From positions 1 to 64,000 of the forward strand of contig JALJPB010000018.1 in the NCBI GenBank assembly GCA_022969175.1: a DNA stretch of 64,000 nucleotides, given 5' to 3'. The number at the start of each line of letters is the position of its first letter. The stretch's first letter is position 1. Of this stretch, positions 1 to 64,000 are shown piece after piece. The translations under genes were made by a program, and so were the position numbers. Source of the DNA: Colwellia sp. (GTDB taxonomy: Bacteria > Pseudomonadota > Gammaproteobacteria > Enterobacterales > Alteromonadaceae). A model generated the notes under the pieces. The model worked only from the letters and a program-made list of their open reading frames with translations. It was not told where the DNA came from and did not search any database.

Positions 1-332
1 ATTGCAACCCATAATGCTTCAGTAGCGCCAGAGGTTATAGTTACGTTATTTAGCCCATCAAGCTTTTGGTCATCAGTGAAGTCAGATTGATACTGCTTAT
101 GCACCATTTTGGCAATTTGTGTTAACAGCTCAGGCAAGCCGTTTGATGGAGAATATTGATTTCTTCCTTCACTAATGGCTTGATTAATTTTATCTTTTAA
201 AAATTCAGGTGTATCAAACTCAGGGAAACCTTGAGATAAATTAATCGCTTGGTATTGATTCGCCATTATCGACATTTCAGTGAAGATACTGGTTTCTAAG
301 TTGGGCAGTTTACTGGTAAAAGAGGATGACAC
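1..332 (-). CDS. PLP-dependent aminotransferase, YbdL/methionine aminotransferase type (partial)
   Basis: Only the first ~110 residues lie in the window; the 3' part runs off the left edge. The visible N-terminus contains the fold-type I aminotransferase signature NLSQGFPEFDTP near residue 35, a Y-SP-NGLPEL block and a TSGATEAL block, typical of the class I/II family that includes the methionine/2-oxo-acid aminotransferase YbdL. Start chosen at GTG 332, six bases after a clear AAGGAG. The assignment to YbdL rather than another class I aminotransferase is by resemblance; the PLP lysine is outside the window. Confidence 0.85.
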   Translation of the reverse strand, partial: MSSSFTSKLPNLETSIFTEMSIMANQYQAINLSQGFPEFDTPEFLKDKINQAISEGRNQYSPSNGLPELLTQIAKMVHKQYQSDFTDDQKLDGLNNVTITSGATEALWVA

Positions 333-471
333 AAAAGGCTCCTTAATTTAAATGGATTTTTTAGTGAGTATTGGTGTAAGTGGCGACTGCTCAAATATCA
401 GTTGAACCAGTTATTTAAATGTTAAGGCTAACGGTGTATTAGTTCAATCGTTATCAGCTATTTATCTCATA

Positions 472-509
472 AAAAAAGCCCCTGCATATAAATTTCAGGA
501 GCTTTTTAT
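472..509. terminator. Bidirectional intrinsic terminator
   Basis: An imperfect stem pairs AGCCCCTG with CAGGAGCT (one mismatch). It is flanked by an A-run on the left and a T-run on the right. On the minus strand it closes the lipoprotein operon that ends at 536. Confidence 0.6.
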
Positions 510-535
510 TAAAGGTATCTACAACCTAATCGTTG

Positions 536-835
536 TTATGCTTTTACTGGGCAACCCTGAACGAGCAGAGCAACACTGGCAGCAGATTTTACATTATCAA
601 AATATGAACTGACATTCGCCTCAGCACCTGGCTCAATGACTAGTCCTGACATTACCGCAATTTGTTTAAACGCGGCAAATGAGTTTTTATCTGCTTCATA
701 GGCAGCTAATGCGCTGTTTATTTGTCCACAAGAATAGCTATTAGCCAATCCTTTTGAATAAGCATTTTGCAGCTCTGTTGCGCTTTGACATGCTGTTAAT
801 AGGGCGATTATCAACACTGAGAATAAATATTTCAT
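536..835 (-). CDS. Small exported lipoprotein, function unknown
   Basis: A 99-residue protein with a short hydrophobic signal segment ending in the lipobox LLTAC, so Cys16 is the probable lipidated residue. The mature part is small and mostly helical, with two further cysteines that could form a disulfide. It starts six bases after the stop of the OmpA-like gene, so the two are almost certainly cotranscribed. This makes an envelope role likely. I recognise no family. Confidence 0.75.
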   Translation of the reverse strand: MKYLFSVLIIALLTACQSATELQNAYSKGLANSYSCGQINSALAAYEADKNSFAAFKQIAVMSGLVIEPGAEANVSSYFDNVKSAASVALLVQGCPVKA

Positions 836-841
836 GCTAAA

Positions 842-1510
842 TTACCCTGTAATCGGCAGTAGCGTAATTTCTACTCTTCTATTAAGCTCTTTACCTGCCT
901 TAGTCGCATTACTGGCTATTGGCTGAGCTTCCCCGAAGCCAATTTTCTCTATTCTGTCAGTAATAACACCAGAAGTTTTTAGGTAGGTAGCAACTGACTG
1001 CGCTCGACGTTCAGACAAGTTTTGATTAAGTGCATTAGAGCCAGAGCTATCAGTATGACCTGCTACCACTATCAACGTTTTGTCAAATTCTTGTACCACT
1101 AAAACAACTGAATCTAAAACAGATAAAAAGCTTTGGTCAATAGTTGTATTGCCTGAAGAGAATGTAATATTGCCAGGCATAATAAGGTTGATGTTATCAC
1201 CATCACGGACAACGCTAACGCCCGAACCGCGAAGTTGTTTTCTTAATTTAGCTTCTTGAGTATCCATATAAAAACCAATACCACCACCAATCGCAGCGCC
1301 TCCGGCTGCTGCTTGTAAAATTCTGCGATTTCTTTTACTAATATCGTCTTCATCTTTATTGGCTAAATAGGCTGCTACTGCAGCAACACTAGCGCCAATA
1401 CCAGCGCCTTTAGCGGTATTACTAACTTCTTGCTCACCAGTGTAGGGGTCAAAAGTTGTACAGCCTGTTACGATAAGACAAGTCATTAGAGGGATTGTAA
1501 ATAATTTCAT
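842..1510 (-). CDS. OmpA-family outer-membrane lipoprotein, YiaD-like
   Basis: 222 residues. The signal peptide ends in a lipobox (IVTGC, Cys17). A glycine-zipper stretch follows (residues ~34-80, GAGIGAS and AAGGAAIGGGIGF). The C-terminal OmpA peptidoglycan-binding domain (~105-220) has the hallmarks GHTDSSGS, LSERRAQSVA, IGFGEAQPIA and NRRVEI. This architecture matches YiaD-type lipoproteins, which sit in the outer membrane and bind peptidoglycan non-covalently. It is first in a two-gene operon with the small lipoprotein downstream. Confidence 0.92.
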   Translation of the reverse strand: MKLFTIPLMTCLIVTGCTTFDPYTGEQEVSNTAKGAGIGASVAAVAAYLANKDEDDISKRNRRILQAAAGGAAIGGGIGFYMDTQEAKLRKQLRGSGVSVVRDGDNINLIMPGNITFSSGNTTIDQSFLSVLDSVVLVVQEFDKTLIVVAGHTDSSGSNALNQNLSERRAQSVATYLKTSGVITDRIEKIGFGEAQPIASNATKAGKELNRRVEITLLPITG

Positions 1511-1984
1511 TTGTTTCCTTGAAAAGTGTTTTATAAGTTTGGATTTTCAGAGCTATGCTATAGAAGAACTGTCACTATGTTTTCTAGCACTTAGCTTTTT
1601 AATTTAAATGTTAACGTAAATTATGGGCTAGGGATAAAAGAGTTGAAACAGTGACTAAAACTAGTGTTCTGTCATAAAGCCGCAAGTATAAGTGCCACAA
1701 CTTATGCATGTCCAGACGTATTTGATTTTGAGTTTTAACAATCTCTAGGCAATACAATTTTTGTTGTACGTTTTTTATCCGCATGAACAGTGTTAGCTCA
1801 TTTATTTGATTATACTGGTGTATGTAGATAAAAGTGGTTTAGGCAGCAAAAGCTAAATTTAAAATTTATGTGGTGATAAGTGGATGTTGTGATAATTATT
1901 TAGCGCAATGTAGATTTGTGCAGATAAATGAGGCAATATCAAATTTATAGCTAGTTATTGTTTAGGCACTTTATCGAGCTAACC
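1511..1984. other. Intergenic region between divergent genes
   Basis: AT-rich spacer separating the leftward lipoprotein operon from the rightward riboswitch and adenine deaminase unit. It must hold both promoters. I see no convincing extra gene or strong repeat here. Confidence 0.6.
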
Positions 1985-2051
1985 CTTGGTAAAACCTCAA
2001 TGATATAGATTGAAGGTCTCTACTAGGGACTAATAAATCCTGATTACCAAG
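1985..2051 (+). promoter_or_regulatory. Purine riboswitch aptamer, adenine type
   Basis: A three-helix junction can be drawn by hand. P1 is CTTGGTA 1985-1991 with TACCAAG 2045-2051. P2 is TCAAT 1997-2001 with ATTGA 2009-2013, capped by L2 GATATAG. J2/3 is GTCTCTACT (2016-2024). P3 is GGGA 2026-2029 with TCCT 2038-2041, capped by L3 CTAATAAA. All parts line up with the purine aptamer. The L2-L3 kissing pairs are covaried (A-U and G-C in place of G-C and G-C). The J3/1 residue equivalent to position 74 is T2044, the adenine-specifying base. A deviation: the residue equivalent to U22 is A. The downstream gene is adenine deaminase, as expected for an adenine sensor. Confidence 0.83.
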
Positions 2052-2110
2052 AGTTTAATCTATGAGTAGCGTTTTCTTTGTACGAATAATTATAATGAAA
2101 GATCAATACG

Positions 2111-2140
2111 CCCTAACCAAATTTTAATTATTGGGAGCTT
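2111..2140 (+). promoter_or_regulatory. Possible expression platform sequestering the ribosome-binding site
   Basis: The ribosome-binding site GGGAG (2133-2137) can pair through TTGG 2131-2134 with CCAA 2117-2120, or GGG with CCC 2111-2113. There is no T-run, which favours translational over transcriptional control, as in the Vibrio add switch. The alternative fold with the aptamer is inferred, not computed. Confidence 0.35.
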
Positions 2141-2144
2141 AGTC

Positions 2145-3152
2145 ATGAAAGAATTTATCCAGTCTTTACCTAAGATCGAACTCCATCTGCATATTGAAGG
2201 AACACTTGAGCCTGAATTAATGCTTGAGCTTTCAAAGCGTAATAATGTTCAAACGCCATTCAATTCAATTGCTGAGATTAGGGATGCTTATAATTTCCAT
2301 AATCTACAATCTTTTTTAGATATTTATTTCCAAGGAACTGATGTACTGATCAATGAGCAAGATTTTTTTGATCTAACTTGGGCTTATTTACTACGCTGCA
2401 AAGAAGATAACGTTGTTCATACCGAGGTATTTTTTGATCCGCAAGCACATACTGAACGTGGTATTAGCTTTGATACTGTCGTTAACGGTATTCATCAGGC
2501 GTTAGTAAAAGGCCGTACAGAACTGGGTATTAGCAGCAAACTCATTATGTGTTTCTTACGACATTTAGATGAGCAATCAGCCTTTATAACATTAGCGCAA
2601 GCTCAAGCTCATAAAGATAAAATTATCGCCGTAGGCTTGGACTCTACTGAAATTGGTCATCCAGCTAGTAAGTTTGAGAGGGTCTTTAAACAAGCCCTTG
2701 AACAGGGGTTTTTAACTGTCGCCCACGCCGGTGAAGAAGGATCAGCTGATAATATTCATCAAGCATTAGCTTTACTCAAGCTTTCGAGAGTCGATCATGG
2801 TGTTCGCTGCTCAGAAGATGCAGGCTTGATAGAGCAACTTATTACTGAGCGAATTCCACTTACCGTTTGTCCATTGTCTAATATTAAGTTAAAAATATTT
2901 GCATGTATGGCGCAGCATAATATTGTTGCTCTGCTTCGGCAGGGGGTTTGTGTAACGATTAACTCTGACGATCCTGCATATTTTGGTGGTTATATGACTG
3001 ATAATTTTTTGGCGGTAAATCAAGCACACCCGATGAATAAAACTGAAATAGCTCAATTTACTTTTAATGCTATCGAGGCCAGTTTTATTTCTCAAAATGA
3101 AAAAAACCGACTAACAACAGTGCTACAGTCATACTTAGATTTTAACCAATAG
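2145..3152 (+). CDS. Adenine deaminase (adenosine deaminase superfamily)
   Basis: 335 residues, a full-length member of the AMP/adenosine deaminase fold. It has the metal motif HLHIEG (His15, His17), HAGEEG near residue 195, the proton-shuttle segment, and SDDPAYFGGY near 277. The blocks FFDPQAHTERG, GLDSTEIGHP and LTVCPLSNIKL match the bacterial and fungal adenine aminohydrolase subgroup rather than true adenosine deaminase. The likely reaction is adenine to hypoxanthine plus ammonia in purine salvage, in the cytoplasm. The start follows GGGAGC by seven bases. The adenine riboswitch in its 5' leader supports the substrate assignment. It may be annotated as add in databases. Confidence 0.93.
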   Translation: MKEFIQSLPKIELHLHIEGTLEPELMLELSKRNNVQTPFNSIAEIRDAYNFHNLQSFLDIYFQGTDVLINEQDFFDLTWAYLLRCKEDNVVHTEVFFDPQAHTERGISFDTVVNGIHQALVKGRTELGISSKLIMCFLRHLDEQSAFITLAQAQAHKDKIIAVGLDSTEIGHPASKFERVFKQALEQGFLTVAHAGEEGSADNIHQALALLKLSRVDHGVRCSEDAGLIEQLITERIPLTVCPLSNIKLKIFACMAQHNIVALLRQGVCVTINSDDPAYFGGYMTDNFLAVNQAHPMNKTEIAQFTFNAIEASFISQNEKNRLTTVLQSYLDFNQ

Positions 3153-3486
3153 TGATTTACTCAGGAACTGTTAACGGATCGCTCTATGAGTAATCACCAT
3201 GCAAAGTCGAAAACATAATTCCAAGGTATAAAATTAATCATTTTAACAAATGAATCGCACAATTCTGCATATTTAAGTAGTTTGGGTATATAATGGTTCG
3301 TTCTCAATAAAACGAGTGATGAAAGTAAGGAATAGTTAAGCACTGTTATTTACAGTTAAGCACCATGAGTAACGTTCGTTTTAGTCGATTCTCGTGATGA
3401 AAAAGCTGAAACTTACATTAAAACGCAGATGTAAACCTAACGGGTTTTACAATACCAACATTAAAAACAAGCCCGAGTAGTATGAC
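3153..3486. other. Intergenic region with candidate promoter and a short direct repeat
   Basis: A TATAAT hexamer at 3289-3294 is a plausible -10 element for the helicase gene; the -35 is poor. Ten bases, AGTTAAGCAC, occur twice at 3334-3343 and 3354-3363. They are 20 bp apart, about two helical turns, so a regulator site is possible. No gene is seen. Confidence 0.4.
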
Positions 3487-5019
3487 ATGCAGATATTAGA
3501 AAAAGATTATCAGGTTAACAGCGTCCATAAAGCTATTAATGCCGGAGGGAATTCTATTATCGCACTACCTACAGGGGGCGGTAAGAGTATATGTATACTT
3601 AAATTGTGCCAAGCTTTGTCCGACAAGAACGTCGTTATAAGTTTACGTAATGCGGCATTGATTCCACAGTTATTAAATACGCTCACCGTTAACGGTCTTT
3701 CTGTTAGTGTTGTAAAGTCTGGCTATAAGTATGTTGCTGGCGGTGATGTGACGTTAATTATGGAGCAATCATTTAGCCGAAGAAAATACCTAAATATACA
3801 ATGCGATGTACTGCTACGTGATGAATATCATGTTGGCTGCACGGGTGGTGTTTATAGTGATATGTGTGAAGAACTGTCTCCTGACTTGATTATAGGTCTT
3901 ACTGCGACACCCATTGATAGATTAGGCGTTTATATTGATCAGTCAATGATCTTGATTGAAGAAACGACGACTAAAGACCTGATTCAATTGGGTGAGTTAG
4001 CCAAACCTGTTTACAAAGTTCCTAGTTTATCTCAAGAAATCGATTACAGCGCAGTTAAGATGTACAGAGGTGACTTTAGTGTCTCTGGTTTAGACACTAT
4101 TTTACTAGAGCATTGCTCTTTAGTTGCACAACAAACCGTTGATGACGCACTCTCTAAAGGTCGTAAGGTTATGCTTTTTGCTAACTCCATCAACCATGTA
4201 GAGTCGTTATCTGAGGCTTTTCATCTACTTGGCGTTAAACATGAACTTGTTCACTCGAAGCGATCGACTGATGCTAATGATGAAAGCATCCGTAGATACA
4301 AGGAAAACGAGGTCAAGTTAATCATCAATATGTCGATGCTTACTATTGGCTTTGATGATCCAACTACCGACTGTGTCGTATTAGCACGACCTACCAAAAT
4401 ATTAAGATTGTACCTGCAAATTATAGGTCGGTGTTTACGGGCATCAAAGGGAAAAACTAGTGCACTAATACTCGATTTGGCACAATGCATCTCTACGCAT
4501 GGGTTTGCTGAAGATTATAGAGATTTTACCCGTAAAACAGCTAAGTCCGCAGCGATAATGTCTGAAAGGTTAAGCGTAACTAATATAGGTCAGTTCGTTG
4601 ATGGCGAGTTCAGCTATGATGACTCCATTGAGCGTAAGGTAGTCAAAAGAAAATCATCAAATAAACGTTTACCAAGACGTAAGTTAGTTGCCAGCAAAGA
4701 GCTTGTTGCTAGGGCGGCAAGTAATAGGGCGGCATCGTTGCTAAGGCTTAACCCTAGAATGGAAAAACTCGTCAGCACTATCGAATTAGTTAATATTGTT
4801 TATGAGCAGCAAGACGAAAGTAGCAAAATGCTTGATGAGTTAGCAATGGCCAAATTGGTCGCCCTTATAGGTTTTGCCTATAGTGATGCATTAGTTGATA
4901 GCTGCACTAAGCTGGTTGAAGACTTACACGCTCAAAATAAATCAATCAGAGGGTTACAACTTAGGATTAGCAATTTGATAACAGCAATAGCGATAAAAGA
5001 CTTAGCAGCTACGGCATAA
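3487..5019 (+). CDS. Stand-alone SF2 DEAD/DEAH-type helicase (SSL2/RAD25-like)
   Basis: 510 residues. RecA-like domain 1 carries motif I LPTGGGKS (~26-33), motif II DEYH (~116-119) and motif III TATP (~140). Domain 2 carries motif V around INMSMLTIGFDDP and motif VI QIIGRCLRAS. The C-terminal ~130 residues are Lys/Arg-rich, then helical, and match nothing I recognise. No nuclease, methylase or other partner sits beside it, so it is not an evident restriction or defence operon. A role in nucleic-acid unwinding or annealing is inferred from the motifs only. Flanking intergenic spaces are long, so it may be a transferred single gene. Confidence 0.85.
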   Translation: MQILEKDYQVNSVHKAINAGGNSIIALPTGGGKSICILKLCQALSDKNVVISLRNAALIPQLLNTLTVNGLSVSVVKSGYKYVAGGDVTLIMEQSFSRRKYLNIQCDVLLRDEYHVGCTGGVYSDMCEELSPDLIIGLTATPIDRLGVYIDQSMILIEETTTKDLIQLGELAKPVYKVPSLSQEIDYSAVKMYRGDFSVSGLDTILLEHCSLVAQQTVDDALSKGRKVMLFANSINHVESLSEAFHLLGVKHELVHSKRSTDANDESIRRYKENEVKLIINMSMLTIGFDDPTTDCVVLARPTKILRLYLQIIGRCLRASKGKTSALILDLAQCISTHGFAEDYRDFTRKTAKSAAIMSERLSVTNIGQFVDGEFSYDDSIERKVVKRKSSNKRLPRRKLVASKELVARAASNRAASLLRLNPRMEKLVSTIELVNIVYEQQDESSKMLDELAMAKLVALIGFAYSDALVDSCTKLVEDLHAQNKSIRGLQLRISNLITAIAIKDLAATA

Positions 5020-5294
5020 ACTATCTATAGTAAGTTTCGCCCGATATATAATGCTGATAGCCGCCGTTGTTAGTGGTGAATTCGTCAAGAAAGTTTCCTT
5101 ATTCAAACGTTTGAGTTGTTAGGTCAATAATTTCACGCTGTAATAACCCAAAGTTATTTAATTTACTGAAAGCAAAGTAGGAGACCTTTTCCTCTTATTT
5201 TAATCCATAAGTCCAACAAACTTGAAGAATACTCATTGAAAAAACAAATAACTTATGTATCATAAAAAGCAATTAATTTAACTTTTGGTTACTT

Positions 5295-5678
5295 GTGACT
5301 TTTAATTTCCCTAAAACATTAATGGTATTGCTTATATGTTTGGCCTTTTTGGGTCAATCTATGGCGTCTATTGTTATGCCATATCATATGATGAATATGG
5401 CAGGGATGGACACGCAAGAACAATCTCATAAACTAACTATGATGGATCACAGCGATCACTCAATGACTAGTGATGATGTTAGTACCGAACAATCTTCTAA
5501 TGATTGTTGTGCCAAAACATGCAACTGCTTTGCTGGTGGTTGTTCGAATCTAGCTGTGCTACTTAAAGATGTTAATAAAGATGTTATTGACATCTTTTCT
5601 TTTAAAATACATTCCATATCAAATTTGGTTAAAAGCCAACAACCAACTTCCCTTTATAGACCTCCAATACAAAGCTAA
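5295..5678 (+). CDS. Small exported His/Met/Cys-rich protein, probable copper-handling accessory
   Basis: 127 residues. The N-terminus is hydrophobic (signal peptide ending near QSMAS). There are Met/His stretches (MPYHMMNMAGM, MMDHSDHSM) and a Cys cluster (CCAKTCNCFAGGC). The end, LYRPPIQS, is typical of DUF2946/CopL-like proteins found in copper clusters. The start is uncertain: GTG 5295 has no clear ribosome-binding site, and an in-frame ATG lies nine codons downstream. Position before the DUF411 and cytochrome genes supports periplasmic metal binding. The exact function is not known. Confidence 0.65.
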   Translation: MTFNFPKTLMVLLICLAFLGQSMASIVMPYHMMNMAGMDTQEQSHKLTMMDHSDHSMTSDDVSTEQSSNDCCAKTCNCFAGGCSNLAVLLKDVNKDVIDIFSFKIHSISNLVKSQQPTSLYRPPIQS

Positions 5679-5834
5679 ATACAGAATGAATGTGTCCAAA
5701 TTTTGGCTCGTTTAAGTTGTATTAGGCTTTTTTTGATCTCCAAGTTTAAAGTTCTCTGTTAGATTTTATCAAAATAAGCCATTTACTTAGAAATATTTAA
5801 TTAAAAATATTAATTTAAGTCCCTTGGGGGGGTT

Positions 5835-6353
5835 ATGTTTTCAAATAAATTTATCGTAAAAACTAAAACAATGTTCACCGTTTTTGTTTTAGTCTTTGGC
5901 AGTTTTTATAACAATTTTGCCATAGCGGAACCTAATAATATTCAGCCTCAAACTATTTCTTTAGAAATTTATAAAAGTGCTAGTTGTGGTTGTTGTAATA
6001 AATGGGTCAGTCATGTCAAAGAAAATGACTTTCAGATTACAATCCATAATAGCAATAGTCTTTCAGCCATTAAAACGGCTAAAGGAATAGAGCCTAGGTA
6101 TAGGTCTTGCCATACCTCAGTTTCTAATAATGGTTTTGTTTTTGAAGGACATATACCCGCAAAATTGATAAAACAATTCCTCAAAGAAAAACAGTCAGAT
6201 GGCGTTATTGGCTTATCTGTTCCTGCTATGCCTGTAGGCACACCCGGTATGGAAGTTAAGGGGAAATTTCAACCGTACAAAGTATTAGCTCTTAATTCGG
6301 ATGGTACCTATGATATTTATGCTTATGTTAAATCCTATGAAGAACAATTTTAA
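5835..6353 (+). CDS. DUF411 family periplasmic metal-binding protein
   Basis: 172 residues with a signal peptide (ends ~AIA) and the DUF411 signature: SASCGCCNKWVSHVKENDF near residue 50, then YRSCHTSVSNNGFVFEGHIPA and GLSVPAMPVGTPGME. DUF411 proteins are thioredoxin-like and recur in copper or silver resistance loci. The CGCC pair and following Cys/His are probable ligands. The ATG follows a strong G-run ribosome-binding site (GGGGGG). It lies 156 bp after the His/Met-rich gene and before the Met-rich peptide gene. Confidence 0.9.
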   Translation: MFSNKFIVKTKTMFTVFVLVFGSFYNNFAIAEPNNIQPQTISLEIYKSASCGCCNKWVSHVKENDFQITIHNSNSLSAIKTAKGIEPRYRSCHTSVSNNGFVFEGHIPAKLIKQFLKEKQSDGVIGLSVPAMPVGTPGMEVKGKFQPYKVLALNSDGTYDIYAYVKSYEEQF

Positions 6354-6426
6354 TACTGAAAAAACCAAATTTGTACTGGTAAGTGCAAAGTAATGTAGAC
6401 CATTAATTTATAAACTGGAGAAAAAA

Positions 6427-6711
6427 ATGAACATATTAACTAAAGTCGCTGTGATATTAATTCCAACTTTAGCACTATCAATGTCAGTTAGTGCCCATGA
6501 TCCTAAATTGCATGGAAAAAAAGCTGAAAAAGCTGATTGTAGCAAAATGGACCACACTAAGATGGATATGAAGGATCCTGTTTCAATGGCAATGATGAAA
6601 AAATGCATGAAGCAAGAAAAGCATGCTACAGAAGAAAAAGCTAAAATGGACCATAGCAAAATGGATATGAAAAAAGAGCCTAAAAAAGAGGTGGATACCA
6701 TAGAGGGGTAA
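6427..6711 (+). CDS. Met/His/Lys-rich small periplasmic protein with MDHSKMDM repeats
   Basis: 94 residues with a cleavable signal peptide (ends SVSAHD). The mature part is made of repeated M-D-H-(S/T)-K-M-D-M units and MM-KKCMK segments, a pattern of copper(I)/silver-chelating proteins. GGAG lies seven bases before ATG. It sits in the metal cluster between the DUF411 and cytochrome c genes. Family membership is not assigned; the function is inferred from composition and context. Confidence 0.75.
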   Translation: MNILTKVAVILIPTLALSMSVSAHDPKLHGKKAEKADCSKMDHTKMDMKDPVSMAMMKKCMKQEKHATEEKAKMDHSKMDMKKEPKKEVDTIEG

Positions 6712-6718
6712 AAGGTTT

Positions 6719-6747
6719 GCCATACAAGATTGTTAATCTTGTATGGC
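6719..6747 (+). other. Perfect 13-bp intercistronic hairpin
   Basis: GCCATACAAGATT (6719-6731) pairs perfectly with 6735-6747 around a GTT loop. It starts eight bases after the stop of the Met-rich gene and 14 bases before the ribosome-binding site of the cytochrome gene. There is no T-run, so it is not a classic terminator. It is probably an mRNA processing or stability element that sets differential expression in the operon. Confidence 0.7.
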
Positions 6748-6773
6748 ATCAACATAATTATGAGGTATTGAAA

Positions 6774-7307
6774 ATGAATAAAATTAAAATATTTATCTTT
6801 ACTGTTGTTTTAGTTGTTGTCTCTGCAGTAACGGTAATTTACTCGGGTATCATTGATGTTGCTGCTGATGAGCCTCATGGTGATCTTGTGTATTGGTTAT
6901 TGGAGCAAACACGAGAAAACTCAATTGAAATTGCAGCGAAAGACATAGACGTGCCAAATTTAGATGATGCTGAAATGCTGCTGAGCGGTGGTATGGATTA
7001 TCAATTTATGTGTGCTAGTTGTCATTTATCGCCAGGTCAAAAAGAAAGCGATATGAGTATAGGTTTGTATCCTGCGCCACCAAACTTAACTGTTAGTCAT
7101 CAATCACATGGCGATAAAAACAAGGTAGATGAAAATAAAGTTTCACGGGAACAATTTTGGGTAATTAAACATGGTATTAAAGCGTCAGGGATGCCGGCAT
7201 GGGGGAAAACTCATGATGATAAACGTATTTGGGACATGGTTGCTTTTATCAAGCGACTTCCTAGCTTAACAGCAGAAGAATATCAAATTATTACCTCAAC
7301 AGATTAA
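6774..7307 (+). CDS. Monohaem cytochrome c, membrane-anchored or exported
   Basis: 177 residues from ATG 6774, which follows TGAGG by seven bases; an upstream in-frame start at 6717 would run through the hairpin and is rejected. An N-terminal hydrophobic segment (residues 4-27) acts as signal or anchor. The haem motif CASCH is at 80-84 and the distal ligand is probably Met140 in ASGMPAWG. The class I cytochrome domain spans ~65-170. It is last in the copper-associated cluster and may pass electrons during copper detoxification. Confidence 0.9.
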   Translation: MNKIKIFIFTVVLVVVSAVTVIYSGIIDVAADEPHGDLVYWLLEQTRENSIEIAAKDIDVPNLDDAEMLLSGGMDYQFMCASCHLSPGQKESDMSIGLYPAPPNLTVSHQSHGDKNKVDENKVSREQFWVIKHGIKASGMPAWGKTHDDKRIWDMVAFIKRLPSLTAEEYQIITSTD

Positions 7308-7716
7308 ATGAACGTCGGCTAGTTCGGTATAGGCTGTTGAGCGTTGGTAGCTTTTTATTTCGATAAAGAAAAAGAAGGCGGCTAATGATAACAATAAATT
7401 TTTTGTGTTTTTACTGATAAGAATTCACATTTGTTAGTCTGGATTGATAGACAAAAATAATTAACTGAAACGATGTGAGTAAGTTGAACACAGTTATGCT
7501 TTATATAATGTGATATATCAGTGAACGACTGGTTTTATATGATTAAATTGATTGGTATGGACTTCCTAGTTTTTACTCGACAGTTTATATTCATTCGATA
7601 AATACATTGTTAGAATACCCGGTCAGACGGCATTGCGACGAATAAACGCAATTAGGTATATATTATTTAGCTATTAAATAAGAAAGTTAAAATTAAAGTG
7701 TAGGTAGTGTGAGTAA
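7308..7716. other. Intergenic region, nothing recognised
   Basis: About 400 AT-rich bases between two rightward genes. There is no open frame with coding character and no strong inverted repeat. It should hold the promoter of the dioxygenase gene. Confidence 0.5.
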
Positions 7717-8499
7717 ATGGTAGAAAATCTGAGTCAATTGAATCGACATTATGACGGTCAAGGTTATTTTGTTATTAGAGATTATTTTAATGCAGCCGAA
7801 ATTTCAGCAATTAGAGAAGTTATACTAAAATTTCATCATTCATGGAAACAAGACAATGAATATTTCTATCAGGAAGAGGCTTTCAATTCTTCTTTAATTA
7901 CCGGCAGTCAGTACTTATCGTTTGATGATCGGGTGAAGCTTTTTAACTTTATTAGTTCAAAAAAACTGATGACTCTTATTGATTCAGTCATACCTTCTAA
8001 CCCAGCTTTTATGAATACTCAATTATTTTTCGACCCGGTTAATCGTCAACAAAAAGATTTCTGGCACCGGGATTGCCAATATGACTATGACGTTGAAGGA
8101 CAAAAAAAAATTATTCATGAAACACAAGTATTACATCTTCGGGTACCTTTATTTGATGAGCATGGAATGGAGCTAGTACCCGGCTCACATAAGTGTTGGG
8201 ATAATGATGAGGAATATAATGTCAGGCAAGAAGAAAATGGTAGTGTGAGTAGTGATGATCTTTCTACAGGTAAAAAAATTAAATTAGCCGCGGGAGATTT
8301 ACTCGTTTTTTCAGCTGATATGATCCACCGAGGTCTGTATGGCTTAGATCGGTTAGCGTTTGATATCTTAGTTTTTGATTCGTCGGCCAATTATGTTGAT
8401 TATGTTGACGATGACTGTTTGCCGGATAAGTCAATGTTGGATAAAATTGACGATCCAAGATTATATATAAATACCCTTCATTTAAAGTCGATGAGTTAA
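7717..8499 (+). CDS. Phytanoyl-CoA dioxygenase (PhyH) family protein
   Basis: 260 residues with the double-stranded beta-helix fold of Fe(II)/2-oxoglutarate oxygenases. The iron motif is HRDCQYD (H-x-D, ~110) and the second histidine is in SADMIHRG (~200), followed by an Arg (RLAF) that would bind 2-oxoglutarate. LVPGSHK is the typical PhyH turn. The substrate is unknown; members hydroxylate lipids, amino acids or secondary metabolites. Monocistronic. Confidence 0.85.
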   Translation: MVENLSQLNRHYDGQGYFVIRDYFNAAEISAIREVILKFHHSWKQDNEYFYQEEAFNSSLITGSQYLSFDDRVKLFNFISSKKLMTLIDSVIPSNPAFMNTQLFFDPVNRQQKDFWHRDCQYDYDVEGQKKIIHETQVLHLRVPLFDEHGMELVPGSHKCWDNDEEYNVRQEENGSVSSDDLSTGKKIKLAAGDLLVFSADMIHRGLYGLDRLAFDILVFDSSANYVDYVDDDCLPDKSMLDKIDDPRLYINTLHLKSMS

Positions 8500-8529
8500 T
8501 TTTACTATGTGAGTCGAAGACGCAATATA

Positions 8530-8554
8530 AAGGCGAACAAAAATGTTTCGCCTT
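8530..8554. terminator. Hairpin downstream of the PhyH gene
   Basis: AAGGCGAA (8530-8537) pairs with TTCGCCTT (8547-8554). The T-rich tail is weak, so termination efficiency is uncertain. Confidence 0.4.
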
Positions 8555-8655
8555 GCTATCTTTCTATCTGTTATGTCATATAAACCATAACAAATGATTT
8601 TTATCTCTTTAATTGCAGTAGATCTGGCAACGATTCGTCCTGTTATTCAAGACCT

Positions 8656-9474
8656 TTATTGTAGAAAACTAGGAAGCTCTGGTAGTTTCTCTACGTCATT
8701 TCTCTCATGTTGAATGATAACTTTGGCATTTAATTCTTTAACTGTTTTTTCAAAATGGTCAAACGATTTCCTTGTTTCTGGCTCATCTACGTTAAACCTA
8801 GGTACCCGTTTCAAAGCTCTGCTTTTGGCTTGATGATATAAATCGCCTGAAATTAATACCGGTCCAGTATCTTCTAGCATAAGCTGTAATACCGTATGGC
8901 CTTTAGTGTGGCCAGGCATAGCTAATATCTTTACACTACCATCTCCAAAAACATCATAGTCGCCATCAAATGTTTTTTGTTTCAAGCCATTAAAGCCAGC
9001 ATTTTGTACTTTGAGTTCATCAGAGGCGAACATAGCATTTTTTTCTTTGTTGTTTACTAGCCAGGTCGCCGTTGGAAAAGATGATATTTGGCCGACATGA
9101 TCAAAGTGACTATGAGATATAGAAACAAAGTTAATATCATTTGCCGTCAGGTCGATTTCTGCTAATTGGGTAATAATTGTTTTATCTAATGATAAGGTAA
9201 ATACACCATTAACTGCAGGTTCCTCATTTATTAAAGAGCCAGGTAAGCCGGTATCCCATAACAAATTTCCTGCTGGATGACTAATTAGAAAACAAGTACT
9301 GGCAAGGGTCGCTTTTTGTTTTGCGTAGTCTCCTGAAGAAGAAAAGACATCCATATCGCTAACCTTGATCACGCCACAATCAATAGTGTAAAGTTTAAGT
9401 TTATCTGTGGCACCTGCTAGTGCGCTTGTCGATGCAAGAATCCCTGCAAATAAAAGATGAATCATTTTTTTCAT
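8656..9474 (-). CDS. Exported MBL-fold metallohydrolase, AHL-lactonase-like
   Basis: 272 residues with a signal peptide (ends ALAGA). The metallo-beta-lactamase motif is SHSHFDHVG (HxHxDH), with further ligands in MPGHTKGHT and SGDLYH and a final HERND. The overall layout (WDTGLP early, GHTKGH, GDLYHQ) is that of the N-acyl homoserine lactonase/quorum-quenching subgroup. Periplasmic or secreted hydrolysis of a lactone or ester is likely; the true substrate cannot be read from sequence. ATG follows AGGGAA. Confidence 0.85.
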   Translation of the reverse strand: MKKMIHLLFAGILASTSALAGATDKLKLYTIDCGVIKVSDMDVFSSSGDYAKQKATLASTCFLISHPAGNLLWDTGLPGSLINEEPAVNGVFTLSLDKTIITQLAEIDLTANDINFVSISHSHFDHVGQISSFPTATWLVNNKEKNAMFASDELKVQNAGFNGLKQKTFDGDYDVFGDGSVKILAMPGHTKGHTVLQLMLEDTGPVLISGDLYHQAKSRALKRVPRFNVDEPETRKSFDHFEKTVKELNAKVIIQHERNDVEKLPELPSFLQ

Positions 9475-9618
9475 TTTTACATTCCCTATTTATTATTTGG
9501 TAAAAACGCGTTCAAATACTATTACCTTGTACACTAAATTTAATTATTAACGTATATTTAGCCTTTAATTTTAACTCGTTATATTTTGAAAAGATCAAGA
9601 GTATATTAAAACTTGGCC

Positions 9619-11436
9619 TTAACTCAACTTATTGAAATGCATAAAACGGTTTTTTCCGGAATTTTTAGCCACATATAAGGCTTTATCGGCATTTGAAATT
9701 AAATTGTCGATAGTTTTGTTTTCTGAATAGGTATCGATGCCAATACTTATTGTCACTGGGATATCAAATGACTGAGCAGAAATCAAATGTGATGAGAGAC
9801 TGTTTTTGATATTTTCGGCTAGCAGTATAGCACCAGGGGCATCGGTATCAGGTAACAATATAGTGAATTCTTCGCCCCCTATTCTAGCCACTATATCACT
9901 TGTTCTACTACCCTCTAGTAATTTTTGAGCGACACTTTTAATAACAGTATCACCAACATCATGACCATAAGTATCGTTAATATTCTTAAAGTCATCTATG
10001 TCAATCATCAGTAATGAAAGCTTTGCATTCTGCCGTTTGATAAGGGCTAAACTATCACTTGATGCACTGATGAAATACCGGCGGTTATAGAGGTTAGTAA
10101 GAAAGTCACGATTTGCTTGTTCATGAAGCATTACATTTGCTTTTTCAAGCGCTTCTTGAGAGTCCTTTCTGGACTTAATCATCGCGTTTATGTTTTTAGC
10201 TAATATATTTAGCTCTTGAAAATATATTTTACTTTCATCCAAATAAACGTTTTTTTCACTTGCTTCAACAAAAAAATCAATCATTTGATCAATAGATTTT
10301 TTTGTGCTGTTGATCCACCACTTTATGATGATAAAAACAATAGTGAAAAGTGTGGATAAGATTAACAGCATCTTGATGATTTCTGTTTTCATTATGGCTT
10401 GGAATCTTGATTTTTCTTGGCTAATATCTTCGGCAATGTCATCAAAATAGAGGCCACCACCTACCATCCACTTTAAAGAGTCAATCCCCATTGCAAAGCT
10501 TACTTTATTTATTTCATTGTTAATCTCATTCGGCCGATTCCAAGTGTAGTAGACAAAGTCACCGTCAGGAGTTTTTGCCGCATCGATTAATTTATTTATC
10601 ACCCTAGTGCCATTAATGTCTTCATAGTCCATTAAGTTTTTATTAACAATTTCAGGTTTCATCGGATGCATTAAAATGACACCGCCATAATTATCGATAA
10701 AAATATAGCCATCTTTACCAAATCTAACTTTACTTAGCCGTTCGAAGATTTCTTGGTTAATATTATTTTCATAGTCGCTAATACGCTCTGCGACGCCAAT
10801 GTAAAAATCAAGCGGCTGAAATAGCTTTATATAACCTAATTTAGAAGAGCGTTCTTTATTTTTTATGTTTCGAGAATAGGGGTAGTTAACAAAGCCTTCA
10901 CCTTGCTCTTTAATTACCTCTTTAAAAACATCGGCGACTTTTGTGCCATTAACGTCTGTCATTTCCTTTAGGAAACTATTTACTGTTGATTCAGGGTAAA
11001 TAGGATGAAAGATAGCGGTGTCATTCATGCTATTGATAAAAACGTAACCTCTCCCATCAAAAAAACGAACATCCTGTAATGCTGCTTTTATCATGTTAAT
11101 AATTTGATTTTTTGAGTGAGTATTATGATAGCGCTGATAAAGACTAGAAATGATTTTGTGAGCAAGTTCAACGTTTGCACGTAAATCATTTTTTAAACGT
11201 AAACGGGTGCGATTTTTTTTGTATTTAATAAAATCTACCGCTTTACTAATTTCTTTTTGAAGTAATAGCTTCTTTTTTTCTATCGATGTTATACGTAATT
11301 GAGCCATGTCATCATTAAACCGGCCATATTTTGATAAAACCAAGTAGAAACTGAATAATATCATTAACAAAGCAATCACTAGCATAACAAAGCCAGTGAT
11401 TGATAAACGGTGTTTAAATAAATGTGGGAAGTTCAT
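9619..11436 (-). CDS. Transmembrane diguanylate cyclase with Cache sensor
   Basis: 605 residues. TM1 is at ~14-34, then a coiled region and a periplasmic double-Cache sensor (~75-340) with two similar Cache repeats (DGRGYVFINS and KDGYIFIDNYGG). TM2 is at ~350-372, then a HAMP-like/coiled linker and a GGDEF domain (~435-600). The active site is GGEEF at 520-524, and an RxxD product-inhibition site (R511-D514) is present. It makes cyclic di-GMP in response to a periplasmic ligand, probably a small organic acid or amino acid. Monocistronic. Confidence 0.93.
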   Translation of the reverse strand: MNFPHLFKHRLSITGFVMLVIALLMILFSFYLVLSKYGRFNDDMAQLRITSIEKKKLLLQKEISKAVDFIKYKKNRTRLRLKNDLRANVELAHKIISSLYQRYHNTHSKNQIINMIKAALQDVRFFDGRGYVFINSMNDTAIFHPIYPESTVNSFLKEMTDVNGTKVADVFKEVIKEQGEGFVNYPYSRNIKNKERSSKLGYIKLFQPLDFYIGVAERISDYENNINQEIFERLSKVRFGKDGYIFIDNYGGVILMHPMKPEIVNKNLMDYEDINGTRVINKLIDAAKTPDGDFVYYTWNRPNEINNEINKVSFAMGIDSLKWMVGGGLYFDDIAEDISQEKSRFQAIMKTEIIKMLLILSTLFTIVFIIIKWWINSTKKSIDQMIDFFVEASEKNVYLDESKIYFQELNILAKNINAMIKSRKDSQEALEKANVMLHEQANRDFLTNLYNRRYFISASSDSLALIKRQNAKLSLLMIDIDDFKNINDTYGHDVGDTVIKSVAQKLLEGSRTSDIVARIGGEEFTILLPDTDAPGAILLAENIKNSLSSHLISAQSFDIPVTISIGIDTYSENKTIDNLISNADKALYVAKNSGKNRFMHFNKLS

Positions 11437-11916
11437 TATTACCTATTTATTAGTAAATAATTAAAATTAAAATCAGAAATAGATGATGTAGGAACATAGT
11501 TTTTAATGTCCGGTTACAATAAAAGTATGATGATTTATGGTAACTGAGCTTGTTTAAATTTAACTTGAGAATGTAGTATCAGTCAAGGTTATTGGAGTTG
11601 GTTTTAAAAGCATTATCAATGATTTTTTCAATTAAAGCATAAACAGCTATAACAGTCGTTGATACGGTAAAATGATTAATGAGTAAAGGGCTTATTTTGC
11701 CTGTTATGTTACGGTTTATCGCAGATACTTGAATGTTATTTAGTGATTAACCATTTATTGTTATTTTTAAGGGCGAAGCATAGCTCCATCAATTCTATGT
11801 TTATGGTGTGGTCGTTTTCAGTGAAATATCAATATTTGTCTTGTTCAATTCTGATTGGCAATTTATTATCTTTAGTAAAATACTCAGTGAGTTGTGAATA
11901 ATTATGATGAGTTATA
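11437..11916. other. Intergenic region between divergent genes
   Basis: 480 AT-rich bases that must hold the promoters for the diguanylate cyclase and for the regulator-kinase operon. A TGGCAAT element near 11860 resembles a -24 box but lacks the -12 GC, so I do not call it. Nothing else is seen. Confidence 0.45.
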
Positions 11917-13272
11917 ATGTCTAAGCCTCAAATACTGGTTGTCGATGACAGCCCTGAAATTCGTTTAAGTGCCGCCTTTATTTTAGAAGATCAAGGTTTT
12001 GAAGTGCTTGAAGCTGAAAATCACCATTATGCCCAAGAAGTTTTGGCTCAAAATAGTGTCGATTTGATTTTACTGGACATGAACTTCTCCTTAGATACTA
12101 CCTCGGGAGAAGAGGGGTTGCGCTTCTTAACTTGGCTGGGTAAATCTGATTTTGTTATCCCTGTAATTGCCATGACAGGTTGGTCTAATGTTGATCTCGC
12201 AGTTAATGCCATGCGCTTGGGCGCTTGTGATTTTGTTGAAAAACCGTGGAATAACCAAAGGTTGATCCAAATTATTCGCCAACAGCTGAAAATGGCGGGT
12301 TTGCAAGTACAAAACCAAAAACTTAAACAGCAGTTGGAGTCGGTCGGTGAAGAAGACTTTACTTGGCGCTCTGAGTCAATGGAAAGATTATTAGGCCAAA
12401 TCGATTCAGTGGCGGCAACTGATGCCAGTATTTTATTAACAGGCGACAATGGTACGGGGAAAAGTCATTTAGCTCAGCGTATCCATCAACAATCTGATCG
12501 TGCTAGTAATGCCTTTATCTCGGTCAATATGGGCGCGATTTCAGAGTCCTTATTTGAAAGCGAAATATTTGGTCATAAAAAAGGCGCATTTACCGACGCA
12601 AAAGAAAACCGTATTGGTCGCTTTGAACTAGCTAAACATGGCACTTTGTTTTTAGATGAAATTGCTAATATCCCTATCTCGCAGCAAGCTAAATTGCTTC
12701 GAGTACTGGAGTCTGGCGAATATGAAGTATTAGGTTCAAGTCAAACTCTGCATGCTGACAGTAGAATTATTAGTGCAACTAATGGCGATATTGCTCAATT
12801 AATAAGTGATGGTGCCTTTCGAGAAGATCTTTACTTTCGTCTTAATACCATAGAGCTTAGAGTGCCATCATTGAAAGAAAGGTTTCAAGATATAGCTCCA
12901 TTGGCAAAGCATTTTATTGCCCTACATGGCAAGAAATATAAACGCGAGGAGTTAAGCCTTACCCCAAGTGCAATACAAGCCCTTGAAGCCTATCATTGGC
13001 CAGGCAATGTTCGTGAAATGAGCCATTTAATGGAACGTGCGGTGTTATTGGCCCAAGGTAGTAGTCTAGGGCAAGAAGATTTGCATCTGTCTAACCTTAA
13101 ACAAAACAATAGTTTGCCTATGATGACGCTTGACGAGGCCGAGCAAATATTGATCGAGCAAGCATTAGAACTAAATCATAACAATGTGCCAAAAGCGGGA
13201 GTTATGTTAGGGCTAACTAAGTCAACTATGTATCGCCGGCTAGAGAAATATGGCATCAAAGCGCACTATTGA
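11917..13272 (+). CDS. Sigma54-dependent NtrC-family response regulator (system 1)
   Basis: 451 residues. Receiver domain 1-125 with phosphoacceptor Asp54. AAA+ domain ~145-375 with Walker A GDNGTGKS at 176-183 and the sigma54 contact loop reading GAFTDA at 223-228 instead of GAFTGA. C-terminal Fis-type HTH ~405-450 (PKAGVMLGLTKSTMYRRLEKYGI). It activates sigma54 promoters when phosphorylated, presumably by the kinase 116 bp downstream. The probable target is the sigma54-type promoter at 14890 in front of the exporter genes. It is paralogous to the regulator at 38085. Confidence 0.95.
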   Translation: MSKPQILVVDDSPEIRLSAAFILEDQGFEVLEAENHHYAQEVLAQNSVDLILLDMNFSLDTTSGEEGLRFLTWLGKSDFVIPVIAMTGWSNVDLAVNAMRLGACDFVEKPWNNQRLIQIIRQQLKMAGLQVQNQKLKQQLESVGEEDFTWRSESMERLLGQIDSVAATDASILLTGDNGTGKSHLAQRIHQQSDRASNAFISVNMGAISESLFESEIFGHKKGAFTDAKENRIGRFELAKHGTLFLDEIANIPISQQAKLLRVLESGEYEVLGSSQTLHADSRIISATNGDIAQLISDGAFREDLYFRLNTIELRVPSLKERFQDIAPLAKHFIALHGKKYKREELSLTPSAIQALEAYHWPGNVREMSHLMERAVLLAQGSSLGQEDLHLSNLKQNNSLPMMTLDEAEQILIEQALELNHNNVPKAGVMLGLTKSTMYRRLEKYGIKAHY

Positions 13273-13352
13273 TATTAATGTTGCTGGGTATAGCAATAAA
13301 TCAACGATGTAACTTCACTGATTAGAACAATATGGTAGTAAAGCGCACTATT
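13247..13352 (+). repeat. Local duplication of the regulator gene's 3' end
   Basis: A 24-bp segment at 13247-13270, covering the last codons of the regulator, recurs at 13329-13352 with three mismatches in the spacer before the kinase gene. It is probably a replication-slippage scar. Confidence 0.6.
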
Positions 13353-13388
13353 AATGTTTGCACCAAATAACAATTAGAACCGAGAATT

Positions 13389-14696
13389 ATGAGCCCATTT
13401 ACTTTTAAATCATTAGAGCAGCTGTTAAAAGTGTGTTTTATTGTCACCAGTTCTTTAGTGATCTGTTTGTGGCTTGTTATCGGGCTAATGCAGCAATGGA
13501 CAGTGGTGAACATAGCCTTAACAAGCTCTAGCGTGGCAGCATTCTTATGGTTATGTTTTTCTTATATTTATAAAAAGGCGATTATTTCATTTAAACGCGC
13601 AAGTATGCATCTTGAAGCCGTAAGTAATAATGATTATTGTCAGTATGCCAAACCTGCTTTTAGTGAAGGCAAAGTTAAGGAGTTTCATCAGGATCTCGAA
13701 AACCTAAGCGCCCATTTGCAATTACTCAAGTCGCGCTACGATCAACATGTTTTTTTGGTTTACCGTCTGATAGAACAACTCGACAGCCCCATTCTAGTAT
13801 TTGACCAACACCCCCAGCTTACTTATGCCAATAGCGCTTTCAATGAACTGTTTCCCCAGCCTTGGCAGATTTTCAGACACTCTTCTCCTGGGCTATTAGG
13901 GCTTGAATTTATTGATAACAATTGGCATTTTAAAGATAAGCAACGCGACAGTAAATGGCAAATTAGCCACAGTGAATTTATTGAGCATGGGAAAACTCAC
14001 CAATTGATCGTTTTTGTTAATATTGAGTCGGCATTGAGACAAAGCCAGCTGAGCGCATGGCAACAACTGATTCGTGTATTAGGCCATGAGATCCGTAATT
14101 CATTAACTCCGGTCTCGGCATTAGCCCAAGGACTCAGTTTAAAGGCTGAAGGGGATAGAGAAAAACAGGCGTTAACTGTGATAACTGAGCGATGTAAGCA
14201 CTTGCAGGACTTTGTCAGTCGATATGCGTCTATAACCAAACCATTTCACTTAAATTGCCAGTTGATGTCAGTCGCCAATATTGCCAAACGCCTTCAAGGT
14301 TTGCTCAAAGATATTGCTTTGGAAGTAGAAATCAAGACCGAACGTTTTTGGGCCGACCCCGCTTTTATCGAGCAAGTTTTGTTAAATGTTATTAAAAATG
14401 CTGATGAAGCCTCACAGCCCGGAGAAAAAATAACACTAGTCTTTAGTGAAACTGTTAATAGCTCACTGATTGAAGTAATCGACAGCGGTCATGGTTTTGC
14501 TAATCTCGATAACCTCTTTGTGCCTTTGTATTCAACCAAACAAAATGGCCAGGGCATAGGGTTGAGTTTTTGCCGAAACATCATTGAACATCACAAAGGC
14601 ACAATAGACTTGGTTAATAATACCAATGCACCAGGTGTCACTGTATCAATATCCCTGCCTTTAGCTACGACTAATAATCCACCTAAAAATTCTTAA
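13389..14696 (+). CDS. Sensor histidine kinase, NtrY-like (system 1)
   Basis: 435 residues. Two TM segments near the N-terminus (~14-34 and ~37-58) leave almost no periplasmic domain, so sensing is probably within the membrane or through the exporter. A PAS-like region (~125-215) precedes the H-box LGHEIRNSLTP with His233. The N-box (NVIKNADEAS) and G-boxes (DSGHGFANL, GQGIGLSF) mark the ATPase domain. It is the cognate kinase of the adjacent regulator by synteny and a paralogue of the kinase at 36716. Confidence 0.93.
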   Translation: MSPFTFKSLEQLLKVCFIVTSSLVICLWLVIGLMQQWTVVNIALTSSSVAAFLWLCFSYIYKKAIISFKRASMHLEAVSNNDYCQYAKPAFSEGKVKEFHQDLENLSAHLQLLKSRYDQHVFLVYRLIEQLDSPILVFDQHPQLTYANSAFNELFPQPWQIFRHSSPGLLGLEFIDNNWHFKDKQRDSKWQISHSEFIEHGKTHQLIVFVNIESALRQSQLSAWQQLIRVLGHEIRNSLTPVSALAQGLSLKAEGDREKQALTVITERCKHLQDFVSRYASITKPFHLNCQLMSVANIAKRLQGLLKDIALEVEIKTERFWADPAFIEQVLLNVIKNADEASQPGEKITLVFSETVNSSLIEVIDSGHGFANLDNLFVPLYSTKQNGQGIGLSFCRNIIEHHKGTIDLVNNTNAPGVTVSISLPLATTNNPPKNS

Positions 14697-14889
14697 TATT
14701 CACTAGATCTTTGATAAAACGTATTCGCAGCAATAACTCATTTATTGAGTAAATTATTAATAGCTAGTTGACCCACTTCCCAATAGTTCTAGTTCCATCT
14801 TGAATCTCATTAGTTCACCAGCGGACTGATATGACATAAATACCCACTTACTAAACGTTAACGCATTGAATTTTAACGGTAATTAATTT

Positions 14890-14905
14890 TGGCATGAAAT
14901 TAGCT
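14890..14905 (+). promoter_or_regulatory. Sigma54 (-24/-12) promoter
   Basis: TGGCATG-AAAT-TAGCT matches the TGGCACG-N4-TTGCA consensus, with GG and GC at exact spacing. It lies 55 bp before the adaptor gene and downstream of a sigma54 activator gene. Transcription should begin near 14915. Confidence 0.72.
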
Positions 14906-14959
14906 ACAAGCACTAATAATATCAATGTAAGTAAAGTATTTATTCAAGGTGTCTGCTAA

Positions 14960-16213
14960 ATGGATGTAAAAAAAAGTAAAGTTAAGCAAAGTAAACTTAA
15001 ATCAATGCCAGTTATTGGTGGCTTAGCCTTTTGTTTGCTCGCTGCCCTAACTTGGTATGTAAGTATTCATGCAGGCGCTACCACCGTTAAGCGTACCGAC
15101 ATGCTTTTTGGTACGGTCAAAAAAGGTGACTTACAGGTAGAAATAGAAGGTTATGGTGCGCTTCGATCAGATAAACAGTTACTCATCACTACATTAACCA
15201 GTGCAACGGTTCAGGAAATTGTCCTTAAACCCGGCGCATTGGTTACCAAAGATAGCATCATTGTTCAACTTGCTAATCCTGAATTACAACAACAGGTTGA
15301 TAACGCAAATCAGGAGCTTTCACAACGTAAAGCCAATTTACGCCAACTAAAATTAAATCAACAACGTGAAATTCTTAACGAGAGTGGCAGCTTTGCAGAA
15401 ATGGAAGCGCGCTACGAAACAGCCAAGGTAAAACTGGAGGCACAAAGTGGCTTGGTTAAATCTGGCATTGTCTCTGCACTTGACTATAAGGACAGCCTGG
15501 TTCAGGAAGCACAACTTAAAAAGCGTATGAATATTCATAAACAACGCACGGTTGCACTTAAATTAGTTAATCAAGAAGCTATTAATATTCAGCTCGAACA
15601 AATCAAGCAGCAACAAGGGCAATTAAATATCGCTCAAAATCGACTTGACCGCCTTACTGTTAAAGCGGGCTTTAGTGGGGTTTTACAACGCTTATCAGTT
15701 GAGTTAGGCCAAAGTCTTGCAGCAGGACAGGAAATTGCACTTATCGGTAGTGTTCAAGATCTTATCGCTTTAGTTAGAGTGCCGCAAAGCAAAGCGCAAC
15801 AAATATTTATTGGTCAAAAAGCTATTATTGATACCCGTCGAGATAAAATTATTGGCACTGTTTCACGTATTGATCCTGTGGTAGTAGAAAATACCGTTGA
15901 AGTTGAAATCGCACTGCCGAAGCAACTGCCTAGTAGTGCTCGACCGCAACTCAGTGTTGATGCCGTTATTATTACCGAAACCTTAACAAATATTACCTAT
16001 ATGGAACGGCCTGTTAACGGCAGGGCTAACTCAAGCTCTAGCTTATTTCGACTTGATGATTCACATGACTACGCCATGAGAATACCAGTGAAATTTGGTA
16101 AAGAAGCGGGCCGCTACATCGAAATTATTGAAGGTGGCAAGGTCAACGATACTTTCATTGTTTCGGATTTATCACTGTTGAAAAATTCAGAACTGACGAT
16201 AGAAAACTTTTAA
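14960..16213 (+). CDS. HlyD/MacA-type periplasmic adaptor of ABC exporter (system 1)
   Basis: 417 residues with a single N-terminal TM (~17-36). A biotinyl-lipoyl-like half-motif follows (~65-115), then a long coiled-coil hairpin (~108-225, Gln/Leu-rich) and the second lipoyl half (TVKAGFSGVLQRLSVELGQSL). A beta-barrel domain completes it. This is the membrane-fusion architecture that links an inner-membrane ABC exporter to an outer-membrane channel. It is the first gene of the adaptor-ATPase-permease operon behind the sigma54 promoter. No outer-membrane factor gene is nearby, so TolC is presumably supplied from elsewhere. Confidence 0.9.
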   Translation: MDVKKSKVKQSKLKSMPVIGGLAFCLLAALTWYVSIHAGATTVKRTDMLFGTVKKGDLQVEIEGYGALRSDKQLLITTLTSATVQEIVLKPGALVTKDSIIVQLANPELQQQVDNANQELSQRKANLRQLKLNQQREILNESGSFAEMEARYETAKVKLEAQSGLVKSGIVSALDYKDSLVQEAQLKKRMNIHKQRTVALKLVNQEAINIQLEQIKQQQGQLNIAQNRLDRLTVKAGFSGVLQRLSVELGQSLAAGQEIALIGSVQDLIALVRVPQSKAQQIFIGQKAIIDTRRDKIIGTVSRIDPVVVENTVEVEIALPKQLPSSARPQLSVDAVIITETLTNITYMERPVNGRANSSSSLFRLDDSHDYAMRIPVKFGKEAGRYIEIIEGGKVNDTFIVSDLSLLKNSELTIENF

Positions 16214-16291
16214 GCGCTAACTGCAAACATTAACTACGAACACTAATAAACAAACATAAGAACAATTATTACTAATTTAAGGAAAACGAAG

Positions 16292-16996
16292 ATGACAGAA
16301 ATAAAGATCGAAATGAAGAACATTGGTAAAGTTTTTGAGACTGATGATATTGAAACCCATGCATTAAAAGATGTGAATATTGTCATTCGTGCTGGCGAAT
16401 ATGTTTCTATTTCAGGCCCTTCTGGCTGTGGTAAATCGACCTTGTTGTCTTTATTGGGTTTATTAGATGAGTCAACTTCCGGCTCTTATGTCATTGAAGG
16501 GAAAGATGTTAGTCACCTTTCTCTTGATGAAGCAGCGGGTATTCGTAATGAAAAAATTGGTTTTGTTTTTCAGTCATTTAACTTAATTGATGAACTCTCA
16601 GTATTTGATAACGTTGCGCTACCTTTACAATATAAAAAAGAAATACCCACAGATGAGTTTATCAAAGAAAGAGTTGAAGCTTGTTTAAAAATGGTAGAAA
16701 TGAGTCATAGAGCCGAACATAAACCTAATCAGTTGTCAGGTGGACAACAGCAGCGTATTGCTATAGCTCGTGCCTTGGTTGCCGACCCGGCAATATTATT
16801 AGTGGATGAGCCAACCGGTAACCTAGATTCACAAAGTGGTGATACGGTAATGGCGGTATTAGCCGAACTTAATAAAAAGGGCACCACTATTTGTATGGTA
16901 ACCCATGACGCTCGTTATGCCGATATGGCGAAGATTCAACTTAAATTACTTGATGGCCAAATCGTTAAAGAAGAAAGATTAAAGGTGGCGGTATGA
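16292..16996 (+). CDS. ABC exporter ATPase, MacB/LolD type (system 1)
   Basis: 234 residues. Walker A GPSGCGKS (~42-49), Q-loop FVFQSFN, signature LSGGQQQRIAIARA, Walker B LLVDEPTGNLD and H-loop VTHD are all intact. It belongs to the LolD/MacB/FtsE ATPase group that powers mechanotransmission exporters. It overlaps the permease gene by four bases (ATGA), so translation is coupled. Its closest relative in the window is the orphan ATPase at 19646. Confidence 0.95.
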   Translation: MTEIKIEMKNIGKVFETDDIETHALKDVNIVIRAGEYVSISGPSGCGKSTLLSLLGLLDESTSGSYVIEGKDVSHLSLDEAAGIRNEKIGFVFQSFNLIDELSVFDNVALPLQYKKEIPTDEFIKERVEACLKMVEMSHRAEHKPNQLSGGQQQRIAIARALVADPAILLVDEPTGNLDSQSGDTVMAVLAELNKKGTTICMVTHDARYADMAKIQLKLLDGQIVKEERLKVAV

Positions 16997-19452
16997 GTAA
17001 GTTCGTCCGTCAACATAAACAGGCATGGGCCAGCCTGAAAAAGAAACCAGGCTTTATCTTAACCGTACTAATGACTATGGGCATTACTTTAGGCGCGTTA
17101 TTATGCGCAGTAACACTTAACTATTTGTTACTTGTTGAGCCGTTGCCTTACCCAGAGCAGGACCGTCTTTTTGTTGCTGAACATAAACTTATCGGCCCAG
17201 AAAAGGAAACGAAAGCGGTTGCTTATACTTATCCTGGCTTAGTACATTTATATAAGAGTAAACAGGCATTTGAGCAAGCAGCGATGATGATTTATGGTCA
17301 GGATGTGATCATTTCTCACAGCAATCAACCGCTTGTAAATACCACTTATGTAACACCTGAATTTCATCAGATTATAGCTTCTCCTATGGCTGTCGGCCGT
17401 ATGTTTGAAGCCAGCGAAGCAATAGATACCAACAATCCTGTGACTATGCTTAGTTATAATACTTGGCAGCAAGAATATAATGGCAGTGCGGATATTCTTG
17501 ATGAAAAAATCAACCTAAGTGGTATAAGTTATCGCGTTATTGGCGTTTTATCTGAAGATTTTATTGAACCTGAATTGAACGGAATTGGACAGGAAACTCA
17601 AGTGTGGCTGCCATGGGATTATAATCAGACTGGCGAAGGTGGTCGTGAAAGTTTTGGCAATATAAGCAATAGTCTTAAATTTGTCGGTCAATTAAATAAA
17701 GGGGTTAGCCAAAGTCAGGCACAGCAACTTTTAACTCCTTTAGTAAGTGATCGCTGGCAAGAAGGTGTTGTCGAGATAGACTTCTTCAATGGCTGGTCAG
17801 TCTCTATGATTGTGCGTCCGGTTAAGGACGTTATTCTTGGTGATAGTGAATCAATCGCAGTAATGCTATTAGCTGGTGTCGTTGGTTTAGTACTAATCGC
17901 TTGCGCAAATATTTCCAACTTGTTTATGTCGCGAACTGCTGAAAAACAACGTCAAATGGCGATTCAAGCCGCACTTGGTGCAACTAAAAAGCATTTATTT
18001 AAAACGATGTTTGCTGAAACCACTATATTGATGTTTATGTCGATAATACTCGCCTTGGTGATTTCTAAAGTTGGGTTTTATATTATGCAGCAGTATTTGG
18101 GCGCAGTTTTACCTAGAGTTAGTGAGTTATCCCTTAACCCGATAACTTTTGGCTGTGCAGTACTAGTTGCAATTACTTTTGCACTGTTCTTCGCAAAATT
18201 AAGTACCCGAATGATTAATTACCGTGCGCTAAATACGACATTGCAAAGTAGTGGCAAGGGCAGTGGTTTACAGGTATCTAAAAAGACTCGTCAGGTATTA
18301 ATTGCCAGCCAAGTAGCCTTAGCGACAGTATTGGTATTTGCCAATTTTAGCTTGCTTAAAGATGCTGTGAAAACTATCAATGCTCCAATAGGTTTTGAAA
18401 CTGAAAATATCTCAACCTTAATCTTGAATTTTTCCTCAACCAATTTCCCTACTAGAGAAGAAGGGATACCCATTATGGCTGAGATTATGGAAAAACTAGA
18501 AGCATTGCCTCAAGTTGAGTCTATTAGTCAGTCGCGTTCTCCACTTGATGGCTTTGGTGTTAGAGCGTTAACCAGCGTAGCCGACAACAAAAATTATACC
18601 CCGTATTTCAATAATGTTTCTCATACCTATTTTGATATGATTGAGCAGCCGTTAGTACAAGGGGATAACTTTACTCTAGTAGATCGCAAAGATGGTACTG
18701 ATGTCATGATTGTTAACCAAGCATTTGCCAAACAGCTAAAAGCTGATGGTGATGTCATCGGCATGCAAATATCAACTGGTCGTCCTGATCCATTCAAAAT
18801 AATAGGTATAGTTAGAGATATTGCTATTCCTGGTGATGCTGCAACAGACCATAACAGTGAAGCTTTAGGAAGTGGTGTTCCAAGAGCTTATGTTCCTAAT
18901 GGACTTAATAATCAATCTTTTATGATTAAAGTTAAACCAGGTCAGTTGGTTAGTCGCGAACAACTAGGCAAGTTATTAGGTGATGTTGATTCAAGATATG
19001 CGGTCTTTAGTTTTGATGCTGCGTCTGACATTCTAACTCAAAGGTTATTTGCCGAAATTACCACGGCTGTTACAACTGCGATATTGGCGAGTTTAGTATT
19101 TTTACTAGCCGGTATAGGTTTATATGGTATTTTGAGTTACGGTACTCAACTTAGACGCTTTGAATTAGGCGCCCGTATGGCAATAGGTGCAACACGTAAA
19201 CATTTAGTGTCTTTGATTATCGGTGACAATACTAAAGCGATATTAGTAGGTTTTATCGGTAGTATTGCATTGTTTGCTCTTGCATATATTGGCATGAGTG
19301 AATACATTCAACCATTGCTTACTTGGCAAGTAATACCTATGTTATTGGTTACTCTGGTATTGATTGTTTTAGTCACCTTGTTTGCCTGTTACTGGCCGTT
19401 AAGACAGTACATTAACAAGCCAGCGATATTTACTTTACGTGGTAGTGATTAA
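16993..19452 (+). CDS. ABC exporter permease with duplicated FtsX domains, MacB-like (system 1)
   Basis: 819 residues. TM1 at ~24-46 and a large periplasmic MacB_PCD-like domain (~50-280) lead to a three-TM FtsX block (~285-410). A second half repeats the plan: TM at ~432-450, a periplasmic domain and a final FtsX block (~690-805). This duplicated layout matches the ADOP/MacB-related permeases. With the adaptor and ATPase upstream it should form a tripartite exporter acting on periplasmic substrates such as peptides, macrolides or lipids. The substrate is unknown. Confidence 0.9.
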   Translation: MSKFVRQHKQAWASLKKKPGFILTVLMTMGITLGALLCAVTLNYLLLVEPLPYPEQDRLFVAEHKLIGPEKETKAVAYTYPGLVHLYKSKQAFEQAAMMIYGQDVIISHSNQPLVNTTYVTPEFHQIIASPMAVGRMFEASEAIDTNNPVTMLSYNTWQQEYNGSADILDEKINLSGISYRVIGVLSEDFIEPELNGIGQETQVWLPWDYNQTGEGGRESFGNISNSLKFVGQLNKGVSQSQAQQLLTPLVSDRWQEGVVEIDFFNGWSVSMIVRPVKDVILGDSESIAVMLLAGVVGLVLIACANISNLFMSRTAEKQRQMAIQAALGATKKHLFKTMFAETTILMFMSIILALVISKVGFYIMQQYLGAVLPRVSELSLNPITFGCAVLVAITFALFFAKLSTRMINYRALNTTLQSSGKGSGLQVSKKTRQVLIASQVALATVLVFANFSLLKDAVKTINAPIGFETENISTLILNFSSTNFPTREEGIPIMAEIMEKLEALPQVESISQSRSPLDGFGVRALTSVADNKNYTPYFNNVSHTYFDMIEQPLVQGDNFTLVDRKDGTDVMIVNQAFAKQLKADGDVIGMQISTGRPDPFKIIGIVRDIAIPGDAATDHNSEALGSGVPRAYVPNGLNNQSFMIKVKPGQLVSREQLGKLLGDVDSRYAVFSFDAASDILTQRLFAEITTAVTTAILASLVFLLAGIGLYGILSYGTQLRRFELGARMAIGATRKHLVSLIIGDNTKAILVGFIGSIALFALAYIGMSEYIQPLLTWQVIPMLLVTLVLIVLVTLFACYWPLRQYINKPAIFTLRGSD

Positions 19453-19518
19453 CTCTTCAGATTACTTAAGGAGTTAATTTAAGGAGTTAATTTAAGGAAA
19501 TAGTATAAGGACATTATT

Positions 19519-19544
19519 AAAGGTGGGCATGGCCCACCTTTTTT
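19519..19544 (+). terminator. Strong intrinsic terminator
   Basis: A perfect stem GGTGGGC-ATG-GCCCACC, preceded by A's and followed by TTTTTT, closes the exporter operon. It isolates the downstream ATPase gene transcriptionally. Confidence 0.92.
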
Positions 19545-19576
19545 ATTGATTAAATACAAATGTACATTATTAGCTT

Positions 19577-19604
19577 AAACTATGGCTCAGAGTAGCCATA
19601 GTTT
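19577..19604 (+). promoter_or_regulatory. Perfect 11-bp inverted repeat before the orphan ATPase gene
   Basis: AAACTATGGCT (19577-19587) and its exact complement (19594-19604) flank a six-base loop, 41 bp before the ATPase start. It could be a leader hairpin or an operator. No T-run follows. Confidence 0.55.
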
Positions 19605-19645
19605 GGCTTAGTTTTACTTAAAATTAATAGAGCAGTAAGGTATCA

Positions 19646-20344
19646 ATGACAATACCCATCATTAAGGTGCAACAACTAAGTAAGGTGTTCGCTACCAACG
19701 ACATGCTCACCCATGCACTGCAAGGCATAGATCTTGAAATTCAACAAGGCGAGTATATTTCAATTTCAGGCCCTTCAGGTTGTGGAAAATCAACCTTGTT
19801 ATCCATTATGGGATTGTTGGATTTTCCAACCAAAGGTAAGCTTTATTTCGAAGGTGTTGATATTAGTCAACTCAGTTTGGATCAGGCTACGGCGATTAGA
19901 AACAAAAAAATTGGCTTTATCTTTCAACAGTTTAACCTGATAGATGATTTAAGTGTCTATGAAAATATTGCTTTGCCATTACGCTACGCTACGCATCTAG
20001 TAAATGATAAACAAATAAAGGAAAAAGTGGACTATTGTTTGGATGTTGTTGGTATGAGCTCAAAGGCTAAACGCAGGCCAACACAACTTTCTGGTGGTCA
20101 GCAACAATGTATTGCCATTGCTCGGGCTTTAGTCGCAGAGCCATCTATTTTGTTAGTGGATGAGCCAACAGGTAATTTGGACTCAAAAAGTAGTGATCAG
20201 ATAATGAAAACTCTGGAAGCATTAAATAACCAGGGAACCACCCTCTGTGTGGTTACCCACGATATAGATTATGCTGAAATGGCAAAACGTAAGATCTATC
20301 TGCTAGATGGTCAAGTATTAGGTCAAACTAGCTTAGATTATTAA
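19646..20344 (+). CDS. Orphan ABC exporter ATPase, LolD/MacB type
   Basis: 232 residues, clearly paralogous to the ATPase at 16292 (same Walker A GPSGCGKS, FIFQQFN, LLVDEPTGNLDSKS, VTHD). The residue after the signature is changed: LSGGQQQC instead of LSGGQQQR. It lies beyond a strong terminator and has no permease or adaptor of its own. It may be an alternative subunit for the neighbouring permease or a decaying duplicate. All catalytic motifs remain, so it could hydrolyse ATP. Confidence 0.85.
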   Translation: MTIPIIKVQQLSKVFATNDMLTHALQGIDLEIQQGEYISISGPSGCGKSTLLSIMGLLDFPTKGKLYFEGVDISQLSLDQATAIRNKKIGFIFQQFNLIDDLSVYENIALPLRYATHLVNDKQIKEKVDYCLDVVGMSSKAKRRPTQLSGGQQQCIAIARALVAEPSILLVDEPTGNLDSKSSDQIMKTLEALNNQGTTLCVVTHDIDYAEMAKRKIYLLDGQVLGQTSLDY

Positions 20345-20837
20345 CCCATGTGAGCTTTTATATTCTTCTTATAAATTTTTGGATAAACTGAATCAAGACG
20401 TATAAAGTTCGCTTTATCTGTTCTGAATAGGTTTTATTCTAGCTAAATTCAATTACTTACATTATTGTAAACATTGTAGAGTGAGTTGTTACTTTCCTCG
20501 AACAGCTGAAGCTATTTCCTTTTCTTCGTTATAAAACATATCGTTAATAGTTATAGTGAGTTCTTAAACTTAACACTGCTCTATAAATCCCCATAGTTAG
20601 ATACTTGAAAAGCTTTCAAACTTATGGTCTTCCCAGCTTCCGCTAGACAGTTTATAAATCATTACGATCAAGACATCATGTTTTATTTGCCCTCACTTTG
20701 CATAGAAATTAAGTATTTGATGCCACTTAATTGATTCGTTCTGGATAGTTTATTTTTGCTATTGCCTGTTTTTTAATCAATTTATTCTATACTCAATATA
20801 CTGCTTTAGTTTGAAATTTGCATGAGGAGAATTATCC
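20345..20837. other. Intergenic region, nothing recognised
   Basis: 493 AT-rich bases with no coding-like frame, strong repeat or recognisable promoter. It should carry the promoter for the CHRD/beta-barrel operon. Confidence 0.45.
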
Positions 20838-22760
20838 ATGTTCGCCAATAAAGTTTGGTTACCTCACTTCTTTGTTCTAGTTCTATTGTTAGCATGTGGT
20901 GGCGGTGGAGATTCTTCACCGACACCTACGCCACCTACGCCACCTCCGCCACCACCTCCTCCTGTAACGTTAACAGTTACTACATCGGTTACAGCGACTG
21001 AAGTTATTATTGGTGGGGCTGAAACGGGTAGTGCCACGGCAACACTTATCTTAAATCTTGATGACAACAGCTTAACGGGAATAGTGACTCTTGATGGAAT
21101 TAGTGCTGATTCAGTGACCTTAAATCAAGGCTATGCGGGTGATGATGGTGACATACTATTGAGCTTTGTTGCAGACACTGCGACATCATGGTCTTTACCT
21201 ACAGATAGCATGCAACCTAGTGAAATGCAGACCATGCTCAATAAAGGTGAGCTTTATCTTAAGGTTAATAATGCCGTATCTGGTTCACTTCGAGGGCAGA
21301 TGATCATTGGTAATATTCAACTGATCTTTATGCCATTATCAGGGGATCAAGCGGTGCCAGTAATTACAACTATGGCGAGTGCTAAGGCCGCTATTACTTT
21401 AAATCCAGATGATGGCGCTATGGTTGTTCATTTAAATACAGAAGGTATTAGTGACGCAACAGCAAGTCATATTCATCAAGCTTTAGCAGGGTTAACAGGT
21501 GGTGTGATTTTTGAATTACAACAAGATGCCAATGATAGTACACATTGGTCAACTAGCGGGGGAGCTTTTGATAATATGCAAATGCAAAGTTTTAACCGCG
21601 GTGAATTCTATTTGAATTTACATACTGCCACGGTAGCATCGGGGGAGCTTAGAGGTCAAATAATCCCTACTAGCGTTGATTTATCGTTTACTTTACTTGA
21701 TGGCAATCAAGTAGTACCTGAGGTTGTTACTGATAATTCGGGTACTTTGGCGATGACTATTCAAATTGCCAGTAAAGTTATCGATATGCATGTCAATCTT
21801 GTTGGTTTAACTGATGCCACTGGTATTACTATTAACCAAGCACCAATGGGGCAAAATGGTCCTATAGCTTTAACCTTAATGCAAGACAGCAGCAACGAGA
21901 TGCATTGGTTATTGGAAAATATCACTTTAACAGACAGTCAATATGCCGCTTTATTTAATCAAGGACTTTATTTAAACGTTGCGAGTGCAATGGCGATGAG
22001 TGGCGAGCTTAGAGGTCAGCTGAAACCAGAGATGTCTTCAGCTGTTGGTGATGGCACTTTTGTTATGACCATGATTACACCTGAAAATGGTGCGATGTTA
22101 ACCACGTTCCCTGCCAGTATTGAGATAATATTTAACCAGTCGTTATTATCAGCTTCAGTGTCACTAGAACGAGTGAGTTTACTGGCTGCCGGTGGTGATA
22201 ATAGTTTTAATGATGGTAATGAAGTTGTTTTATCGCCAGTCAATATCATGGTAAGTACTGATACCATGACCATTGATTTAAGTGGCGCTAGTAATGGTGA
22301 TGATGAATACCAATTGACCCTCGATGGCAGCAGCACCATGCCGATTACCGACAGTAATGGTGTAGTACTTGATGGTGATAATGACGACAACGCTGGCGGA
22401 GATTTAGTTAGTACTTTTACCGTTACTACACCAATGCAAGTGACCACCTTAACTCAGTTGAAAACTCAAATTTTCAGCCCTAATTGTGCGGTTTCTGGCT
22501 GCCATGCCGGAGCGAGCCCGCAACAAGGTATGAATTTATCAGCGTCACAAATTTTCAGTAATATAGTCAATGTCACTAGCTCTGAAGCGCCCAATTTAAT
22601 GAGAGTAACACCTGGAGACCCAGACAATAGTTATTTAATACAAAAAGTTGAAGGTACAGCTAGTGTCGGTGCACGTATGCCGTTAGGGCAGGCAGCTTTG
22701 ACTAATGCTGAAATTGACATGATTCGCCAATGGATTCTCGATGGAGCACAAGATAATTAA
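20838..22760 (+). CDS. CHRD-domain lipoprotein with C-terminal haem-like domain
   Basis: 640 residues. The signal ends in a lipobox (LLLAC, Cys20), followed by a Pro-rich linker (~28-42). Three CHRD-type repeats span ~45-395, each ending in an LRGQ motif. An Ig-like region (~400-530) follows, then a ~100-residue cytochrome-like tail. The tail has C-A-V-S-G-C-H at 550-556 (CX4CH, not CXXCH) and a possible distal Met in GARMPLGQ. GAGGAGA precedes ATG. The stop overlaps the start of the beta-barrel gene (TAATG). It is probably a surface or periplasmic outer-membrane lipoprotein; whether haem is attached is unknown. Confidence 0.8.
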   Translation: MFANKVWLPHFFVLVLLLACGGGGDSSPTPTPPTPPPPPPPPVTLTVTTSVTATEVIIGGAETGSATATLILNLDDNSLTGIVTLDGISADSVTLNQGYAGDDGDILLSFVADTATSWSLPTDSMQPSEMQTMLNKGELYLKVNNAVSGSLRGQMIIGNIQLIFMPLSGDQAVPVITTMASAKAAITLNPDDGAMVVHLNTEGISDATASHIHQALAGLTGGVIFELQQDANDSTHWSTSGGAFDNMQMQSFNRGEFYLNLHTATVASGELRGQIIPTSVDLSFTLLDGNQVVPEVVTDNSGTLAMTIQIASKVIDMHVNLVGLTDATGITINQAPMGQNGPIALTLMQDSSNEMHWLLENITLTDSQYAALFNQGLYLNVASAMAMSGELRGQLKPEMSSAVGDGTFVMTMITPENGAMLTTFPASIEIIFNQSLLSASVSLERVSLLAAGGDNSFNDGNEVVLSPVNIMVSTDTMTIDLSGASNGDDEYQLTLDGSSTMPITDSNGVVLDGDNDDNAGGDLVSTFTVTTPMQVTTLTQLKTQIFSPNCAVSGCHAGASPQQGMNLSASQIFSNIVNVTSSEAPNLMRVTPGDPDNSYLIQKVEGTASVGARMPLGQAALTNAEIDMIRQWILDGAQDN

Positions 22761-23812
22761 TGATTAAACTGACGTTATTATTGGCACTGATTTTTACTGC
22801 AGCGGCATTTTCTGAGCCTTATATTGCTATTCAAACAGGCTATCAATGTGGCATGTGCCATACCAACCCGACGGGAGGAGGGCAGCGTACCCCTTTTGGT
22901 AATCAGTTCGCAATACAGCAACTAACGTCTGGGTCTATCTCAGCGACTAATGCAGCATGGACAGGAATGCTCAATGACGTCATAAGTATTGGTGGCAATG
23001 CTAGGATGTCTGCCAGTCAACTAACGGTTGATGATAAAGATGATAATGTTGATTTTGGTGTCGAGCGAGCATCATTGTATTTAAATTTTAATCTATCCGA
23101 ACAAGTGTCATTTTATCTTGATCAACAAGTTGCACCGTCAACGTCTATAAATAGAGAGTTATGGGCACGTATTAATCATGATAACTGGTATCTTAAAGCG
23201 GGAAAAATATTCACCCCCTTCGGCTGGCGTATTGAAGATGATAGTGCTTTTATCCGGCAAGTCACTGGGATAAATTTTAATTCTGGTGATATGGGCATTG
23301 AAGTAGGTTTTACTGGTGAGCATATAAATTTTCAATTGGCAGCAACTAATGGCAATGGTGGGGCTAGCGATATAGATGATAATAAGCAGTTAACTTCTCG
23401 TTTAGTATGGATTGAAACCGACTGGCGTGTTGGTTTTAGTCTTTATAATAACAATACAAAGTTTGGTGAACGTAATATGTATGGCATTTTTGCCGGTGCA
23501 AAACTATGGATAATCAGTTGGCTATTTGAATATGATGTTATTAAAGACACAGGTTTTGATAACCTTGATATAACACAAGACCTTGCTCTAATTGAGGCGA
23601 ATGTTTTATTACTTCAAGGTCATAATCTAAAGTTGACTTTCGAGACCTTAATTTTGGCACAAGAAAATCGAGATCGTTTGAGTATTGTGTATGAATACTT
23701 TCCTATAGCATTTACTCAAATTAGAGCGGGCTTTAGGTACCAAGAGAGTGATAATGACCTTGCTATTGCCGACAGTGAGGAGTCTTTTGTAGAGCTACAT
23801 ATTTTTTTCTAA
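22760..23812 (+). CDS. Outer-membrane beta-barrel protein with N-terminal CXXCH
   Basis: 350 residues with a signal peptide (ends AAFS). Immediately after the signal lies YQCGMCHTNPTGGGQRTPFG, with a haem c motif CGMCH at 30-34. The rest is amphipathic beta strands with aromatic girdles ending in FF, as in porins; strands such as FYLDQQVAP and WYLKAGKIFTPFG resemble OprP/phosphate-selective porin folds. Translation is coupled to the CHRD lipoprotein. The pair may form an outer-membrane complex with redox capacity; this is inference. Confidence 0.82.
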   Translation: MIKLTLLLALIFTAAAFSEPYIAIQTGYQCGMCHTNPTGGGQRTPFGNQFAIQQLTSGSISATNAAWTGMLNDVISIGGNARMSASQLTVDDKDDNVDFGVERASLYLNFNLSEQVSFYLDQQVAPSTSINRELWARINHDNWYLKAGKIFTPFGWRIEDDSAFIRQVTGINFNSGDMGIEVGFTGEHINFQLAATNGNGGASDIDDNKQLTSRLVWIETDWRVGFSLYNNNTKFGERNMYGIFAGAKLWIISWLFEYDVIKDTGFDNLDITQDLALIEANVLLLQGHNLKLTFETLILAQENRDRLSIVYEYFPIAFTQIRAGFRYQESDNDLAIADSEESFVELHIFF

Positions 23813-23820
23813 TGTTTATT

Positions 23821-24723
23821 TTAAAGGCCTCGTTGCCATTCCTGCCTTAAATTAACATCACTCGGCTGTTTTAATGCGAGTCTGACTTGGCTTAGAAGTG
23901 CGACTTTATCTCGTCCTAAGATTCCCTTGAGCACCAAGTAGTTTGACGCATGATCAGAGCGGAAAATCGTTTTCTCTAACGTTAATTCTGATAACAGGAT
24001 TTCCATTTCACTAAATAACTCTTGTTGGCTTAATTGCCGAAAAGGCTGCAATGATGCTTGAGTAAACTTTTCTGCAAAGCGTTGCTCACCAAGAGGAAAA
24101 CTAACCACAAGGGTAGATAAATAGTTAGGTTGGGCCTCATTCATCAATTTTGCTGAATTGATAGCATGTTGACGAGATAACTCAGGACCACCAAGGCCGT
24201 TTAGAATCATCACTGAGCTTTTCATGCCCGCTTGTTTTATTTTATTTAAAGCAATGAGCGAGCTTTGATAGGTCTCGCCTTTTTCAACGAGAGCGAGCAC
24301 CTCATCGTCACCACTTTCACAGCCAACATACATCAACTTAAGGCCTAAATCGCTTAATATTGTTAACTGATCTACCGTTTTATTGCTAAGGTTTCGTGGT
24401 AGGCAATAACTAGATACCCTGCTAACTTGTGGTAAATGCAGTTTTATTAGCTCTAGGATTTCCTTTAAGCGTTTAAATGGCAACATCATTGCATCGCCAT
24501 CAGCAAGGAACACTCTTCTGGTCGTTATACCTGACTTGGCAACGTCGATAATTTCTTGTTCAATGTTATCAATTTTTTTTGGTTTGAATTTTTTATTGTC
24601 CTGGGTATACATGTCGCAAAATATATATTTATTCCATGAGCAGCCATTAGTCACTTGTAATATTAAGCTCTTCCACTCGCTCGGTGGACGAAACACAGGT
24701 TCAATATAGCTTATTGGATTCAT
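23821..24723 (-). CDS. Radical SAM protein with a missing cluster cysteine
   Basis: 300 residues. The family's cluster motif should read CX4CX2C (CSxNKCxFC); here residues ~29-37 read CSWNKYIFC, so the second cysteine is tyrosine (TAT). The rest (DMYTQ, LADGDAMMLPF, YVGCESGDDEVL, NGLGG) fits the Elp3-like B12-independent radical SAM group. Loss of one [4Fe-4S] ligand would be expected to abolish radical SAM chemistry. This could be a recent mutation, a non-catalytic descendant or a sequencing error. Convergent with the beta-barrel gene, nine bases apart. Confidence 0.85.
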   Translation of the reverse strand: MNPISYIEPVFRPPSEWKSLILQVTNGCSWNKYIFCDMYTQDNKKFKPKKIDNIEQEIIDVAKSGITTRRVFLADGDAMMLPFKRLKEILELIKLHLPQVSRVSSYCLPRNLSNKTVDQLTILSDLGLKLMYVGCESGDDEVLALVEKGETYQSSLIALNKIKQAGMKSSVMILNGLGGPELSRQHAINSAKLMNEAQPNYLSTLVVSFPLGEQRFAEKFTQASLQPFRQLSQQELFSEMEILLSELTLEKTIFRSDHASNYLVLKGILGRDKVALLSQVRLALKQPSDVNLRQEWQRGL

Positions 24724-24949
24724 TACTTTTCTTCTTTATAAGGATGAAACTAAATTACGCCATTACGGCATCTTTAAATAGTGAGTTTATGAGTTTTAAT
24801 AGCTAATAAAAAATAGCGAGTTACTTTGTTGTTAACAGCCATTTTACCACTGATAATACTCGTTTCAAGCGTCGATAAATTGAAGTTATGCTATATTTAA
24901 TTTTAGATGAATAGACTTCTATCATTATTTCTCTGGGGAGAAACTCTTT

Positions 24950-26479
24950 ATGGCAGATTCGGTAGATGTTGACGAATATTGCCAAATGAAAATGGCTATT
25001 TTTTCTGATGATAGCAATAAAAGTAATAAACTCAAACAGCAGTTAATGACAAAGGGTATTAAAGAGATATGGAGCCTTGCCCATGAGTCAGTGTTATTCA
25101 ATAACGAAACTCCTCTTGATTACGATATCATCTTTCTTTTTAGCAGTAATCAATACAATGTAGAGGAGATTGTTGAAGAGCTGAAATTTAGAGAGCGATT
25201 AAGTATTTCTACTCGTATAGTTTTTCTTACGGGTGAGCAAAAGGTGAAAGACTCAGTTTCTGAGCAAGTTTTTCTCACTCATAAAGTTATCGATGACTCT
25301 GCTCAACTATCGGATATTGAGCAGCAATTATCAGAACACCTATTAATAAAAAATAAATTTAAGGCATCTTTTGACTTGATTGATCAATGTCTTTTAAAAA
25401 AAGCATTTTTAACAATAAAAGACATAAATGTTAAAGAACAACCACGGTTGATCAAAAATTTAATAAATAAAACATTAATATATATATTATTAGAGTTAGG
25501 ACAATATCAAACCGCTAGCAAAATGTTAAAGCCGTTATGCGACAATGGGGTTTTATGGGCTCAGTGGGCAATGTTTACCGTGCATTATGAACGAGCAAAT
25601 ATTAGTGAATGTGAGCTATTTCTACACGATAAAAACATTAAAAAACTTACGCCAAGAAAAGTTTTTCATTGGAATATTTATTTGGCAATGAAGAAAAAAA
25701 AATACAGTCTAGCAAAAAAAATGATTGTCGGAATACCGTCACAAAATATGTCGATAGCAATGTTTAGGCTCAGCGTTACTGTGCTTACCTTGGCTGGGGA
25801 TTTTGATTTAGCTTATCACTTTATTAGTCGCAAATTAAGCACAGTGTTCAGCTCAGACCCTACCTACCAGATATTATCTCTTGCCATTTCCCGCGCTGCT
25901 TTATTAGAAATAATTCAGAACAAACAACCCAAAACTCAATTGTTATTGAAACGTAGTACCAAGTCATTGGAAAAATTAAAGAGTAATTCTCAAAATATCT
26001 TGTCATCTTTTGATTATATCTATTTAAAATATGCCACCGATTTGTTGCTTAATGAGGGGGATTCAAACTCAGAGCAGTTACAAAAAATCAATCATGACTT
26101 ACTTGAACATTTGCATGATCCGGTTGAGATGATTTGTGCTTGTTATGTTAATCATATAGCCAAAAATGAAGACATAGTTTTTGAGCTTATATATCAAGTT
26201 AATTGTTCGATAGTACACTTAAATCATAGCTGTAGAGGTATCGTTATTAGTTTGATGTTTCAAACGGCATTTGATCTTATTTATCAAAAATCTGCTCAAC
26301 CAATAATTTATAAAAAGCTAGCCGAGCGACATTTGCTGGATAAGAACTACAAGTTGGCTGCTAAAATGTTTTTAGCAGCGTTTAATGGTAATTCTAAAGA
26401 GCAACAATACCTAATCAGTATGAAAGAGTGTCTGGGTAAAGCTGGAATAAAAGAATATCGGGGTATTTCATTAAAATAG
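24950..26479 (+). CDS. Degenerate receiver plus TPR-repeat protein
   Basis: 509 residues. The first ~120 residues look like a CheY fold (MKMAIFSDDSNKSNKLKQQL, DYDIIFLFSS, RIVFLTGEQ) but lack a clear phosphoacceptor Asp. The remaining ~380 residues are helical with TPR-like pairs (LIYILLELGQYQTASKMLKPL, HLLDKNYKLAAKMFLAAF). Receiver-TPR proteins of this kind occur in marine gammaproteobacteria as adaptor or signalling proteins of unknown partner. GGGGAG precedes ATG. Monocistronic. Confidence 0.65.
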   Translation: MADSVDVDEYCQMKMAIFSDDSNKSNKLKQQLMTKGIKEIWSLAHESVLFNNETPLDYDIIFLFSSNQYNVEEIVEELKFRERLSISTRIVFLTGEQKVKDSVSEQVFLTHKVIDDSAQLSDIEQQLSEHLLIKNKFKASFDLIDQCLLKKAFLTIKDINVKEQPRLIKNLINKTLIYILLELGQYQTASKMLKPLCDNGVLWAQWAMFTVHYERANISECELFLHDKNIKKLTPRKVFHWNIYLAMKKKKYSLAKKMIVGIPSQNMSIAMFRLSVTVLTLAGDFDLAYHFISRKLSTVFSSDPTYQILSLAISRAALLEIIQNKQPKTQLLLKRSTKSLEKLKSNSQNILSSFDYIYLKYATDLLLNEGDSNSEQLQKINHDLLEHLHDPVEMICACYVNHIAKNEDIVFELIYQVNCSIVHLNHSCRGIVISLMFQTAFDLIYQKSAQPIIYKKLAERHLLDKNYKLAAKMFLAAFNGNSKEQQYLISMKECLGKAGIKEYRGISLK

Positions 26480-26534
26480 TTATTAACTCGAGCTTTTTAA
26501 TTTTACATAGCATCGAATTTATTCATCTAATAAC

Positions 26535-27167
26535 TCAAGGTAGCTTGAAAGAATTTATTAAAAGCATTATTCCAAATAATATAAATGTTCCACCGATAAC
26601 TCGATTGAACCAGTAATGAATCTTACTGTTTTGTATATGGCTTGATAACCTTGAAGAGATAGAAGCATAGAAGATTAAACAAATACATGAACAAAGGCTG
26701 CAGCCTAGTGCCAGTGGGAGTAACGAGCTAATAGTGCTTTTTGCTGGATCAACAAATTGGGGGAATAATGCGGTAAAAAACAAAAGAGCTTTTGGGTTAC
26801 TAATGCCGACCATAAATGCTTCACCAAATAATTTGTAGCCATTTATATCCGGTGTTATTTTAGTAGCTGCAACTACTGCCGTTGTATTTGATCGAGAATT
26901 ACAAGACCGTACCCCTAGGTAGATTAAATACCCACCACCTACTATTTTGAGCCAAAATAAAATGCTATTTGAAGACGCTAGTAATAATCCTACTCCGATA
27001 ATTGATAACATTGCTAAAACGAATACTGCAGATATATTTCCTAGAATTCCTGCAAGGGCGACTTTTAAACCATACATGGCACCGTTTCGAATAGCCAATA
27101 ATACCGCTGGCCCAGGTGTTAGGGCGGCCATAAAGGTGATTGTTAGAAAGAGGTAGTAGTTATTCAT
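26535..27167 (-). CDS. LysE/RhtB family exporter
   Basis: 210 residues with six predicted TM segments and the family's N-terminal signature (TPGPAVLLAIRNGAMYG, residues ~18-34) and GISNPKALLFF near 120. Members export amino acids or homoserine lactones across the inner membrane. It is divergent from a LysR regulator with a 175-bp shared intergenic region, the usual arrangement for ligand-induced export. The substrate is not determinable. Confidence 0.92.
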   Translation of the reverse strand: MNNYYLFLTITFMAALTPGPAVLLAIRNGAMYGLKVALAGILGNISAVFVLAMLSIIGVGLLLASSNSILFWLKIVGGGYLIYLGVRSCNSRSNTTAVVAATKITPDINGYKLFGEAFMVGISNPKALLFFTALFPQFVDPAKSTISSLLPLALGCSLCSCICLIFYASISSRLSSHIQNSKIHYWFNRVIGGTFILFGIMLLINSFKLP

Positions 27168-27342
27168 TATTCTTGGTGTCTTTTTTGTTAACCAGAGCTA
27201 AATTATCTAATACTCTATAGATATCGTCTAATTGATTTATTGAAGTGGATGTATTGATAATTATGATGTATTGTTTTTTGTTAGTTCAATTAAATCTTCT
27301 TAAGTTAAACTCAGTTTAGTTAAAGTTAATGCACAGGGATTT

Positions 27343-28254
27343 TTGGTGAAAAGATTAGATCTCAATTTACTGGTGATTTTTGACGCTATTATTGTTGAAA
27401 ATTCAATTGTAGGAGCCGCTAAACGATTAAACATGACACAACCTGCGGTATCTAATGCGGTAACGCGAATGCGTCATTTATTTAATAATCCATTATTTAT
27501 AAAACATGGCAGGGGAATTGTGCCTAATGCTTACGCATTAAGTTTGTGGAATCAAATCCATCAGCCTATGAATGACATACAAGAGGCTGTAAACCCCGAA
27601 ATATTTACTCCAGCAAGCATTAAAAGGCGATTTAGAGTCGCTTTGCCTGACCTTATTGTTGATTTAGTGTGGTTACCTCTACGTAAAATAATAGAAAAAG
27701 AAGCTCCGTATATAGACATCCTTGCTATTCCTTTACCGCTTAAAGATCGAATGACTATTCTCAAAGATGGTAAAGCCGATCTTGTTATTTGTCTAAGTAA
27801 GTATTTAGCAACGTCAGATAGAAAAAACGATATCATTAAACCGCGGTTTGTTTGTGCAATGAGAAAAGATCATCAGCTTTCGAAAGGTATATTAACGATT
27901 GAGAATTTTTTATCAGCAGAACATTTGTTAGTTACCTCAGCGGGTGACGATCGAAGTTACGTTGATGAACTACTGAGCAACAAAGGGCTTACTCGGCGAG
28001 TAGCTATGACCGTTAATCATTACGCTGTTATAGCCAAACTGTTAGCGAGTACTAACTTGATCACAGTGGTTGATGCCCTGGCTGTTGCACATCAGGTTAA
28101 CGAAGGCAGTCTTATCTCGATTGAGCCGCCGCTAGATATTGAAGACTTATCACTTTGCATTGCTTGGCACGCCCGACATGATAGGGATAAAATGATTCAT
28201 TGGTTAAAAGATAAATTGATTGATTTGGTCAAACAAGAGTATAACGCTTGTTAA
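27343..28254 (+). CDS. LysR-family transcriptional regulator
   Basis: 303 residues. The N-terminal winged HTH (~5-65) has the LysR pattern AAKRLNMTQPAVSNAVTRMR. The effector-binding domain spans ~95-300. The start is TTG 27343 or, two residues shorter in practice, GTG 27346 behind AGGGAT. It probably controls the divergent LysE-type exporter. The effector domain resembles the NodD/Nac-like subgroup; the inducer is unknown. Confidence 0.92.
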   Translation: MVKRLDLNLLVIFDAIIVENSIVGAAKRLNMTQPAVSNAVTRMRHLFNNPLFIKHGRGIVPNAYALSLWNQIHQPMNDIQEAVNPEIFTPASIKRRFRVALPDLIVDLVWLPLRKIIEKEAPYIDILAIPLPLKDRMTILKDGKADLVICLSKYLATSDRKNDIIKPRFVCAMRKDHQLSKGILTIENFLSAEHLLVTSAGDDRSYVDELLSNKGLTRRVAMTVNHYAVIAKLLASTNLITVVDALAVAHQVNEGSLISIEPPLDIEDLSLCIAWHARHDRDKMIHWLKDKLIDLVKQEYNAC

Positions 28255-28374
28255 ATATTTGCTGTAATCTACTCTGTTTCATAAAATTAGACGGACTTAG
28301 TTGGATAAAATCGCTTTGCTATTATTTTGAAGTTATTTGAAGTTATTTGAATTTGTAGGAACTTATAGGAATAA

Positions 28375-28581
28375 ATGAATCAAGCAATTACCGGTTATCA
28401 CAAAGATGAAGATAATGATTGGGTCGCAGAATTACGCTGCGGTCATTTTCAACATGTCAGGCATAACCCTCCATTTATAAATAGGCCTTGGGTAACAACA
28501 CAAGAAGGTCGTTATGCAATGTTAGGACACCAACTAGCTTGTAAAAAATGTGATAATGGGGCACCAAAAGATTTGTTGTAA
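28375..28581 (+). CDS. DUF3565 family small protein
   Basis: 68 residues matching the short DUF3565 family: AITGYHKDEDNDWVAEL, CGHFQHVRHNPPF, RPW and a C-terminal CKKC. Two Cys plus conserved His suggest a zinc-binding fold. The function is unknown. TAGGAA lies ahead of the ATG. It precedes the cupin gene on the same strand. Confidence 0.88.
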   Translation: MNQAITGYHKDEDNDWVAELRCGHFQHVRHNPPFINRPWVTTQEGRYAMLGHQLACKKCDNGAPKDLL

Positions 28582-28614
28582 ATTTTCTGGTCTCATATTT
28601 CATATTTAATCAAT

Positions 28615-28646
<32 letters not shown>

Positions 28647-28658
28647 GAAGAGAAGAAA

Positions 28659-29012
28659 ATGAAGTCACACCTTTTACTTTGCCTAGCTCTTACTTTTTCG
28701 ACACTTAGCTTTGCTAATGAAAAACTCGGTAAAAAAGAAGTTCTGTTAGAAAACTCAACGGTTGAAGTTGTTCGTTTAACTTATCCTGTTGGTACTGAGT
28801 CAGGCATGCATACCCATAGCCAGCCACATAGAGTGGTATATTTTGTTAAAGGAGGAAAATTAGAGTTGATTCCTGAAGATAAACTTCAATCGTCTAAGAT
28901 CATTAATGTTGTTGATGGTGAAACACTATTTCTGCCTTCAACAACGCATAATGTTAAGAATGTAGGTAGAACTGAAATAGTGATTATTGAAACAGAAATA
29001 AAAAGTCATTAA
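28659..29012 (+). CDS. Exported small cupin-domain protein
   Basis: 117 residues with a signal peptide (ends LSFAN). A single cupin barrel follows, with the metal motif GMHTHSQPHRVVYFVKGG (His-x-His ... His) and the second motif LPSTTHNVKN. It is a periplasmic metal-binding cupin of unknown activity. The AACT tract sits just upstream, and a palindromic terminator overlaps its stop codon. Confidence 0.88.
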   Translation: MKSHLLLCLALTFSTLSFANEKLGKKEVLLENSTVEVVRLTYPVGTESGMHTHSQPHRVVYFVKGGKLELIPEDKLQSSKIINVVDGETLFLPSTTHNVKNVGRTEIVIIETEIKSH

Positions 29013-29025
29013 TGACTTTTTATTT
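28996..29025. terminator. Bidirectional terminator, perfect 15-bp palindrome
   Basis: Arms 28996-29010 and 29011-29025 are exact complements, with A-run and T-run ends. The cupin stop codon lies inside the stem. Confidence 0.85.
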
Positions 29026-29147
29026 TTAGTATTAACCGTTTAAGAGCGTTGATAACTTCGCAGATTATAAAAAATAACTACATCAATACTTGATATTTAC
29101 CCTTATCGTACCTACTTCATAATAACGTTTCCCAAATAAAGTTAATT

Positions 29148-29972
29148 ATGCTGTCTTATCTGTTACCCATTCTTGTTGCCGTTATACTTATTGGTTATTC
29201 CGCAGGTAAACCTTATTGGCGTGAATACCAAAGAAATAAAATTAGAAAACAGCCATTTAAAAAGCAATGGCGAAAAATAATTCAACAAAGAATGCCATAT
29301 TTTAAACAAATGCCGACAGATCTACAGTTGCAACTTAAACAACATATTCAAGTGTTTCTAGCGGAAAAAACATTCGTTGGCTGCAATGGCGTTAAAATAA
29401 CCGATGAAATACGAATAACTGTTGCGGCACAAGCCTGTTTATTATTGTTGAACCGAAAAACAAATTATTATCCTAAATTACAAACCATACTTGTCTATCC
29501 CCGTGCCTTTGTTAAAGAGCAGCAAGTGACAAATAAAGATGGTGTTCAGCATATGCAAAAAATGGCATTGGCGGGCGAGTCATGGGATTTTGGCAAAGTT
29601 GTTTTATCTTGGCAAGACACCTTAGACGGTGCGCAAATTCCAGATGATGGTCGCAATGTGGTCATTCATGAATTTGCCCATCAATTAGATCAAGAAAATG
29701 GTAAAGCTAATGGCGCACCTATTTTGGATAAAGGGCAGAACTATAAATGTTGGTCAGAAGTTTTTTCTGCGCAATTTAAGCTACTGCAGAGGCAAGCACA
29801 AACAGGAGCTCCTTCATTATTTGATTATTATGGGGCAACTGAGCCAGCTGAGTTTTTTGCTGTTGTCAGTGAAGTGTTTTTTGAGCAGGCCAAGCAGTTT
29901 CATTATGAACACCCTAAGCTATATCAACAATTAACGCAGTATTACCAAGTCGACCCAAATCATTGGCACTAA
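29148..29972 (+). CDS. mtfA: M90-family zinc metallopeptidase, MtfA-like
   Basis: 274 residues. An N-terminal hydrophobic segment (~3-20), which cytosolic E. coli MtfA lacks, suggests membrane anchoring. The catalytic motif is VVIHEFAHQLDQENG (HExxH, ~175), with a downstream EFFAVVSEVFF supplying the third ligand region. In E. coli, MtfA binds the Mlc repressor and is a peptidase. Its stop lies 14 bases before the beta-lactamase start, so cotranscription is likely. Confidence 0.9.
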   Translation: MLSYLLPILVAVILIGYSAGKPYWREYQRNKIRKQPFKKQWRKIIQQRMPYFKQMPTDLQLQLKQHIQVFLAEKTFVGCNGVKITDEIRITVAAQACLLLLNRKTNYYPKLQTILVYPRAFVKEQQVTNKDGVQHMQKMALAGESWDFGKVVLSWQDTLDGAQIPDDGRNVVIHEFAHQLDQENGKANGAPILDKGQNYKCWSEVFSAQFKLLQRQAQTGAPSLFDYYGATEPAEFFAVVSEVFFEQAKQFHYEHPKLYQQLTQYYQVDPNHWH

Positions 29973-29986
29973 AGTGGAGAACAACA

Positions 29987-30868
29987 TTGGTTAAAAAGTA
30001 TCAAGCTCGCTATAAGTTAGCGTTACTAATTTTATTAGCTAACACCTTTTTTGTTTCAAATGTTAGTGCCAATAATATCGTTAACAAAATTAAAGAAGTA
30101 GAAAGCCAGCTCGGTGCTCGAGTGGGAGTCTCGGTATATGATACCGCTAGCAAAGAATTATGGAATTATAAAGGAGATGCCCGCTTTGCGTTAATGAGCA
30201 CCTTTAAAACATTAGCCTGTGCTAAATTACTTTTTGATGTTGATAAAGGCACTCAGTCATTGGATGCTTCGGTTGTTATTAGCTCAAATTCGTTGATTAG
30301 TTGGTCGCCAGTAACTAAAAAACTTGTTGGCCAGAGCTATTCCCTTAAGCAAGCCTGTTCAGCAGCTATAATCATGAGTGATAATACCGCTGCCAATATT
30401 GTACTTGCGGGAATTAAAGGTCCCGAAGGTTTAACCCAGTTTATGCAATCTATTGGCGATAATGTTACCCGCTTAGATAGAATAGAACCTGAGTTAAATG
30501 AAGCGCTAGAAGGTGATAAAAGGGATACCACAACACCTAATGCCATGGTTAAAAATTTAAATAAGCTACTGTTCGGTGATGTATTGTCTCCAACGTCAAA
30601 AACTCAATTAACACAGTGGATGATTGATAGTAAAGTTACTGGCAGCTTATTACGCTCTGTACTACCTTATGGCTGGCTAATTGCTGACAAGTCCGGCTCA
30701 GGCGGTTTTGGCTCAAGAGGTATTGTTGCCGTAGTTTGGCCCCAGAGCCATGCACCTATTATTATTAGTATTTATTTAACTCAAACAGAGACTACTTTTA
30801 GTCAGCGAAATAAAGCAATTGCGGATATAGGTAAAGAAATTTTTGCTCAGTACATAGATAAAACCTAA
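29987..30868 (+). CDS. Class A beta-lactamase
   Basis: 293 residues from TTG 29987, seven bases after GGAG; a TTG at 29963 would overlap the upstream gene without a ribosome-binding site. The signal peptide ends near VSANN. All class A motifs are present: STFK (Ser70-xx-Lys73), SDN (130-132), EPELNEA with Glu166, and KSG (234-236). RDTTTPNAM follows the omega loop. It hydrolyses beta-lactams in the periplasm. The KSGSGGFGSRG segment resembles CARB/PSE-type enzymes; the exact spectrum is not readable. No AmpR-type regulator is adjacent. Confidence 0.95.
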   Translation: MVKKYQARYKLALLILLANTFFVSNVSANNIVNKIKEVESQLGARVGVSVYDTASKELWNYKGDARFALMSTFKTLACAKLLFDVDKGTQSLDASVVISSNSLISWSPVTKKLVGQSYSLKQACSAAIIMSDNTAANIVLAGIKGPEGLTQFMQSIGDNVTRLDRIEPELNEALEGDKRDTTTPNAMVKNLNKLLFGDVLSPTSKTQLTQWMIDSKVTGSLLRSVLPYGWLIADKSGSGGFGSRGIVAVVWPQSHAPIIISIYLTQTETTFSQRNKAIADIGKEIFAQYIDKT

Positions 30869-30884
30869 CCAATAAGTCGCTTTC

Positions 30885-31460
30885 TTACAGTTGAATATCT
30901 GCTAGCTCATTATTACCACTTAATGCTAAATTATCTTGAAAAGCTTTTCTACAAGCCAAAGATCGATTTTGGGAGAGCTTAAACTTACTGCTAACCTCGA
31001 TGATTTCTAAAGTGAAAACCGTAATTGCTGATAGCATTTGCGTTACCATTCTTTTATTTTTGTCTTGATTAAACTCATTAAAATTCCATTGAGCATCAAA
31101 ATAGTGACTGATGTCTTCCATGAATTTAAGTTTTTCATCCTGATTTTTAATCAACTTTATCTTGCAACTCAAAGAAACCGTTACGTAATTCCAAGTCGGC
31201 ACTGCTTGTTCGTTATGCCAGCGCGGTGATATGTAACCATGAGGACCGGTAAAAATCACCTTAACAGGTGATTGATCCTCTACAACCTTTAATATTTGGT
31301 TGTTATTCGCTAAATGCCCTAAAAGTTGATGGTCTGCAATTAACTGTAATGGGCAATAACTCAGCTCAGCAAAGCCAGAACTATTTAACGTTGACGACAG
31401 TATTTGAGCGAAACTGTGTGATGTAATTATCTGTTTTTCTTCAGGGGTTAATTTATTCAT
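30885..31460 (-). CDS. PaiB/FMN-binding split-barrel family protein
   Basis: 191 residues from ATG 31460; the frame extends 25 codons upstream to a TTG at 31535 but without support. The family signature GPHGYISPRWH and VPTWNYVTV lies near residue 80, and a C-terminal QMLSAITVFTLEI segment follows. These proteins have an FMN-binding split barrel and were named for the Bacillus PaiB regulator; here the biochemical role is unproven. Convergent with the beta-lactamase gene. Confidence 0.85.
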   Translation of the reverse strand: MNKLTPEEKQIITSHSFAQILSSTLNSSGFAELSYCPLQLIADHQLLGHLANNNQILKVVEDQSPVKVIFTGPHGYISPRWHNEQAVPTWNYVTVSLSCKIKLIKNQDEKLKFMEDISHYFDAQWNFNEFNQDKNKRMVTQMLSAITVFTLEIIEVSSKFKLSQNRSLACRKAFQDNLALSGNNELADIQL

Positions 31461-31975
31461 GATGATATCTACTTTCAGCTGATCTATATGGTCTTTGTTG
31501 TTTATTTTCCTTTTAATCTGGTATAAATAAAACAACCAGTTTATAAGTTTTCACTATACCAGTGAGTAAATCCTGTTGAAGGGTAGAAGAAATAGTAATA
31601 CCAAATGTAATAAATTAGTGTGCAACTTTAAGCGTGGGTAAATATTCAAGAACACAGGATTATTGTTCCAGACTAAACCTAAGCGACTACATCCATGTAG
31701 CCGAGGCGCTTGATTGATTAGGGCAGGAAGCCCGTAAGTAGGATAATGCAGGAGCAATTATCGAGTAATAGCTGGCTATTGGGATTGAAAGTACAGGTTT
31801 TTAGCTCCTGAAAAAACCTAAGTACTCACATCCATGTGAGTAACGCAATTATTGACTATTTAAACCGCCTTAAAATGATCGGTTCTTTATTTCAATTGGT
31901 ATGAGTATAATGCGCGGCATAGTTTTACTGTTGTAGTTGCTAGTTACTTTCTTCCAAGTTTAAAAAAGATTCTTT
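31461..31975. repeat. Repeat-bearing intergenic region with two covarying hairpins
   Basis: Two related units share ACCTAAG and a CATCCATG core: 31676-31711 (CTACAT-CC-ATGTAG arms) and 31815-31845 (ACTCACAT-CC-ATGTGAGT arms). The stems differ but both pair. A further hairpin pairs AGGTTTTT (31795-31802) with AAAAACCT (31812-31819). A TATAAT at 31906 is a possible -10 for the NUDIX gene. An open frame on the minus strand here (31554-31757) is made of these repeats and is not a gene. Confidence 0.6.
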
Positions 31976-32494
31976 ATGCGTTTACTAAAATCCACTATTC
32001 ATACTGACATAACAGATATGTCGGCAAAAACATTCCTTCGAAAAGCAACCCGAGCCATTGTCATAAATGGCGATGACATTCTCTTACTATATACCAAGCG
32101 CTATCACGACTATAGCTTGCCGGGGGGCGGAATTGATGACGGCGAAAGCAATGTAAATGGTCTTGTTCGTGAATTAAAAGAGGAAACAGGCGCAAAAAAC
32201 GTCCAAAACATTCAAGAGTTTGGCCTATATGAGGAGTTCAGACCTTGGTATAAAGAAGGTTTTGATATCGTTCATATGCAATCCTTTTGTTATGTTTGTA
32301 CTATTGATGATGAACTACTTGAGCCTGAACTTGAATCCCACGAAATAGACAATGGCATGCACCCCATATGGATGAATATTCACCAAGCCATAACTCATAA
32401 CGAGCACACTATCGCCAACAGTGAAAAGAAGGGGCTTTCAATTGAAAGAGAAACTTATTTATTGAAGTTGATTGTTAGAGAGTTGTTTCTTTAA
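31976..32494 (+). CDS. NUDIX hydrolase
   Basis: 172 residues. The NUDIX box GGIDDGESNVNGLVRELKEETG (~49-70) fits GX5EX7REUXEEXGU exactly. ATRAIVINGDDILLLYTKR is the typical first strand pair. It hydrolyses a nucleoside diphosphate linked to another moiety; the substrate is unknown. It is the first gene of an AT-rich run of mixed small genes on the plus strand. Confidence 0.92.
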   Translation: MRLLKSTIHTDITDMSAKTFLRKATRAIVINGDDILLLYTKRYHDYSLPGGGIDDGESNVNGLVRELKEETGAKNVQNIQEFGLYEEFRPWYKEGFDIVHMQSFCYVCTIDDELLEPELESHEIDNGMHPIWMNIHQAITHNEHTIANSEKKGLSIERETYLLKLIVRELFL

Positions 32495-32647
32495 TTACTC
32501 TTTTATCTCGTGCTAAGCTTGAAGTAGACTTTTATAAAAGTGGAGCTCAGGATTCTATTAAAGTTGCTACATACACTACACTAGCAGAAGGTTTAGTCTC
32601 TTTGCCAGTATTACCTCGACACCAAGTATTTTAAAATGGAGCATGGA

Positions 32648-32887
32648 ATGCAAAAAAAACAAATTATTATTCTTATTTTATCCGCCTCGATATTAAATGG
32701 TTGTGCATCAAGTTCAGAGTTAAGTAAAAGAGCTGAAAACAATGCAAAGGCTGGAGAATATTATGAATCTATCGGGCAACCTGAAGCAGCTAAAAGATCA
32801 CGTAAAATGGCTCAAGAAAACAATGACGATTCAATGACAATAGAAGCAATATTATTTGATCTTTTTTTTGGCTCAGATGATAAATAG
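32648..32887 (+). CDS. Small lipoprotein, function unknown
   Basis: 79 residues from ATG 32648, six bases after GGAG; an ATG at 32636 lacks a site. The lipobox is ILNGC. The mature part is polar and helical (ELSKRAENNAKAGEYYESIGQPEAAKRSRKMAQEN), resembling a single TPR-like helical hairpin. No family recognised. The next intergenic segment contains repeat element A (32934-32996). Confidence 0.7.
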   Translation: MQKKQIIILILSASILNGCASSSELSKRAENNAKAGEYYESIGQPEAAKRSRKMAQENNDDSMTIEAILFDLFFGSDDK

Positions 32888-32933
32888 AGTGACATAATTG
32901 ACACCGGACAAACTATTAAATCAGGATGGAAAT

Positions 32934-32996
32934 CAGTTGGCTGTTTTCGATCCTCAAAATTTTAGTCAACAATATTTTGCCAATATTAGGGCGTTA
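32934..32996 (+). repeat. Intergenic repeat element, copy A
   Basis: It begins CAGTTGGCTGTTTTC, contains CAATATTTTG-CCAA and ends GGCGTTA. A 70-bp relative (copy B) lies at 34754-34823, and the first 15 bases recur with one change at 35667-35681 (copy C). TTGGC can pair with GCCAA. Confidence 0.6.
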
Positions 32997-33020
32997 CTAA
33001 ATTAAACATGGATGGGCACT

Positions 33021-33654
33021 TTGAATAGTAGATATTTACTTCTAGCTTTACCTATATTTAGTTTCCTTTGGTTTACGAGCACTATCTTAATAGCTGGTCA
33101 TTTGTACCCAGACTATAGACCATATTAGTCAATTTATAAGTGAGTTGGGTGCAACAGGCTCGCCTTATGGGGCTTATGTAAATTATTTAGGCTTTATCCC
33201 AACAGAATTATTCATACTTGGTTTTGTTTTTATTAGTTATTCTGTATTACCCCGCACAAAACCAAATACCATGGGGCTTATATTTATTGCAATTTATGGT
33301 ATTACCCTTGGTATAGCTGCTTTTTTTCCATGTGACTTTGAGTGCAAGCCCGAGATACCAACAATAGCTCACAATATTCACATGGCTTCGGCTTTTCCCG
33401 GTTACTTATGCGGAATTATCGCAATGTTCTGTATCTCCACTGGATCTATGTCATGGTCAAAATCAAAGGCATTTAAATTTTCTGGTTATGTCGCGGGTAC
33501 ATTAGCTCTGCTAGCATTTTTAAATTTAGATCCTAGTTCAAAATCTGTAGGGTTAAATCAGCGGATTTTAGAGCTTTCAATGTATTCATGGCTTATTTTC
33601 TTTGGATACAATTTGAGTAAATATTTGCCTAATAAGCAAATCAACAAGGACTAA
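33021..33654 (+). pseudogene. DUF998-type membrane protein gene split by a frameshift
   Basis: From TTG 33021 the frame encodes 35 residues with a hydrophobic helix and GHLYPDY, then stops at 33126. From 33118 the next frame continues with DHISQFISELGATGSPYG and four more membrane helices to 33654. Together they give a normal DUF998 protein (~210 residues, six TM). One extra base around 33115-33117 explains the break; the site has no slippery run. The downstream part alone could start at TTG 33145 but would lack helix 1. The family has no known function. Confidence 0.8.
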
Positions 33655-33831
33655 AAAAAACGGGCTGTTCGCTTCGAACCACATTTTAGCCCACTATTTT
33701 TAACCCCTTATATTGTCTATATATCAGTTTTACCCACAATTAGTTTGATTTATTAAAACTAAAGTTTGATTTATTGACTTGATTTATGTAAGTTTTATTA
33801 ACTTCAAAGCGCTAAATTAAAAGGAATTTAA

Positions 33832-34161
33832 ATGAAGTGTCCAAATATAAACAAAATAACTTTCAGCCACCCAAGTAAAGTAGCAATAAAAGAAATCAGG
33901 AGGATTGACGGTCTATCAAGTGTGTTAATGACATTTATTGGAGCAAGTACATTTTCGACAATTTTCTTGGGTAATAATGCTATAGAATCGACATATTCAT
34001 TAAATTCAACTGATTTTAAAAAAATGTCGCAAGCCATGTTAGCAATCTCTAGTATAAAAAGAGAGTTGATTGAGAAAAAAGCGGGAATGATGCTTTTAAA
34101 AACAAGGAGTAGAGAGGAGAAACTTTTCTGGAATGCTATATTTTTAGGGTGTAAAGGCTGA
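33832..34161 (+). CDS. Hypothetical protein, cotranscribed with the next gene
   Basis: 109 residues, unrecognised. A hydrophobic stretch at ~30-50 (LSSVLMTFIGASTFSTIFLG) could be a membrane helix; the C-terminal half is basic and helical. AGGAA precedes ATG by five bases. Its stop overlaps the start of the next gene (TGATG), so the two products probably act together. Composition is very AT-rich, as in neighbouring accessory genes. Confidence 0.6.
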   Translation: MKCPNINKITFSHPSKVAIKEIRRIDGLSSVLMTFIGASTFSTIFLGNNAIESTYSLNSTDFKKMSQAMLAISSIKRELIEKKAGMMLLKTRSREEKLFWNAIFLGCKG

Positions 34162-34667
34162 TGAACATGCTTAAGACGAATATGCTCTTAATATGTATGT
34201 ATTTCTTTTGTAATACAGCTTATTCAGAATCATCAAACGAATACAAAAAGTTATTATTAGAGAGATATCACAACAGTATTAGTAAATATGAAAAACAAGA
34301 ACAAGATTGTAAAGTCCTATCTAAAGTTTTACCTCAAGAAACGTTTTCCAATATATCATTAACTGAAACTGAATTAATATCAGCACTTAGTTTTTATTAT
34401 TATAAAGCTCACCTGGTGTGCACAACAAAGGCTAGAGTTGAATATTTAGCATATGCGACACTACTTTCATTAAATAGCGAAAGTGCAAAAGGGATGGTTG
34501 ATGCGAGTAATGAAATGCTTACGTATGATTATAAAACTTACGTAGAACAAGAGATTGAATATATGAAATTAGATGCTGATTTACGAACCAAATTAGATGA
34601 AATTTCTCATCTTAAGTTCCCATTTCTGTTGGTCGAGTCTTTTCAAAATTTAGGTAAAAGTTATTAA
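34161..34667 (+). CDS. Exported hypothetical protein
   Basis: 168 residues. The signal peptide ends near NTAYSES. The mature part is entirely helical and charged, with two cysteines (CKVL, LVCTT) that may form a disulfide. No family recognised. It is translationally coupled to the gene before it, giving a two-gene unit of a possible membrane protein and a periplasmic partner. Confidence 0.65.
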   Translation: MNMLKTNMLLICMYFFCNTAYSESSNEYKKLLLERYHNSISKYEKQEQDCKVLSKVLPQETFSNISLTETELISALSFYYYKAHLVCTTKARVEYLAYATLLSLNSESAKGMVDASNEMLTYDYKTYVEQEIEYMKLDADLRTKLDEISHLKFPFLLVESFQNLGKSY

Positions 34668-34753
34668 TAGGAATATGATTTTAAAAGGTATATAAACAGT
34701 AATTAATAGGATATGGATGAATGCAACTAGTAGAAGATAAGAACGAAAAAATA

Positions 34754-34823
34754 CAGTTGGCTTTTTTCATTCTGATCAGGCAATATTTTGGCCAACTATA
34801 TATTTATTTTTGTTGAGGCGTTA
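34754..34823 (+). repeat. Intergenic repeat element, copy B
   Basis: It shares the CAGTTGGCTTTTTTC start, the CAATATTTTG-GCCAA middle and the GGCGTTA end with copy A. AGTTGGC (34755-34761) pairs with GCCAACT (34791-34797). The methyltransferase ATG follows directly at 34825. Confidence 0.6.
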
Positions 34824-34824
34824 A

Positions 34825-35607
34825 ATGGAATTCAGGGCTTATATTAAAACATCACATCTTAAGATGCTCATACTCACTGTAAGTGTATTATTTATAACGA
34901 TTAGTAAGGCGGATGCTCTGTCTGATCAGGCCATTACATCAGCAGTTTTTAATCTTAAAAGGCCGACACTTGATCTTATTAAAGATAAAAATAGGCAACC
35001 TAAAGAAATATTAACTTTTTTCAATGTTGCCCCAGGAACTGTCGTTCTTGATGTCTTGGCTGGTAGTGGCTATTACTCAGAATTATTATCTGCAGTTGTT
35101 GGACCTGAAGGTAAGGTTATCATTCATAATGATAAACACTTTTTAAAATATTATGGTGCAAACCTATCCGAACGTTTAGGGACAGGGGAGCGTTTAGCTA
35201 ACGCTAAACGCCTAGACATTTCTCTGAATAACTTAGAGTTAAAAGAGAATAGCATTGATACCATATTTCTAGTGTTGGGATACCATGACTTTTATTATGT
35301 AATGAATGAGTCTGAAAAAATAGATGTTGAAAAAGTACTCGCTAAATTTAGAAAGTTTTTAAAGCCAAACGGTGTAATTGGCATAATTGACCACGAAGCA
35401 GTGAAAGGTGCACCCAATAACGTCGGCAATACTTTGCATCGAATTGATCCTCAATTAGTAAAAAGAGAAATGGCCGATGCCGGATTTGTTCTCGATGGTG
35501 AACTAGATATTTTAAAAAATACTACAGATGATAAATCTAAGAAAATTTGGGATATCCCTAATAGTAAAACGAGTCGGTTTGTTTTACGTTTCAAAAATAT
35601 AAAATAG
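34825..35607 (+). CDS. Exported class I SAM-dependent methyltransferase (COG4798-like)
   Basis: 260 residues. A cleavable signal peptide (ends SKADA) is unusual for a methyltransferase but typical of this predicted group. The SAM-binding motif I reads VLDVLAGSGYYSELL (~80), motif II follows, and DTIFLVLGYHDFYY and KPNGVIGIIDHEA are the post-I and motif III regions. How SAM would reach the periplasm is unclear, so the function is uncertain. Flanked by repeat elements B and C. Confidence 0.85.
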   Translation: MEFRAYIKTSHLKMLILTVSVLFITISKADALSDQAITSAVFNLKRPTLDLIKDKNRQPKEILTFFNVAPGTVVLDVLAGSGYYSELLSAVVGPEGKVIIHNDKHFLKYYGANLSERLGTGERLANAKRLDISLNNLELKENSIDTIFLVLGYHDFYYVMNESEKIDVEKVLAKFRKFLKPNGVIGIIDHEAVKGAPNNVGNTLHRIDPQLVKREMADAGFVLDGELDILKNTTDDKSKKIWDIPNSKTSRFVLRFKNIK

Positions 35608-35666
35608 GCTAAGGTGAGAACTCCATACAAGAGCGCCATACAATAGTTGTCAAGTCGGATCAATTC

Positions 35667-35681
35667 CAGTTGTCTGTTTTC
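35667..35681 (+). repeat. Intergenic repeat element, copy C (partial)
   Basis: CAGTTGTCTGTTTTC differs from the start of copy A by one base. The remainder of the element is not conserved here. Confidence 0.4.
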
Positions 35682-35734
35682 ACTGTAATAGAGCATTAAT
35701 TTACATCAATGCTGCTAGCTATAATTGCTTTATT

Positions 35735-36202
35735 TTATAATGTTTTGATCATGTGCAGAGTCTCAGGTTTGAAACCGAGGTTTTGGTAAAAGCCTTGTGC
35801 TTTGTCATTATTGGCGAAAACTTCAAGGTGCAATAACCGATAACCTTGTCGTTTTGCCCACTCTTGCGCAGCCGCCACCAATAATTGTCCAACACCACAT
35901 CCTTGTGCTTTTGGTGAAACCGCTAATAAAGGTACTGTCCCGCAGGCTTCACCTGAAATTTCATCTTGATGTGCACAGACATGGATAAAGCCTAATGCTT
36001 GCCCTGATTTTTGAGCAATTAAGGTTAATCTTGGCTCGGTTTTTTGATCGAGTATCTGAATAATATAATCATCTTGCATTTTTTGAACAACACTGTCGGT
36101 ATGCCATGTTAACTTTGCTACCTTAGCTAAAGTGGGTGAAAGCGCTAAAATAAAACTTCGGTCTGCTGCTTCAGCGTTACGTAAAATAATGTCGTTTGTC
36201 AT
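35735..36202 (-). CDS. GNAT-family N-acetyltransferase
   Basis: 155 residues with the acetyl-CoA motif A, PLLAVSPKAQGCGVGQLLVAAAQEWA (Q-x-x-G-x-G/A, ~93-100), and motif B LEVFANNDKAQGFYQNLGF. It transfers an acetyl group to an unknown amine. Convergent with the upstream methyltransferase gene; monocistronic. Confidence 0.92.
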   Translation of the reverse strand: MTNDIILRNAEAADRSFILALSPTLAKVAKLTWHTDSVVQKMQDDYIIQILDQKTEPRLTLIAQKSGQALGFIHVCAHQDEISGEACGTVPLLAVSPKAQGCGVGQLLVAAAQEWAKRQGYRLLHLEVFANNDKAQGFYQNLGFKPETLHMIKTL

Positions 36203-36326
36203 GTTTGTCTCGTGCGATTATTGATGGTGAATTTAATTCTGCCAATAATGTGTCTATTGCTTTTGTATTGCAACCGTTAACTAATTTACAATGGTAGGCT
36301 AAACGTTAATTACTGAGGATTAATAA

Positions 36327-36668
36327 ATGCCACATTGTTTGATTGAATATGCAAAGACATTAACAACAGAGGTTTCACCTGAGCAGCTAATCGAGTCTGT
36401 TTATCTCGGTACACTTAATAGTGGGCTGTTTAGTGGCGATGATATTAAAACGAGAATAATACCTTTTGACCACTTTACTTCGGGAACAATCAAACAAAAC
36501 TTTATACACGTTACTTTAAAGATATTAAATGGCCGTTCAATTGAGCAGCAAAAAGGGTTATCACAAGCGGTATTAGATGAGTTGAATCGACTGCCTCTCA
36601 CCGACATATCATTAACCGTTGAAGTGGTTGAAATTCAAAAGGCCTGTTATAGCAAAACCGTTAAGTGA
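36327..36668 (+). CDS. 5-carboxymethyl-2-hydroxymuconate delta-isomerase family protein
   Basis: 113 residues of the CHMI/tautomerase superfamily: MPHCLIEYAKTL at the start places the catalytic Pro directly after Met, and FIHVTLKILNGRSIEQQKGLSQAVL is the conserved core. The family includes HpaF of homoprotocatechuate breakdown, but no other hpa gene is near, so the physiological substrate is open. GAGGA precedes ATG. Confidence 0.88.
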   Translation: MPHCLIEYAKTLTTEVSPEQLIESVYLGTLNSGLFSGDDIKTRIIPFDHFTSGTIKQNFIHVTLKILNGRSIEQQKGLSQAVLDELNRLPLTDISLTVEVVEIQKACYSKTVK

Positions 36669-36691
36669 AAGCCTCTTTTTATAAGTAAAGT

Positions 36692-36713
36692 GCTTGGCTC
36701 AAGTAAACCAAGC
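36692..36713. terminator. Hairpin between convergent genes
   Basis: GCTTGG (36692-36697) pairs with CCAAGC (36708-36713) between the isomerase gene and the kinase gene of system 2. The stem is short, with only modest T-tracts. Confidence 0.4.
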
Positions 36714-36715
36714 CA

Positions 36716-38095
36716 TTAAGCGAATGTTAAACGAAAGCAAGTACCTTGTTCATCAGATGGTTTTATATAATTGAGATCACCACCATGGTTGAGCATTATT
36801 TGTTTAGATAAACTTAAACCAATGCCTGAGCCTTGCTGTTTGGTGGTAAAAAAAGGCACAAAAATTTGTTCTATGATGTGGGTGGCAATACCGCTACCGT
36901 TGTCTGATACATCAAGTGATAACTGCTGGCTGGAAGGTTGCCATAACCTTAAACTTACATTCGGTGTTGAGGTTTCGCTTTTATTGCTATTCACGGCATA
37001 AAAAGCATTGTTGATAAGGTTGATCAATACTTGTTCAATTTGCGCAGCATCCGCCATCAACAAGCAACTCGACTGAGTTTCTAAGTTGAAGATAATATTG
37101 TCTTTTTTTGCTTGATTTTGAAATAACCTCATCACGTTTTCAATCAGTGAGTTAGGGTTGATTTGCGATAATTGTGGCTGGGGCAGGGCGGTAATTTTAT
37201 GAAAGCTTTTAATGAACTTGCTTAAGTGCTCTGTTCTACTGGCGATGGTATTTAGCGCTAAAATCAAATCATCTTTATCTTCTTGTTCTTCAAAAACTAA
37301 CGTGTCAGGCACTAATGTTGTTGCCGTTTCTGCCAGTGATGCTAACGGGGTAATAGAGTTAGCAACTTCGTGGGTTAGTACGCGAGTTAAGCGTTTATAA
37401 GCTTGTTGTTCTTTAGTGACTAGCGCTTGATAAATTGATTGTAAACTTACTAACTTAAGAGCTTTACCTTGAATTTTACAGCAACTAATATGTACTGAAA
37501 GGGTATCTGGGTGGTCATCAATCTGGAGAGACAGCGTTGCTCTACAGCTTTTATTAGCCGTTTGAATAAATACACCTAATTCTCCTAACTCATTTAAGTT
37601 AGGCAAACCGCCATTGATGTTTCCTAATAACTGTTCACTCGCAGGATTATGCTGAACTATCTGATCATCTTCATCAATCACTAAAATAGAGACATCAAGG
37701 TGAATCATTAACGTTTCAAGATATTGCGCCTGCATTTGGTTTTCAAGACGATTTTGTTGAATTTTTTCCCGTACTTGATCAAATTGTCGACTCAATTCAC
37801 TTTGTTGGCTTAAACCCAGTGTAGGATCATTATTCGCTAATGCTTTAAGGACTTGCTCAATTTGTTTTGTAGCCGCATATTGAATATTAGTGAGCTTTAT
37901 CAAGCTATAAATAAAGACCAATAATGCCAGTATTAATACCGCTGAAATACCTTGTTTTTGATACAAATACCCACAAAGTAATAACATGGTTGAGAACAGC
38001 AGTAACCAAGCACCATGAAAACGGCCTTGTACCATACGTTGGTAGAATGATTGCTTATCAAGGTTGATTTTTTTCGGGTTTTTATTAGATTTCAT
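36716..38095 (-). CDS. Sensor histidine kinase (system 2)
   Basis: 459 residues. Two TM helices at ~28-66 with virtually no periplasmic loop are followed by a PAS-like domain (~125-215). The H-box is LTHEVANSITPL with His242, the N-box NLINNAFYAV, and the G-boxes DNGSGIA and GSGIGLSL. The layout and H-box context match the kinase at 13389, its paralogue. It overlaps the regulator gene by 11 bases, so the pair is translated together and divergently from the exporter it probably controls. Confidence 0.93.
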   Translation of the reverse strand: MKSNKNPKKINLDKQSFYQRMVQGRFHGAWLLLFSTMLLLCGYLYQKQGISAVLILALLVFIYSLIKLTNIQYAATKQIEQVLKALANNDPTLGLSQQSELSRQFDQVREKIQQNRLENQMQAQYLETLMIHLDVSILVIDEDDQIVQHNPASEQLLGNINGGLPNLNELGELGVFIQTANKSCRATLSLQIDDHPDTLSVHISCCKIQGKALKLVSLQSIYQALVTKEQQAYKRLTRVLTHEVANSITPLASLAETATTLVPDTLVFEEQEDKDDLILALNTIASRTEHLSKFIKSFHKITALPQPQLSQINPNSLIENVMRLFQNQAKKDNIIFNLETQSSCLLMADAAQIEQVLINLINNAFYAVNSNKSETSTPNVSLRLWQPSSQQLSLDVSDNGSGIATHIIEQIFVPFFTTKQQGSGIGLSLSKQIMLNHGGDLNYIKPSDEQGTCFRLTFA

Positions 38096-39500
38096 ACTTA
38101 TCTAGCCTGCGGTAAAGTGCACCTCGAGTTAAACCAAGTACTTTCGCTGCTTGGCTGACGTTACCTTTAAAATGTTTCAAGGCTTGAATGATAGTGTTTT
38201 TTTCAACACGCTCAAGATTAAAACGTTCAGTTGCAGACAAGCTTTCAGCTGAATCTTCGTCTGAGAGTACTGATGAGCCTTCAGCGGATAAAGCTTGGCT
38301 ATGGTTAGTCGCAATAATTGACGAAATATCGAGTTTATCCGACTCTGATAAAATTACCGCTCTTTCAATGGCATGAGCAAGCTCTCTTATATTACCTGGC
38401 CAAGAGTAACGCGTTAATCTTTGCATATCAGCAGCACTAATACTAATAGGTTGCTGGTACTTGTGGCTAAAGTGCTTTAAATAATAATTAACCAATAAAG
38501 GAATGTCTTCTTTACGTTCGCGCAACGGCGGTAAGGTAATTTCAATGGTATTAACGCGGTAGAGTAAATCTTGCCTGAAAGTTTTATCAGCCACACTTTG
38601 ATGCAAATTATTGTTACTGGCACAAATTAATCGAATATCAATGTTAATGGTTTTTTCTGAGCCAACCGGTGTTATTTGTCTATTTTGTAGCGCGGCTAAT
38701 AACTTTGCTTGTTGTGGTAGGGGTAAGTTACCCAACTCATCAAGTAATAAACTGCCGCCTTTGGCTAATTCTAACCGGCCAATGCGTTCGGTTTTAGCAT
38801 CGGTGAAAGCGCCTTTTTTATGGCCAAACAATTCACTTTCAAATAGTTCACTTGCAATAGCGCCCATATCTAAACTAATAAAGGTTTGATTTGCTCTTAA
38901 ACTACCTTGATGAATTGCTCTTGCTGCCAATTCTTTACCTGTACCACTCTCACCTAAGATTAAAATATTAGCATCGGTCTTTGCCGCTTTTTCTATCACT
39001 GAAAAAACTTTTAACATCGCAGGACTTTCACCTAAAAATGGATGTTCAGACCCTTGTAGGACCTGTGATAAACCTTGAGCTTTTTTGGTCAGTTGAATGA
39101 TATTTTTTTTAGATTTTGAATGGCTAAATGCGGCAGCCATTGTGGCAATGAGTTGATCGTTTTGCCACGGTTTAGCGATAAAGTCAGAAGCTCCGGCTTT
39201 AATGGCTTCAACCGCTAATTTTATCTCGGCATAAGCGGTCATCATGATCACTACAATGCTAGCATCAAGTGACAGAATCGTTTTTAACCAGTCAAAGCCC
39301 TCTTGACCACTCATGGCATCTTGGGTGAAATTCATATCCAGCATGATCACATCAAAATCATTTTGTGCAATCAATGTCGCCAACTGTTGTGGGTCATGAC
39401 AAGTTTTTACCGCGTTGTAATGTTTTTTTAGTAACAGCCTTGTGGCGGTTAATATATCGAGATTATCGTCAACAATTAAAATACTGCCTGCTTGTTTCAT
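38085..39500 (-). CDS. Sigma54-dependent NtrC-family response regulator (system 2)
   Basis: 471 residues. Receiver domain with phosphoacceptor Asp55. AAA+ domain with Walker A GESGTGKE at 183-190 and the contact loop GAFTDA at 230-235. C-terminal Fis-type HTH (VSQAAKVLGLTRGALYRRLDKYEI). It is the first gene of the leftward operon. The intergenic region beyond its start carries palindromic operators and a sigma54 promoter facing the exporter, so it probably activates that promoter. Confidence 0.95.
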   Translation of the reverse strand: MKQAGSILIVDDNLDILTATRLLLKKHYNAVKTCHDPQQLATLIAQNDFDVIMLDMNFTQDAMSGQEGFDWLKTILSLDASIVVIMMTAYAEIKLAVEAIKAGASDFIAKPWQNDQLIATMAAAFSHSKSKKNIIQLTKKAQGLSQVLQGSEHPFLGESPAMLKVFSVIEKAAKTDANILILGESGTGKELAARAIHQGSLRANQTFISLDMGAIASELFESELFGHKKGAFTDAKTERIGRLELAKGGSLLLDELGNLPLPQQAKLLAALQNRQITPVGSEKTINIDIRLICASNNNLHQSVADKTFRQDLLYRVNTIEITLPPLRERKEDIPLLVNYYLKHFSHKYQQPISISAADMQRLTRYSWPGNIRELAHAIERAVILSESDKLDISSIIATNHSQALSAEGSSVLSDEDSAESLSATERFNLERVEKNTIIQALKHFKGNVSQAAKVLGLTRGALYRRLDKYEI

Positions 39501-39624
39501 GAAAGTTCACTTTATTGTATTAGTTTATGCGTCGGTTTAATGTGCTGGTTTAATGAGTCGGTTTAATGCTTTGCTTTTATCTTACTTACCCTACATCAGC
39601 TTCAGGCTAATTAAAATATAATAA

Positions 39625-39640
39625 TGTCCATTTATGGACA
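39625..39640. promoter_or_regulatory. Operator TGTCCAT-NN-ATGGACA, site 1
   Basis: Perfect 7-bp arms with a two-base spacer (TT), about 240 bp upstream of the -24 element. This is a typical distance for an NtrC-family enhancer. Confidence 0.7.
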
Positions 39641-39721
39641 GTGCAGGTAGATATTTTGATTTTAAGCTCTTTTTTCTCAAATTTAACGCTAATTACTAAC
39701 GATAAAATGTGATAAACAGCG

Positions 39722-39755
39722 TTATTGCCATTTAAATTGATTTAAATGGCAATAA
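39722..39755. promoter_or_regulatory. Large perfect palindrome, 16-bp arms
   Basis: TTATTGCCATTTAAAT (39722-39737) and its exact complement (39740-39755) are separated by TG. No T-run is adjacent, so it is more likely a protein-binding site or cruciform than a terminator. It lies between operator sites 1 and 2. Confidence 0.8.
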
Positions 39756-39777
39756 TCGATAGCACAATTCAGCGATG

Positions 39778-39793
39778 TGTCCATATATGGACA
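39778..39793. promoter_or_regulatory. Operator TGTCCAT-NN-ATGGACA, site 2
   Basis: The same 7-bp arms as site 1 with spacer AT, 85 bp upstream of the -24 element. This repeat of the motif supports specific regulator binding. Confidence 0.75.
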
Positions 39794-39801
39794 ATTTTAG
39801 T

Positions 39802-39817
39802 GTTCTGTTTATGGACA
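39802..39817. promoter_or_regulatory. Degenerate operator, site 3 (half site)
   Basis: The right arm TTTATGGACA is intact while the left arm is degraded. Its centre lies 24 bp from that of site 2, so cooperative binding is possible. Confidence 0.5.
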
Positions 39818-39877
39818 CTTTTACTGTGGGAAAAAGTATTGTTTTTGTAAGTTGTTGATTATTAATGTTTAAAAAGT

Positions 39878-39893
39878 TGGCATGGCACTTGTA
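39878..39893 (+). promoter_or_regulatory. Sigma54 (-24/-12) promoter
   Basis: TGGCATG-GCAC-TTGTA matches the consensus with two substitutions (C to T in the -24 block, C to T in the -12 GC). It lies 59 bp before the adaptor start, facing the exporter genes. Initiation is expected near 39904. Confidence 0.68.
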
Positions 39894-39952
39894 ATAGTAA
39901 CAGCAACAGCAACAATCAAATGCAGTGATTAAGATCAAATAGGATTCTCATT

Positions 39953-41224
39953 ATGGATACAAAAATAACACCACCTAAATACCAGAAAAAGTTCAAGCTA
40001 GTGGCTGCTCTTTTGCTTGTTGTAACTGTAAGTGCTTTTTCTTTTATGAAAAATGGTCAAAGCCAAAGCGGTCAAAGTCAAAATGTAGAGTTTGAAAGTA
40101 TTACCTCATCGATGGTTTTTACCGGAAATTTTGAAGATAGTATTAGTCTTCGTGGCAGCATTAGTCCTCAAACAAGTATTTATCTTGATGCGATGAACGG
40201 TGGTCGAGTTGAAGAAAAACTGGTGGAACAGGGTCAGTATGTTGAAAAAGGCCAGCCACTTGTTCGGCTTTCCAATATTAGTTTACAACTTGATGTGATG
40301 AGCCGCGAAGCACAAGTCACAGAGCAATTAAACTTTTTACGCAATACGCAAATGACGATGACGACAAATAGATTAAATTTGCGCAGAGACGCATTAGAGA
40401 TTGACCGTGAAATAGCCCATCTTAATCGAAAAATCACCCAAGCTGCTCCACTAGTTAAAAATGGAGTATTAGCTAAAGAAAAGCTACAAAGTATGACCTT
40501 AGATTTATCCTATTATCAAGAGCGAAAAGTACTGACCCAAGAGCGACAAAAACAGGAAGAAAAGATTAGACAAGTACAGGTGAAACAACTTGAAGATAGC
40601 GCAACTATGCTTAAAGAAAATTTATTGTTTGCTCGTAGTAATCTCGATAATTTATTAGTAAAAGCGCCGGTAAGTGGTTACTTGAGTGAGCTAAATATTG
40701 AACTAGGGGAATCTAAAAGTATAGGCACACGATTAGGGCAAATTGATTTAACTGATGGTTTTAAGTTAGTGGCAAATATCGATGAGTATTACCTGAATAT
40801 TATTGCCTTAGGTATGAAAGGTGAAATCGAACATAACGGTGAAATAATATCGTTAAGCATAGCTAAAATCGACAGCAGAGTAAGAGATGCTCAATTTCAG
40901 ATTGAATTAAAACTTCCCTCTCACCTTAACAATATTAAGCGAGGACAAAGTTTTGAGCTGGCATTAACGCTAAACCAAGGCATTAAAAATTCATTATTGC
41001 TTAAACGTGGGGCCTTTACCCGAAACTCTGGTGGTAATTGGGCGTTTGTCTTAAACCCTGATGGCAACTCCGCTACACGTCGAGATATTAAGCTCGGCAA
41101 AAAAAATCAAGATTATTACCAAGTATTAAGTGGCCTAAACGCTGATGAGCAGGTTGTTACTTCAAATTACAATGCTTTTGATAAAGCACAAACCCTTTAT
41201 TTTACAGGACAAAACAATGATTAA
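39953..41224 (+). CDS. HlyD/MacA-type periplasmic adaptor of ABC exporter (system 2)
   Basis: 423 residues. N-terminal TM (~14-32), first lipoyl half with LRGSISPQTSIYLDAMNGGRVEEKLVEQGQYVEKGQPL (~58-95), coiled-coil hairpin (~105-225), second lipoyl half LVKAPVSGYLSELNIELGES, then a beta-barrel. The architecture is the same as the adaptor at 14960 but clearly diverged. AGGATT precedes ATG. It overlaps the ATPase start by eight bases and carries the sigma54 promoter ahead of it. Confidence 0.92.
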   Translation: MDTKITPPKYQKKFKLVAALLLVVTVSAFSFMKNGQSQSGQSQNVEFESITSSMVFTGNFEDSISLRGSISPQTSIYLDAMNGGRVEEKLVEQGQYVEKGQPLVRLSNISLQLDVMSREAQVTEQLNFLRNTQMTMTTNRLNLRRDALEIDREIAHLNRKITQAAPLVKNGVLAKEKLQSMTLDLSYYQERKVLTQERQKQEEKIRQVQVKQLEDSATMLKENLLFARSNLDNLLVKAPVSGYLSELNIELGESKSIGTRLGQIDLTDGFKLVANIDEYYLNIIALGMKGEIEHNGEIISLSIAKIDSRVRDAQFQIELKLPSHLNNIKRGQSFELALTLNQGIKNSLLLKRGAFTRNSGGNWAFVLNPDGNSATRRDIKLGKKNQDYYQVLSGLNADEQVVTSNYNAFDKAQTLYFTGQNND

Positions 41225-41918
41225 ATTAAACGATGTATCACGAGTATTTCGCACACAAGATATTGAAACTAGAGCGCTTAATAATATTAATATCACCGTT
41301 AATGAAGGAGAGTTTGTTGCCATTATGGGGCCATCGGGTTGTGGCAAGTCCACTTTACTGTCATTAATCGGCATGCTTGATTCACCTACTAATGGTGATT
41401 ATATTTTCAATCAACAGAATATATCCAAGTTTGGCGAGAGAAAATTGGCGAAACTTCGAGGGGAGTCAATTGGTTTTGTTTTTCAAAGTTTTAATTTAAT
41501 TGATGACTTAACCGTATTTGAAAACGTTGCTTTGCCCTTACAGTATTTAAAGGTCAATAAAAAAGAACGTAATGCCAGGGTTGAAGCTATCTTAAAGCAA
41601 GTAGGTATTGATCATCGTAGTGACCATTTACCTCAGCAATTATCAGGTGGTCAACAGCAACGTGTTGCGGTAGCTCGAGCATTGGTGATAAATCCAAAAT
41701 TAATTTTAGCGGATGAACCAACAGGTAACTTAGACTCTAAAAATGGCGAAGAGGTGATGTCAATGTTACGAGAGTTACATCTTAATGGCACCACCATTAT
41801 TATGGTCACTCACTCAGACACTGATGCTAAATACGCGAGTCGTACTGTCCAGTTGTTTGATGGCCAAATTATGCTAGATAAAGCCAGCGAAGCAGCCAAA
41901 GAGGTGAGTTATGCTTAA
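41217..41918 (+). CDS. ABC exporter ATPase, MacB/LolD type (system 2)
   Basis: 233 residues from ATG 41217; a longer in-frame start at 41145 would add 24 non-homologous residues inside the adaptor gene. Walker A GPSGCGKS, Q-loop FVFQSFN, signature LSGGQQQRVAVARA, Walker B LILADEPTGNLD and H-loop VTHSD are all intact. It overlaps both neighbours by eight bases, showing tight translational coupling. Confidence 0.95.
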   Translation: MIKLNDVSRVFRTQDIETRALNNINITVNEGEFVAIMGPSGCGKSTLLSLIGMLDSPTNGDYIFNQQNISKFGERKLAKLRGESIGFVFQSFNLIDDLTVFENVALPLQYLKVNKKERNARVEAILKQVGIDHRSDHLPQQLSGGQQQRVAVARALVINPKLILADEPTGNLDSKNGEEVMSMLRELHLNGTTIIMVTHSDTDAKYASRTVQLFDGQIMLDKASEAAKEVSYA

Positions 41919-44352
41919 CAACTCAATCTTTAACGGTCTACTCTTCAATAACTTGATAGCTAATTATTTAGTCAGTGCTTATCGATCGTTGTCGCGTCAT
42001 AAACTAAATTTAGTACTAACGGTGATTGGTTTATCGATTGGTTTAGCAGCGACATTTTTAGTGGCATTATACGCACTACATGAAAGCAGTTATGATACTT
42101 ATCAACCCGATGCTGAGCGAACATATCGCCTTGTTATGCATCAAAAGATAACGGGAAGTGAGTTTCCAAGAACAACTCCTCGTGGTGCTAATACGCTAAA
42201 AAATGTCGCTGGCGTTGAAGATGTTTTAACACTTATTCACTCTAAATGGTTGCTTCACCGCAAAGTAAAAATAGGTAATGACTACTTTAAATTAAACCAA
42301 GTGGTTGCTGGTACCCGTAATTTTACTGATTTTATCGACATTAATGTACTGCATGGCGACTTAACGACCGCATTAGCTGAACCTAATAAGGTTGCTCTGT
42401 CACAGTCAGAAGCGATTCGATTGTTTGGTATTGAAAATGCAATAGGGAAAACTATGTTGCAAATACAAGGTAATAATACCTTGACGGTTTCAGCCGTATT
42501 TGCCGACTTTTCTGAGAATACCCATTTTGGTATAAAAACAATTTTCTCAGCAACGCCTCATGTCAATGCTATTGGTAAACACGCTATTACTTATGTGAAA
42601 TTGTTGCCTAATGCCGATATTGAAGCCGTGCAATTACAAGCAACCGAAATATTTAATGGCTTATGGCACGATACCAGCAATGAAATTGAGTTTTATTTAC
42701 AGCCATTATTAGCTATTCATTTAAGCGAAAATTTTAATGTTGATATGAAAGTTGGAGGCTCAACAAAAACAGTAGTAATAAGTATCGCGTTAAGTGTTTT
42801 ATTAATGCTTATCTCTGGCTTTAATTATATCAACATGAGCATTGCTCAAGCGGGACAAAGAGCAAAAGAAGTTGGCGTACGTAAAGTTTTAGGCGCTAGT
42901 AAGCTACAGTTGGTTTTTCAATTTTTAACAGAATCTGTTGCTATTACTGCTATTGCTGCCGTTATTGCCGCGGCTATGGTTGAATTATTATTACCATCTT
43001 TTAATCAGTTGATTGGTCGTGAATTATTGATAGCTAATTGGCCTAATTTACTGCGTGATATTATCATTGCCATTATTGTTATTGGGGTGATTTCAGGTTT
43101 ATATCCTGCGTTATTTATTTCATCATTTAGTGTACAACGAGTATTAAGTGGCGATTTTGGTCGAGGAAAAACAGCTATAATTATTCGGAAATTATTAATG
43201 ATATTTCAGTCGGCATTATCTGTTTGCTTAATTATTGCGGCGATGAGCTTGTATCTACAATTAAACTTTTTACAAAACCTTTCGGTAAACTATGCAAAAA
43301 GCCAACGCTTAAGTGTAACGGGCTTACCTCAAAGCAAACTGTATTCAAGTGATAGCCAAAGTTTATATCGAGCATTAGCAAAAATAGAAGGTGTTAACTA
43401 CACAACACCAACCGATTTTGATCTTACCAAAAATATGAATGCTGGCGCTTTTGTTGAGTCTATTGCTGGTATTGAAAGTTTTGATATTGTAATGGGCTAT
43501 GGTGGTGTCGGTTTTAATGCGGTTAAGTCTTTAGGTTTAGAGCTAGTAGCTGGTCGAGATTTTTCTGAAAAATTTCAATCTGATTGGTTTAATGAAAAAC
43601 AAGGCACGATAGGTATTTTAATTTCAGAGTCAGTCATAGCTGATGCGGGTTATGAGTCTGCGCAGCAAGCGATTGGAAAAGTTTGGCTGTTTAGTGCGGG
43701 TGGGCAACAACATCTTAAAGGGAAAATTATTGGTGTTATTAAAGACGTTAAAATTGGTTCAGCTCGCAATGCCTCAGCCCCGGTGTTATTTGCCTGTGGA
43801 TTACCTGTTGGCGGGGTTTATTCCATTGTATTTGAAGTCGATGACGAAAACTCTCTAACAACAAAACAAGAAATAATTGACATACTTGAACAGCGCTTAC
43901 AGTTAAATGCACTAACGATTGACCGAGTAAAAGACAGTTATCAACAGCTTTATCAAGGAGATGAACGGTTAGTGAAAATGGTGGTAGTCTTTTGCTCTTT
44001 AGCGGTTTTTCTTACCTGTGTTGGCATGTTTGGTTTAGCAGCGTTTAATGCACAACAGCGCAGTAAAGAGGTAGCTATTCGTAAAGTATTAGGCGCATCA
44101 CGATTTAGCTTAGTGGCTTTGTTAACGAGTGAGTCGATTGTCTTAGTAATAATGAGCTTATTACTTGCTTTTCCGGCAGCTTATTATTTAATAAATGATT
44201 GGTTAAATAACTTTAACGACCGTATCAGCCAGTCAGTTATGATTTATCTGCTCTCGGCATTAATCATTGCAATTGTTTCATGGTTTACTGTAGCAACTAT
44301 TGCACTGCGTACTGCTAGTATTAGCCCTTCTTTTAGTTTGAGGAATGACTAA
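41911..44352 (+). CDS. ABC exporter permease, MacB/FtsX-like (system 2)
   Basis: 813 residues. TM1 at ~35-58, a periplasmic MacB_PCD-like domain, an FtsX block (~285-410) containing GFNYINMSIAQAGQRAKEVGVRKVLGAS, then TM at ~430, a second periplasmic region and a final FtsX block (~685-800) with RSKEVAIRKVLGAS. The repeated KEVxxRKVLGAS motif shows internal duplication. This family includes exporters of peptides and of lipoproteins; the substrate is unknown. Confidence 0.92.
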   Translation: MLNNSIFNGLLFNNLIANYLVSAYRSLSRHKLNLVLTVIGLSIGLAATFLVALYALHESSYDTYQPDAERTYRLVMHQKITGSEFPRTTPRGANTLKNVAGVEDVLTLIHSKWLLHRKVKIGNDYFKLNQVVAGTRNFTDFIDINVLHGDLTTALAEPNKVALSQSEAIRLFGIENAIGKTMLQIQGNNTLTVSAVFADFSENTHFGIKTIFSATPHVNAIGKHAITYVKLLPNADIEAVQLQATEIFNGLWHDTSNEIEFYLQPLLAIHLSENFNVDMKVGGSTKTVVISIALSVLLMLISGFNYINMSIAQAGQRAKEVGVRKVLGASKLQLVFQFLTESVAITAIAAVIAAAMVELLLPSFNQLIGRELLIANWPNLLRDIIIAIIVIGVISGLYPALFISSFSVQRVLSGDFGRGKTAIIIRKLLMIFQSALSVCLIIAAMSLYLQLNFLQNLSVNYAKSQRLSVTGLPQSKLYSSDSQSLYRALAKIEGVNYTTPTDFDLTKNMNAGAFVESIAGIESFDIVMGYGGVGFNAVKSLGLELVAGRDFSEKFQSDWFNEKQGTIGILISESVIADAGYESAQQAIGKVWLFSAGGQQHLKGKIIGVIKDVKIGSARNASAPVLFACGLPVGGVYSIVFEVDDENSLTTKQEIIDILEQRLQLNALTIDRVKDSYQQLYQGDERLVKMVVVFCSLAVFLTCVGMFGLAAFNAQQRSKEVAIRKVLGASRFSLVALLTSESIVLVIMSLLLAFPAAYYLINDWLNNFNDRISQSVMIYLLSALIIAIVSWFTVATIALRTASISPSFSLRND

Positions 44353-44412
44353 ACGCTGCTATTGACCTAAATACGGCTCTAAGTATAGAGTGAAATAATC
44401 GAAAAATAGAGT

Positions 44413-44441
44413 CAACATTATTTAATGATGGCTTTTTTTTT
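44413..44441 (+). terminator. Probable intrinsic terminator of exporter operon 2
   Basis: An imperfect stem (CAACATTA with TAATGATGG, one mismatch) is followed by nine T's. The stem is AT-rich but the T-tract is strong. Confidence 0.6.
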
Positions 44442-44519
44442 GTTGTAGGCACTAAAGCAATAATTGTTATTTTCAATGGCAGGTATTATTATAGCTGCCA
44501 TTTTTATCGAGGGCTGTAG

Positions 44520-45146
44520 ATGCTAAATATATTATGTTTTGGAGATTCAAATACCTGGGGATATGTACCGGAAAAGGGCCTTCGCTACGATGAAAACACT
44601 CGCTGGACAGCAATTGCTCAGTCATTGTTAGGGGAGCAGTTTCGGATACATGAAGCGGGCCTAAATGGCCGCACTATAATGCAAGGCGAAGCTAACAGAG
44701 AATTTCGCAATGGCGCTGAACTACTCAATCTATATTTAGAAAGCTGCAGACCACTTGATATGGTGATTATTATGCTTGGCACAAACGATCTTAAAGCCAG
44801 CTTCGATTTATCGATTAACACAATTACCCAAGCAGCCAGGGCGCTTTGCCAGCAAGTGCTGGAGTTTGATTACGCGCCTTATCATTGTCCAAAATTAATG
44901 TTAATTGCACCAGCACCTTTGGTGGCATCTGAAAACATTGATAGTGAATTTGAAAACCGTATTGCTGATTCAAAGCGTTTAGCACCCGCGTATTATCAGC
45001 TGTGTAACGAACTTAATATCGATTTTGTTGATGCAGGACGAATCGTTAAAGCATCAATTATTGATGGTGTTCATTGGGACAAAGATGGGCATCATAATTT
45101 TGGCCAACACCTATCTACGTTATTGCAACAGCTATCCGAAAAATAG
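44520..45146 (+). CDS. SGNH/GDSL hydrolase, arylesterase-like
   Basis: 208 residues with the four SGNH blocks: FGDSNTWGY (catalytic Ser at ~9), GLNGRT, LGTNDLK and a C-terminal DGVHWDKDGH (Asp and His). The GDSNTWG form is typical of the cytoplasmic arylesterase group found next to transport genes. There is no signal peptide. It hydrolyses a small ester or acetyl group. Confidence 0.92.
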   Translation: MLNILCFGDSNTWGYVPEKGLRYDENTRWTAIAQSLLGEQFRIHEAGLNGRTIMQGEANREFRNGAELLNLYLESCRPLDMVIIMLGTNDLKASFDLSINTITQAARALCQQVLEFDYAPYHCPKLMLIAPAPLVASENIDSEFENRIADSKRLAPAYYQLCNELNIDFVDAGRIVKASIIDGVHWDKDGHHNFGQHLSTLLQQLSEK

Positions 45147-45567
45147 CAGCGGTTAGTTTTAGGGTAAAACAAAGAGGACGACTTACTGCTTAAGCCCTTT
45201 TTCTTCTAGCGTCATGCTGCTTTTTATTCAGCTATATTGTAAAACCATATTATTTCTCGTATATTTTTCGATAGAGTATCAGTATTAAGTGATGTCCTAA
45301 AATTAACTTTTACCTCTTAGTCTTCTTATTTTAGTTACGAATTTATCATCAAAAGCAGTCCGCTTGGCCACCTTAGCTGTAATTCGGAGGTTATAGGATT
45401 AGTTTTCAGCAAGACGTTAATTATTGCGTCCATTGCAAACGCTGTCAGGCCGTTGAGTGACTACATTGAAGACATTTTTTAGTATCTAACAAGGGCGGCG
45501 TATTGCCAGACGCTAGGTAATTTCATGTTCAGCTAGAATAAAAAGTAAAATTAACTATAGTAATATT
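45147..45567. other. Intergenic region with left copy of a ~50-bp repeat
   Basis: No gene seen. The segment 45412-45461, starting AGACGTTAATTATTGCG, is ~80% identical to 46752-46801. The two copies bracket the solute-binding protein gene in the same orientation. A TAACAAGGGCGGCG stretch follows at 45487. Confidence 0.6.
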
Positions 45568-46374
45568 ATGCTAACTTTACATAAAATGAGCCAAAAGGGC
45601 ATTTTGAAGCTATTGAAGCTATTGAAGTATTGCGTATTCTATTTTAGTTGCTCTTTTATGTGGTTGTTTGCTTGGCAATCTTGTGCCCAAGAGTTATATA
45701 TTGTTACCGAGCACCTACCACCTTATCAAATCTTGAATGACGACAATCAAGTTGAAGGCTTAGCTACTGAAATCATTCGCGCCGCTTTAGAGCTGACGCC
45801 ATATAAATACCAAATACATATCTATCCTTGGTCACGTGCTTTTGTGATGGGGTCAAAAAATGTCAATACCTGTATTTATCTTATTTCCAACAGTGCAGAA
45901 AGAGCAAAGCACTTTCAATGGGTAGCTCCAATTGTTTCCACAAATGACTATTTTATTGCCCTTAGCAACCGAACTGACATCCAAGTAAGCAATATTGAAG
46001 ATATTAAAAACTATAAAATTGCGGTATTAAAAGATGATAGAACTCATCATTTACTGTTAAGGCTTGGATTCGAAGAGAACAAAAACCTTTATATCATCAA
46101 TAATCCATATTCAATGCTCAAACTGTTGATAACAAGAAAAAATATTGACTTCATAGTGACCGATACTGTTATGTTAAAATATCGTGCAAAATTTAACAAT
46201 ATCGACCTAAAGCTATTTGAAATTTATTTTAAACTGAATAAAAACCCTGTTAATTTAAATTTCGCTTGCAGTCTCAATACCCCACTCAAAACTATAAACA
46301 CCCTCAAAGCGGCGATAAATACCATCAAAGAAAATGGTGCTTACCAAAAAATCTTGCAAAAATGGCAGCTTTAA
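45568..46374 (+). CDS. Periplasmic solute-binding protein family 3 domain protein
   Basis: 268 residues. The signal segment (~25-42) ends near SCAQE. The domain-3 fold starts with LYIVTEHLPPYQILNDDNQVEGLATEII and contains YPWSRAFVMG and a C-terminal NGAYQKILQKW helix. No permease or ATPase is nearby, so it is more likely a signalling or scavenging orphan than part of a local ABC importer. Bracketed by two copies of a direct repeat, suggesting insertion as a unit. Confidence 0.85.
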   Translation: MLTLHKMSQKGILKLLKLLKYCVFYFSCSFMWLFAWQSCAQELYIVTEHLPPYQILNDDNQVEGLATEIIRAALELTPYKYQIHIYPWSRAFVMGSKNVNTCIYLISNSAERAKHFQWVAPIVSTNDYFIALSNRTDIQVSNIEDIKNYKIAVLKDDRTHHLLLRLGFEENKNLYIINNPYSMLKLLITRKNIDFIVTDTVMLKYRAKFNNIDLKLFEIYFKLNKNPVNLNFACSLNTPLKTINTLKAAINTIKENGAYQKILQKWQL

Positions 46375-46751
46375 AAGCATAAAATATCTTTTAACAAGGT
46401 AAGTGCTCTCCTCGCAAACATGTTAATTCCAGATGGAAAGACAATATTTGCCTTTTGTGAGATGATACGTTAGCTGCTCTAGGTGCACTTCTTGAAGGTG
46501 ATTTTACGCATTTAAAACTATCAAATAGTGACAGGAAACTGATTACCGGACAAAGCATTGACTGGATATTAAGCAATAATAAATAAACCTTGCTTGCTCA
46601 TTATTTCAAAGTGATTTTAGTTGGCAAGTCCCTCTCAACAGGATGTTGATCAGAAGTTTCATTTCTTGAAAAAAAGAGAATAATCCATCATCAGCATATC
46701 TGTCTTGAAAAAGTGTAGAGGCTGGGGTCGTCACAAGTTTTATTTCTCTGT

Positions 46752-46801
46752 TAGACGTTAATTATCGCGCCCGTTGTAAACGCTGTTCGGCCGTATTGTG
46801 T
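46752..46801 (+). repeat. ~50-bp direct repeat, right copy
   Basis: Matches 45412-45461 in the same orientation at ~80% identity, sharing AGACGTTAATTAT, AAACGCTGT and GGCCGT. The two copies enclose the solute-binding protein gene. Confidence 0.65.
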
Positions 46802-46873
46802 CAAACTCGGCTATACGGTTAGTTGTATTTATTTTTAAATTGCTCTACTAAACAGACGTTGTGACATGGTTTA

Positions 46874-47000
46874 ATGGATCCAACCACCCCAGATAAGAGA
46901 TAATATTCTTAACTGGGGAAAATGAAAAGACACGTAAAAAGAAATACTCAAAAGAATTTAAACTCGATGCCGTTAACTTAGTTTTTGACAAAATTATAGC
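46874..47000 (+). mobile_element. Remnant of an IS3-family transposase orfA
   Basis: After ATG 46922 and a one-base frameshift the sequence reads TRKKKYSKEFKLDAVNLV, the N-terminus of IS3/IS911-type OrfA proteins, and then breaks down. Upstream, CCCCAG (46887-46892) pairs with CTGGGG (46913-46918) near what would be the element's left end. No rest of the transposase is present. Confidence 0.7.
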
Positions 47001-47194
47001 AAAGCAGCGGCAGTATACTCATTGTTGAGCTAAACATTTTAACTTGTCAATACCGACTGGATAATGCCTAGCTTAACCAGTCATTGTGATGACAATTTTC
47101 AATTTACCAGTACCGTTATGACAAAATTTATCATCTTGAGCAATTTTAAATAAAGTAGTCAGTAGTTATTGTAACTAAGCGAGGGAAGATTCCA

Positions 47195-48064
47195 TTGAAA
47201 TATATTAATATTACATTCATGCTGTTTATCTTGAATTTATTCGGTACAGCACATTCTAATGCATCAGAAATAAACGATACAAACAGGCAATCTAGAATAA
47301 AAATTTTAGCAAAAGAGTTTATTCTGGTGAATCCCGGTTTTTTCACCATGGGCTCCAGCCAAGGGAGGAATAATGAGCAACCGGAACATCAGGTTAGAAT
47401 CAGCAATGCCTTTGAATTAGGGAAATATGAAGTCACCCAGGCTTTGTGGTTTGAAATAACAGGAAAATCCCCTGCGGATCAATTGGAAATATTACGCCAA
47501 GCTATAGGGAAACCCAAGCATGATGACCTGAGGGGTGTGGGAGATAACAATCCAGCCTATCTGGTTTCCTGGAATGAAACTCAGATATTTATCCGAAAAT
47601 TAAACGCTGCAGATGAAATTTATCGGTATCGCCTGCCCACTGAAGCCGAGTGGGAGTTTGCAGCGAAAGCTGGTATTGATACACTCTATTCCTTTGGTAA
47701 CGACAGTAAGAATTTAGAGGATTACGCCTGGTATATCGAAAATTCAGGTTATGAAACCCACCCTGTTGGATTAAAAAAACCAAATCCCTGGGGATTTTAT
47801 GACATGCATGGAAATGTCCATGAATGGGTACAGGATCAGGCGTCTGACTTCAGTAGTGGATTACAATCTGACCCCAGAGGACCCAATGCGGATAGCGATA
47901 AGAAGAAGTTATTTAATGATGGTGATAAAGGCCCAGACAGAATAATGAAAGGTGGTAGCTGGGGTAATCCGGCACATAGTAGCCAGTCTTCACGGCGAAC
48001 AATCAATAATCCGAACTCACGAAGTCGAGGACTAGGCTTTCGCTTAGTGAGGAGCAAGAAATAA
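47195..48064 (+). CDS. Formylglycine-generating-enzyme/SUMF1-family protein
   Basis: 289 residues from TTG 47195, which follows GAGGGAAG. Signal peptide (ends ~SNASE). The FGE-sulfatase domain is complete: FFTMGSSQGRNNEQPEHQV, KYEVTQALWFEITG, PAYLVSWNETQIF, RLPTEAEWEFAAKAG, NPWGFYDMHGNVHEWVQD, MKGGSWGNPAHSSQSSRR and GLGFRLVRS. The two copper-binding cysteines of true FGE are not evident, and no sulfatase is nearby. It may be an ergothioneine-type or structural family member. Next to transposase debris, so possibly acquired. Confidence 0.88.
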   Translation: MKYINITFMLFILNLFGTAHSNASEINDTNRQSRIKILAKEFILVNPGFFTMGSSQGRNNEQPEHQVRISNAFELGKYEVTQALWFEITGKSPADQLEILRQAIGKPKHDDLRGVGDNNPAYLVSWNETQIFIRKLNAADEIYRYRLPTEAEWEFAAKAGIDTLYSFGNDSKNLEDYAWYIENSGYETHPVGLKKPNPWGFYDMHGNVHEWVQDQASDFSSGLQSDPRGPNADSDKKKLFNDGDKGPDRIMKGGSWGNPAHSSQSSRRTINNPNSRSRGLGFRLVRSKK

Positions 48065-48520
48065 GCTGTCAGTCAATTAATTCTGCTAGAACGGCAGCTA
48101 TGCGATAAAATGGAAGAATAATTAGAAGATGCTTGAGCGGCGGCTCCTCGCTCAAAACCGCCCGTGGGCTACTTAATTGTTTGTGAAACTGCAATACATG
48201 ATTTTATTGTTGAAATACAAATTTTAGCAATGATGACCGGCAGCAATGAGCCTTGAAGCAGTCCATGACTACAGTAACTCAAGAACTTCCTATATAGCGC
48301 ACTAAATATTATGCAGTAGACCCACCAAGATCTAAACATTACCTGTATACGGTAACCCCATAGAAATAAGTAGACCTTATAATACACAAAGACCCATCAC
48401 CATCAACGAGTTCATTATTTGTACAAAAAATCTAATTATGATTACCATTAAACAGCCAACTCAGCTATAATGCGCGACTTGAAAAATCCATGAACACATT
48501 TTAGCTCGGAGTACAGGCTT
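48065..48520. other. Intergenic region with promoter for the ABC-F gene
   Basis: 456 bp with no clear gene. A TATAAT at 48466-48471 with TTACCA at 48442-48447 is a reasonable sigma70 promoter for the ABC-F gene. CGGAG at 48507-48511 is its ribosome-binding site. The GC-richer piece near 48135-48170 fits no feature I know. Confidence 0.55.
48442..48471 (+). promoter_or_regulatory. Candidate sigma70 promoter for ybiT
   Basis: The -10 element is TATAAT (48466-48471). The -35 is TTACCA (48442-48447) with 18-bp spacing. The leader to the proposed ATC start would be about 43 nt. Confidence 0.45.
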
Positions 48521-50125
48521 ATCATCACTACAAGTAACATCACAATGCAATTTGGCGCTGAACCATTGTTTGAGAACATTTCGGCCAAATTTGGTAACGG
48601 TCACCGTTACGGTCTTATTGGCGCTAATGGTTGTGGCAAGTCTACATTCATGAAAATCCTTAGTGGTGAGCTAGCTCCAAGTTCAGGTAATGTCTCTGTC
48701 AGTACCGGAAATAAAGTGAGTACTTTAGGTCAAGATCAGTTTGCCTTTGAACAGTTCAATGTTATTGATACGGTAATTATGGGTGATATGCCGTTATGGA
48801 AAGTTAAGCAAGAACGTGACGCCATTTACGCACAAGCGGAAATGAGTGAAGCCGATGGCATGCGCGCAGGTGAGTTAGAAAGTGAATTTGCTGAAATGGA
48901 CGGTTACACCGCTGAAAGTCGTGCTGGTGAAATTTTATTAGAAGCAGGCATTGAAGAGTCTATGCATTATGGTTTAATGAGCCAAGTTGCACCAGGTTGG
49001 AAGTTGCGTGTTTTGCTTGCGCAGGCACTATTTGCTAATCCTGATATTTTATTGCTTGATGAGCCAACCAACAACCTCGATATTCATACCATCAGTTGGT
49101 TAGAAGGTGAGTTAAACAAACGTAAGTGCACTATGATTATCATTTCCCATGATAGACATTTCCTTAACTCTGTTTGTACTCATATGGCTGATATCGATTA
49201 CGGTGAATTGCGTGTATACCCGGGTAATTATGAGTTCTTCTTAGAGCAGTCAAGCTTATTACGCGAACAGTTATTATCGGGTAATGTTAAAAAAGCTGAA
49301 GAAATTGCCGAGCTGCAAGACTTTGTTAACCGTTTTGGTGCTAATGCTTCAAAAGCTAAACAAGCGAGCTCTCGTGCTAAAAAAATGGATAAAATTAAAC
49401 TCGATGATGTTAAGTCGTCGAGCCGTATAACACCTAAAATTGCCTTTGCACCGGGTAAAAAAATGCATCGCCAAGCTTTAGAGCTTGAAAATCTTGGTCA
49501 TGGCTTTGATGGCAGCACCTTATTTGAAAACGGCAACTTATTATTAGAAGCTGGCGCTAAATTAGCTATTATCGGCGAAAATGGTGTGGGTAAAACAACC
49601 TTGTTACGCTGTTTAATGAGCGAGTTAGCACACACAGAAGGTGTGGTTAAATGGTCTGAAAATGCCTCTGTAGGTTACTGTCCACAAGACAGTGGTTCAT
49701 ATTTTGATAATGAATTAACGTTAATGGACTGGATGTCACAATGGCGCAGACCCTGTCATAACGATTTAAGTGTTCGTGGTATGTTAGGCCGACTGTTATT
49801 TACTGATGACGATGCTAACAAAAAAGCTCGTAATTGTTCAGGTGGTGAGAAAAACCGCTTGTTATTTGGTATGTTAATGATGGCTGATATCAATGTATTG
49901 ATTATGGATGAGCCGACTAACCATATGGATATCGAAGCTATCGATGCATTAAATAATGCCTTGAAAGATTTTGAAGGCACGTTAATATTTGTTAGTCATG
50001 ACCGTGAGTTTGTTTCAAGCTTAGCGACACGCATTATCGATATTAAAGATAAAACATTAGTTAACTTCCAAGGTTCTTTAGATGAATACCTTGATAGTCA
50101 AATTAACAGCAAAAAAGTAGCATAA
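48521..50125 (+). CDS. ybiT: ABC-F ATPase YbiT, apparently starting at ATC
   Basis: 534 residues if started at ATC 48521. Two ABC domains have Walker A GANGCGKS and GENGVGKT, signature-region CSGGEKNR in the second, Walker [12 protein letters not shown] and [11 protein letters not shown], and the linker helices of ABC-F proteins. It matches YbiT throughout. The usual start ATG 48545 lacks a ribosome-binding site and removes the first beta strand. The in-frame codons before it spell ITTSNIT, aligning with the LVSSNVT of E. coli YbiT residue for residue. This places initiation at ATC 48521, nine bases after CGGAG. ABC-F proteins act on the ribosome. Its regulation may use the rare start. Confidence 0.9.
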
Positions 50126-50180
50126 ACTGTTAACTTAGTTTTAAAGTTAATCTCAGTTAGATTTTCATTCAATATATAGG

Positions 50181-50224
50181 CATATATGGTTGATCGTAGT
50201 TTCAATACTTGTTCACCATATATG
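50181..50224. repeat. 10-bp inverted repeat in the ybiT downstream spacer
   Basis: CATATATGGT (50181-50190) pairs with ACCATATATG (50215-50224) around a 24-base loop. Without a T-run it is a weak terminator candidate; it may be a binding site. Confidence 0.4.
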
Positions 50225-50292
50225 TCCAACTTGCTAGTTAATTAACTATGACATAGCACTAATAATGCTCATATAACTCATTAGGACTCATA

Positions 50293-50751
50293 ATGATAAA
50301 CAATGATATTCTTCGTCGCCTCAGTACTATCTTCGCTTTTGATAATGAAAAATTACAAGCTATCTTCGCTTCAACTCAATGCAATATTTCTCTTGAGCAA
50401 ATAACGTGTTTATTTAAAGAGAAAGACGATGCTGAATATAAAGCATTATCAGATGTTGAGTTTGCCAGTTTTTTAAATGGTTTAATTATTGAAAAACGCG
50501 GCGCGAAAGATGGACCTCAGCGTGAAGCGGAACAAGAATTAACTAACAATCTTATTTTTAATAAAATTAAAATTGCTGTAGCGTTAAAAGCTGATGACGT
50601 GATCGCTGTGCTTGAGTCAGCTGGCTTGACGTTAGGTAAGTATGAGCTGAGTTCATTTTTTAGAAGCGTGAATCATAAACATTATCGTGAATGCTCAGAC
50701 GATATTTTATCTACTTTTATAAAAGGTTTGAAGATCAAACTTCAAGACTAA
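50293..50751 (+). CDS. DUF1456 family protein (YehS-like)
   Basis: 152 residues containing two copies of the DUF1456 helical unit: NNDILRRLSTIFAFDN at the start and NNLIFNKIKIAVALKADD near 85, each followed by an FF/FL-x-x-L motif (SFLNGL, STFIKGL). The function is unknown. It ends 16 bp before the RhlE-type helicase, probably one transcript. Confidence 0.9.
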   Translation: MINNDILRRLSTIFAFDNEKLQAIFASTQCNISLEQITCLFKEKDDAEYKALSDVEFASFLNGLIIEKRGAKDGPQREAEQELTNNLIFNKIKIAVALKADDVIAVLESAGLTLGKYELSSFFRSVNHKHYRECSDDILSTFIKGLKIKLQD

Positions 50752-50767
50752 GGTTTAGGTAACGTTT

Positions 50768-51949
50768 ATGCCATTTTCAAAACTTGCTTTATCAGAGCCA
50801 TTATTAAAGGCTATTAATGACTTAGGTTACACTGCGCCAACTGCTATTCAAAAAAAGGCTATTCCGGTTGTTTTATCAGGAAAAAACCTAGTTGCTGCTG
50901 CTCAAACCGGTACCGGTAAAACAGCGAGTTTTGCTCTGCCTTTGTTAGAACAATTAAATAATGGTCACAAATTACGTGGTAAACGTATTCAAGCGCTGGT
51001 GCTAACACCCACTCGCGAGTTAGCAGTGCAAGTTGAGGCAAGTATTGCTCAGATGGCTAAGTATACAGATCTTACCTCGATGGCGGTATATGGTGGTGTT
51101 GACGAAGCGCCACAAAAACAGGCTTTAATTTGGGGCATTGATATTCTAGTCGCCACCCCAGGCCGCTTGTTAGATTTAGCCCATCAAAGGGCATTGCATT
51201 TTGATGAACTCAAAGTTTTAGTATTAGACGAAGCCGATAGAATGCTGGATATGGGCTTTATCGAAGATATTAATAAAATTATAGAACGCCTACCATCTTC
51301 AAGACAAAACCTGTTGTTTTCAGCCACTATTTCAGATGATGTTCGCTCGCTTGCTAAACGTAATATTGCGAATGCGGTGGAAATATCTGTTAGCCATGAC
51401 AAAAGTCAAAAACCAAACATTGACCAATGGCTAGTAACGGTTGATAAAAGCAATAAATCAGCGCTACTGAGTCATTTAATTATTGATAAGCAGTGGCAAC
51501 AAGCGCTTATTTTTATTGAAACCAAACAAGGCGCTGCCAAACTTGTTAGCCAGTTAGACAAACGAGGCATTACTGCAGATTCACTTCATGGCGGTAGAAC
51601 ACAAGCGGTACGTGAACAAATACTGGCAGACTTTAAGTCAGGAAAAATTAAATTTTTAGTATCAACAGGTATCGCCGCTCGTGGTCTTGATATTGACGGG
51701 CTTGAGCGGGTGGTAAATTATGACTTACCTAAACAAGTAGATGAATATATTCACCGTATTGGTAGAACTGGTCGAGCAGGAGCGAAGGGCGAGGCCATAT
51801 CACTGGTATCAAAAGATAATTTCAGAGAGCTTTGTGCTGTAGAGTCTCGATTAGGAAACATTATTTTGAGAAAGTCGTTTGAAGATTTTCCCGTTAAAAA
51901 AGTGGTACCTGTGTCTATTTTAAATTTTAAGCCTAAAAATAAAAGGTAG
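50768..51949 (+). CDS. DEAD-box RNA helicase, RhlE type
   Basis: 393 residues. Q motif (GYTAPTAIQKKAIP), motif I AAQTGTGKT, Ia PTRELAVQ, II DEAD (~152), III SAT, V TGIAARGLDIDG and VI HRIGRTGR are all intact. The C-terminal tail is short and lacks the basic extension of SrmB/DeaD, fitting the compact RhlE group. It likely unwinds RNA in ribosome or mRNA metabolism, useful at low temperature. It forms an operon-like pair with the DUF1456 gene. Confidence 0.93.
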   Translation: MPFSKLALSEPLLKAINDLGYTAPTAIQKKAIPVVLSGKNLVAAAQTGTGKTASFALPLLEQLNNGHKLRGKRIQALVLTPTRELAVQVEASIAQMAKYTDLTSMAVYGGVDEAPQKQALIWGIDILVATPGRLLDLAHQRALHFDELKVLVLDEADRMLDMGFIEDINKIIERLPSSRQNLLFSATISDDVRSLAKRNIANAVEISVSHDKSQKPNIDQWLVTVDKSNKSALLSHLIIDKQWQQALIFIETKQGAAKLVSQLDKRGITADSLHGGRTQAVREQILADFKSGKIKFLVSTGIAARGLDIDGLERVVNYDLPKQVDEYIHRIGRTGRAGAKGEAISLVSKDNFRELCAVESRLGNIILRKSFEDFPVKKVVPVSILNFKPKNKR

Positions 51950-52533
51950 TGAGTATTACTTTAAGTCTAAAATTTTTACTTTAACTTATTTTAGGCTTGT
52001 TAAACTGATATTAAGATAATCAACATTATTATTCTCAATTTTTATTTTCGATTCATATAAACACTAAATACCGGCAACTGTTTAATCACCTTCTTGTTTT
52101 AGTAATTTTTTATCAACAGAGAATGGAATTTAATAATTTAATATCATTCAACTTGCTAAATTAATCATTTAGTTGTGAACTTTTCTCTTTTCAAGCAAGT
52201 TACCTAAGCTGCTATCAAGTTTGTCCTTCGATAAATGTAGACTTATATTCCATAGAATACAATGCTTTATGAATATTGTTTGTTAATTAATATAAGATGA
52301 CAAATCAATTAATATAAAGTAAATCTTATCATCTTTCCTAATTTTTACATTACTTAAAATATAATGAACACTGCTGATCGTGTACTTTTTTGTCATAAAA
52401 ATAATATCAACAAAAGTGCATAGGGATCAGAACTTTTGATTCACTAAGTATCAGTGTAGATCAGCTAATAATGGCTCAAAGTAAGACATTTTTTGGTCTA
52501 TTTAATGATTTAAAACATATCGGAGTAGCATTA
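51950..52533. other. Intergenic region before the secreted protease
   Basis: 584 very AT-rich bases. A TATAAT at 52360-52365 may be the protease -10 element; no good -35. An ATG at 52471 in frame with the protease lacks a ribosome-binding site. No gene or structured element is evident. Confidence 0.45.
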
Positions 52534-54633
52534 ATGTTTACTACAAAAGATGTAAATAATTCAGATAAGTTATGGAATGACTTTGATAGAAACATATCAG
52601 TAACAAATAAAACAGGGAAAACTAAATTGGCAATTGCGCTTGCCAGTTTATTATCAGCATTAACTATGCAATCAGCATTAGCGACATGCTCAATTTCAAC
52701 CAATGACCGTTATGAATACATTCAAAGTATTAAACTCAATGGCACTACTTTATCAAGTGGAGTGGTATTAGAGGATAATGACGTATTGGAATTAACACCG
52801 GGCTATAGTGGTTATGCTTACAGAGATCACTGGAGTGTTTGGCTTGATTTAAACAACGATGGCGATTTTTCTGATAGTAATGAATTGGTTTTTACTACCA
52901 GTAGTGCAAGTAACTCAACGGTATCTGCGACTTTAGACATACCATCTAGTACTAATGTTAGTAGTACGGCAATGCGTGTCTTGCTGCATTCAGATACCAT
53001 CAACAGTGATTCATGTAATTTTAATGGTTTTGGAGACAGTGAAGATTTTTCAGTAAATGTTGGTGACGACGATGATAGCGGTACTGGTACAGGTGGTGGC
53101 AGTTCAGGCGATTACCAACTAAGTCAAACACCTCGTGGGGGAGCAAACGAACATATTCTATCAGTTGAATTTGATCGATATGAATATAGCACAGGTAATA
53201 ATGACGGCTATGCTGATTTAACGCATAAAACATTTAACATTAGTGATGGCGACAGTATTACTTTAACGCCATCTTCAAGTTGGGGAACTGATTGGGCTGT
53301 TTGGATTGATAGTGATCAAAATGGTGCCTTTGACAGCGATGAAAAAGTTTTTTTTGGCAGTGCAACTCGTGGCAAATCGGTTGAAGGGACATTAGACCTT
53401 GATGGCATTAGCTCTGGTACAGCACGTATGCGTATTGCCATGAACGGTGATGGTACTGCTGATGCTGATGGCTTCAAGTATGGTGAGATTGAAGATTATA
53501 CTGCAAATGTACAATCTGGCGATACAGGCGGCGGAGACACTGGCGGTGGCGATACAGGCACCGATAACTCAGGCGATAAGAACTATGGTTCACATGTTAA
53601 ATGGGAACACGACAATGTGAAAGTTAAAATCTTTAGATTTGAATTCACTGATGTTGACTTAACCTGGTCTAAAAGTCGTATTGAGTCTGAGATGAATGAA
53701 GTTGCCGACTATTTTGATAACGAGTCTTACGGCCGCTTTGATGTTACTTATGAAATATATAATGAAGTTATTTTAGTAAACGATAGAGTCTCTGAGTGGG
53801 ATGATAAAAGCTCTAATGATTGGAAAGACTATTATGCAGAAGAGTTAATTTCTCGTGGTGAAGATGATTATTGGAATATCGATGATAATACTATTTATAT
53901 CATCCTTTCTCCTCAAATTTCTGATTGGGGCATAAAAGCAGGTGTAAATCCAGGAGCTATCAGAGTATATGATACCGGTGATCAGCGTTCTCAAGCAGGT
54001 GGTATTGCTCATGAGATGGGTCATGCTATGGGTCTTCATCATGCGCAAGGTTTAGATGGCAAAGACACTGTCTTTGGTGTTGGTGACTATGAAAGTGAAT
54101 TTGTTGGTTATGGTAATTTCTTCAGCATGATGGGCAATAATGCTTGGGATTTTGGTAGCTTTAACCTTTACTACAAAAACTTCTTTGCTGCATGGAATAT
54201 TGAAGATTCAGTACCGGTAGTTAACTCATCAGGTACCTATAAAATTTATGCACATGATCAAGGTTCTATGAACGGTGATATTGGTATTCGATTAAAAGCA
54301 GGTAATGGCGACGTTACTTACTGGGTTGAATACCGTACTGAAGATGGTGCAGATAGTAATGGGGTATTAATTAATACTGAAGGTCACTTCCCAGATGAAG
54401 ATTCACGTTCATTTTATTACGGTACATCATTCTTACTTGATATGACGCCAAATACTTTCCCTGATGATCCAAATGATGAATTTGACGATTTTGATGACTT
54501 CATCGATGGCGCGCTTGTTGTAGGAAAAAGCTATACCGATAAATGGAACGCTTTTACTATCACAACAAAAAGAACAGGTGGTACTTTAGGCACTGCTAGC
54601 GCATGGATTGAAGTAGAAGTTGACATGCATTAG
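52534..54633 (+). CDS. Secreted metalloprotease with two GEVED domains
   Basis: 700 residues from ATG 52534, eight bases after GGAG. A signal peptide with a long polar n-region ends at SALATC. GEVED domains are at ~55-175 and ~195-325 (YSGYAYRDHWSVWLDLNNDGDF, WAVWIDSDQNGAFDS, FGDSEDFSVNV and GEIEDYTANV). A Gly/Thr-rich linker follows, then the peptidase with zinc motif HEMGHAMGLHH (His493), close to the M6/immune-inhibitor-A type. A final beta domain (~560-700) is present. It is probably exported to the medium to digest protein. No inhibitor or secretion gene is adjacent. Confidence 0.9.
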   Translation: MFTTKDVNNSDKLWNDFDRNISVTNKTGKTKLAIALASLLSALTMQSALATCSISTNDRYEYIQSIKLNGTTLSSGVVLEDNDVLELTPGYSGYAYRDHWSVWLDLNNDGDFSDSNELVFTTSSASNSTVSATLDIPSSTNVSSTAMRVLLHSDTINSDSCNFNGFGDSEDFSVNVGDDDDSGTGTGGGSSGDYQLSQTPRGGANEHILSVEFDRYEYSTGNNDGYADLTHKTFNISDGDSITLTPSSSWGTDWAVWIDSDQNGAFDSDEKVFFGSATRGKSVEGTLDLDGISSGTARMRIAMNGDGTADADGFKYGEIEDYTANVQSGDTGGGDTGGGDTGTDNSGDKNYGSHVKWEHDNVKVKIFRFEFTDVDLTWSKSRIESEMNEVADYFDNESYGRFDVTYEIYNEVILVNDRVSEWDDKSSNDWKDYYAEELISRGEDDYWNIDDNTIYIILSPQISDWGIKAGVNPGAIRVYDTGDQRSQAGGIAHEMGHAMGLHHAQGLDGKDTVFGVGDYESEFVGYGNFFSMMGNNAWDFGSFNLYYKNFFAAWNIEDSVPVVNSSGTYKIYAHDQGSMNGDIGIRLKAGNGDVTYWVEYRTEDGADSNGVLINTEGHFPDEDSRSFYYGTSFLLDMTPNTFPDDPNDEFDDFDDFIDGALVVGKSYTDKWNAFTITTKRTGGTLGTASAWIEVEVDMH

Positions 54634-54662
54634 TTTCTAATTCACTAGTCATAGTTCTTTTA

Positions 54663-54693
54663 AAAGGTTGAATTGTTTTATTCAGCCTTTTTT
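54663..54693 (+). terminator. Intrinsic terminator of the protease gene
   Basis: AAAGGTTGAAT (54663-54673) pairs with ATTCAGCCTTT (54680-54690) with one G-T wobble, followed by more T's. Confidence 0.85.
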
Positions 54694-55039
54694 ACTTTCA
54701 AAAAATTCATCAGTAGAAGGCCCTTAGATAAAAAATCACTTCTAGTTTATATCAAATAAATATTTCAATTCATTGTTACAAATCCAAAACCAATATTTTA
54801 TCTATTCTTGCTTGTTATTCAACGCATTAACTTGTCCATACATCTTTTGTTTTGTCTTTTTATGCTGTAAATGTGAATATAAATTCATACTTTGATACAA
54901 CTAAAGTATTGGGGTGTCTTTTTTATCTCCCTATAAAAGAGTAGTTTATATAATGGGTAGATAGATAAATCAACTTGATGTTCAGATGTTTTTGAGATTG
55001 TTTTGTATATTTATTCAGAATGTGAACTTGTTTACGCCT

Positions 55040-55074
55040 GACTAAAAGCCTGATCTGTCAATCAACTTATAGTC
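55040..55074 (+). ncRNA. Hairpin with conserved loop, copy 1 (putative small RNA)
   Basis: GACTAAAAG (55040-55048) pairs with CTTATAGTC (55066-55074), one mismatch. The loop contains CCTGATCTGTCAATC. Copy 2, 116 bp downstream, has the same loop in a different stem. Confidence 0.5.
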
Positions 55075-55155
55075 AATTGAACCACATCAATTTAAAGGAT
55101 TATAAGATATCGATAAATTTGTAAATCACTAATCTATTAGTGCAGTTAAACTCCT

Positions 55156-55195
55156 GACTCTAGACCTGATCTGTCAATCTAGCTAGAGTCTTTTT
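55156..55195 (+). ncRNA. Hairpin with conserved loop, copy 2, followed by T-run
   Basis: GACTCTAG (55156-55163) pairs exactly with CTAGAGTC (55183-55190), followed by TTTTT, so it can terminate transcription. The loop repeats CCTGATCTGTCAATC (55165-55179) of copy 1 while the stem has changed on both sides. Confidence 0.55.
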
Positions 55196-55253
55196 ATTGC
55201 CCTATGTTACCTCTAATTATATTCTCTAAATATATTATCTAAATCTAGCCACT

Positions 55254-56477
55254 CTAAATCTTGTCGATAAGTTTTTCTGTTTTTTGTGCTGTAAGTTTAA
55301 TCGGACCGAAAACATCTTTGGCTTGAGACCAAAACTGACTTGATATTTTATTGATGGTATTAGACTCAGCATTAATCAATATTGCAAAACCTATATCTAA
55401 ATCAGGTGAGTAACCAATGTCTGCTCGAAAGCCTGCAACCCAGCCAGAATGATAGATAATTGGAAAACCATCAAACTGATAGATCCGCCAGCCGTAGCCG
55501 TAGTGGGCATCAGTTAAATGCTCCCGCCAAAATTTTCGACGGATATCTTTTTTTGTTCTTATTCGTGGTGTGGTTAATTCAGATAATAACTTAGGGGATA
55601 ATATTTGCGGGTTATGGCCTAAATTGGCAATTAGCCATTTTGCTAAGTCGGTAATACTTGCATTAACCCCAGCTGCAGGAGCAACTTTATAATAGTCAGG
55701 GCTAACCTTAACAGTACGCCACAAATATTTTTTTATTTGCTTACCCTTTGAGTCTTTTTTTCCTGTGTTAATACGTTTTCTAAGTATATGAGGTTTAGCG
55801 GTGTTTGTTTCTTGTAAATAATTATCAATGCCAACAGAGGCATTGACCATATTCAATGGTGAAAAAACCCGGTCTTGTAACAAGGTTGAATAGCTTTTAG
55901 ATTGGCTTGCTTCTATAGCAGGCTCTAATAAACCATAGGCGATATTTTGGTAGCCATAGCACTTTGCCGGTTCGCAAATGGGGGTCACTCTATCAAAGCG
56001 ACCAATAATTTTATTCATACTCCAGTTTTCATGCAGTAAATTATCATAAGCATTGGGCATTAGCCCACTTGAGTGACTTAATATGTGTTTAAGTTGGATT
56101 TTCTCTGCCGCGCCCTTTTGTGCTAAGGAAAATTGGGGCACATATTTTGTTATTGGATCAGACAAGTTTAATTGTTGTTCTTCTGCGAGCATCGTAGTGA
56201 CTGTTGCAGCAAAGGTTTTAGATACTGATGCCAAACGAAAAACAGTATTATCATTTATCGGTAGTGATTTAGCTTTATCGGTATGTCCAAAGGTTTCCAA
56301 GGCAATAATATTATTATTTTTGACGATAACATAAGCACCACCTGGGATACTGTTTTTTGTTAATTGCTTAGCAACGGTCAGTGAAAATTCTTGATTGAAC
56401 TGTTGTAAATTGTTGGCCAAAACTTGAGGTGATATAAATAATATAAATAGCAGGCAATTTATGTGAGTGTTTTTCAT
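55254..56477 (-). CDS. Exported serine hydrolase of the beta-lactamase/penicillin-binding family
   Basis: 407 residues, signal peptide ending near VLANN. SxxK motif LASVSKTF (Ser ~85), YxN-type motif in YGYQNIAYG (YQN) and an HSGW motif in place of KTG (~345), as in class C-like esterases and D-aminopeptidases. It may hydrolyse peptides or esters in the periplasm rather than resist beta-lactams. GAGA precedes ATG. Confidence 0.9.
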   Translation of the reverse strand: MKNTHINCLLFILFISPQVLANNLQQFNQEFSLTVAKQLTKNSIPGGAYVIVKNNNIIALETFGHTDKAKSLPINDNTVFRLASVSKTFAATVTTMLAEEQQLNLSDPITKYVPQFSLAQKGAAEKIQLKHILSHSSGLMPNAYDNLLHENWSMNKIIGRFDRVTPICEPAKCYGYQNIAYGLLEPAIEASQSKSYSTLLQDRVFSPLNMVNASVGIDNYLQETNTAKPHILRKRINTGKKDSKGKQIKKYLWRTVKVSPDYYKVAPAAGVNASITDLAKWLIANLGHNPQILSPKLLSELTTPRIRTKKDIRRKFWREHLTDAHYGYGWRIYQFDGFPIIYHSGWVAGFRADIGYSPDLDIGFAILINAESNTINKISSQFWSQAKDVFGPIKLTAQKTEKLIDKI

Positions 56478-56547
56478 AAGGTCTCGGTAGGGTAATTAAT
56501 GTCATCGGATAGGCCGAGTAAGCTAAAACATCAGATAAAAGAAACAA

Positions 56548-56880
56548 TTAAAGTGCTGTTAATGTCGGTATTCTTAAGGTTTCTCTTTTAAGTAAGTTAG
56601 CAGCAACGTCAGGCGAAACTTGATAAAACTCATTTACGTATTCTTGAGCATTTAAGTATTCCCTTATTTGTTTTTTTACTTTGCAGGGGTTATTACATTG
56701 CAAAGAAAAAACAAGGCGATAATTTCCAGGGGATTTAGCTGAAAGTGACTCTGTATATGCTTGAGGGTCATCCGGCGTACATCCAATTCTTATGACGTCA
56801 GAGAAAAATGAATGTGTCATAACATAGACATTCCCTACGGGAACGTTTTTGTCTGTTGTTGGCTCTACTGAGTCTTTCAT
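56548..56880 (-). CDS. GIY-YIG-like (T5orf172-related) small protein
   Basis: 110 residues. VGNVYVMTHSFFSDVIRIGCT (~16-36) has the GIY/YIG-like strand pair, and NNPCKVKKQIREYL is the following helix. The catalytic Arg usually found after YIG is replaced (AYTESLS), and the conserved Glu is uncertain. It may be a degenerate nuclease domain or a protein with a binding role. Monocistronic; function unknown. Confidence 0.6.
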   Translation of the reverse strand: MKDSVEPTTDKNVPVGNVYVMTHSFFSDVIRIGCTPDDPQAYTESLSAKSPGNYRLVFSLQCNNPCKVKKQIREYLNAQEYVNEFYQVSPDVAANLLKRETLRIPTLTAL

Positions 56881-57113
56881 GATTAAAATTACTGTTGGCT
56901 TAGTGAGTAGAAAATTTACTTATTATCGGTAAATTGCCCATTATAGTTATTATATCGTAGGTTTATCGACAGCGATATGAATAATTAATTGAGCTTGAGG
57001 TAGTAATGCAATCTTTTGGCTATTAACAATAAAAATTACGACGTTAATGGTTTAACATTAACGTCGGCTCATTCTTATTATTGGTAGCTATTGTTGGTAT
57101 TTCTTGTAGGTAG

Positions 57114-57950
57114 TTATGATTGAATTAAATGCACATCGCGCTGCGGGAACGGAATACTGATAGCATTTTTATCGAGGGCTTTTTTAACAGCTTCATTAAT
57201 ACCAAAATATACATCCCAGTAATGCTCAGGGAGACAATGTGGCCTAACAGCAAAATTAACTGAACTGTCTGCCATTTCACTGACACCAACAAAAGGTGCT
57301 GGCTCTGGCAATACTTTATCATTTGCCAATAGAACGTCCATCAACACTGCTTTGGTTTGATCTATGTCTGCACTGTACGAAACACCTATGGTTAGATCTA
57401 CGCGAATTAATCCTTCAGCGGTATAATTTATAATAGAGCCGTTTGAAACCGCACCATTGGGGATAATAATTCTTTTTGATTGTGGTGAAAGCAAAATGGT
57501 ATTAAAAATTTGTACTTCTTTTACCACACCTAAATGCCCTTGAGACTCGATTAAGTCACCTACTTTATAAGGTTTGAATATCATCACTAATACCCCGCCA
57601 GCAAAATTTGCTAAGCTGCCTTGCAGAGCTAAACCAATGGCTAAACCCGCAGCACCAAGTACGGCAATAAATGAAGTTGTGGCTATACCGATCATCGAAG
57701 CGACGGAAATAAACAATAAAACTTTTAATATCCAAGACGTTAAACTGCCCATAAAAGGGATCAACGTAGGATCCACTTTTGACCTTTCCATCGAGGCTTG
57801 TGTAAGTTTAGTGATGCCCCTGATAACCCACAAACCTATTAGTAGAGTAACGATGGCCAGCGCAAGTTTCGGTGCATATTCTAAGCCCAACTCATATGCT
57901 TTGAGTGAAAGGCTTTCTAGATGTGTAGCTGAGCTATTTAAATTACTCAT
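57114..57950 (-). CDS. mscS: Small-conductance mechanosensitive channel MscS
   Basis: 278 residues, close to E. coli MscS (286). Three TM helices end in the pore helix with the Gly/Ala pattern AVLGAAGLAIGLALQGSLANFAGGVLVMIFKPY (~85-120). The beta domain has GDLIESQGHLGVVKEV, and the cytoplasmic C-terminal domain ends ISIPFPQRDVHL. It opens under membrane tension to release solutes during hypo-osmotic shock. AAGGAT precedes ATG. Confidence 0.97.
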   Translation of the reverse strand: MSNLNSSATHLESLSLKAYELGLEYAPKLALAIVTLLIGLWVIRGITKLTQASMERSKVDPTLIPFMGSLTSWILKVLLFISVASMIGIATTSFIAVLGAAGLAIGLALQGSLANFAGGVLVMIFKPYKVGDLIESQGHLGVVKEVQIFNTILLSPQSKRIIIPNGAVSNGSIINYTAEGLIRVDLTIGVSYSADIDQTKAVLMDVLLANDKVLPEPAPFVGVSEMADSSVNFAVRPHCLPEHYWDVYFGINEAVKKALDKNAISIPFPQRDVHLIQS

Positions 57951-58142
57951 TTAATATCCTTTTGTAACAGTTATTTAATTGTTATGCATTTTATCTGGTC
58001 TGATATAAATTACAATTAAAGGATTATTAAGTTTTACAATTGCCAGCTATCGAGGCAATTGTATTTAACTTTTTATTTATTGTGATTTAGTTTTGTTGCT
58101 GCAGTTAGCTAACGAATAAGTTTAAACTATTGCTACTTAACA

Positions 58143-59195
58143 TTAAAATGGAGCAGGGTACTGCCTTAATACTTGCTTGATATCGTCAATGATTGCTGGT
58201 GTTAAAGGGCTATTAAAGGCCGATATATTCTCTTTAAGCTGAGGCATAGTGGTTGCACCTATAATTGTTGAGGTAACGCCATTGACTTGGTCGACCCAAC
58301 CTAGAGCAAGGGAGGCTGGCGAAATATTATGCTGCTTGGCAACATCAACATAAGCCTGTGCCGCAGCATTACTGTATTGTGTATCTCGAAATAGACCGTT
58401 ACGCTGCATAAAAGTCCATCGACTGCCTTCTGGTCGGGCACCATTGAGGTACTTGCCGGTTAATAGTCCCGTGGCTAAAGGGGACCATGGCAGGAAGGCA
58501 ATGTCTTCTTTTACACAAGTTTCAATCAAGTACGGCCAATCTTTGGTATGTAACAAGTTAAACTCATTTTGAATAGATACTATACGCGGTAAATTGTGCT
58601 GCTCACTTAAACGTAAATATTGATTTATACCCCAAGGGCTATCATCAGACAAGCCACAAAAGCGGATTTTTCCTGCCTGAATACACGATGCCAGCCCTTG
58701 CAAAATATCTAACATGGTGTCAGTTTGTTCGATGGGGTTGCCAGCTGAAAAGTCTACATTATTAGTTTGGTGGTTACCAAAGTGTGGGGTTGAATAATTT
58801 GGCCAGTGCAGTTGATATAAATCTATATAATCAGTTTGTAATCTTTTAAGTGAGTCATCAACAGCTTGAATAACTGTCTTGCCACTAATTGGTTTTGCTG
58901 CTCTAATATAAGAGAATCCTGGGCCTGCAATTTTAGAAGCTAAAATAATATCTTTTCGTTTATCGGGGTTAGCCTTTAACCAATGACCAATAATAGCTTC
59001 TGTTTGACCATAAGTTTCCTTAGATGGTGGAACGGCGTACATCTCTGCAGTATCAACGAAGTTAATCCCTTGAGATAAGGCATAATCAAGTTGTTGATTA
59101 GCATCATTTTGATTGTTTTGTAAACCCCATGTCATACTGCCCAAACAGACACGAGAAACTTCTAATGGGCTACTACCAAGTTGAAGATACTTCAT
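58143..59195 (-). CDS. Aldo/keto reductase, Tas-like
   Basis: 350 residues, (beta/alpha)8 barrel with the tetrad Asp-Tyr-Lys-His in context: FVDTAEMYAVPP, ILASKIAG and LYQLHWPNYS. The C-terminal NADP region IIGATTMPQLKENISAF is conserved. Length and motifs match the E. coli Tas/YajO-type reductases. AGGAT lies before ATG. It follows the cytochrome-rhodanese gene by 33 bp and is probably in its operon. Confidence 0.93.
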   Translation of the reverse strand: MKYLQLGSSPLEVSRVCLGSMTWGLQNNQNDANQQLDYALSQGINFVDTAEMYAVPPSKETYGQTEAIIGHWLKANPDKRKDIILASKIAGPGFSYIRAAKPISGKTVIQAVDDSLKRLQTDYIDLYQLHWPNYSTPHFGNHQTNNVDFSAGNPIEQTDTMLDILQGLASCIQAGKIRFCGLSDDSPWGINQYLRLSEQHNLPRIVSIQNEFNLLHTKDWPYLIETCVKEDIAFLPWSPLATGLLTGKYLNGARPEGSRWTFMQRNGLFRDTQYSNAAAQAYVDVAKQHNISPASLALGWVDQVNGVTSTIIGATTMPQLKENISAFNSPLTPAIIDDIKQVLRQYPAPF

Positions 59196-59228
59196 TTAAT
59201 TATCCTGTATTATTTAGTAAAAAACGGC

Positions 59229-60329
59229 TCAGTCAGAGACCCCTTCAATATCACCACGCGTAACTGGGTAACCTAAATTCATCCAGCCAAAAACACCTTC
59301 CCAAAGGACGGCTGTTCGGGTGTAACCACGAGCTCTTAATTTATCTATTGTGTGATCGGCTGCTGCTCGAGGACATGAGCAATAAGCAATAATTTGAACG
59401 TCTTTTGGAATACCTGCAACGGTTTCGTCTAAGTCAGCATAATAAGGAAAAGGAATAGAACCCTCAATGTGAGCTGTTTGCCACACTGAAGTTACTCTGG
59501 TATCGAGTAAAACCATTCTTTTATTCGCTTGTAATGCTGCATATAAGTCTTTCGACGAAACATACATATTATCTTGAAGAGTAAAGTTTGGATCATCACC
59601 ATTTTTATTAATGACATAATTCTCTGGTGTTGGTAGTGCTCTTAGAATGGTTTTTTCCGCTTTCCAACCACTAGCTTTACTGCGTAAAAAAGCGGTGATG
59701 TTATTAATGTCATCTCCAGATAATTTATCTTTAAAAGCTAACATAGGGGTATTTTGTCGACCATTTTGTATGGCATGGCGAATGAATTCATCGGTATTAT
59801 GAGCCAGAGCTGATTGATTACCAAGAGCAGGAGCGTTGACGCCTTCGCCTTTAACGCCATGACAGCTGGAACAGTTTTTTTGATAAACTTGTTCGCCTTT
59901 TGTAATATCGCCATGTACTGGGTTTGTCGATAGTCTTAATCGCTCAACTCCGGCTTGCTCAAATAACCAATAAGTTAAATCCCAAGTTTCATCTAATGTC
60001 ATAGGGCCGCCTACTTCATCAAGATAACCTCCCATAGCGGTGTCTACTCGTCCATAAGACATCGGTCTTAAAATGGCATGGGGAACACCAGACTCAAATA
60101 GACTTTTACTGCGAAGAGATGGCGCGTGATCATTTACATGGCCTTGCCTGTCGGCGCCATGACATAAAGCGCAATATTTTTGATAATTAGCTGAAGCAAC
60201 TTTAGTTTGCTCTTGGGTTAACTTTCTTGGTGGCGGCAAGGTGCCTGCTTCATGTTGTTGAGCAACGGCCAACGAATGAGTAAGTATTAGTGTGATAAAA
60301 GTTAGCGATTTAATTATTGGGTTAGCCAT
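59229..60329 (-). CDS. Dihaem cytochrome c fused to a rhodanese domain
   Basis: 366 residues. Signal peptide (ends AVAQQ), then two class I cytochrome domains with haem motifs CALCH (53-57) and CSSCH (153-157). A rhodanese domain follows (~250-360) with the strand LLDTRVTSVWQTAHIEGSIPFPY and an active-site loop IAYCSCPRAAADH containing the catalytic Cys. The fusion suggests periplasmic sulfur-compound redox chemistry, with electrons passed to haem. Upstream of the aldo/keto reductase. Confidence 0.92.
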   Translation of the reverse strand: MANPIIKSLTFITLILTHSLAVAQQHEAGTLPPPRKLTQEQTKVASANYQKYCALCHGADRQGHVNDHAPSLRSKSLFESGVPHAILRPMSYGRVDTAMGGYLDEVGGPMTLDETWDLTYWLFEQAGVERLRLSTNPVHGDITKGEQVYQKNCSSCHGVKGEGVNAPALGNQSALAHNTDEFIRHAIQNGRQNTPMLAFKDKLSGDDINNITAFLRSKASGWKAEKTILRALPTPENYVINKNGDDPNFTLQDNMYVSSKDLYAALQANKRMVLLDTRVTSVWQTAHIEGSIPFPYYADLDETVAGIPKDVQIIAYCSCPRAAADHTIDKLRARGYTRTAVLWEGVFGWMNLGYPVTRGDIEGVSD

Positions 60330-60498
60330 AATAAGTTTCTAATGATGCTGATAATTAAGGTTACCGAGCTTAAGGGTAAGAATCAACGAAGATTTTGCCA
60401 ATGAAAAGTTTGGTTACAAATTTCACTTGAAAAAATACATAAGTACTTATATTATCATTTATATTATTGCTGGGTTAATGTTTTAGGAGTTAATTATT

Positions 60499-61467
60499 GT
60501 GACGAATGATTTTTTAGATGAGCTTGCAGAATTGGCACTCGGTAGCCGGTTAAAACGGTTAAGTGAACGGCTAATAACCGATGCCGCCCAAGTGTATAAA
60601 TATTGTGGGCATGACGTACAGCCGAAATGGTTTACTTTGCTAGCGCTGTTAGATAAAAAACAGCAAGTAAGTATTGTAGATGCAGCACAGCTGCTTGGCT
60701 TAACTCAACCTGCGATTAGCCAATTCTCAAAAGAATTGATTGCCAAGGGCTTAGTTATTAGTACCTTGTCTGATACCGACTCTAGAAAGAAGTTTTTATC
60801 TTTATCAGAACAAGGAAAAGTGGCGGTTTTAGCAATGCAGCCCATGTGGCAGGCGGTAGACTCAGCAGCCAAACAGTTATGCAATGAAGCTGGAGTAGGT
60901 TTTTTTGAGTCAGTGAAAAATTTTGAAAAGGCACTTTCGCAGCAATCGTTATTACAACGCAGTATTAGTTTGTTGGAACAAGCCTCAGCTAAGACCGATG
61001 TTGAGTTTATTGATTTTACCCCAGAGTTAGCGATTGATTTTAAATCGATTAATAGCGAATGGATAAACGAAATGTTTGAATTAGAAGCTAGTGATCTTGA
61101 AGCTTTAAATTATCCACAAAAAAATATTATCGATAAAGGCGGAAAAATATATTTTGCTAAACACAGAGAGCTTGGCATTGTTGGTACATGTGCGTTGCTG
61201 AAGAAAGAAGATAATAGTTTTGAACTCACCAAAATGGGTGTCCTTAAAAAGGCGAGGGGTTTAAAAATTGGTGAAACGTTACTTGAGTATGTTATCGATA
61301 GAGCCAATGAAATAGGGCTTAGCAAACTGTTTTTGTTAACCAACCATACTTGTGAAGCGGCCATTCACCTTTATGAAAAACATGGTTTTAGACACGATGT
61401 TAACATTATGGAAATGTATGCCAGTAAATATAAACGCTGTGATGTTGCCATGAGGTATTTTAAATAA
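60499..61467 (+). CDS. MarR-type HTH regulator fused to GNAT acetyltransferase
   Basis: 322 residues from GTG 60499, after AGGAG. N-terminal winged HTH ~40-140 (VDAAQLLGLTQPAISQFSKELIAKGLV, DTDSRKKFLSL). C-terminal GNAT domain ~165-322 with LKKARGLKIGETLLEYVID and a LLTNHTCEAAIHLYEKHGF motif B. MarR-GNAT fusions are known; the target of either half is not shown. It is divergent from the cytochrome gene with 169 bp between them, so it might regulate it. Confidence 0.93.
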   Translation: MTNDFLDELAELALGSRLKRLSERLITDAAQVYKYCGHDVQPKWFTLLALLDKKQQVSIVDAAQLLGLTQPAISQFSKELIAKGLVISTLSDTDSRKKFLSLSEQGKVAVLAMQPMWQAVDSAAKQLCNEAGVGFFESVKNFEKALSQQSLLQRSISLLEQASAKTDVEFIDFTPELAIDFKSINSEWINEMFELEASDLEALNYPQKNIIDKGGKIYFAKHRELGIVGTCALLKKEDNSFELTKMGVLKKARGLKIGETLLEYVIDRANEIGLSKLFLLTNHTCEAAIHLYEKHGFRHDVNIMEMYASKYKRCDVAMRYFK

Positions 61468-61487
61468 AAGTATCTCAATAAATGAAA

Positions 61488-61507
61488 AAAGGAGCCGAAG
61501 CTCCTTT
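61488..61507. terminator. Bidirectional terminator between convergent genes
   Basis: AAAGGAGC-CGAA-GCTCCTTT, a perfect 8-bp stem with a stable CGAA loop. It serves both the MarR-GNAT gene and the peptidase gene. Confidence 0.88.
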
Positions 61508-61538
61508 ATTTATATCACTATTATCGTTTAGTGCTTTA

Positions 61539-63608
61539 TTACCAAATCTTTACCCGTTTTTCTGGCGCAATATACATTGCATCGCCTTCTTTCACGTCAA
61601 ATGCTTGATAGAATTCATTCATATTTGATAATGAACCTAATGCACGGAACTCTCCTGGTGAATGTGGGTCAGTTGCAACACGGTTGCGCATTGACTTTTC
61701 AACAATTTTTGAACGCCAGATTTGAGCATAACCCATGAAGAAACGTTGATCGCCTGTTAAACCGTCGATAACAGGTGCTTCTTTACCATTTAATGAGGCT
61801 TTGTAAGCTTTATAGGCGATAGTTACACCAGATAAATCACCAATGTTCTCGCCTAAGGTTAATTCGCCATTTACCTTCAAATCATCAAATACTTGATAAT
61901 TTGCATATTGCGCTACAAGGGCGTCGGTACGCTGCTTAAATTGCGCTAAATCTTGCTCTGTCCACCAGTTACGTAAATTGCCTTCACCGTCATATTTACT
62001 ACCTTGATCATCAAAACCATGACCCATTTCATGGCCAATAACTGCGCCAATACCACCATAGTTTACTGCATCATCGGCAGCTAAGTTAAAGAATGGTGGT
62101 TGCAATATCGCAGCTGGAAAAACAATTTCGTTTTTAGTTGGATTATAATAAGCATTAACGGTTTGTGGTGTCATGCCCCATTCTTCTCTGTCAATTGGTC
62201 CACCTAGTTTATCAACATTTTTTTGATGAGATACTTGGCTTGAGCGAATAATGTTACCCACTAAATCATCAGTCTTTATCTTAAGGGCAGAATAGTCTTT
62301 CCATTTATTTGGGTAGCCAATTTTAGGATCAAAGCTTGCCAGTTTTACGTGTGCAGCTTTTTTAGTATCATTAGACATCCATTCTAAATCGTCAATACTC
62401 GCGCCATAAGAATCACGTAAATTCTCAACTAAAATGGTCATGCGAGACTTAGCTTCAGGAGTAAAATGGCGGGCAACATAGACTTTACCAATGATCTCAC
62501 CTAAGTTGCGATTAACCGTACTGACCCCACGTTTCCATTGTGGACGTTGCTCTTTTAGACCGTTTAATTGTTTTGAGAAAAATTCAAAGTTCTCATTGTC
62601 GATAGCAGCAGTTAAATAACCAGCAAAGTTGCTAAGAGAATGGAAAGTTAAGTAAGTTTGCCAATCAGCTAATGATGTTTGGCCAAAAACTTGATCAAAG
62701 CCTTTCACAAAGTCAGGTTGATTGATAATGATGTCTTGCTGCTTAGCAACACCTTGAGCACTTAAATAGGCAGACCAATTAAATGAATTACCTAGTTCAT
62801 TTAATTTTGCAACGTCAAATTTATTGTAGCGTTTTGCACTATCACGGTTCTCAACTTGTGTTGAATGGTGTTTCGCTAATTTAGTTTCTAGTGCCATTAC
62901 GGTTTTTGCTGCCGCTTGACCATTTTCAAATCCTGCTAAGTTGAACATTTTTTCGATATGGGCAAGGTAGCCATTACGTAAATCAACAAAACGTTCTTTT
63001 TCATTAAAGTAATAATCTTGGTCGGGTAACCCTAAACCACTTTGCCAAATATGAGTGGCGTAACGACTAGAATTTTTTGCATCAACACTAATATAAAAAG
63101 CTAACGGACTACCAACGCCCATGGCTTGATATTTACCAAAAAAAGTAGCTAAGTCATTTTTGTCTTTTAAATTATTAATGGCATCGAAAACAGGCTGTAC
63201 AGGTGTTGTACCTAATAAGTCACGATGTTCACTATTCATGTATGAGCGATATAAACTAGCAACTTTTTGCTCATCAGAGCCATCTGCTAAATTTTCAGTT
63301 TCGGCTAATTCAGCAATGATTGCTTTCACATCATCATCTGCTTTATCGCGTAAATCATAAAATGAACCTATGGCAGTTTTATCGTCAGGGATATCATTGC
63401 TGTTCATCCAGCCACCATTAATATGGCGGTAAAAGTTATCTTGGGCGCGAACACTTTGGTCCATATTGGCTTTTTCTATACCTGAGGCTAATGCAGTTTT
63501 TTGAATACTTGGTACTGAAGCTAGTTCGCTAGATGTTTCACTGCTGCTATTACAGCCGGCAACAAATAATAAAGATGAGCATACGGCGCTTGTTATTAAT
63601 GCTTTCAT
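61539..63608 (-). CDS. M13-family metallopeptidase (PepO/neprilysin-like) lipoprotein
   Basis: 689 residues. Lipobox FVAGC (Cys19) anchors it in the envelope. Zinc motif IGHEMGHGFDDQGSKYD (HExxH), second motif GENIGDLSG (ExxxD) and the family's NAYYNPTKNEIVFPA and C-terminal PEKRVKIW with CxxW-like end are intact. The length is typical of M13 enzymes. It cleaves small peptides outside the cytoplasm. AGGAC lies upstream of ATG. Confidence 0.96.
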   Translation of the reverse strand: MKALITSAVCSSLLFVAGCNSSSETSSELASVPSIQKTALASGIEKANMDQSVRAQDNFYRHINGGWMNSNDIPDDKTAIGSFYDLRDKADDDVKAIIAELAETENLADGSDEQKVASLYRSYMNSEHRDLLGTTPVQPVFDAINNLKDKNDLATFFGKYQAMGVGSPLAFYISVDAKNSSRYATHIWQSGLGLPDQDYYFNEKERFVDLRNGYLAHIEKMFNLAGFENGQAAAKTVMALETKLAKHHSTQVENRDSAKRYNKFDVAKLNELGNSFNWSAYLSAQGVAKQQDIIINQPDFVKGFDQVFGQTSLADWQTYLTFHSLSNFAGYLTAAIDNENFEFFSKQLNGLKEQRPQWKRGVSTVNRNLGEIIGKVYVARHFTPEAKSRMTILVENLRDSYGASIDDLEWMSNDTKKAAHVKLASFDPKIGYPNKWKDYSALKIKTDDLVGNIIRSSQVSHQKNVDKLGGPIDREEWGMTPQTVNAYYNPTKNEIVFPAAILQPPFFNLAADDAVNYGGIGAVIGHEMGHGFDDQGSKYDGEGNLRNWWTEQDLAQFKQRTDALVAQYANYQVFDDLKVNGELTLGENIGDLSGVTIAYKAYKASLNGKEAPVIDGLTGDQRFFMGYAQIWRSKIVEKSMRNRVATDPHSPGEFRALGSLSNMNEFYQAFDVKEGDAMYIAPEKRVKIW

Positions 63609-63853
63609 TGTTAGACATGTGTCCTATTTATAATTTTAGTGAACAGATAGTAAAGTGTTGTTTTGATAAATACCAGTCAGAGAAACATCCGTTTACAACT
63701 TTAGAAATTTCAGCTGTATGGCTATTTTTACAGTTTTAAATAATAAAAGTTACGCTTGCAGTTAACAATATGTTTACAAGTGCTTTATTTGAAGGAAGAA
63801 ATAGTCGATAAGCAGTAAATTTAATGTATTTACTGCTATTTTTAAATTTTGTA

Positions 63854-64000
63854 TTACAAGGTTTTTCTGTGAGGGATGGCAACATTAGAGAAAATAATGC
63901 CGGCAACTAGCGACATAAATATTAAAAAAGCTTGTGAGCCAATGTCGGGAGAAGCCAGCATATCCTGCCCAGTAACTAAACTATTTAAACCAATATAAAC
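63854..64000 (-). CDS. C-terminal end of an integral membrane protein (partial)
   Basis: Only the last 48 residues are present. They read YIGLNSLVTGQDM ... QAFLIFMSLVAGIIFSNVAIPHRKTL, one hydrophobic helix and a basic tail. The NVxxPHRKxL end resembles threonine/serine exporter-type proteins, but this is weak. The gene begins beyond the right edge. Confidence 0.6.
   Translation of the reverse strand, partial: VYIGLNSLVTGQDMLASPDIGSQAFLIFMSLVAGIIFSNVAIPHRKTL

Follow-up and report, generated by a model that had tools for sequence, protein, structure and literature searches.

In solved structures of purine riboswitches, the ligand is sandwiched between the A21-U75 and U22-A52 pairs (PMC7139962), and U22 is listed as universally conserved in a published comparison (PMC3764141). 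The stretch of DNA analysed here, 64,000 nucleotides from Colwellia sp. (the window), contains an aptamer of this family that carries A at position 22. This raises the question of whether such an RNA could still respond to adenine.

An adenine-type aptamer ahead of a deaminase gene

We found that the covariance model of the purine aptamer, RF00167, matched the plus strand of the window with 46.4 bits, above the gathering score of 37 (E = 1.4e-4 with all 4227 Rfam families searched against the entire window). Genome-wide, the match had an E value of 2.6e-6 and was the sole RF00167 match in the source genome, a 198-contig draft assembly that is 85.5% complete. With R1, a covariance model built in this analysis, the aptamer scored 53.1 bits. 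Using add-riboswitch numbering (window coordinate = position + 1970), we found all three helices: P1 (15-21/75-81), P2 (25-31/39-45) and P3 (54-59/67-72; Table 1). J2/3, GUCUCUAC, keeps U47, C50, U51 and A52, and both L2-L3 tertiary pairs are retained, 37-61 as a covaried A-U (2007/2031) and 38-60 as G-C. Position 74 is U, which assigns the aptamer to the adenine subtype. P2 contains a nonstandard C26.A44 pair (1996/2014), and P3 has two G.U wobbles. The conserved U22-A52 core pair is missing, as A22 faces an unaltered A52 (2022). The initial annotation had read several of these features from the sequence: a purine riboswitch of the adenine type, followed by an adenine-consuming deaminase gene, with three helices, a conserved J2/3, T at 2044, a covaried L2-L3 contact and a substitution at U22. 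All are present, and the covariance-model match above the cut-off agrees with that reading; the irregular pairs of P2 and P3 are additional to it. The aptamer belongs to RF00167 by descent and by model score; full binding competence does not follow from this membership.

Table 1. Features of the aptamer, leader and downstream gene in the window
Feature	Window position	Strand	Remarks
Purine riboswitch aptamer	1967-2066	+	RF00167 46.4 bits, R1 53.1 bits
P1 5' strand CUUGGUA, positions 15-21	1985-1991	+	C18 changed to G
A22 in J1/2	1992	+	U in 179/180 aptamers of the census
P2 hairpin, 25-31/39-45	1995-2015	+	C26.A44 broken, U27-A43 compensated
L2, within P2 hairpin	2002-2008	+	carries A37
J2/3 GUCUCUAC, positions 46-53	2016-2023	+	includes U47, U51, A52
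P3 hairpin, 54-72	2024-2042	+	wobbles U54.G72 and G58.U68
L3, within P3 hairpin	2030-2036	+	U61 pairs with A37 of L2
U74, specificity base	2044	+	adenine type
P1 3' strand UACCAAG, positions 75-81	2045-2051	+	G78 changed to C alongside C18G
Competing hairpin GGUCUCU-ACU-AGGGACU	2015-2031	+	predicted only; would sequester J2/3
Segment matching relatives' anti-P1 strand CUCUUUGUA	2073-2084	+	pairing with P1 3' strand weakened
Probable ribosome-binding site GGGAG	2133-2137	+	before ATG 2145; read from sequence
Adenosine/adenine deaminase family gene	2145-3152	+	335 aa, intact; closest solved structure 3ou8

The deaminase gene begins 79 nt beyond the end of the aptamer match, and its product belongs to the A_deaminase family (NCBIfam NF006850). 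It matched 3ou8 at 9e-118, compared with about 1e-30 for animal adenosine deaminases, which places it nearer the PA0148 type. We take 3ou8 to be PA0148, a protein described as having adenine deaminase activity; the label adenosine deaminase was given to 3ou8 by its depositors and to the family by NCBIfam. Some homologues of the gene carry in-frame stops (four in G375:C86:11004-11717 and one in G142:C20:2823-3707).

Like the Vibrio vulnificus add riboswitch (RF00167, PDB 1y26), the window aptamer has a three-way junction of P1-P3, U74, J2/3 and an L2-L3 contact, and both lie before an adenosine/adenine deaminase gene, with translational control likely. It differs from add in having A22 for U22, A37-U61 for G37-C61, a broken C26.A44 and predicted competing folds. 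What is new here is the A22 variant; the purine, add-type class itself is already known. Just 5' of P1, Colwellia leaders contain a dyad of the type AGCTAGTTATTG...AGTAACTAGCT, partly retained at window positions 1950-1984; this dyad may represent an additional stem or an operator site. Within that region of the window, the stretch UUUAUCGAG could alternatively pair with CUUGGUAAA of P1.

Position 22 and the substitution pattern among relatives

We gathered aptamers within the family and the order and also in a second class, built a covariance model without the window and aligned all matches. U22 was present in 179 of these 180 distinct sequences (one a 45-base fragment), which are a sample rather than all known purine riboswitches, and A22 was found in the window alone. 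U22 occurred together with A52 in 176 aptamers; the three other U22 aptamers, which lack A52, comprise two decayed Colwelliaceae leaders and the fragment, which does not include position 52. The A22/A52 combination was seen solely in the window, and because A52 is unchanged, we rejected covariation of A52 with A22. The initial annotation had asked whether A22 recurs in homologous leaders, and it did not among the 180 aptamers; the literature searched yielded no report of U22A in a purine riboswitch. Its further argument, that adenine riboswitches are the rarer type and this one therefore useful for specificity studies, is weakened, as adenine-type aptamers are common in the order of this bacterium. 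Guanine-type (C74) purine aptamers also occur in that order (L112, L115-L118, L122, L127, L137, L140 and L142).

The nearest protein relatives of the deaminase come from Colwellia, Psychromonas, Moritella and others, and the protein tree places the window among Colwellia, with a sister that lacks firm support. In most relatives we observed a riboswitch at the orthologous place. Leaders from Colwellia, Psychromonas and Moritella (L003-L007, L009, L011, L012, L014, L017 and L018) share with the window the orthologous gene, the position and the adenine type, and the Colwellia aptamers among them have the same length as that of the window; unlike the window, all have U22, scores of about 60-79 bits with RF00167 and a stronger anti-P1 strand. 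Other Colwelliaceae leaders of the same gene carry decayed aptamers in which core or helix positions are lost (L002, L010/L056, L061 and L062), and no recognisable aptamer was found before the deaminase gene in Colwelliaceae L008, L013 and L058. A52 is gone in L062 (2554-2652, minus strand) and L061 (1220-1318, minus strand), as is U74 in L062, and both appear to be decaying. Thalassotalea leaders (L058, L059 and L013) seemingly keep the gene-adjacent hairpin but have other sequence where the aptamer would be, perhaps from the end of the upstream gene. In Vibrio, the aptamers that precede a related deaminase gene (L020 1198-1310, L021 1199-1311 and L126) give matches that are 13 bases longer. 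The extra length apparently reflects a larger P2/L2 and may disrupt the usual L2-L3 contact. A TPP riboswitch lies near a deaminase homologue, on the opposite strand, in a Marinobacter MAG (L036 1249-1342, minus strand).

Compared with the canonical aptamer of Colwellia, that of the window differs at ten of 67 bases. At all ten sites, Psychromonas aptamers have the canonical letters, which places the changes in the window lineage; with both Colwellia and Psychromonas orthologues canonical, A22 is derived. Three pairs changed on both sides with pairing kept (18-78 from CG to GC, 27-43 from CG to UA, and the L2-L3 pair 37-61 from GC to AU), two were altered one-sidedly to G.U, 26-44 was broken and U22A was uncompensated. 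The A37-U61 contact was found in the window only; this contact is G-C in 119 of 123 aptamers and G-G in three. For ten substitutions placed at random, three or more compensated pairs with no more than one broken have a P of 5.5e-5 to 5.9e-4, depending on transition bias. In L002, the decayed leader for which pairs were counted in this way, four pairs are broken and none is compensated. The compensated pairs and their rarity under random substitution indicate that the structure was selected for during at least part of its divergence. This divergence was fast: the window differs from Colwellia aptamers at 10-13 positions at a protein distance of 0.18-0.20, whereas pairs of canonical aptamers at a protein distance of 0.15-0.20 differ at a mean of 3.2 (range 0-9). 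At equal protein distance, the window aptamer has thus changed at roughly three times the rate of its canonical relatives.

Predicted folding and mode of control

The minimum free energy fold predicted for the isolated window aptamer is non-native, and the three-way junction is not preferred. Instead, the preferred fold has an 8-bp P1 that includes A22-U74, together with a hairpin at 45-61 that engulfs J2/3. On energies computed for secondary structure at 37 °C, which ignore ligand, tertiary contacts and the cold habitat, the native fold of the isolated aptamer costs 4.5 kcal/mol in the window and 0.3-1.1 kcal/mol in canonical relatives. In the full leader, by contrast, the cost in the window (5.8 kcal/mol) falls within the canonical range of 0.7-6.9 kcal/mol, compared with 19.4 kcal/mol in L002. 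The probability of the 22-74 pair behaves similarly: it is 0.74 in the isolated window aptamer but 0 when position 22 is U, and 0.09 in the full leader. The anti-P1 duplex is also weaker, at -4.3 kcal/mol in the window versus -9.8 kcal/mol in relatives.

No intrinsic terminator was found between the aptamer and the gene, the lone terminator-like site being inside the gene at 2929, and we therefore rejected transcription termination as the mode of control. In Psychromonas and Moritella leaders, formation of P1 and pairing of its 3' strand with CUCUUUGUA are predicted to be mutually exclusive. With the P1-off state computed under soft constraints, a crude folding measure predicted a more open ribosome site with P1 in those leaders and no shift in Colwellia or the window. 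As this measure shows no shift, the case for the window rests on orthology and on the add riboswitch, a regulator of translation (PMC5847336); on these grounds translational control is likely.

Proposed weakening of the adenine response, or possible tolerance of A22

We think it an even call whether the window contains a real add-type translational adenine riboswitch with a weakened or lost response to adenine, and this is the reading we prefer. It treats the locus as an orthologue of the add-type switch of Colwellia and Psychromonas. We observed the sequence itself, the pattern of substitutions, its uniqueness among the sampled aptamers and the accelerated divergence, and from these we infer the loss of affinity and the effect on expression. 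In the ancestral state, as in the canonical aptamers of relatives, adenine in the junction would have stabilised P1, and the predicted alternative pairings suggest that a stable P1 kept its 3' strand off the downstream CUCUUUGUA, favouring ribosome access. In the window lineage, the change of U22 to A would then have abolished Watson-Crick pairing of positions 22 and 52 over the ligand. Because the ligand lies between A21-U75 and U22-A52 and is contacted by position 22 through the ribose, U22A would remove the Watson-Crick lid and offer position 22 a new partner in U74, the ligand-recognising base, and thereby could extend P1 into the ligand site. A22, the weakened P2 and the new hairpin competing for J2/3 should together lower adenine affinity; as anti-P1 pairing is also weakened, the result would probably be poor switching or adenine-independent expression. 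The initial annotation had proposed that the core is rearranged or the pairing scheme differs. This is plausible in that A22 is predicted to be able to pair with U74, although A52 has not changed to match.

The near-invariance of U22 in the census, with A22/A52 in the window alone, favours this reading, as does the position of the ligand site next to U22-A52 in solved structures (PMC7139962). The isolated-aptamer predictions (the non-native minimum, its cost and the 22-74 pairing), the weaker anti-P1 duplex, the accelerated divergence and the aptamers that are decayed or unrecognisable before the same gene in other Colwelliaceae all point in the same direction. Against it stand the three compensated pairs with a single broken one, including the unique A37-U61, the retention of the other ligand-contacting bases (U47, U51 and U74), and the full leader, in which the cost is canonical and the 22-74 pair rare; the energies also disregard ligand, tertiary contacts and the cold habitat.

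Much of this opposing evidence supports a close rival, a working adenine riboswitch that tolerates A22, which is quite possible if short of probable. Here A22 and A52 would stack or pair non-canonically, the ribose contact of position 22 would be kept and affinity would be retuned. The compensation seen in P1, in P2 and at the L2-L3 contact, the retained U47, U51, U74 and J2/3, a full-leader folding cost no higher than in some relatives and the intact downstream gene are consistent with it, as is the observation that the ligand contacts the ribose 2'-OH of residue 22 (PMC6649850; PMC3119931). It has to contend with U22 in every other natural aptamer in the sample bar none, the competing folds, the broken C26.A44 and the faster divergence.

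A more specific version of the preferred reading, a weakened or lost response, has A22 itself play the part of the ligand. In this unlikely case, A22 would stack on A21-U75, pair with U74 and replace adenine, P1 would form unliganded and the deaminase would be expressed constitutively from a natural ligand-independent aptamer. A pbuE aptamer with U65C, from Delfosse et al. 2010, is reportedly a laboratory mutant in which an internal residue of J2/3 mimics the ligand. The two share the idea that an RNA residue fills the ligand site by pairing with 74; the residue in the window, unlike that in pbuE U65C, is a natural one in J1/2, and a putative mimic.

An assembly or sequencing error at 1992 is improbable. 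The genome is a draft of 198 contigs that is 85.5% complete, and it was the one genome of its genus in the collection compared. Nine more changes in the same 67 bases, coherent and largely compensatory, argue that the region is truly divergent, although a single-base error at 1992 would be compatible with a divergent region. We consider it slightly more doubtful still that the RNA now binds a different ligand, with A22 as a specificity change. Changes in the core gave rise to other classes of purine riboswitch, and the altered core residue adjoins the ligand; however, U74, U51 and U47 are unaltered and the downstream gene is still of the adenine-deaminase type. There is no sign of a new ligand or a new class, and the divergence, which the initial annotation had thought useful for specificity studies, fits weakened or lost function at least as well as altered specificity. 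Chance resemblance, despite a score below those of relatives, can be dismissed with near certainty given the orthologous position, the 57 of 67 core bases as in relatives' aptamers and the score above the cut-off.

U22 has been treated as universal in purine riboswitches, and a natural A22 aptamer directly tests the role of that base, whether it lies in pairing with A52 or in staying unable to pair with 74. The value of the window aptamer as such a test is that it has otherwise kept most helices and re-made the loop-loop contact. If A22 does serve as its own ligand, the absence of A22 from other U74 aptamers would partly reflect selection against self-pairing. Before a single orthologous gene, the Colwelliaceae leaders also span a natural gradation from an intact riboswitch to a lost one.
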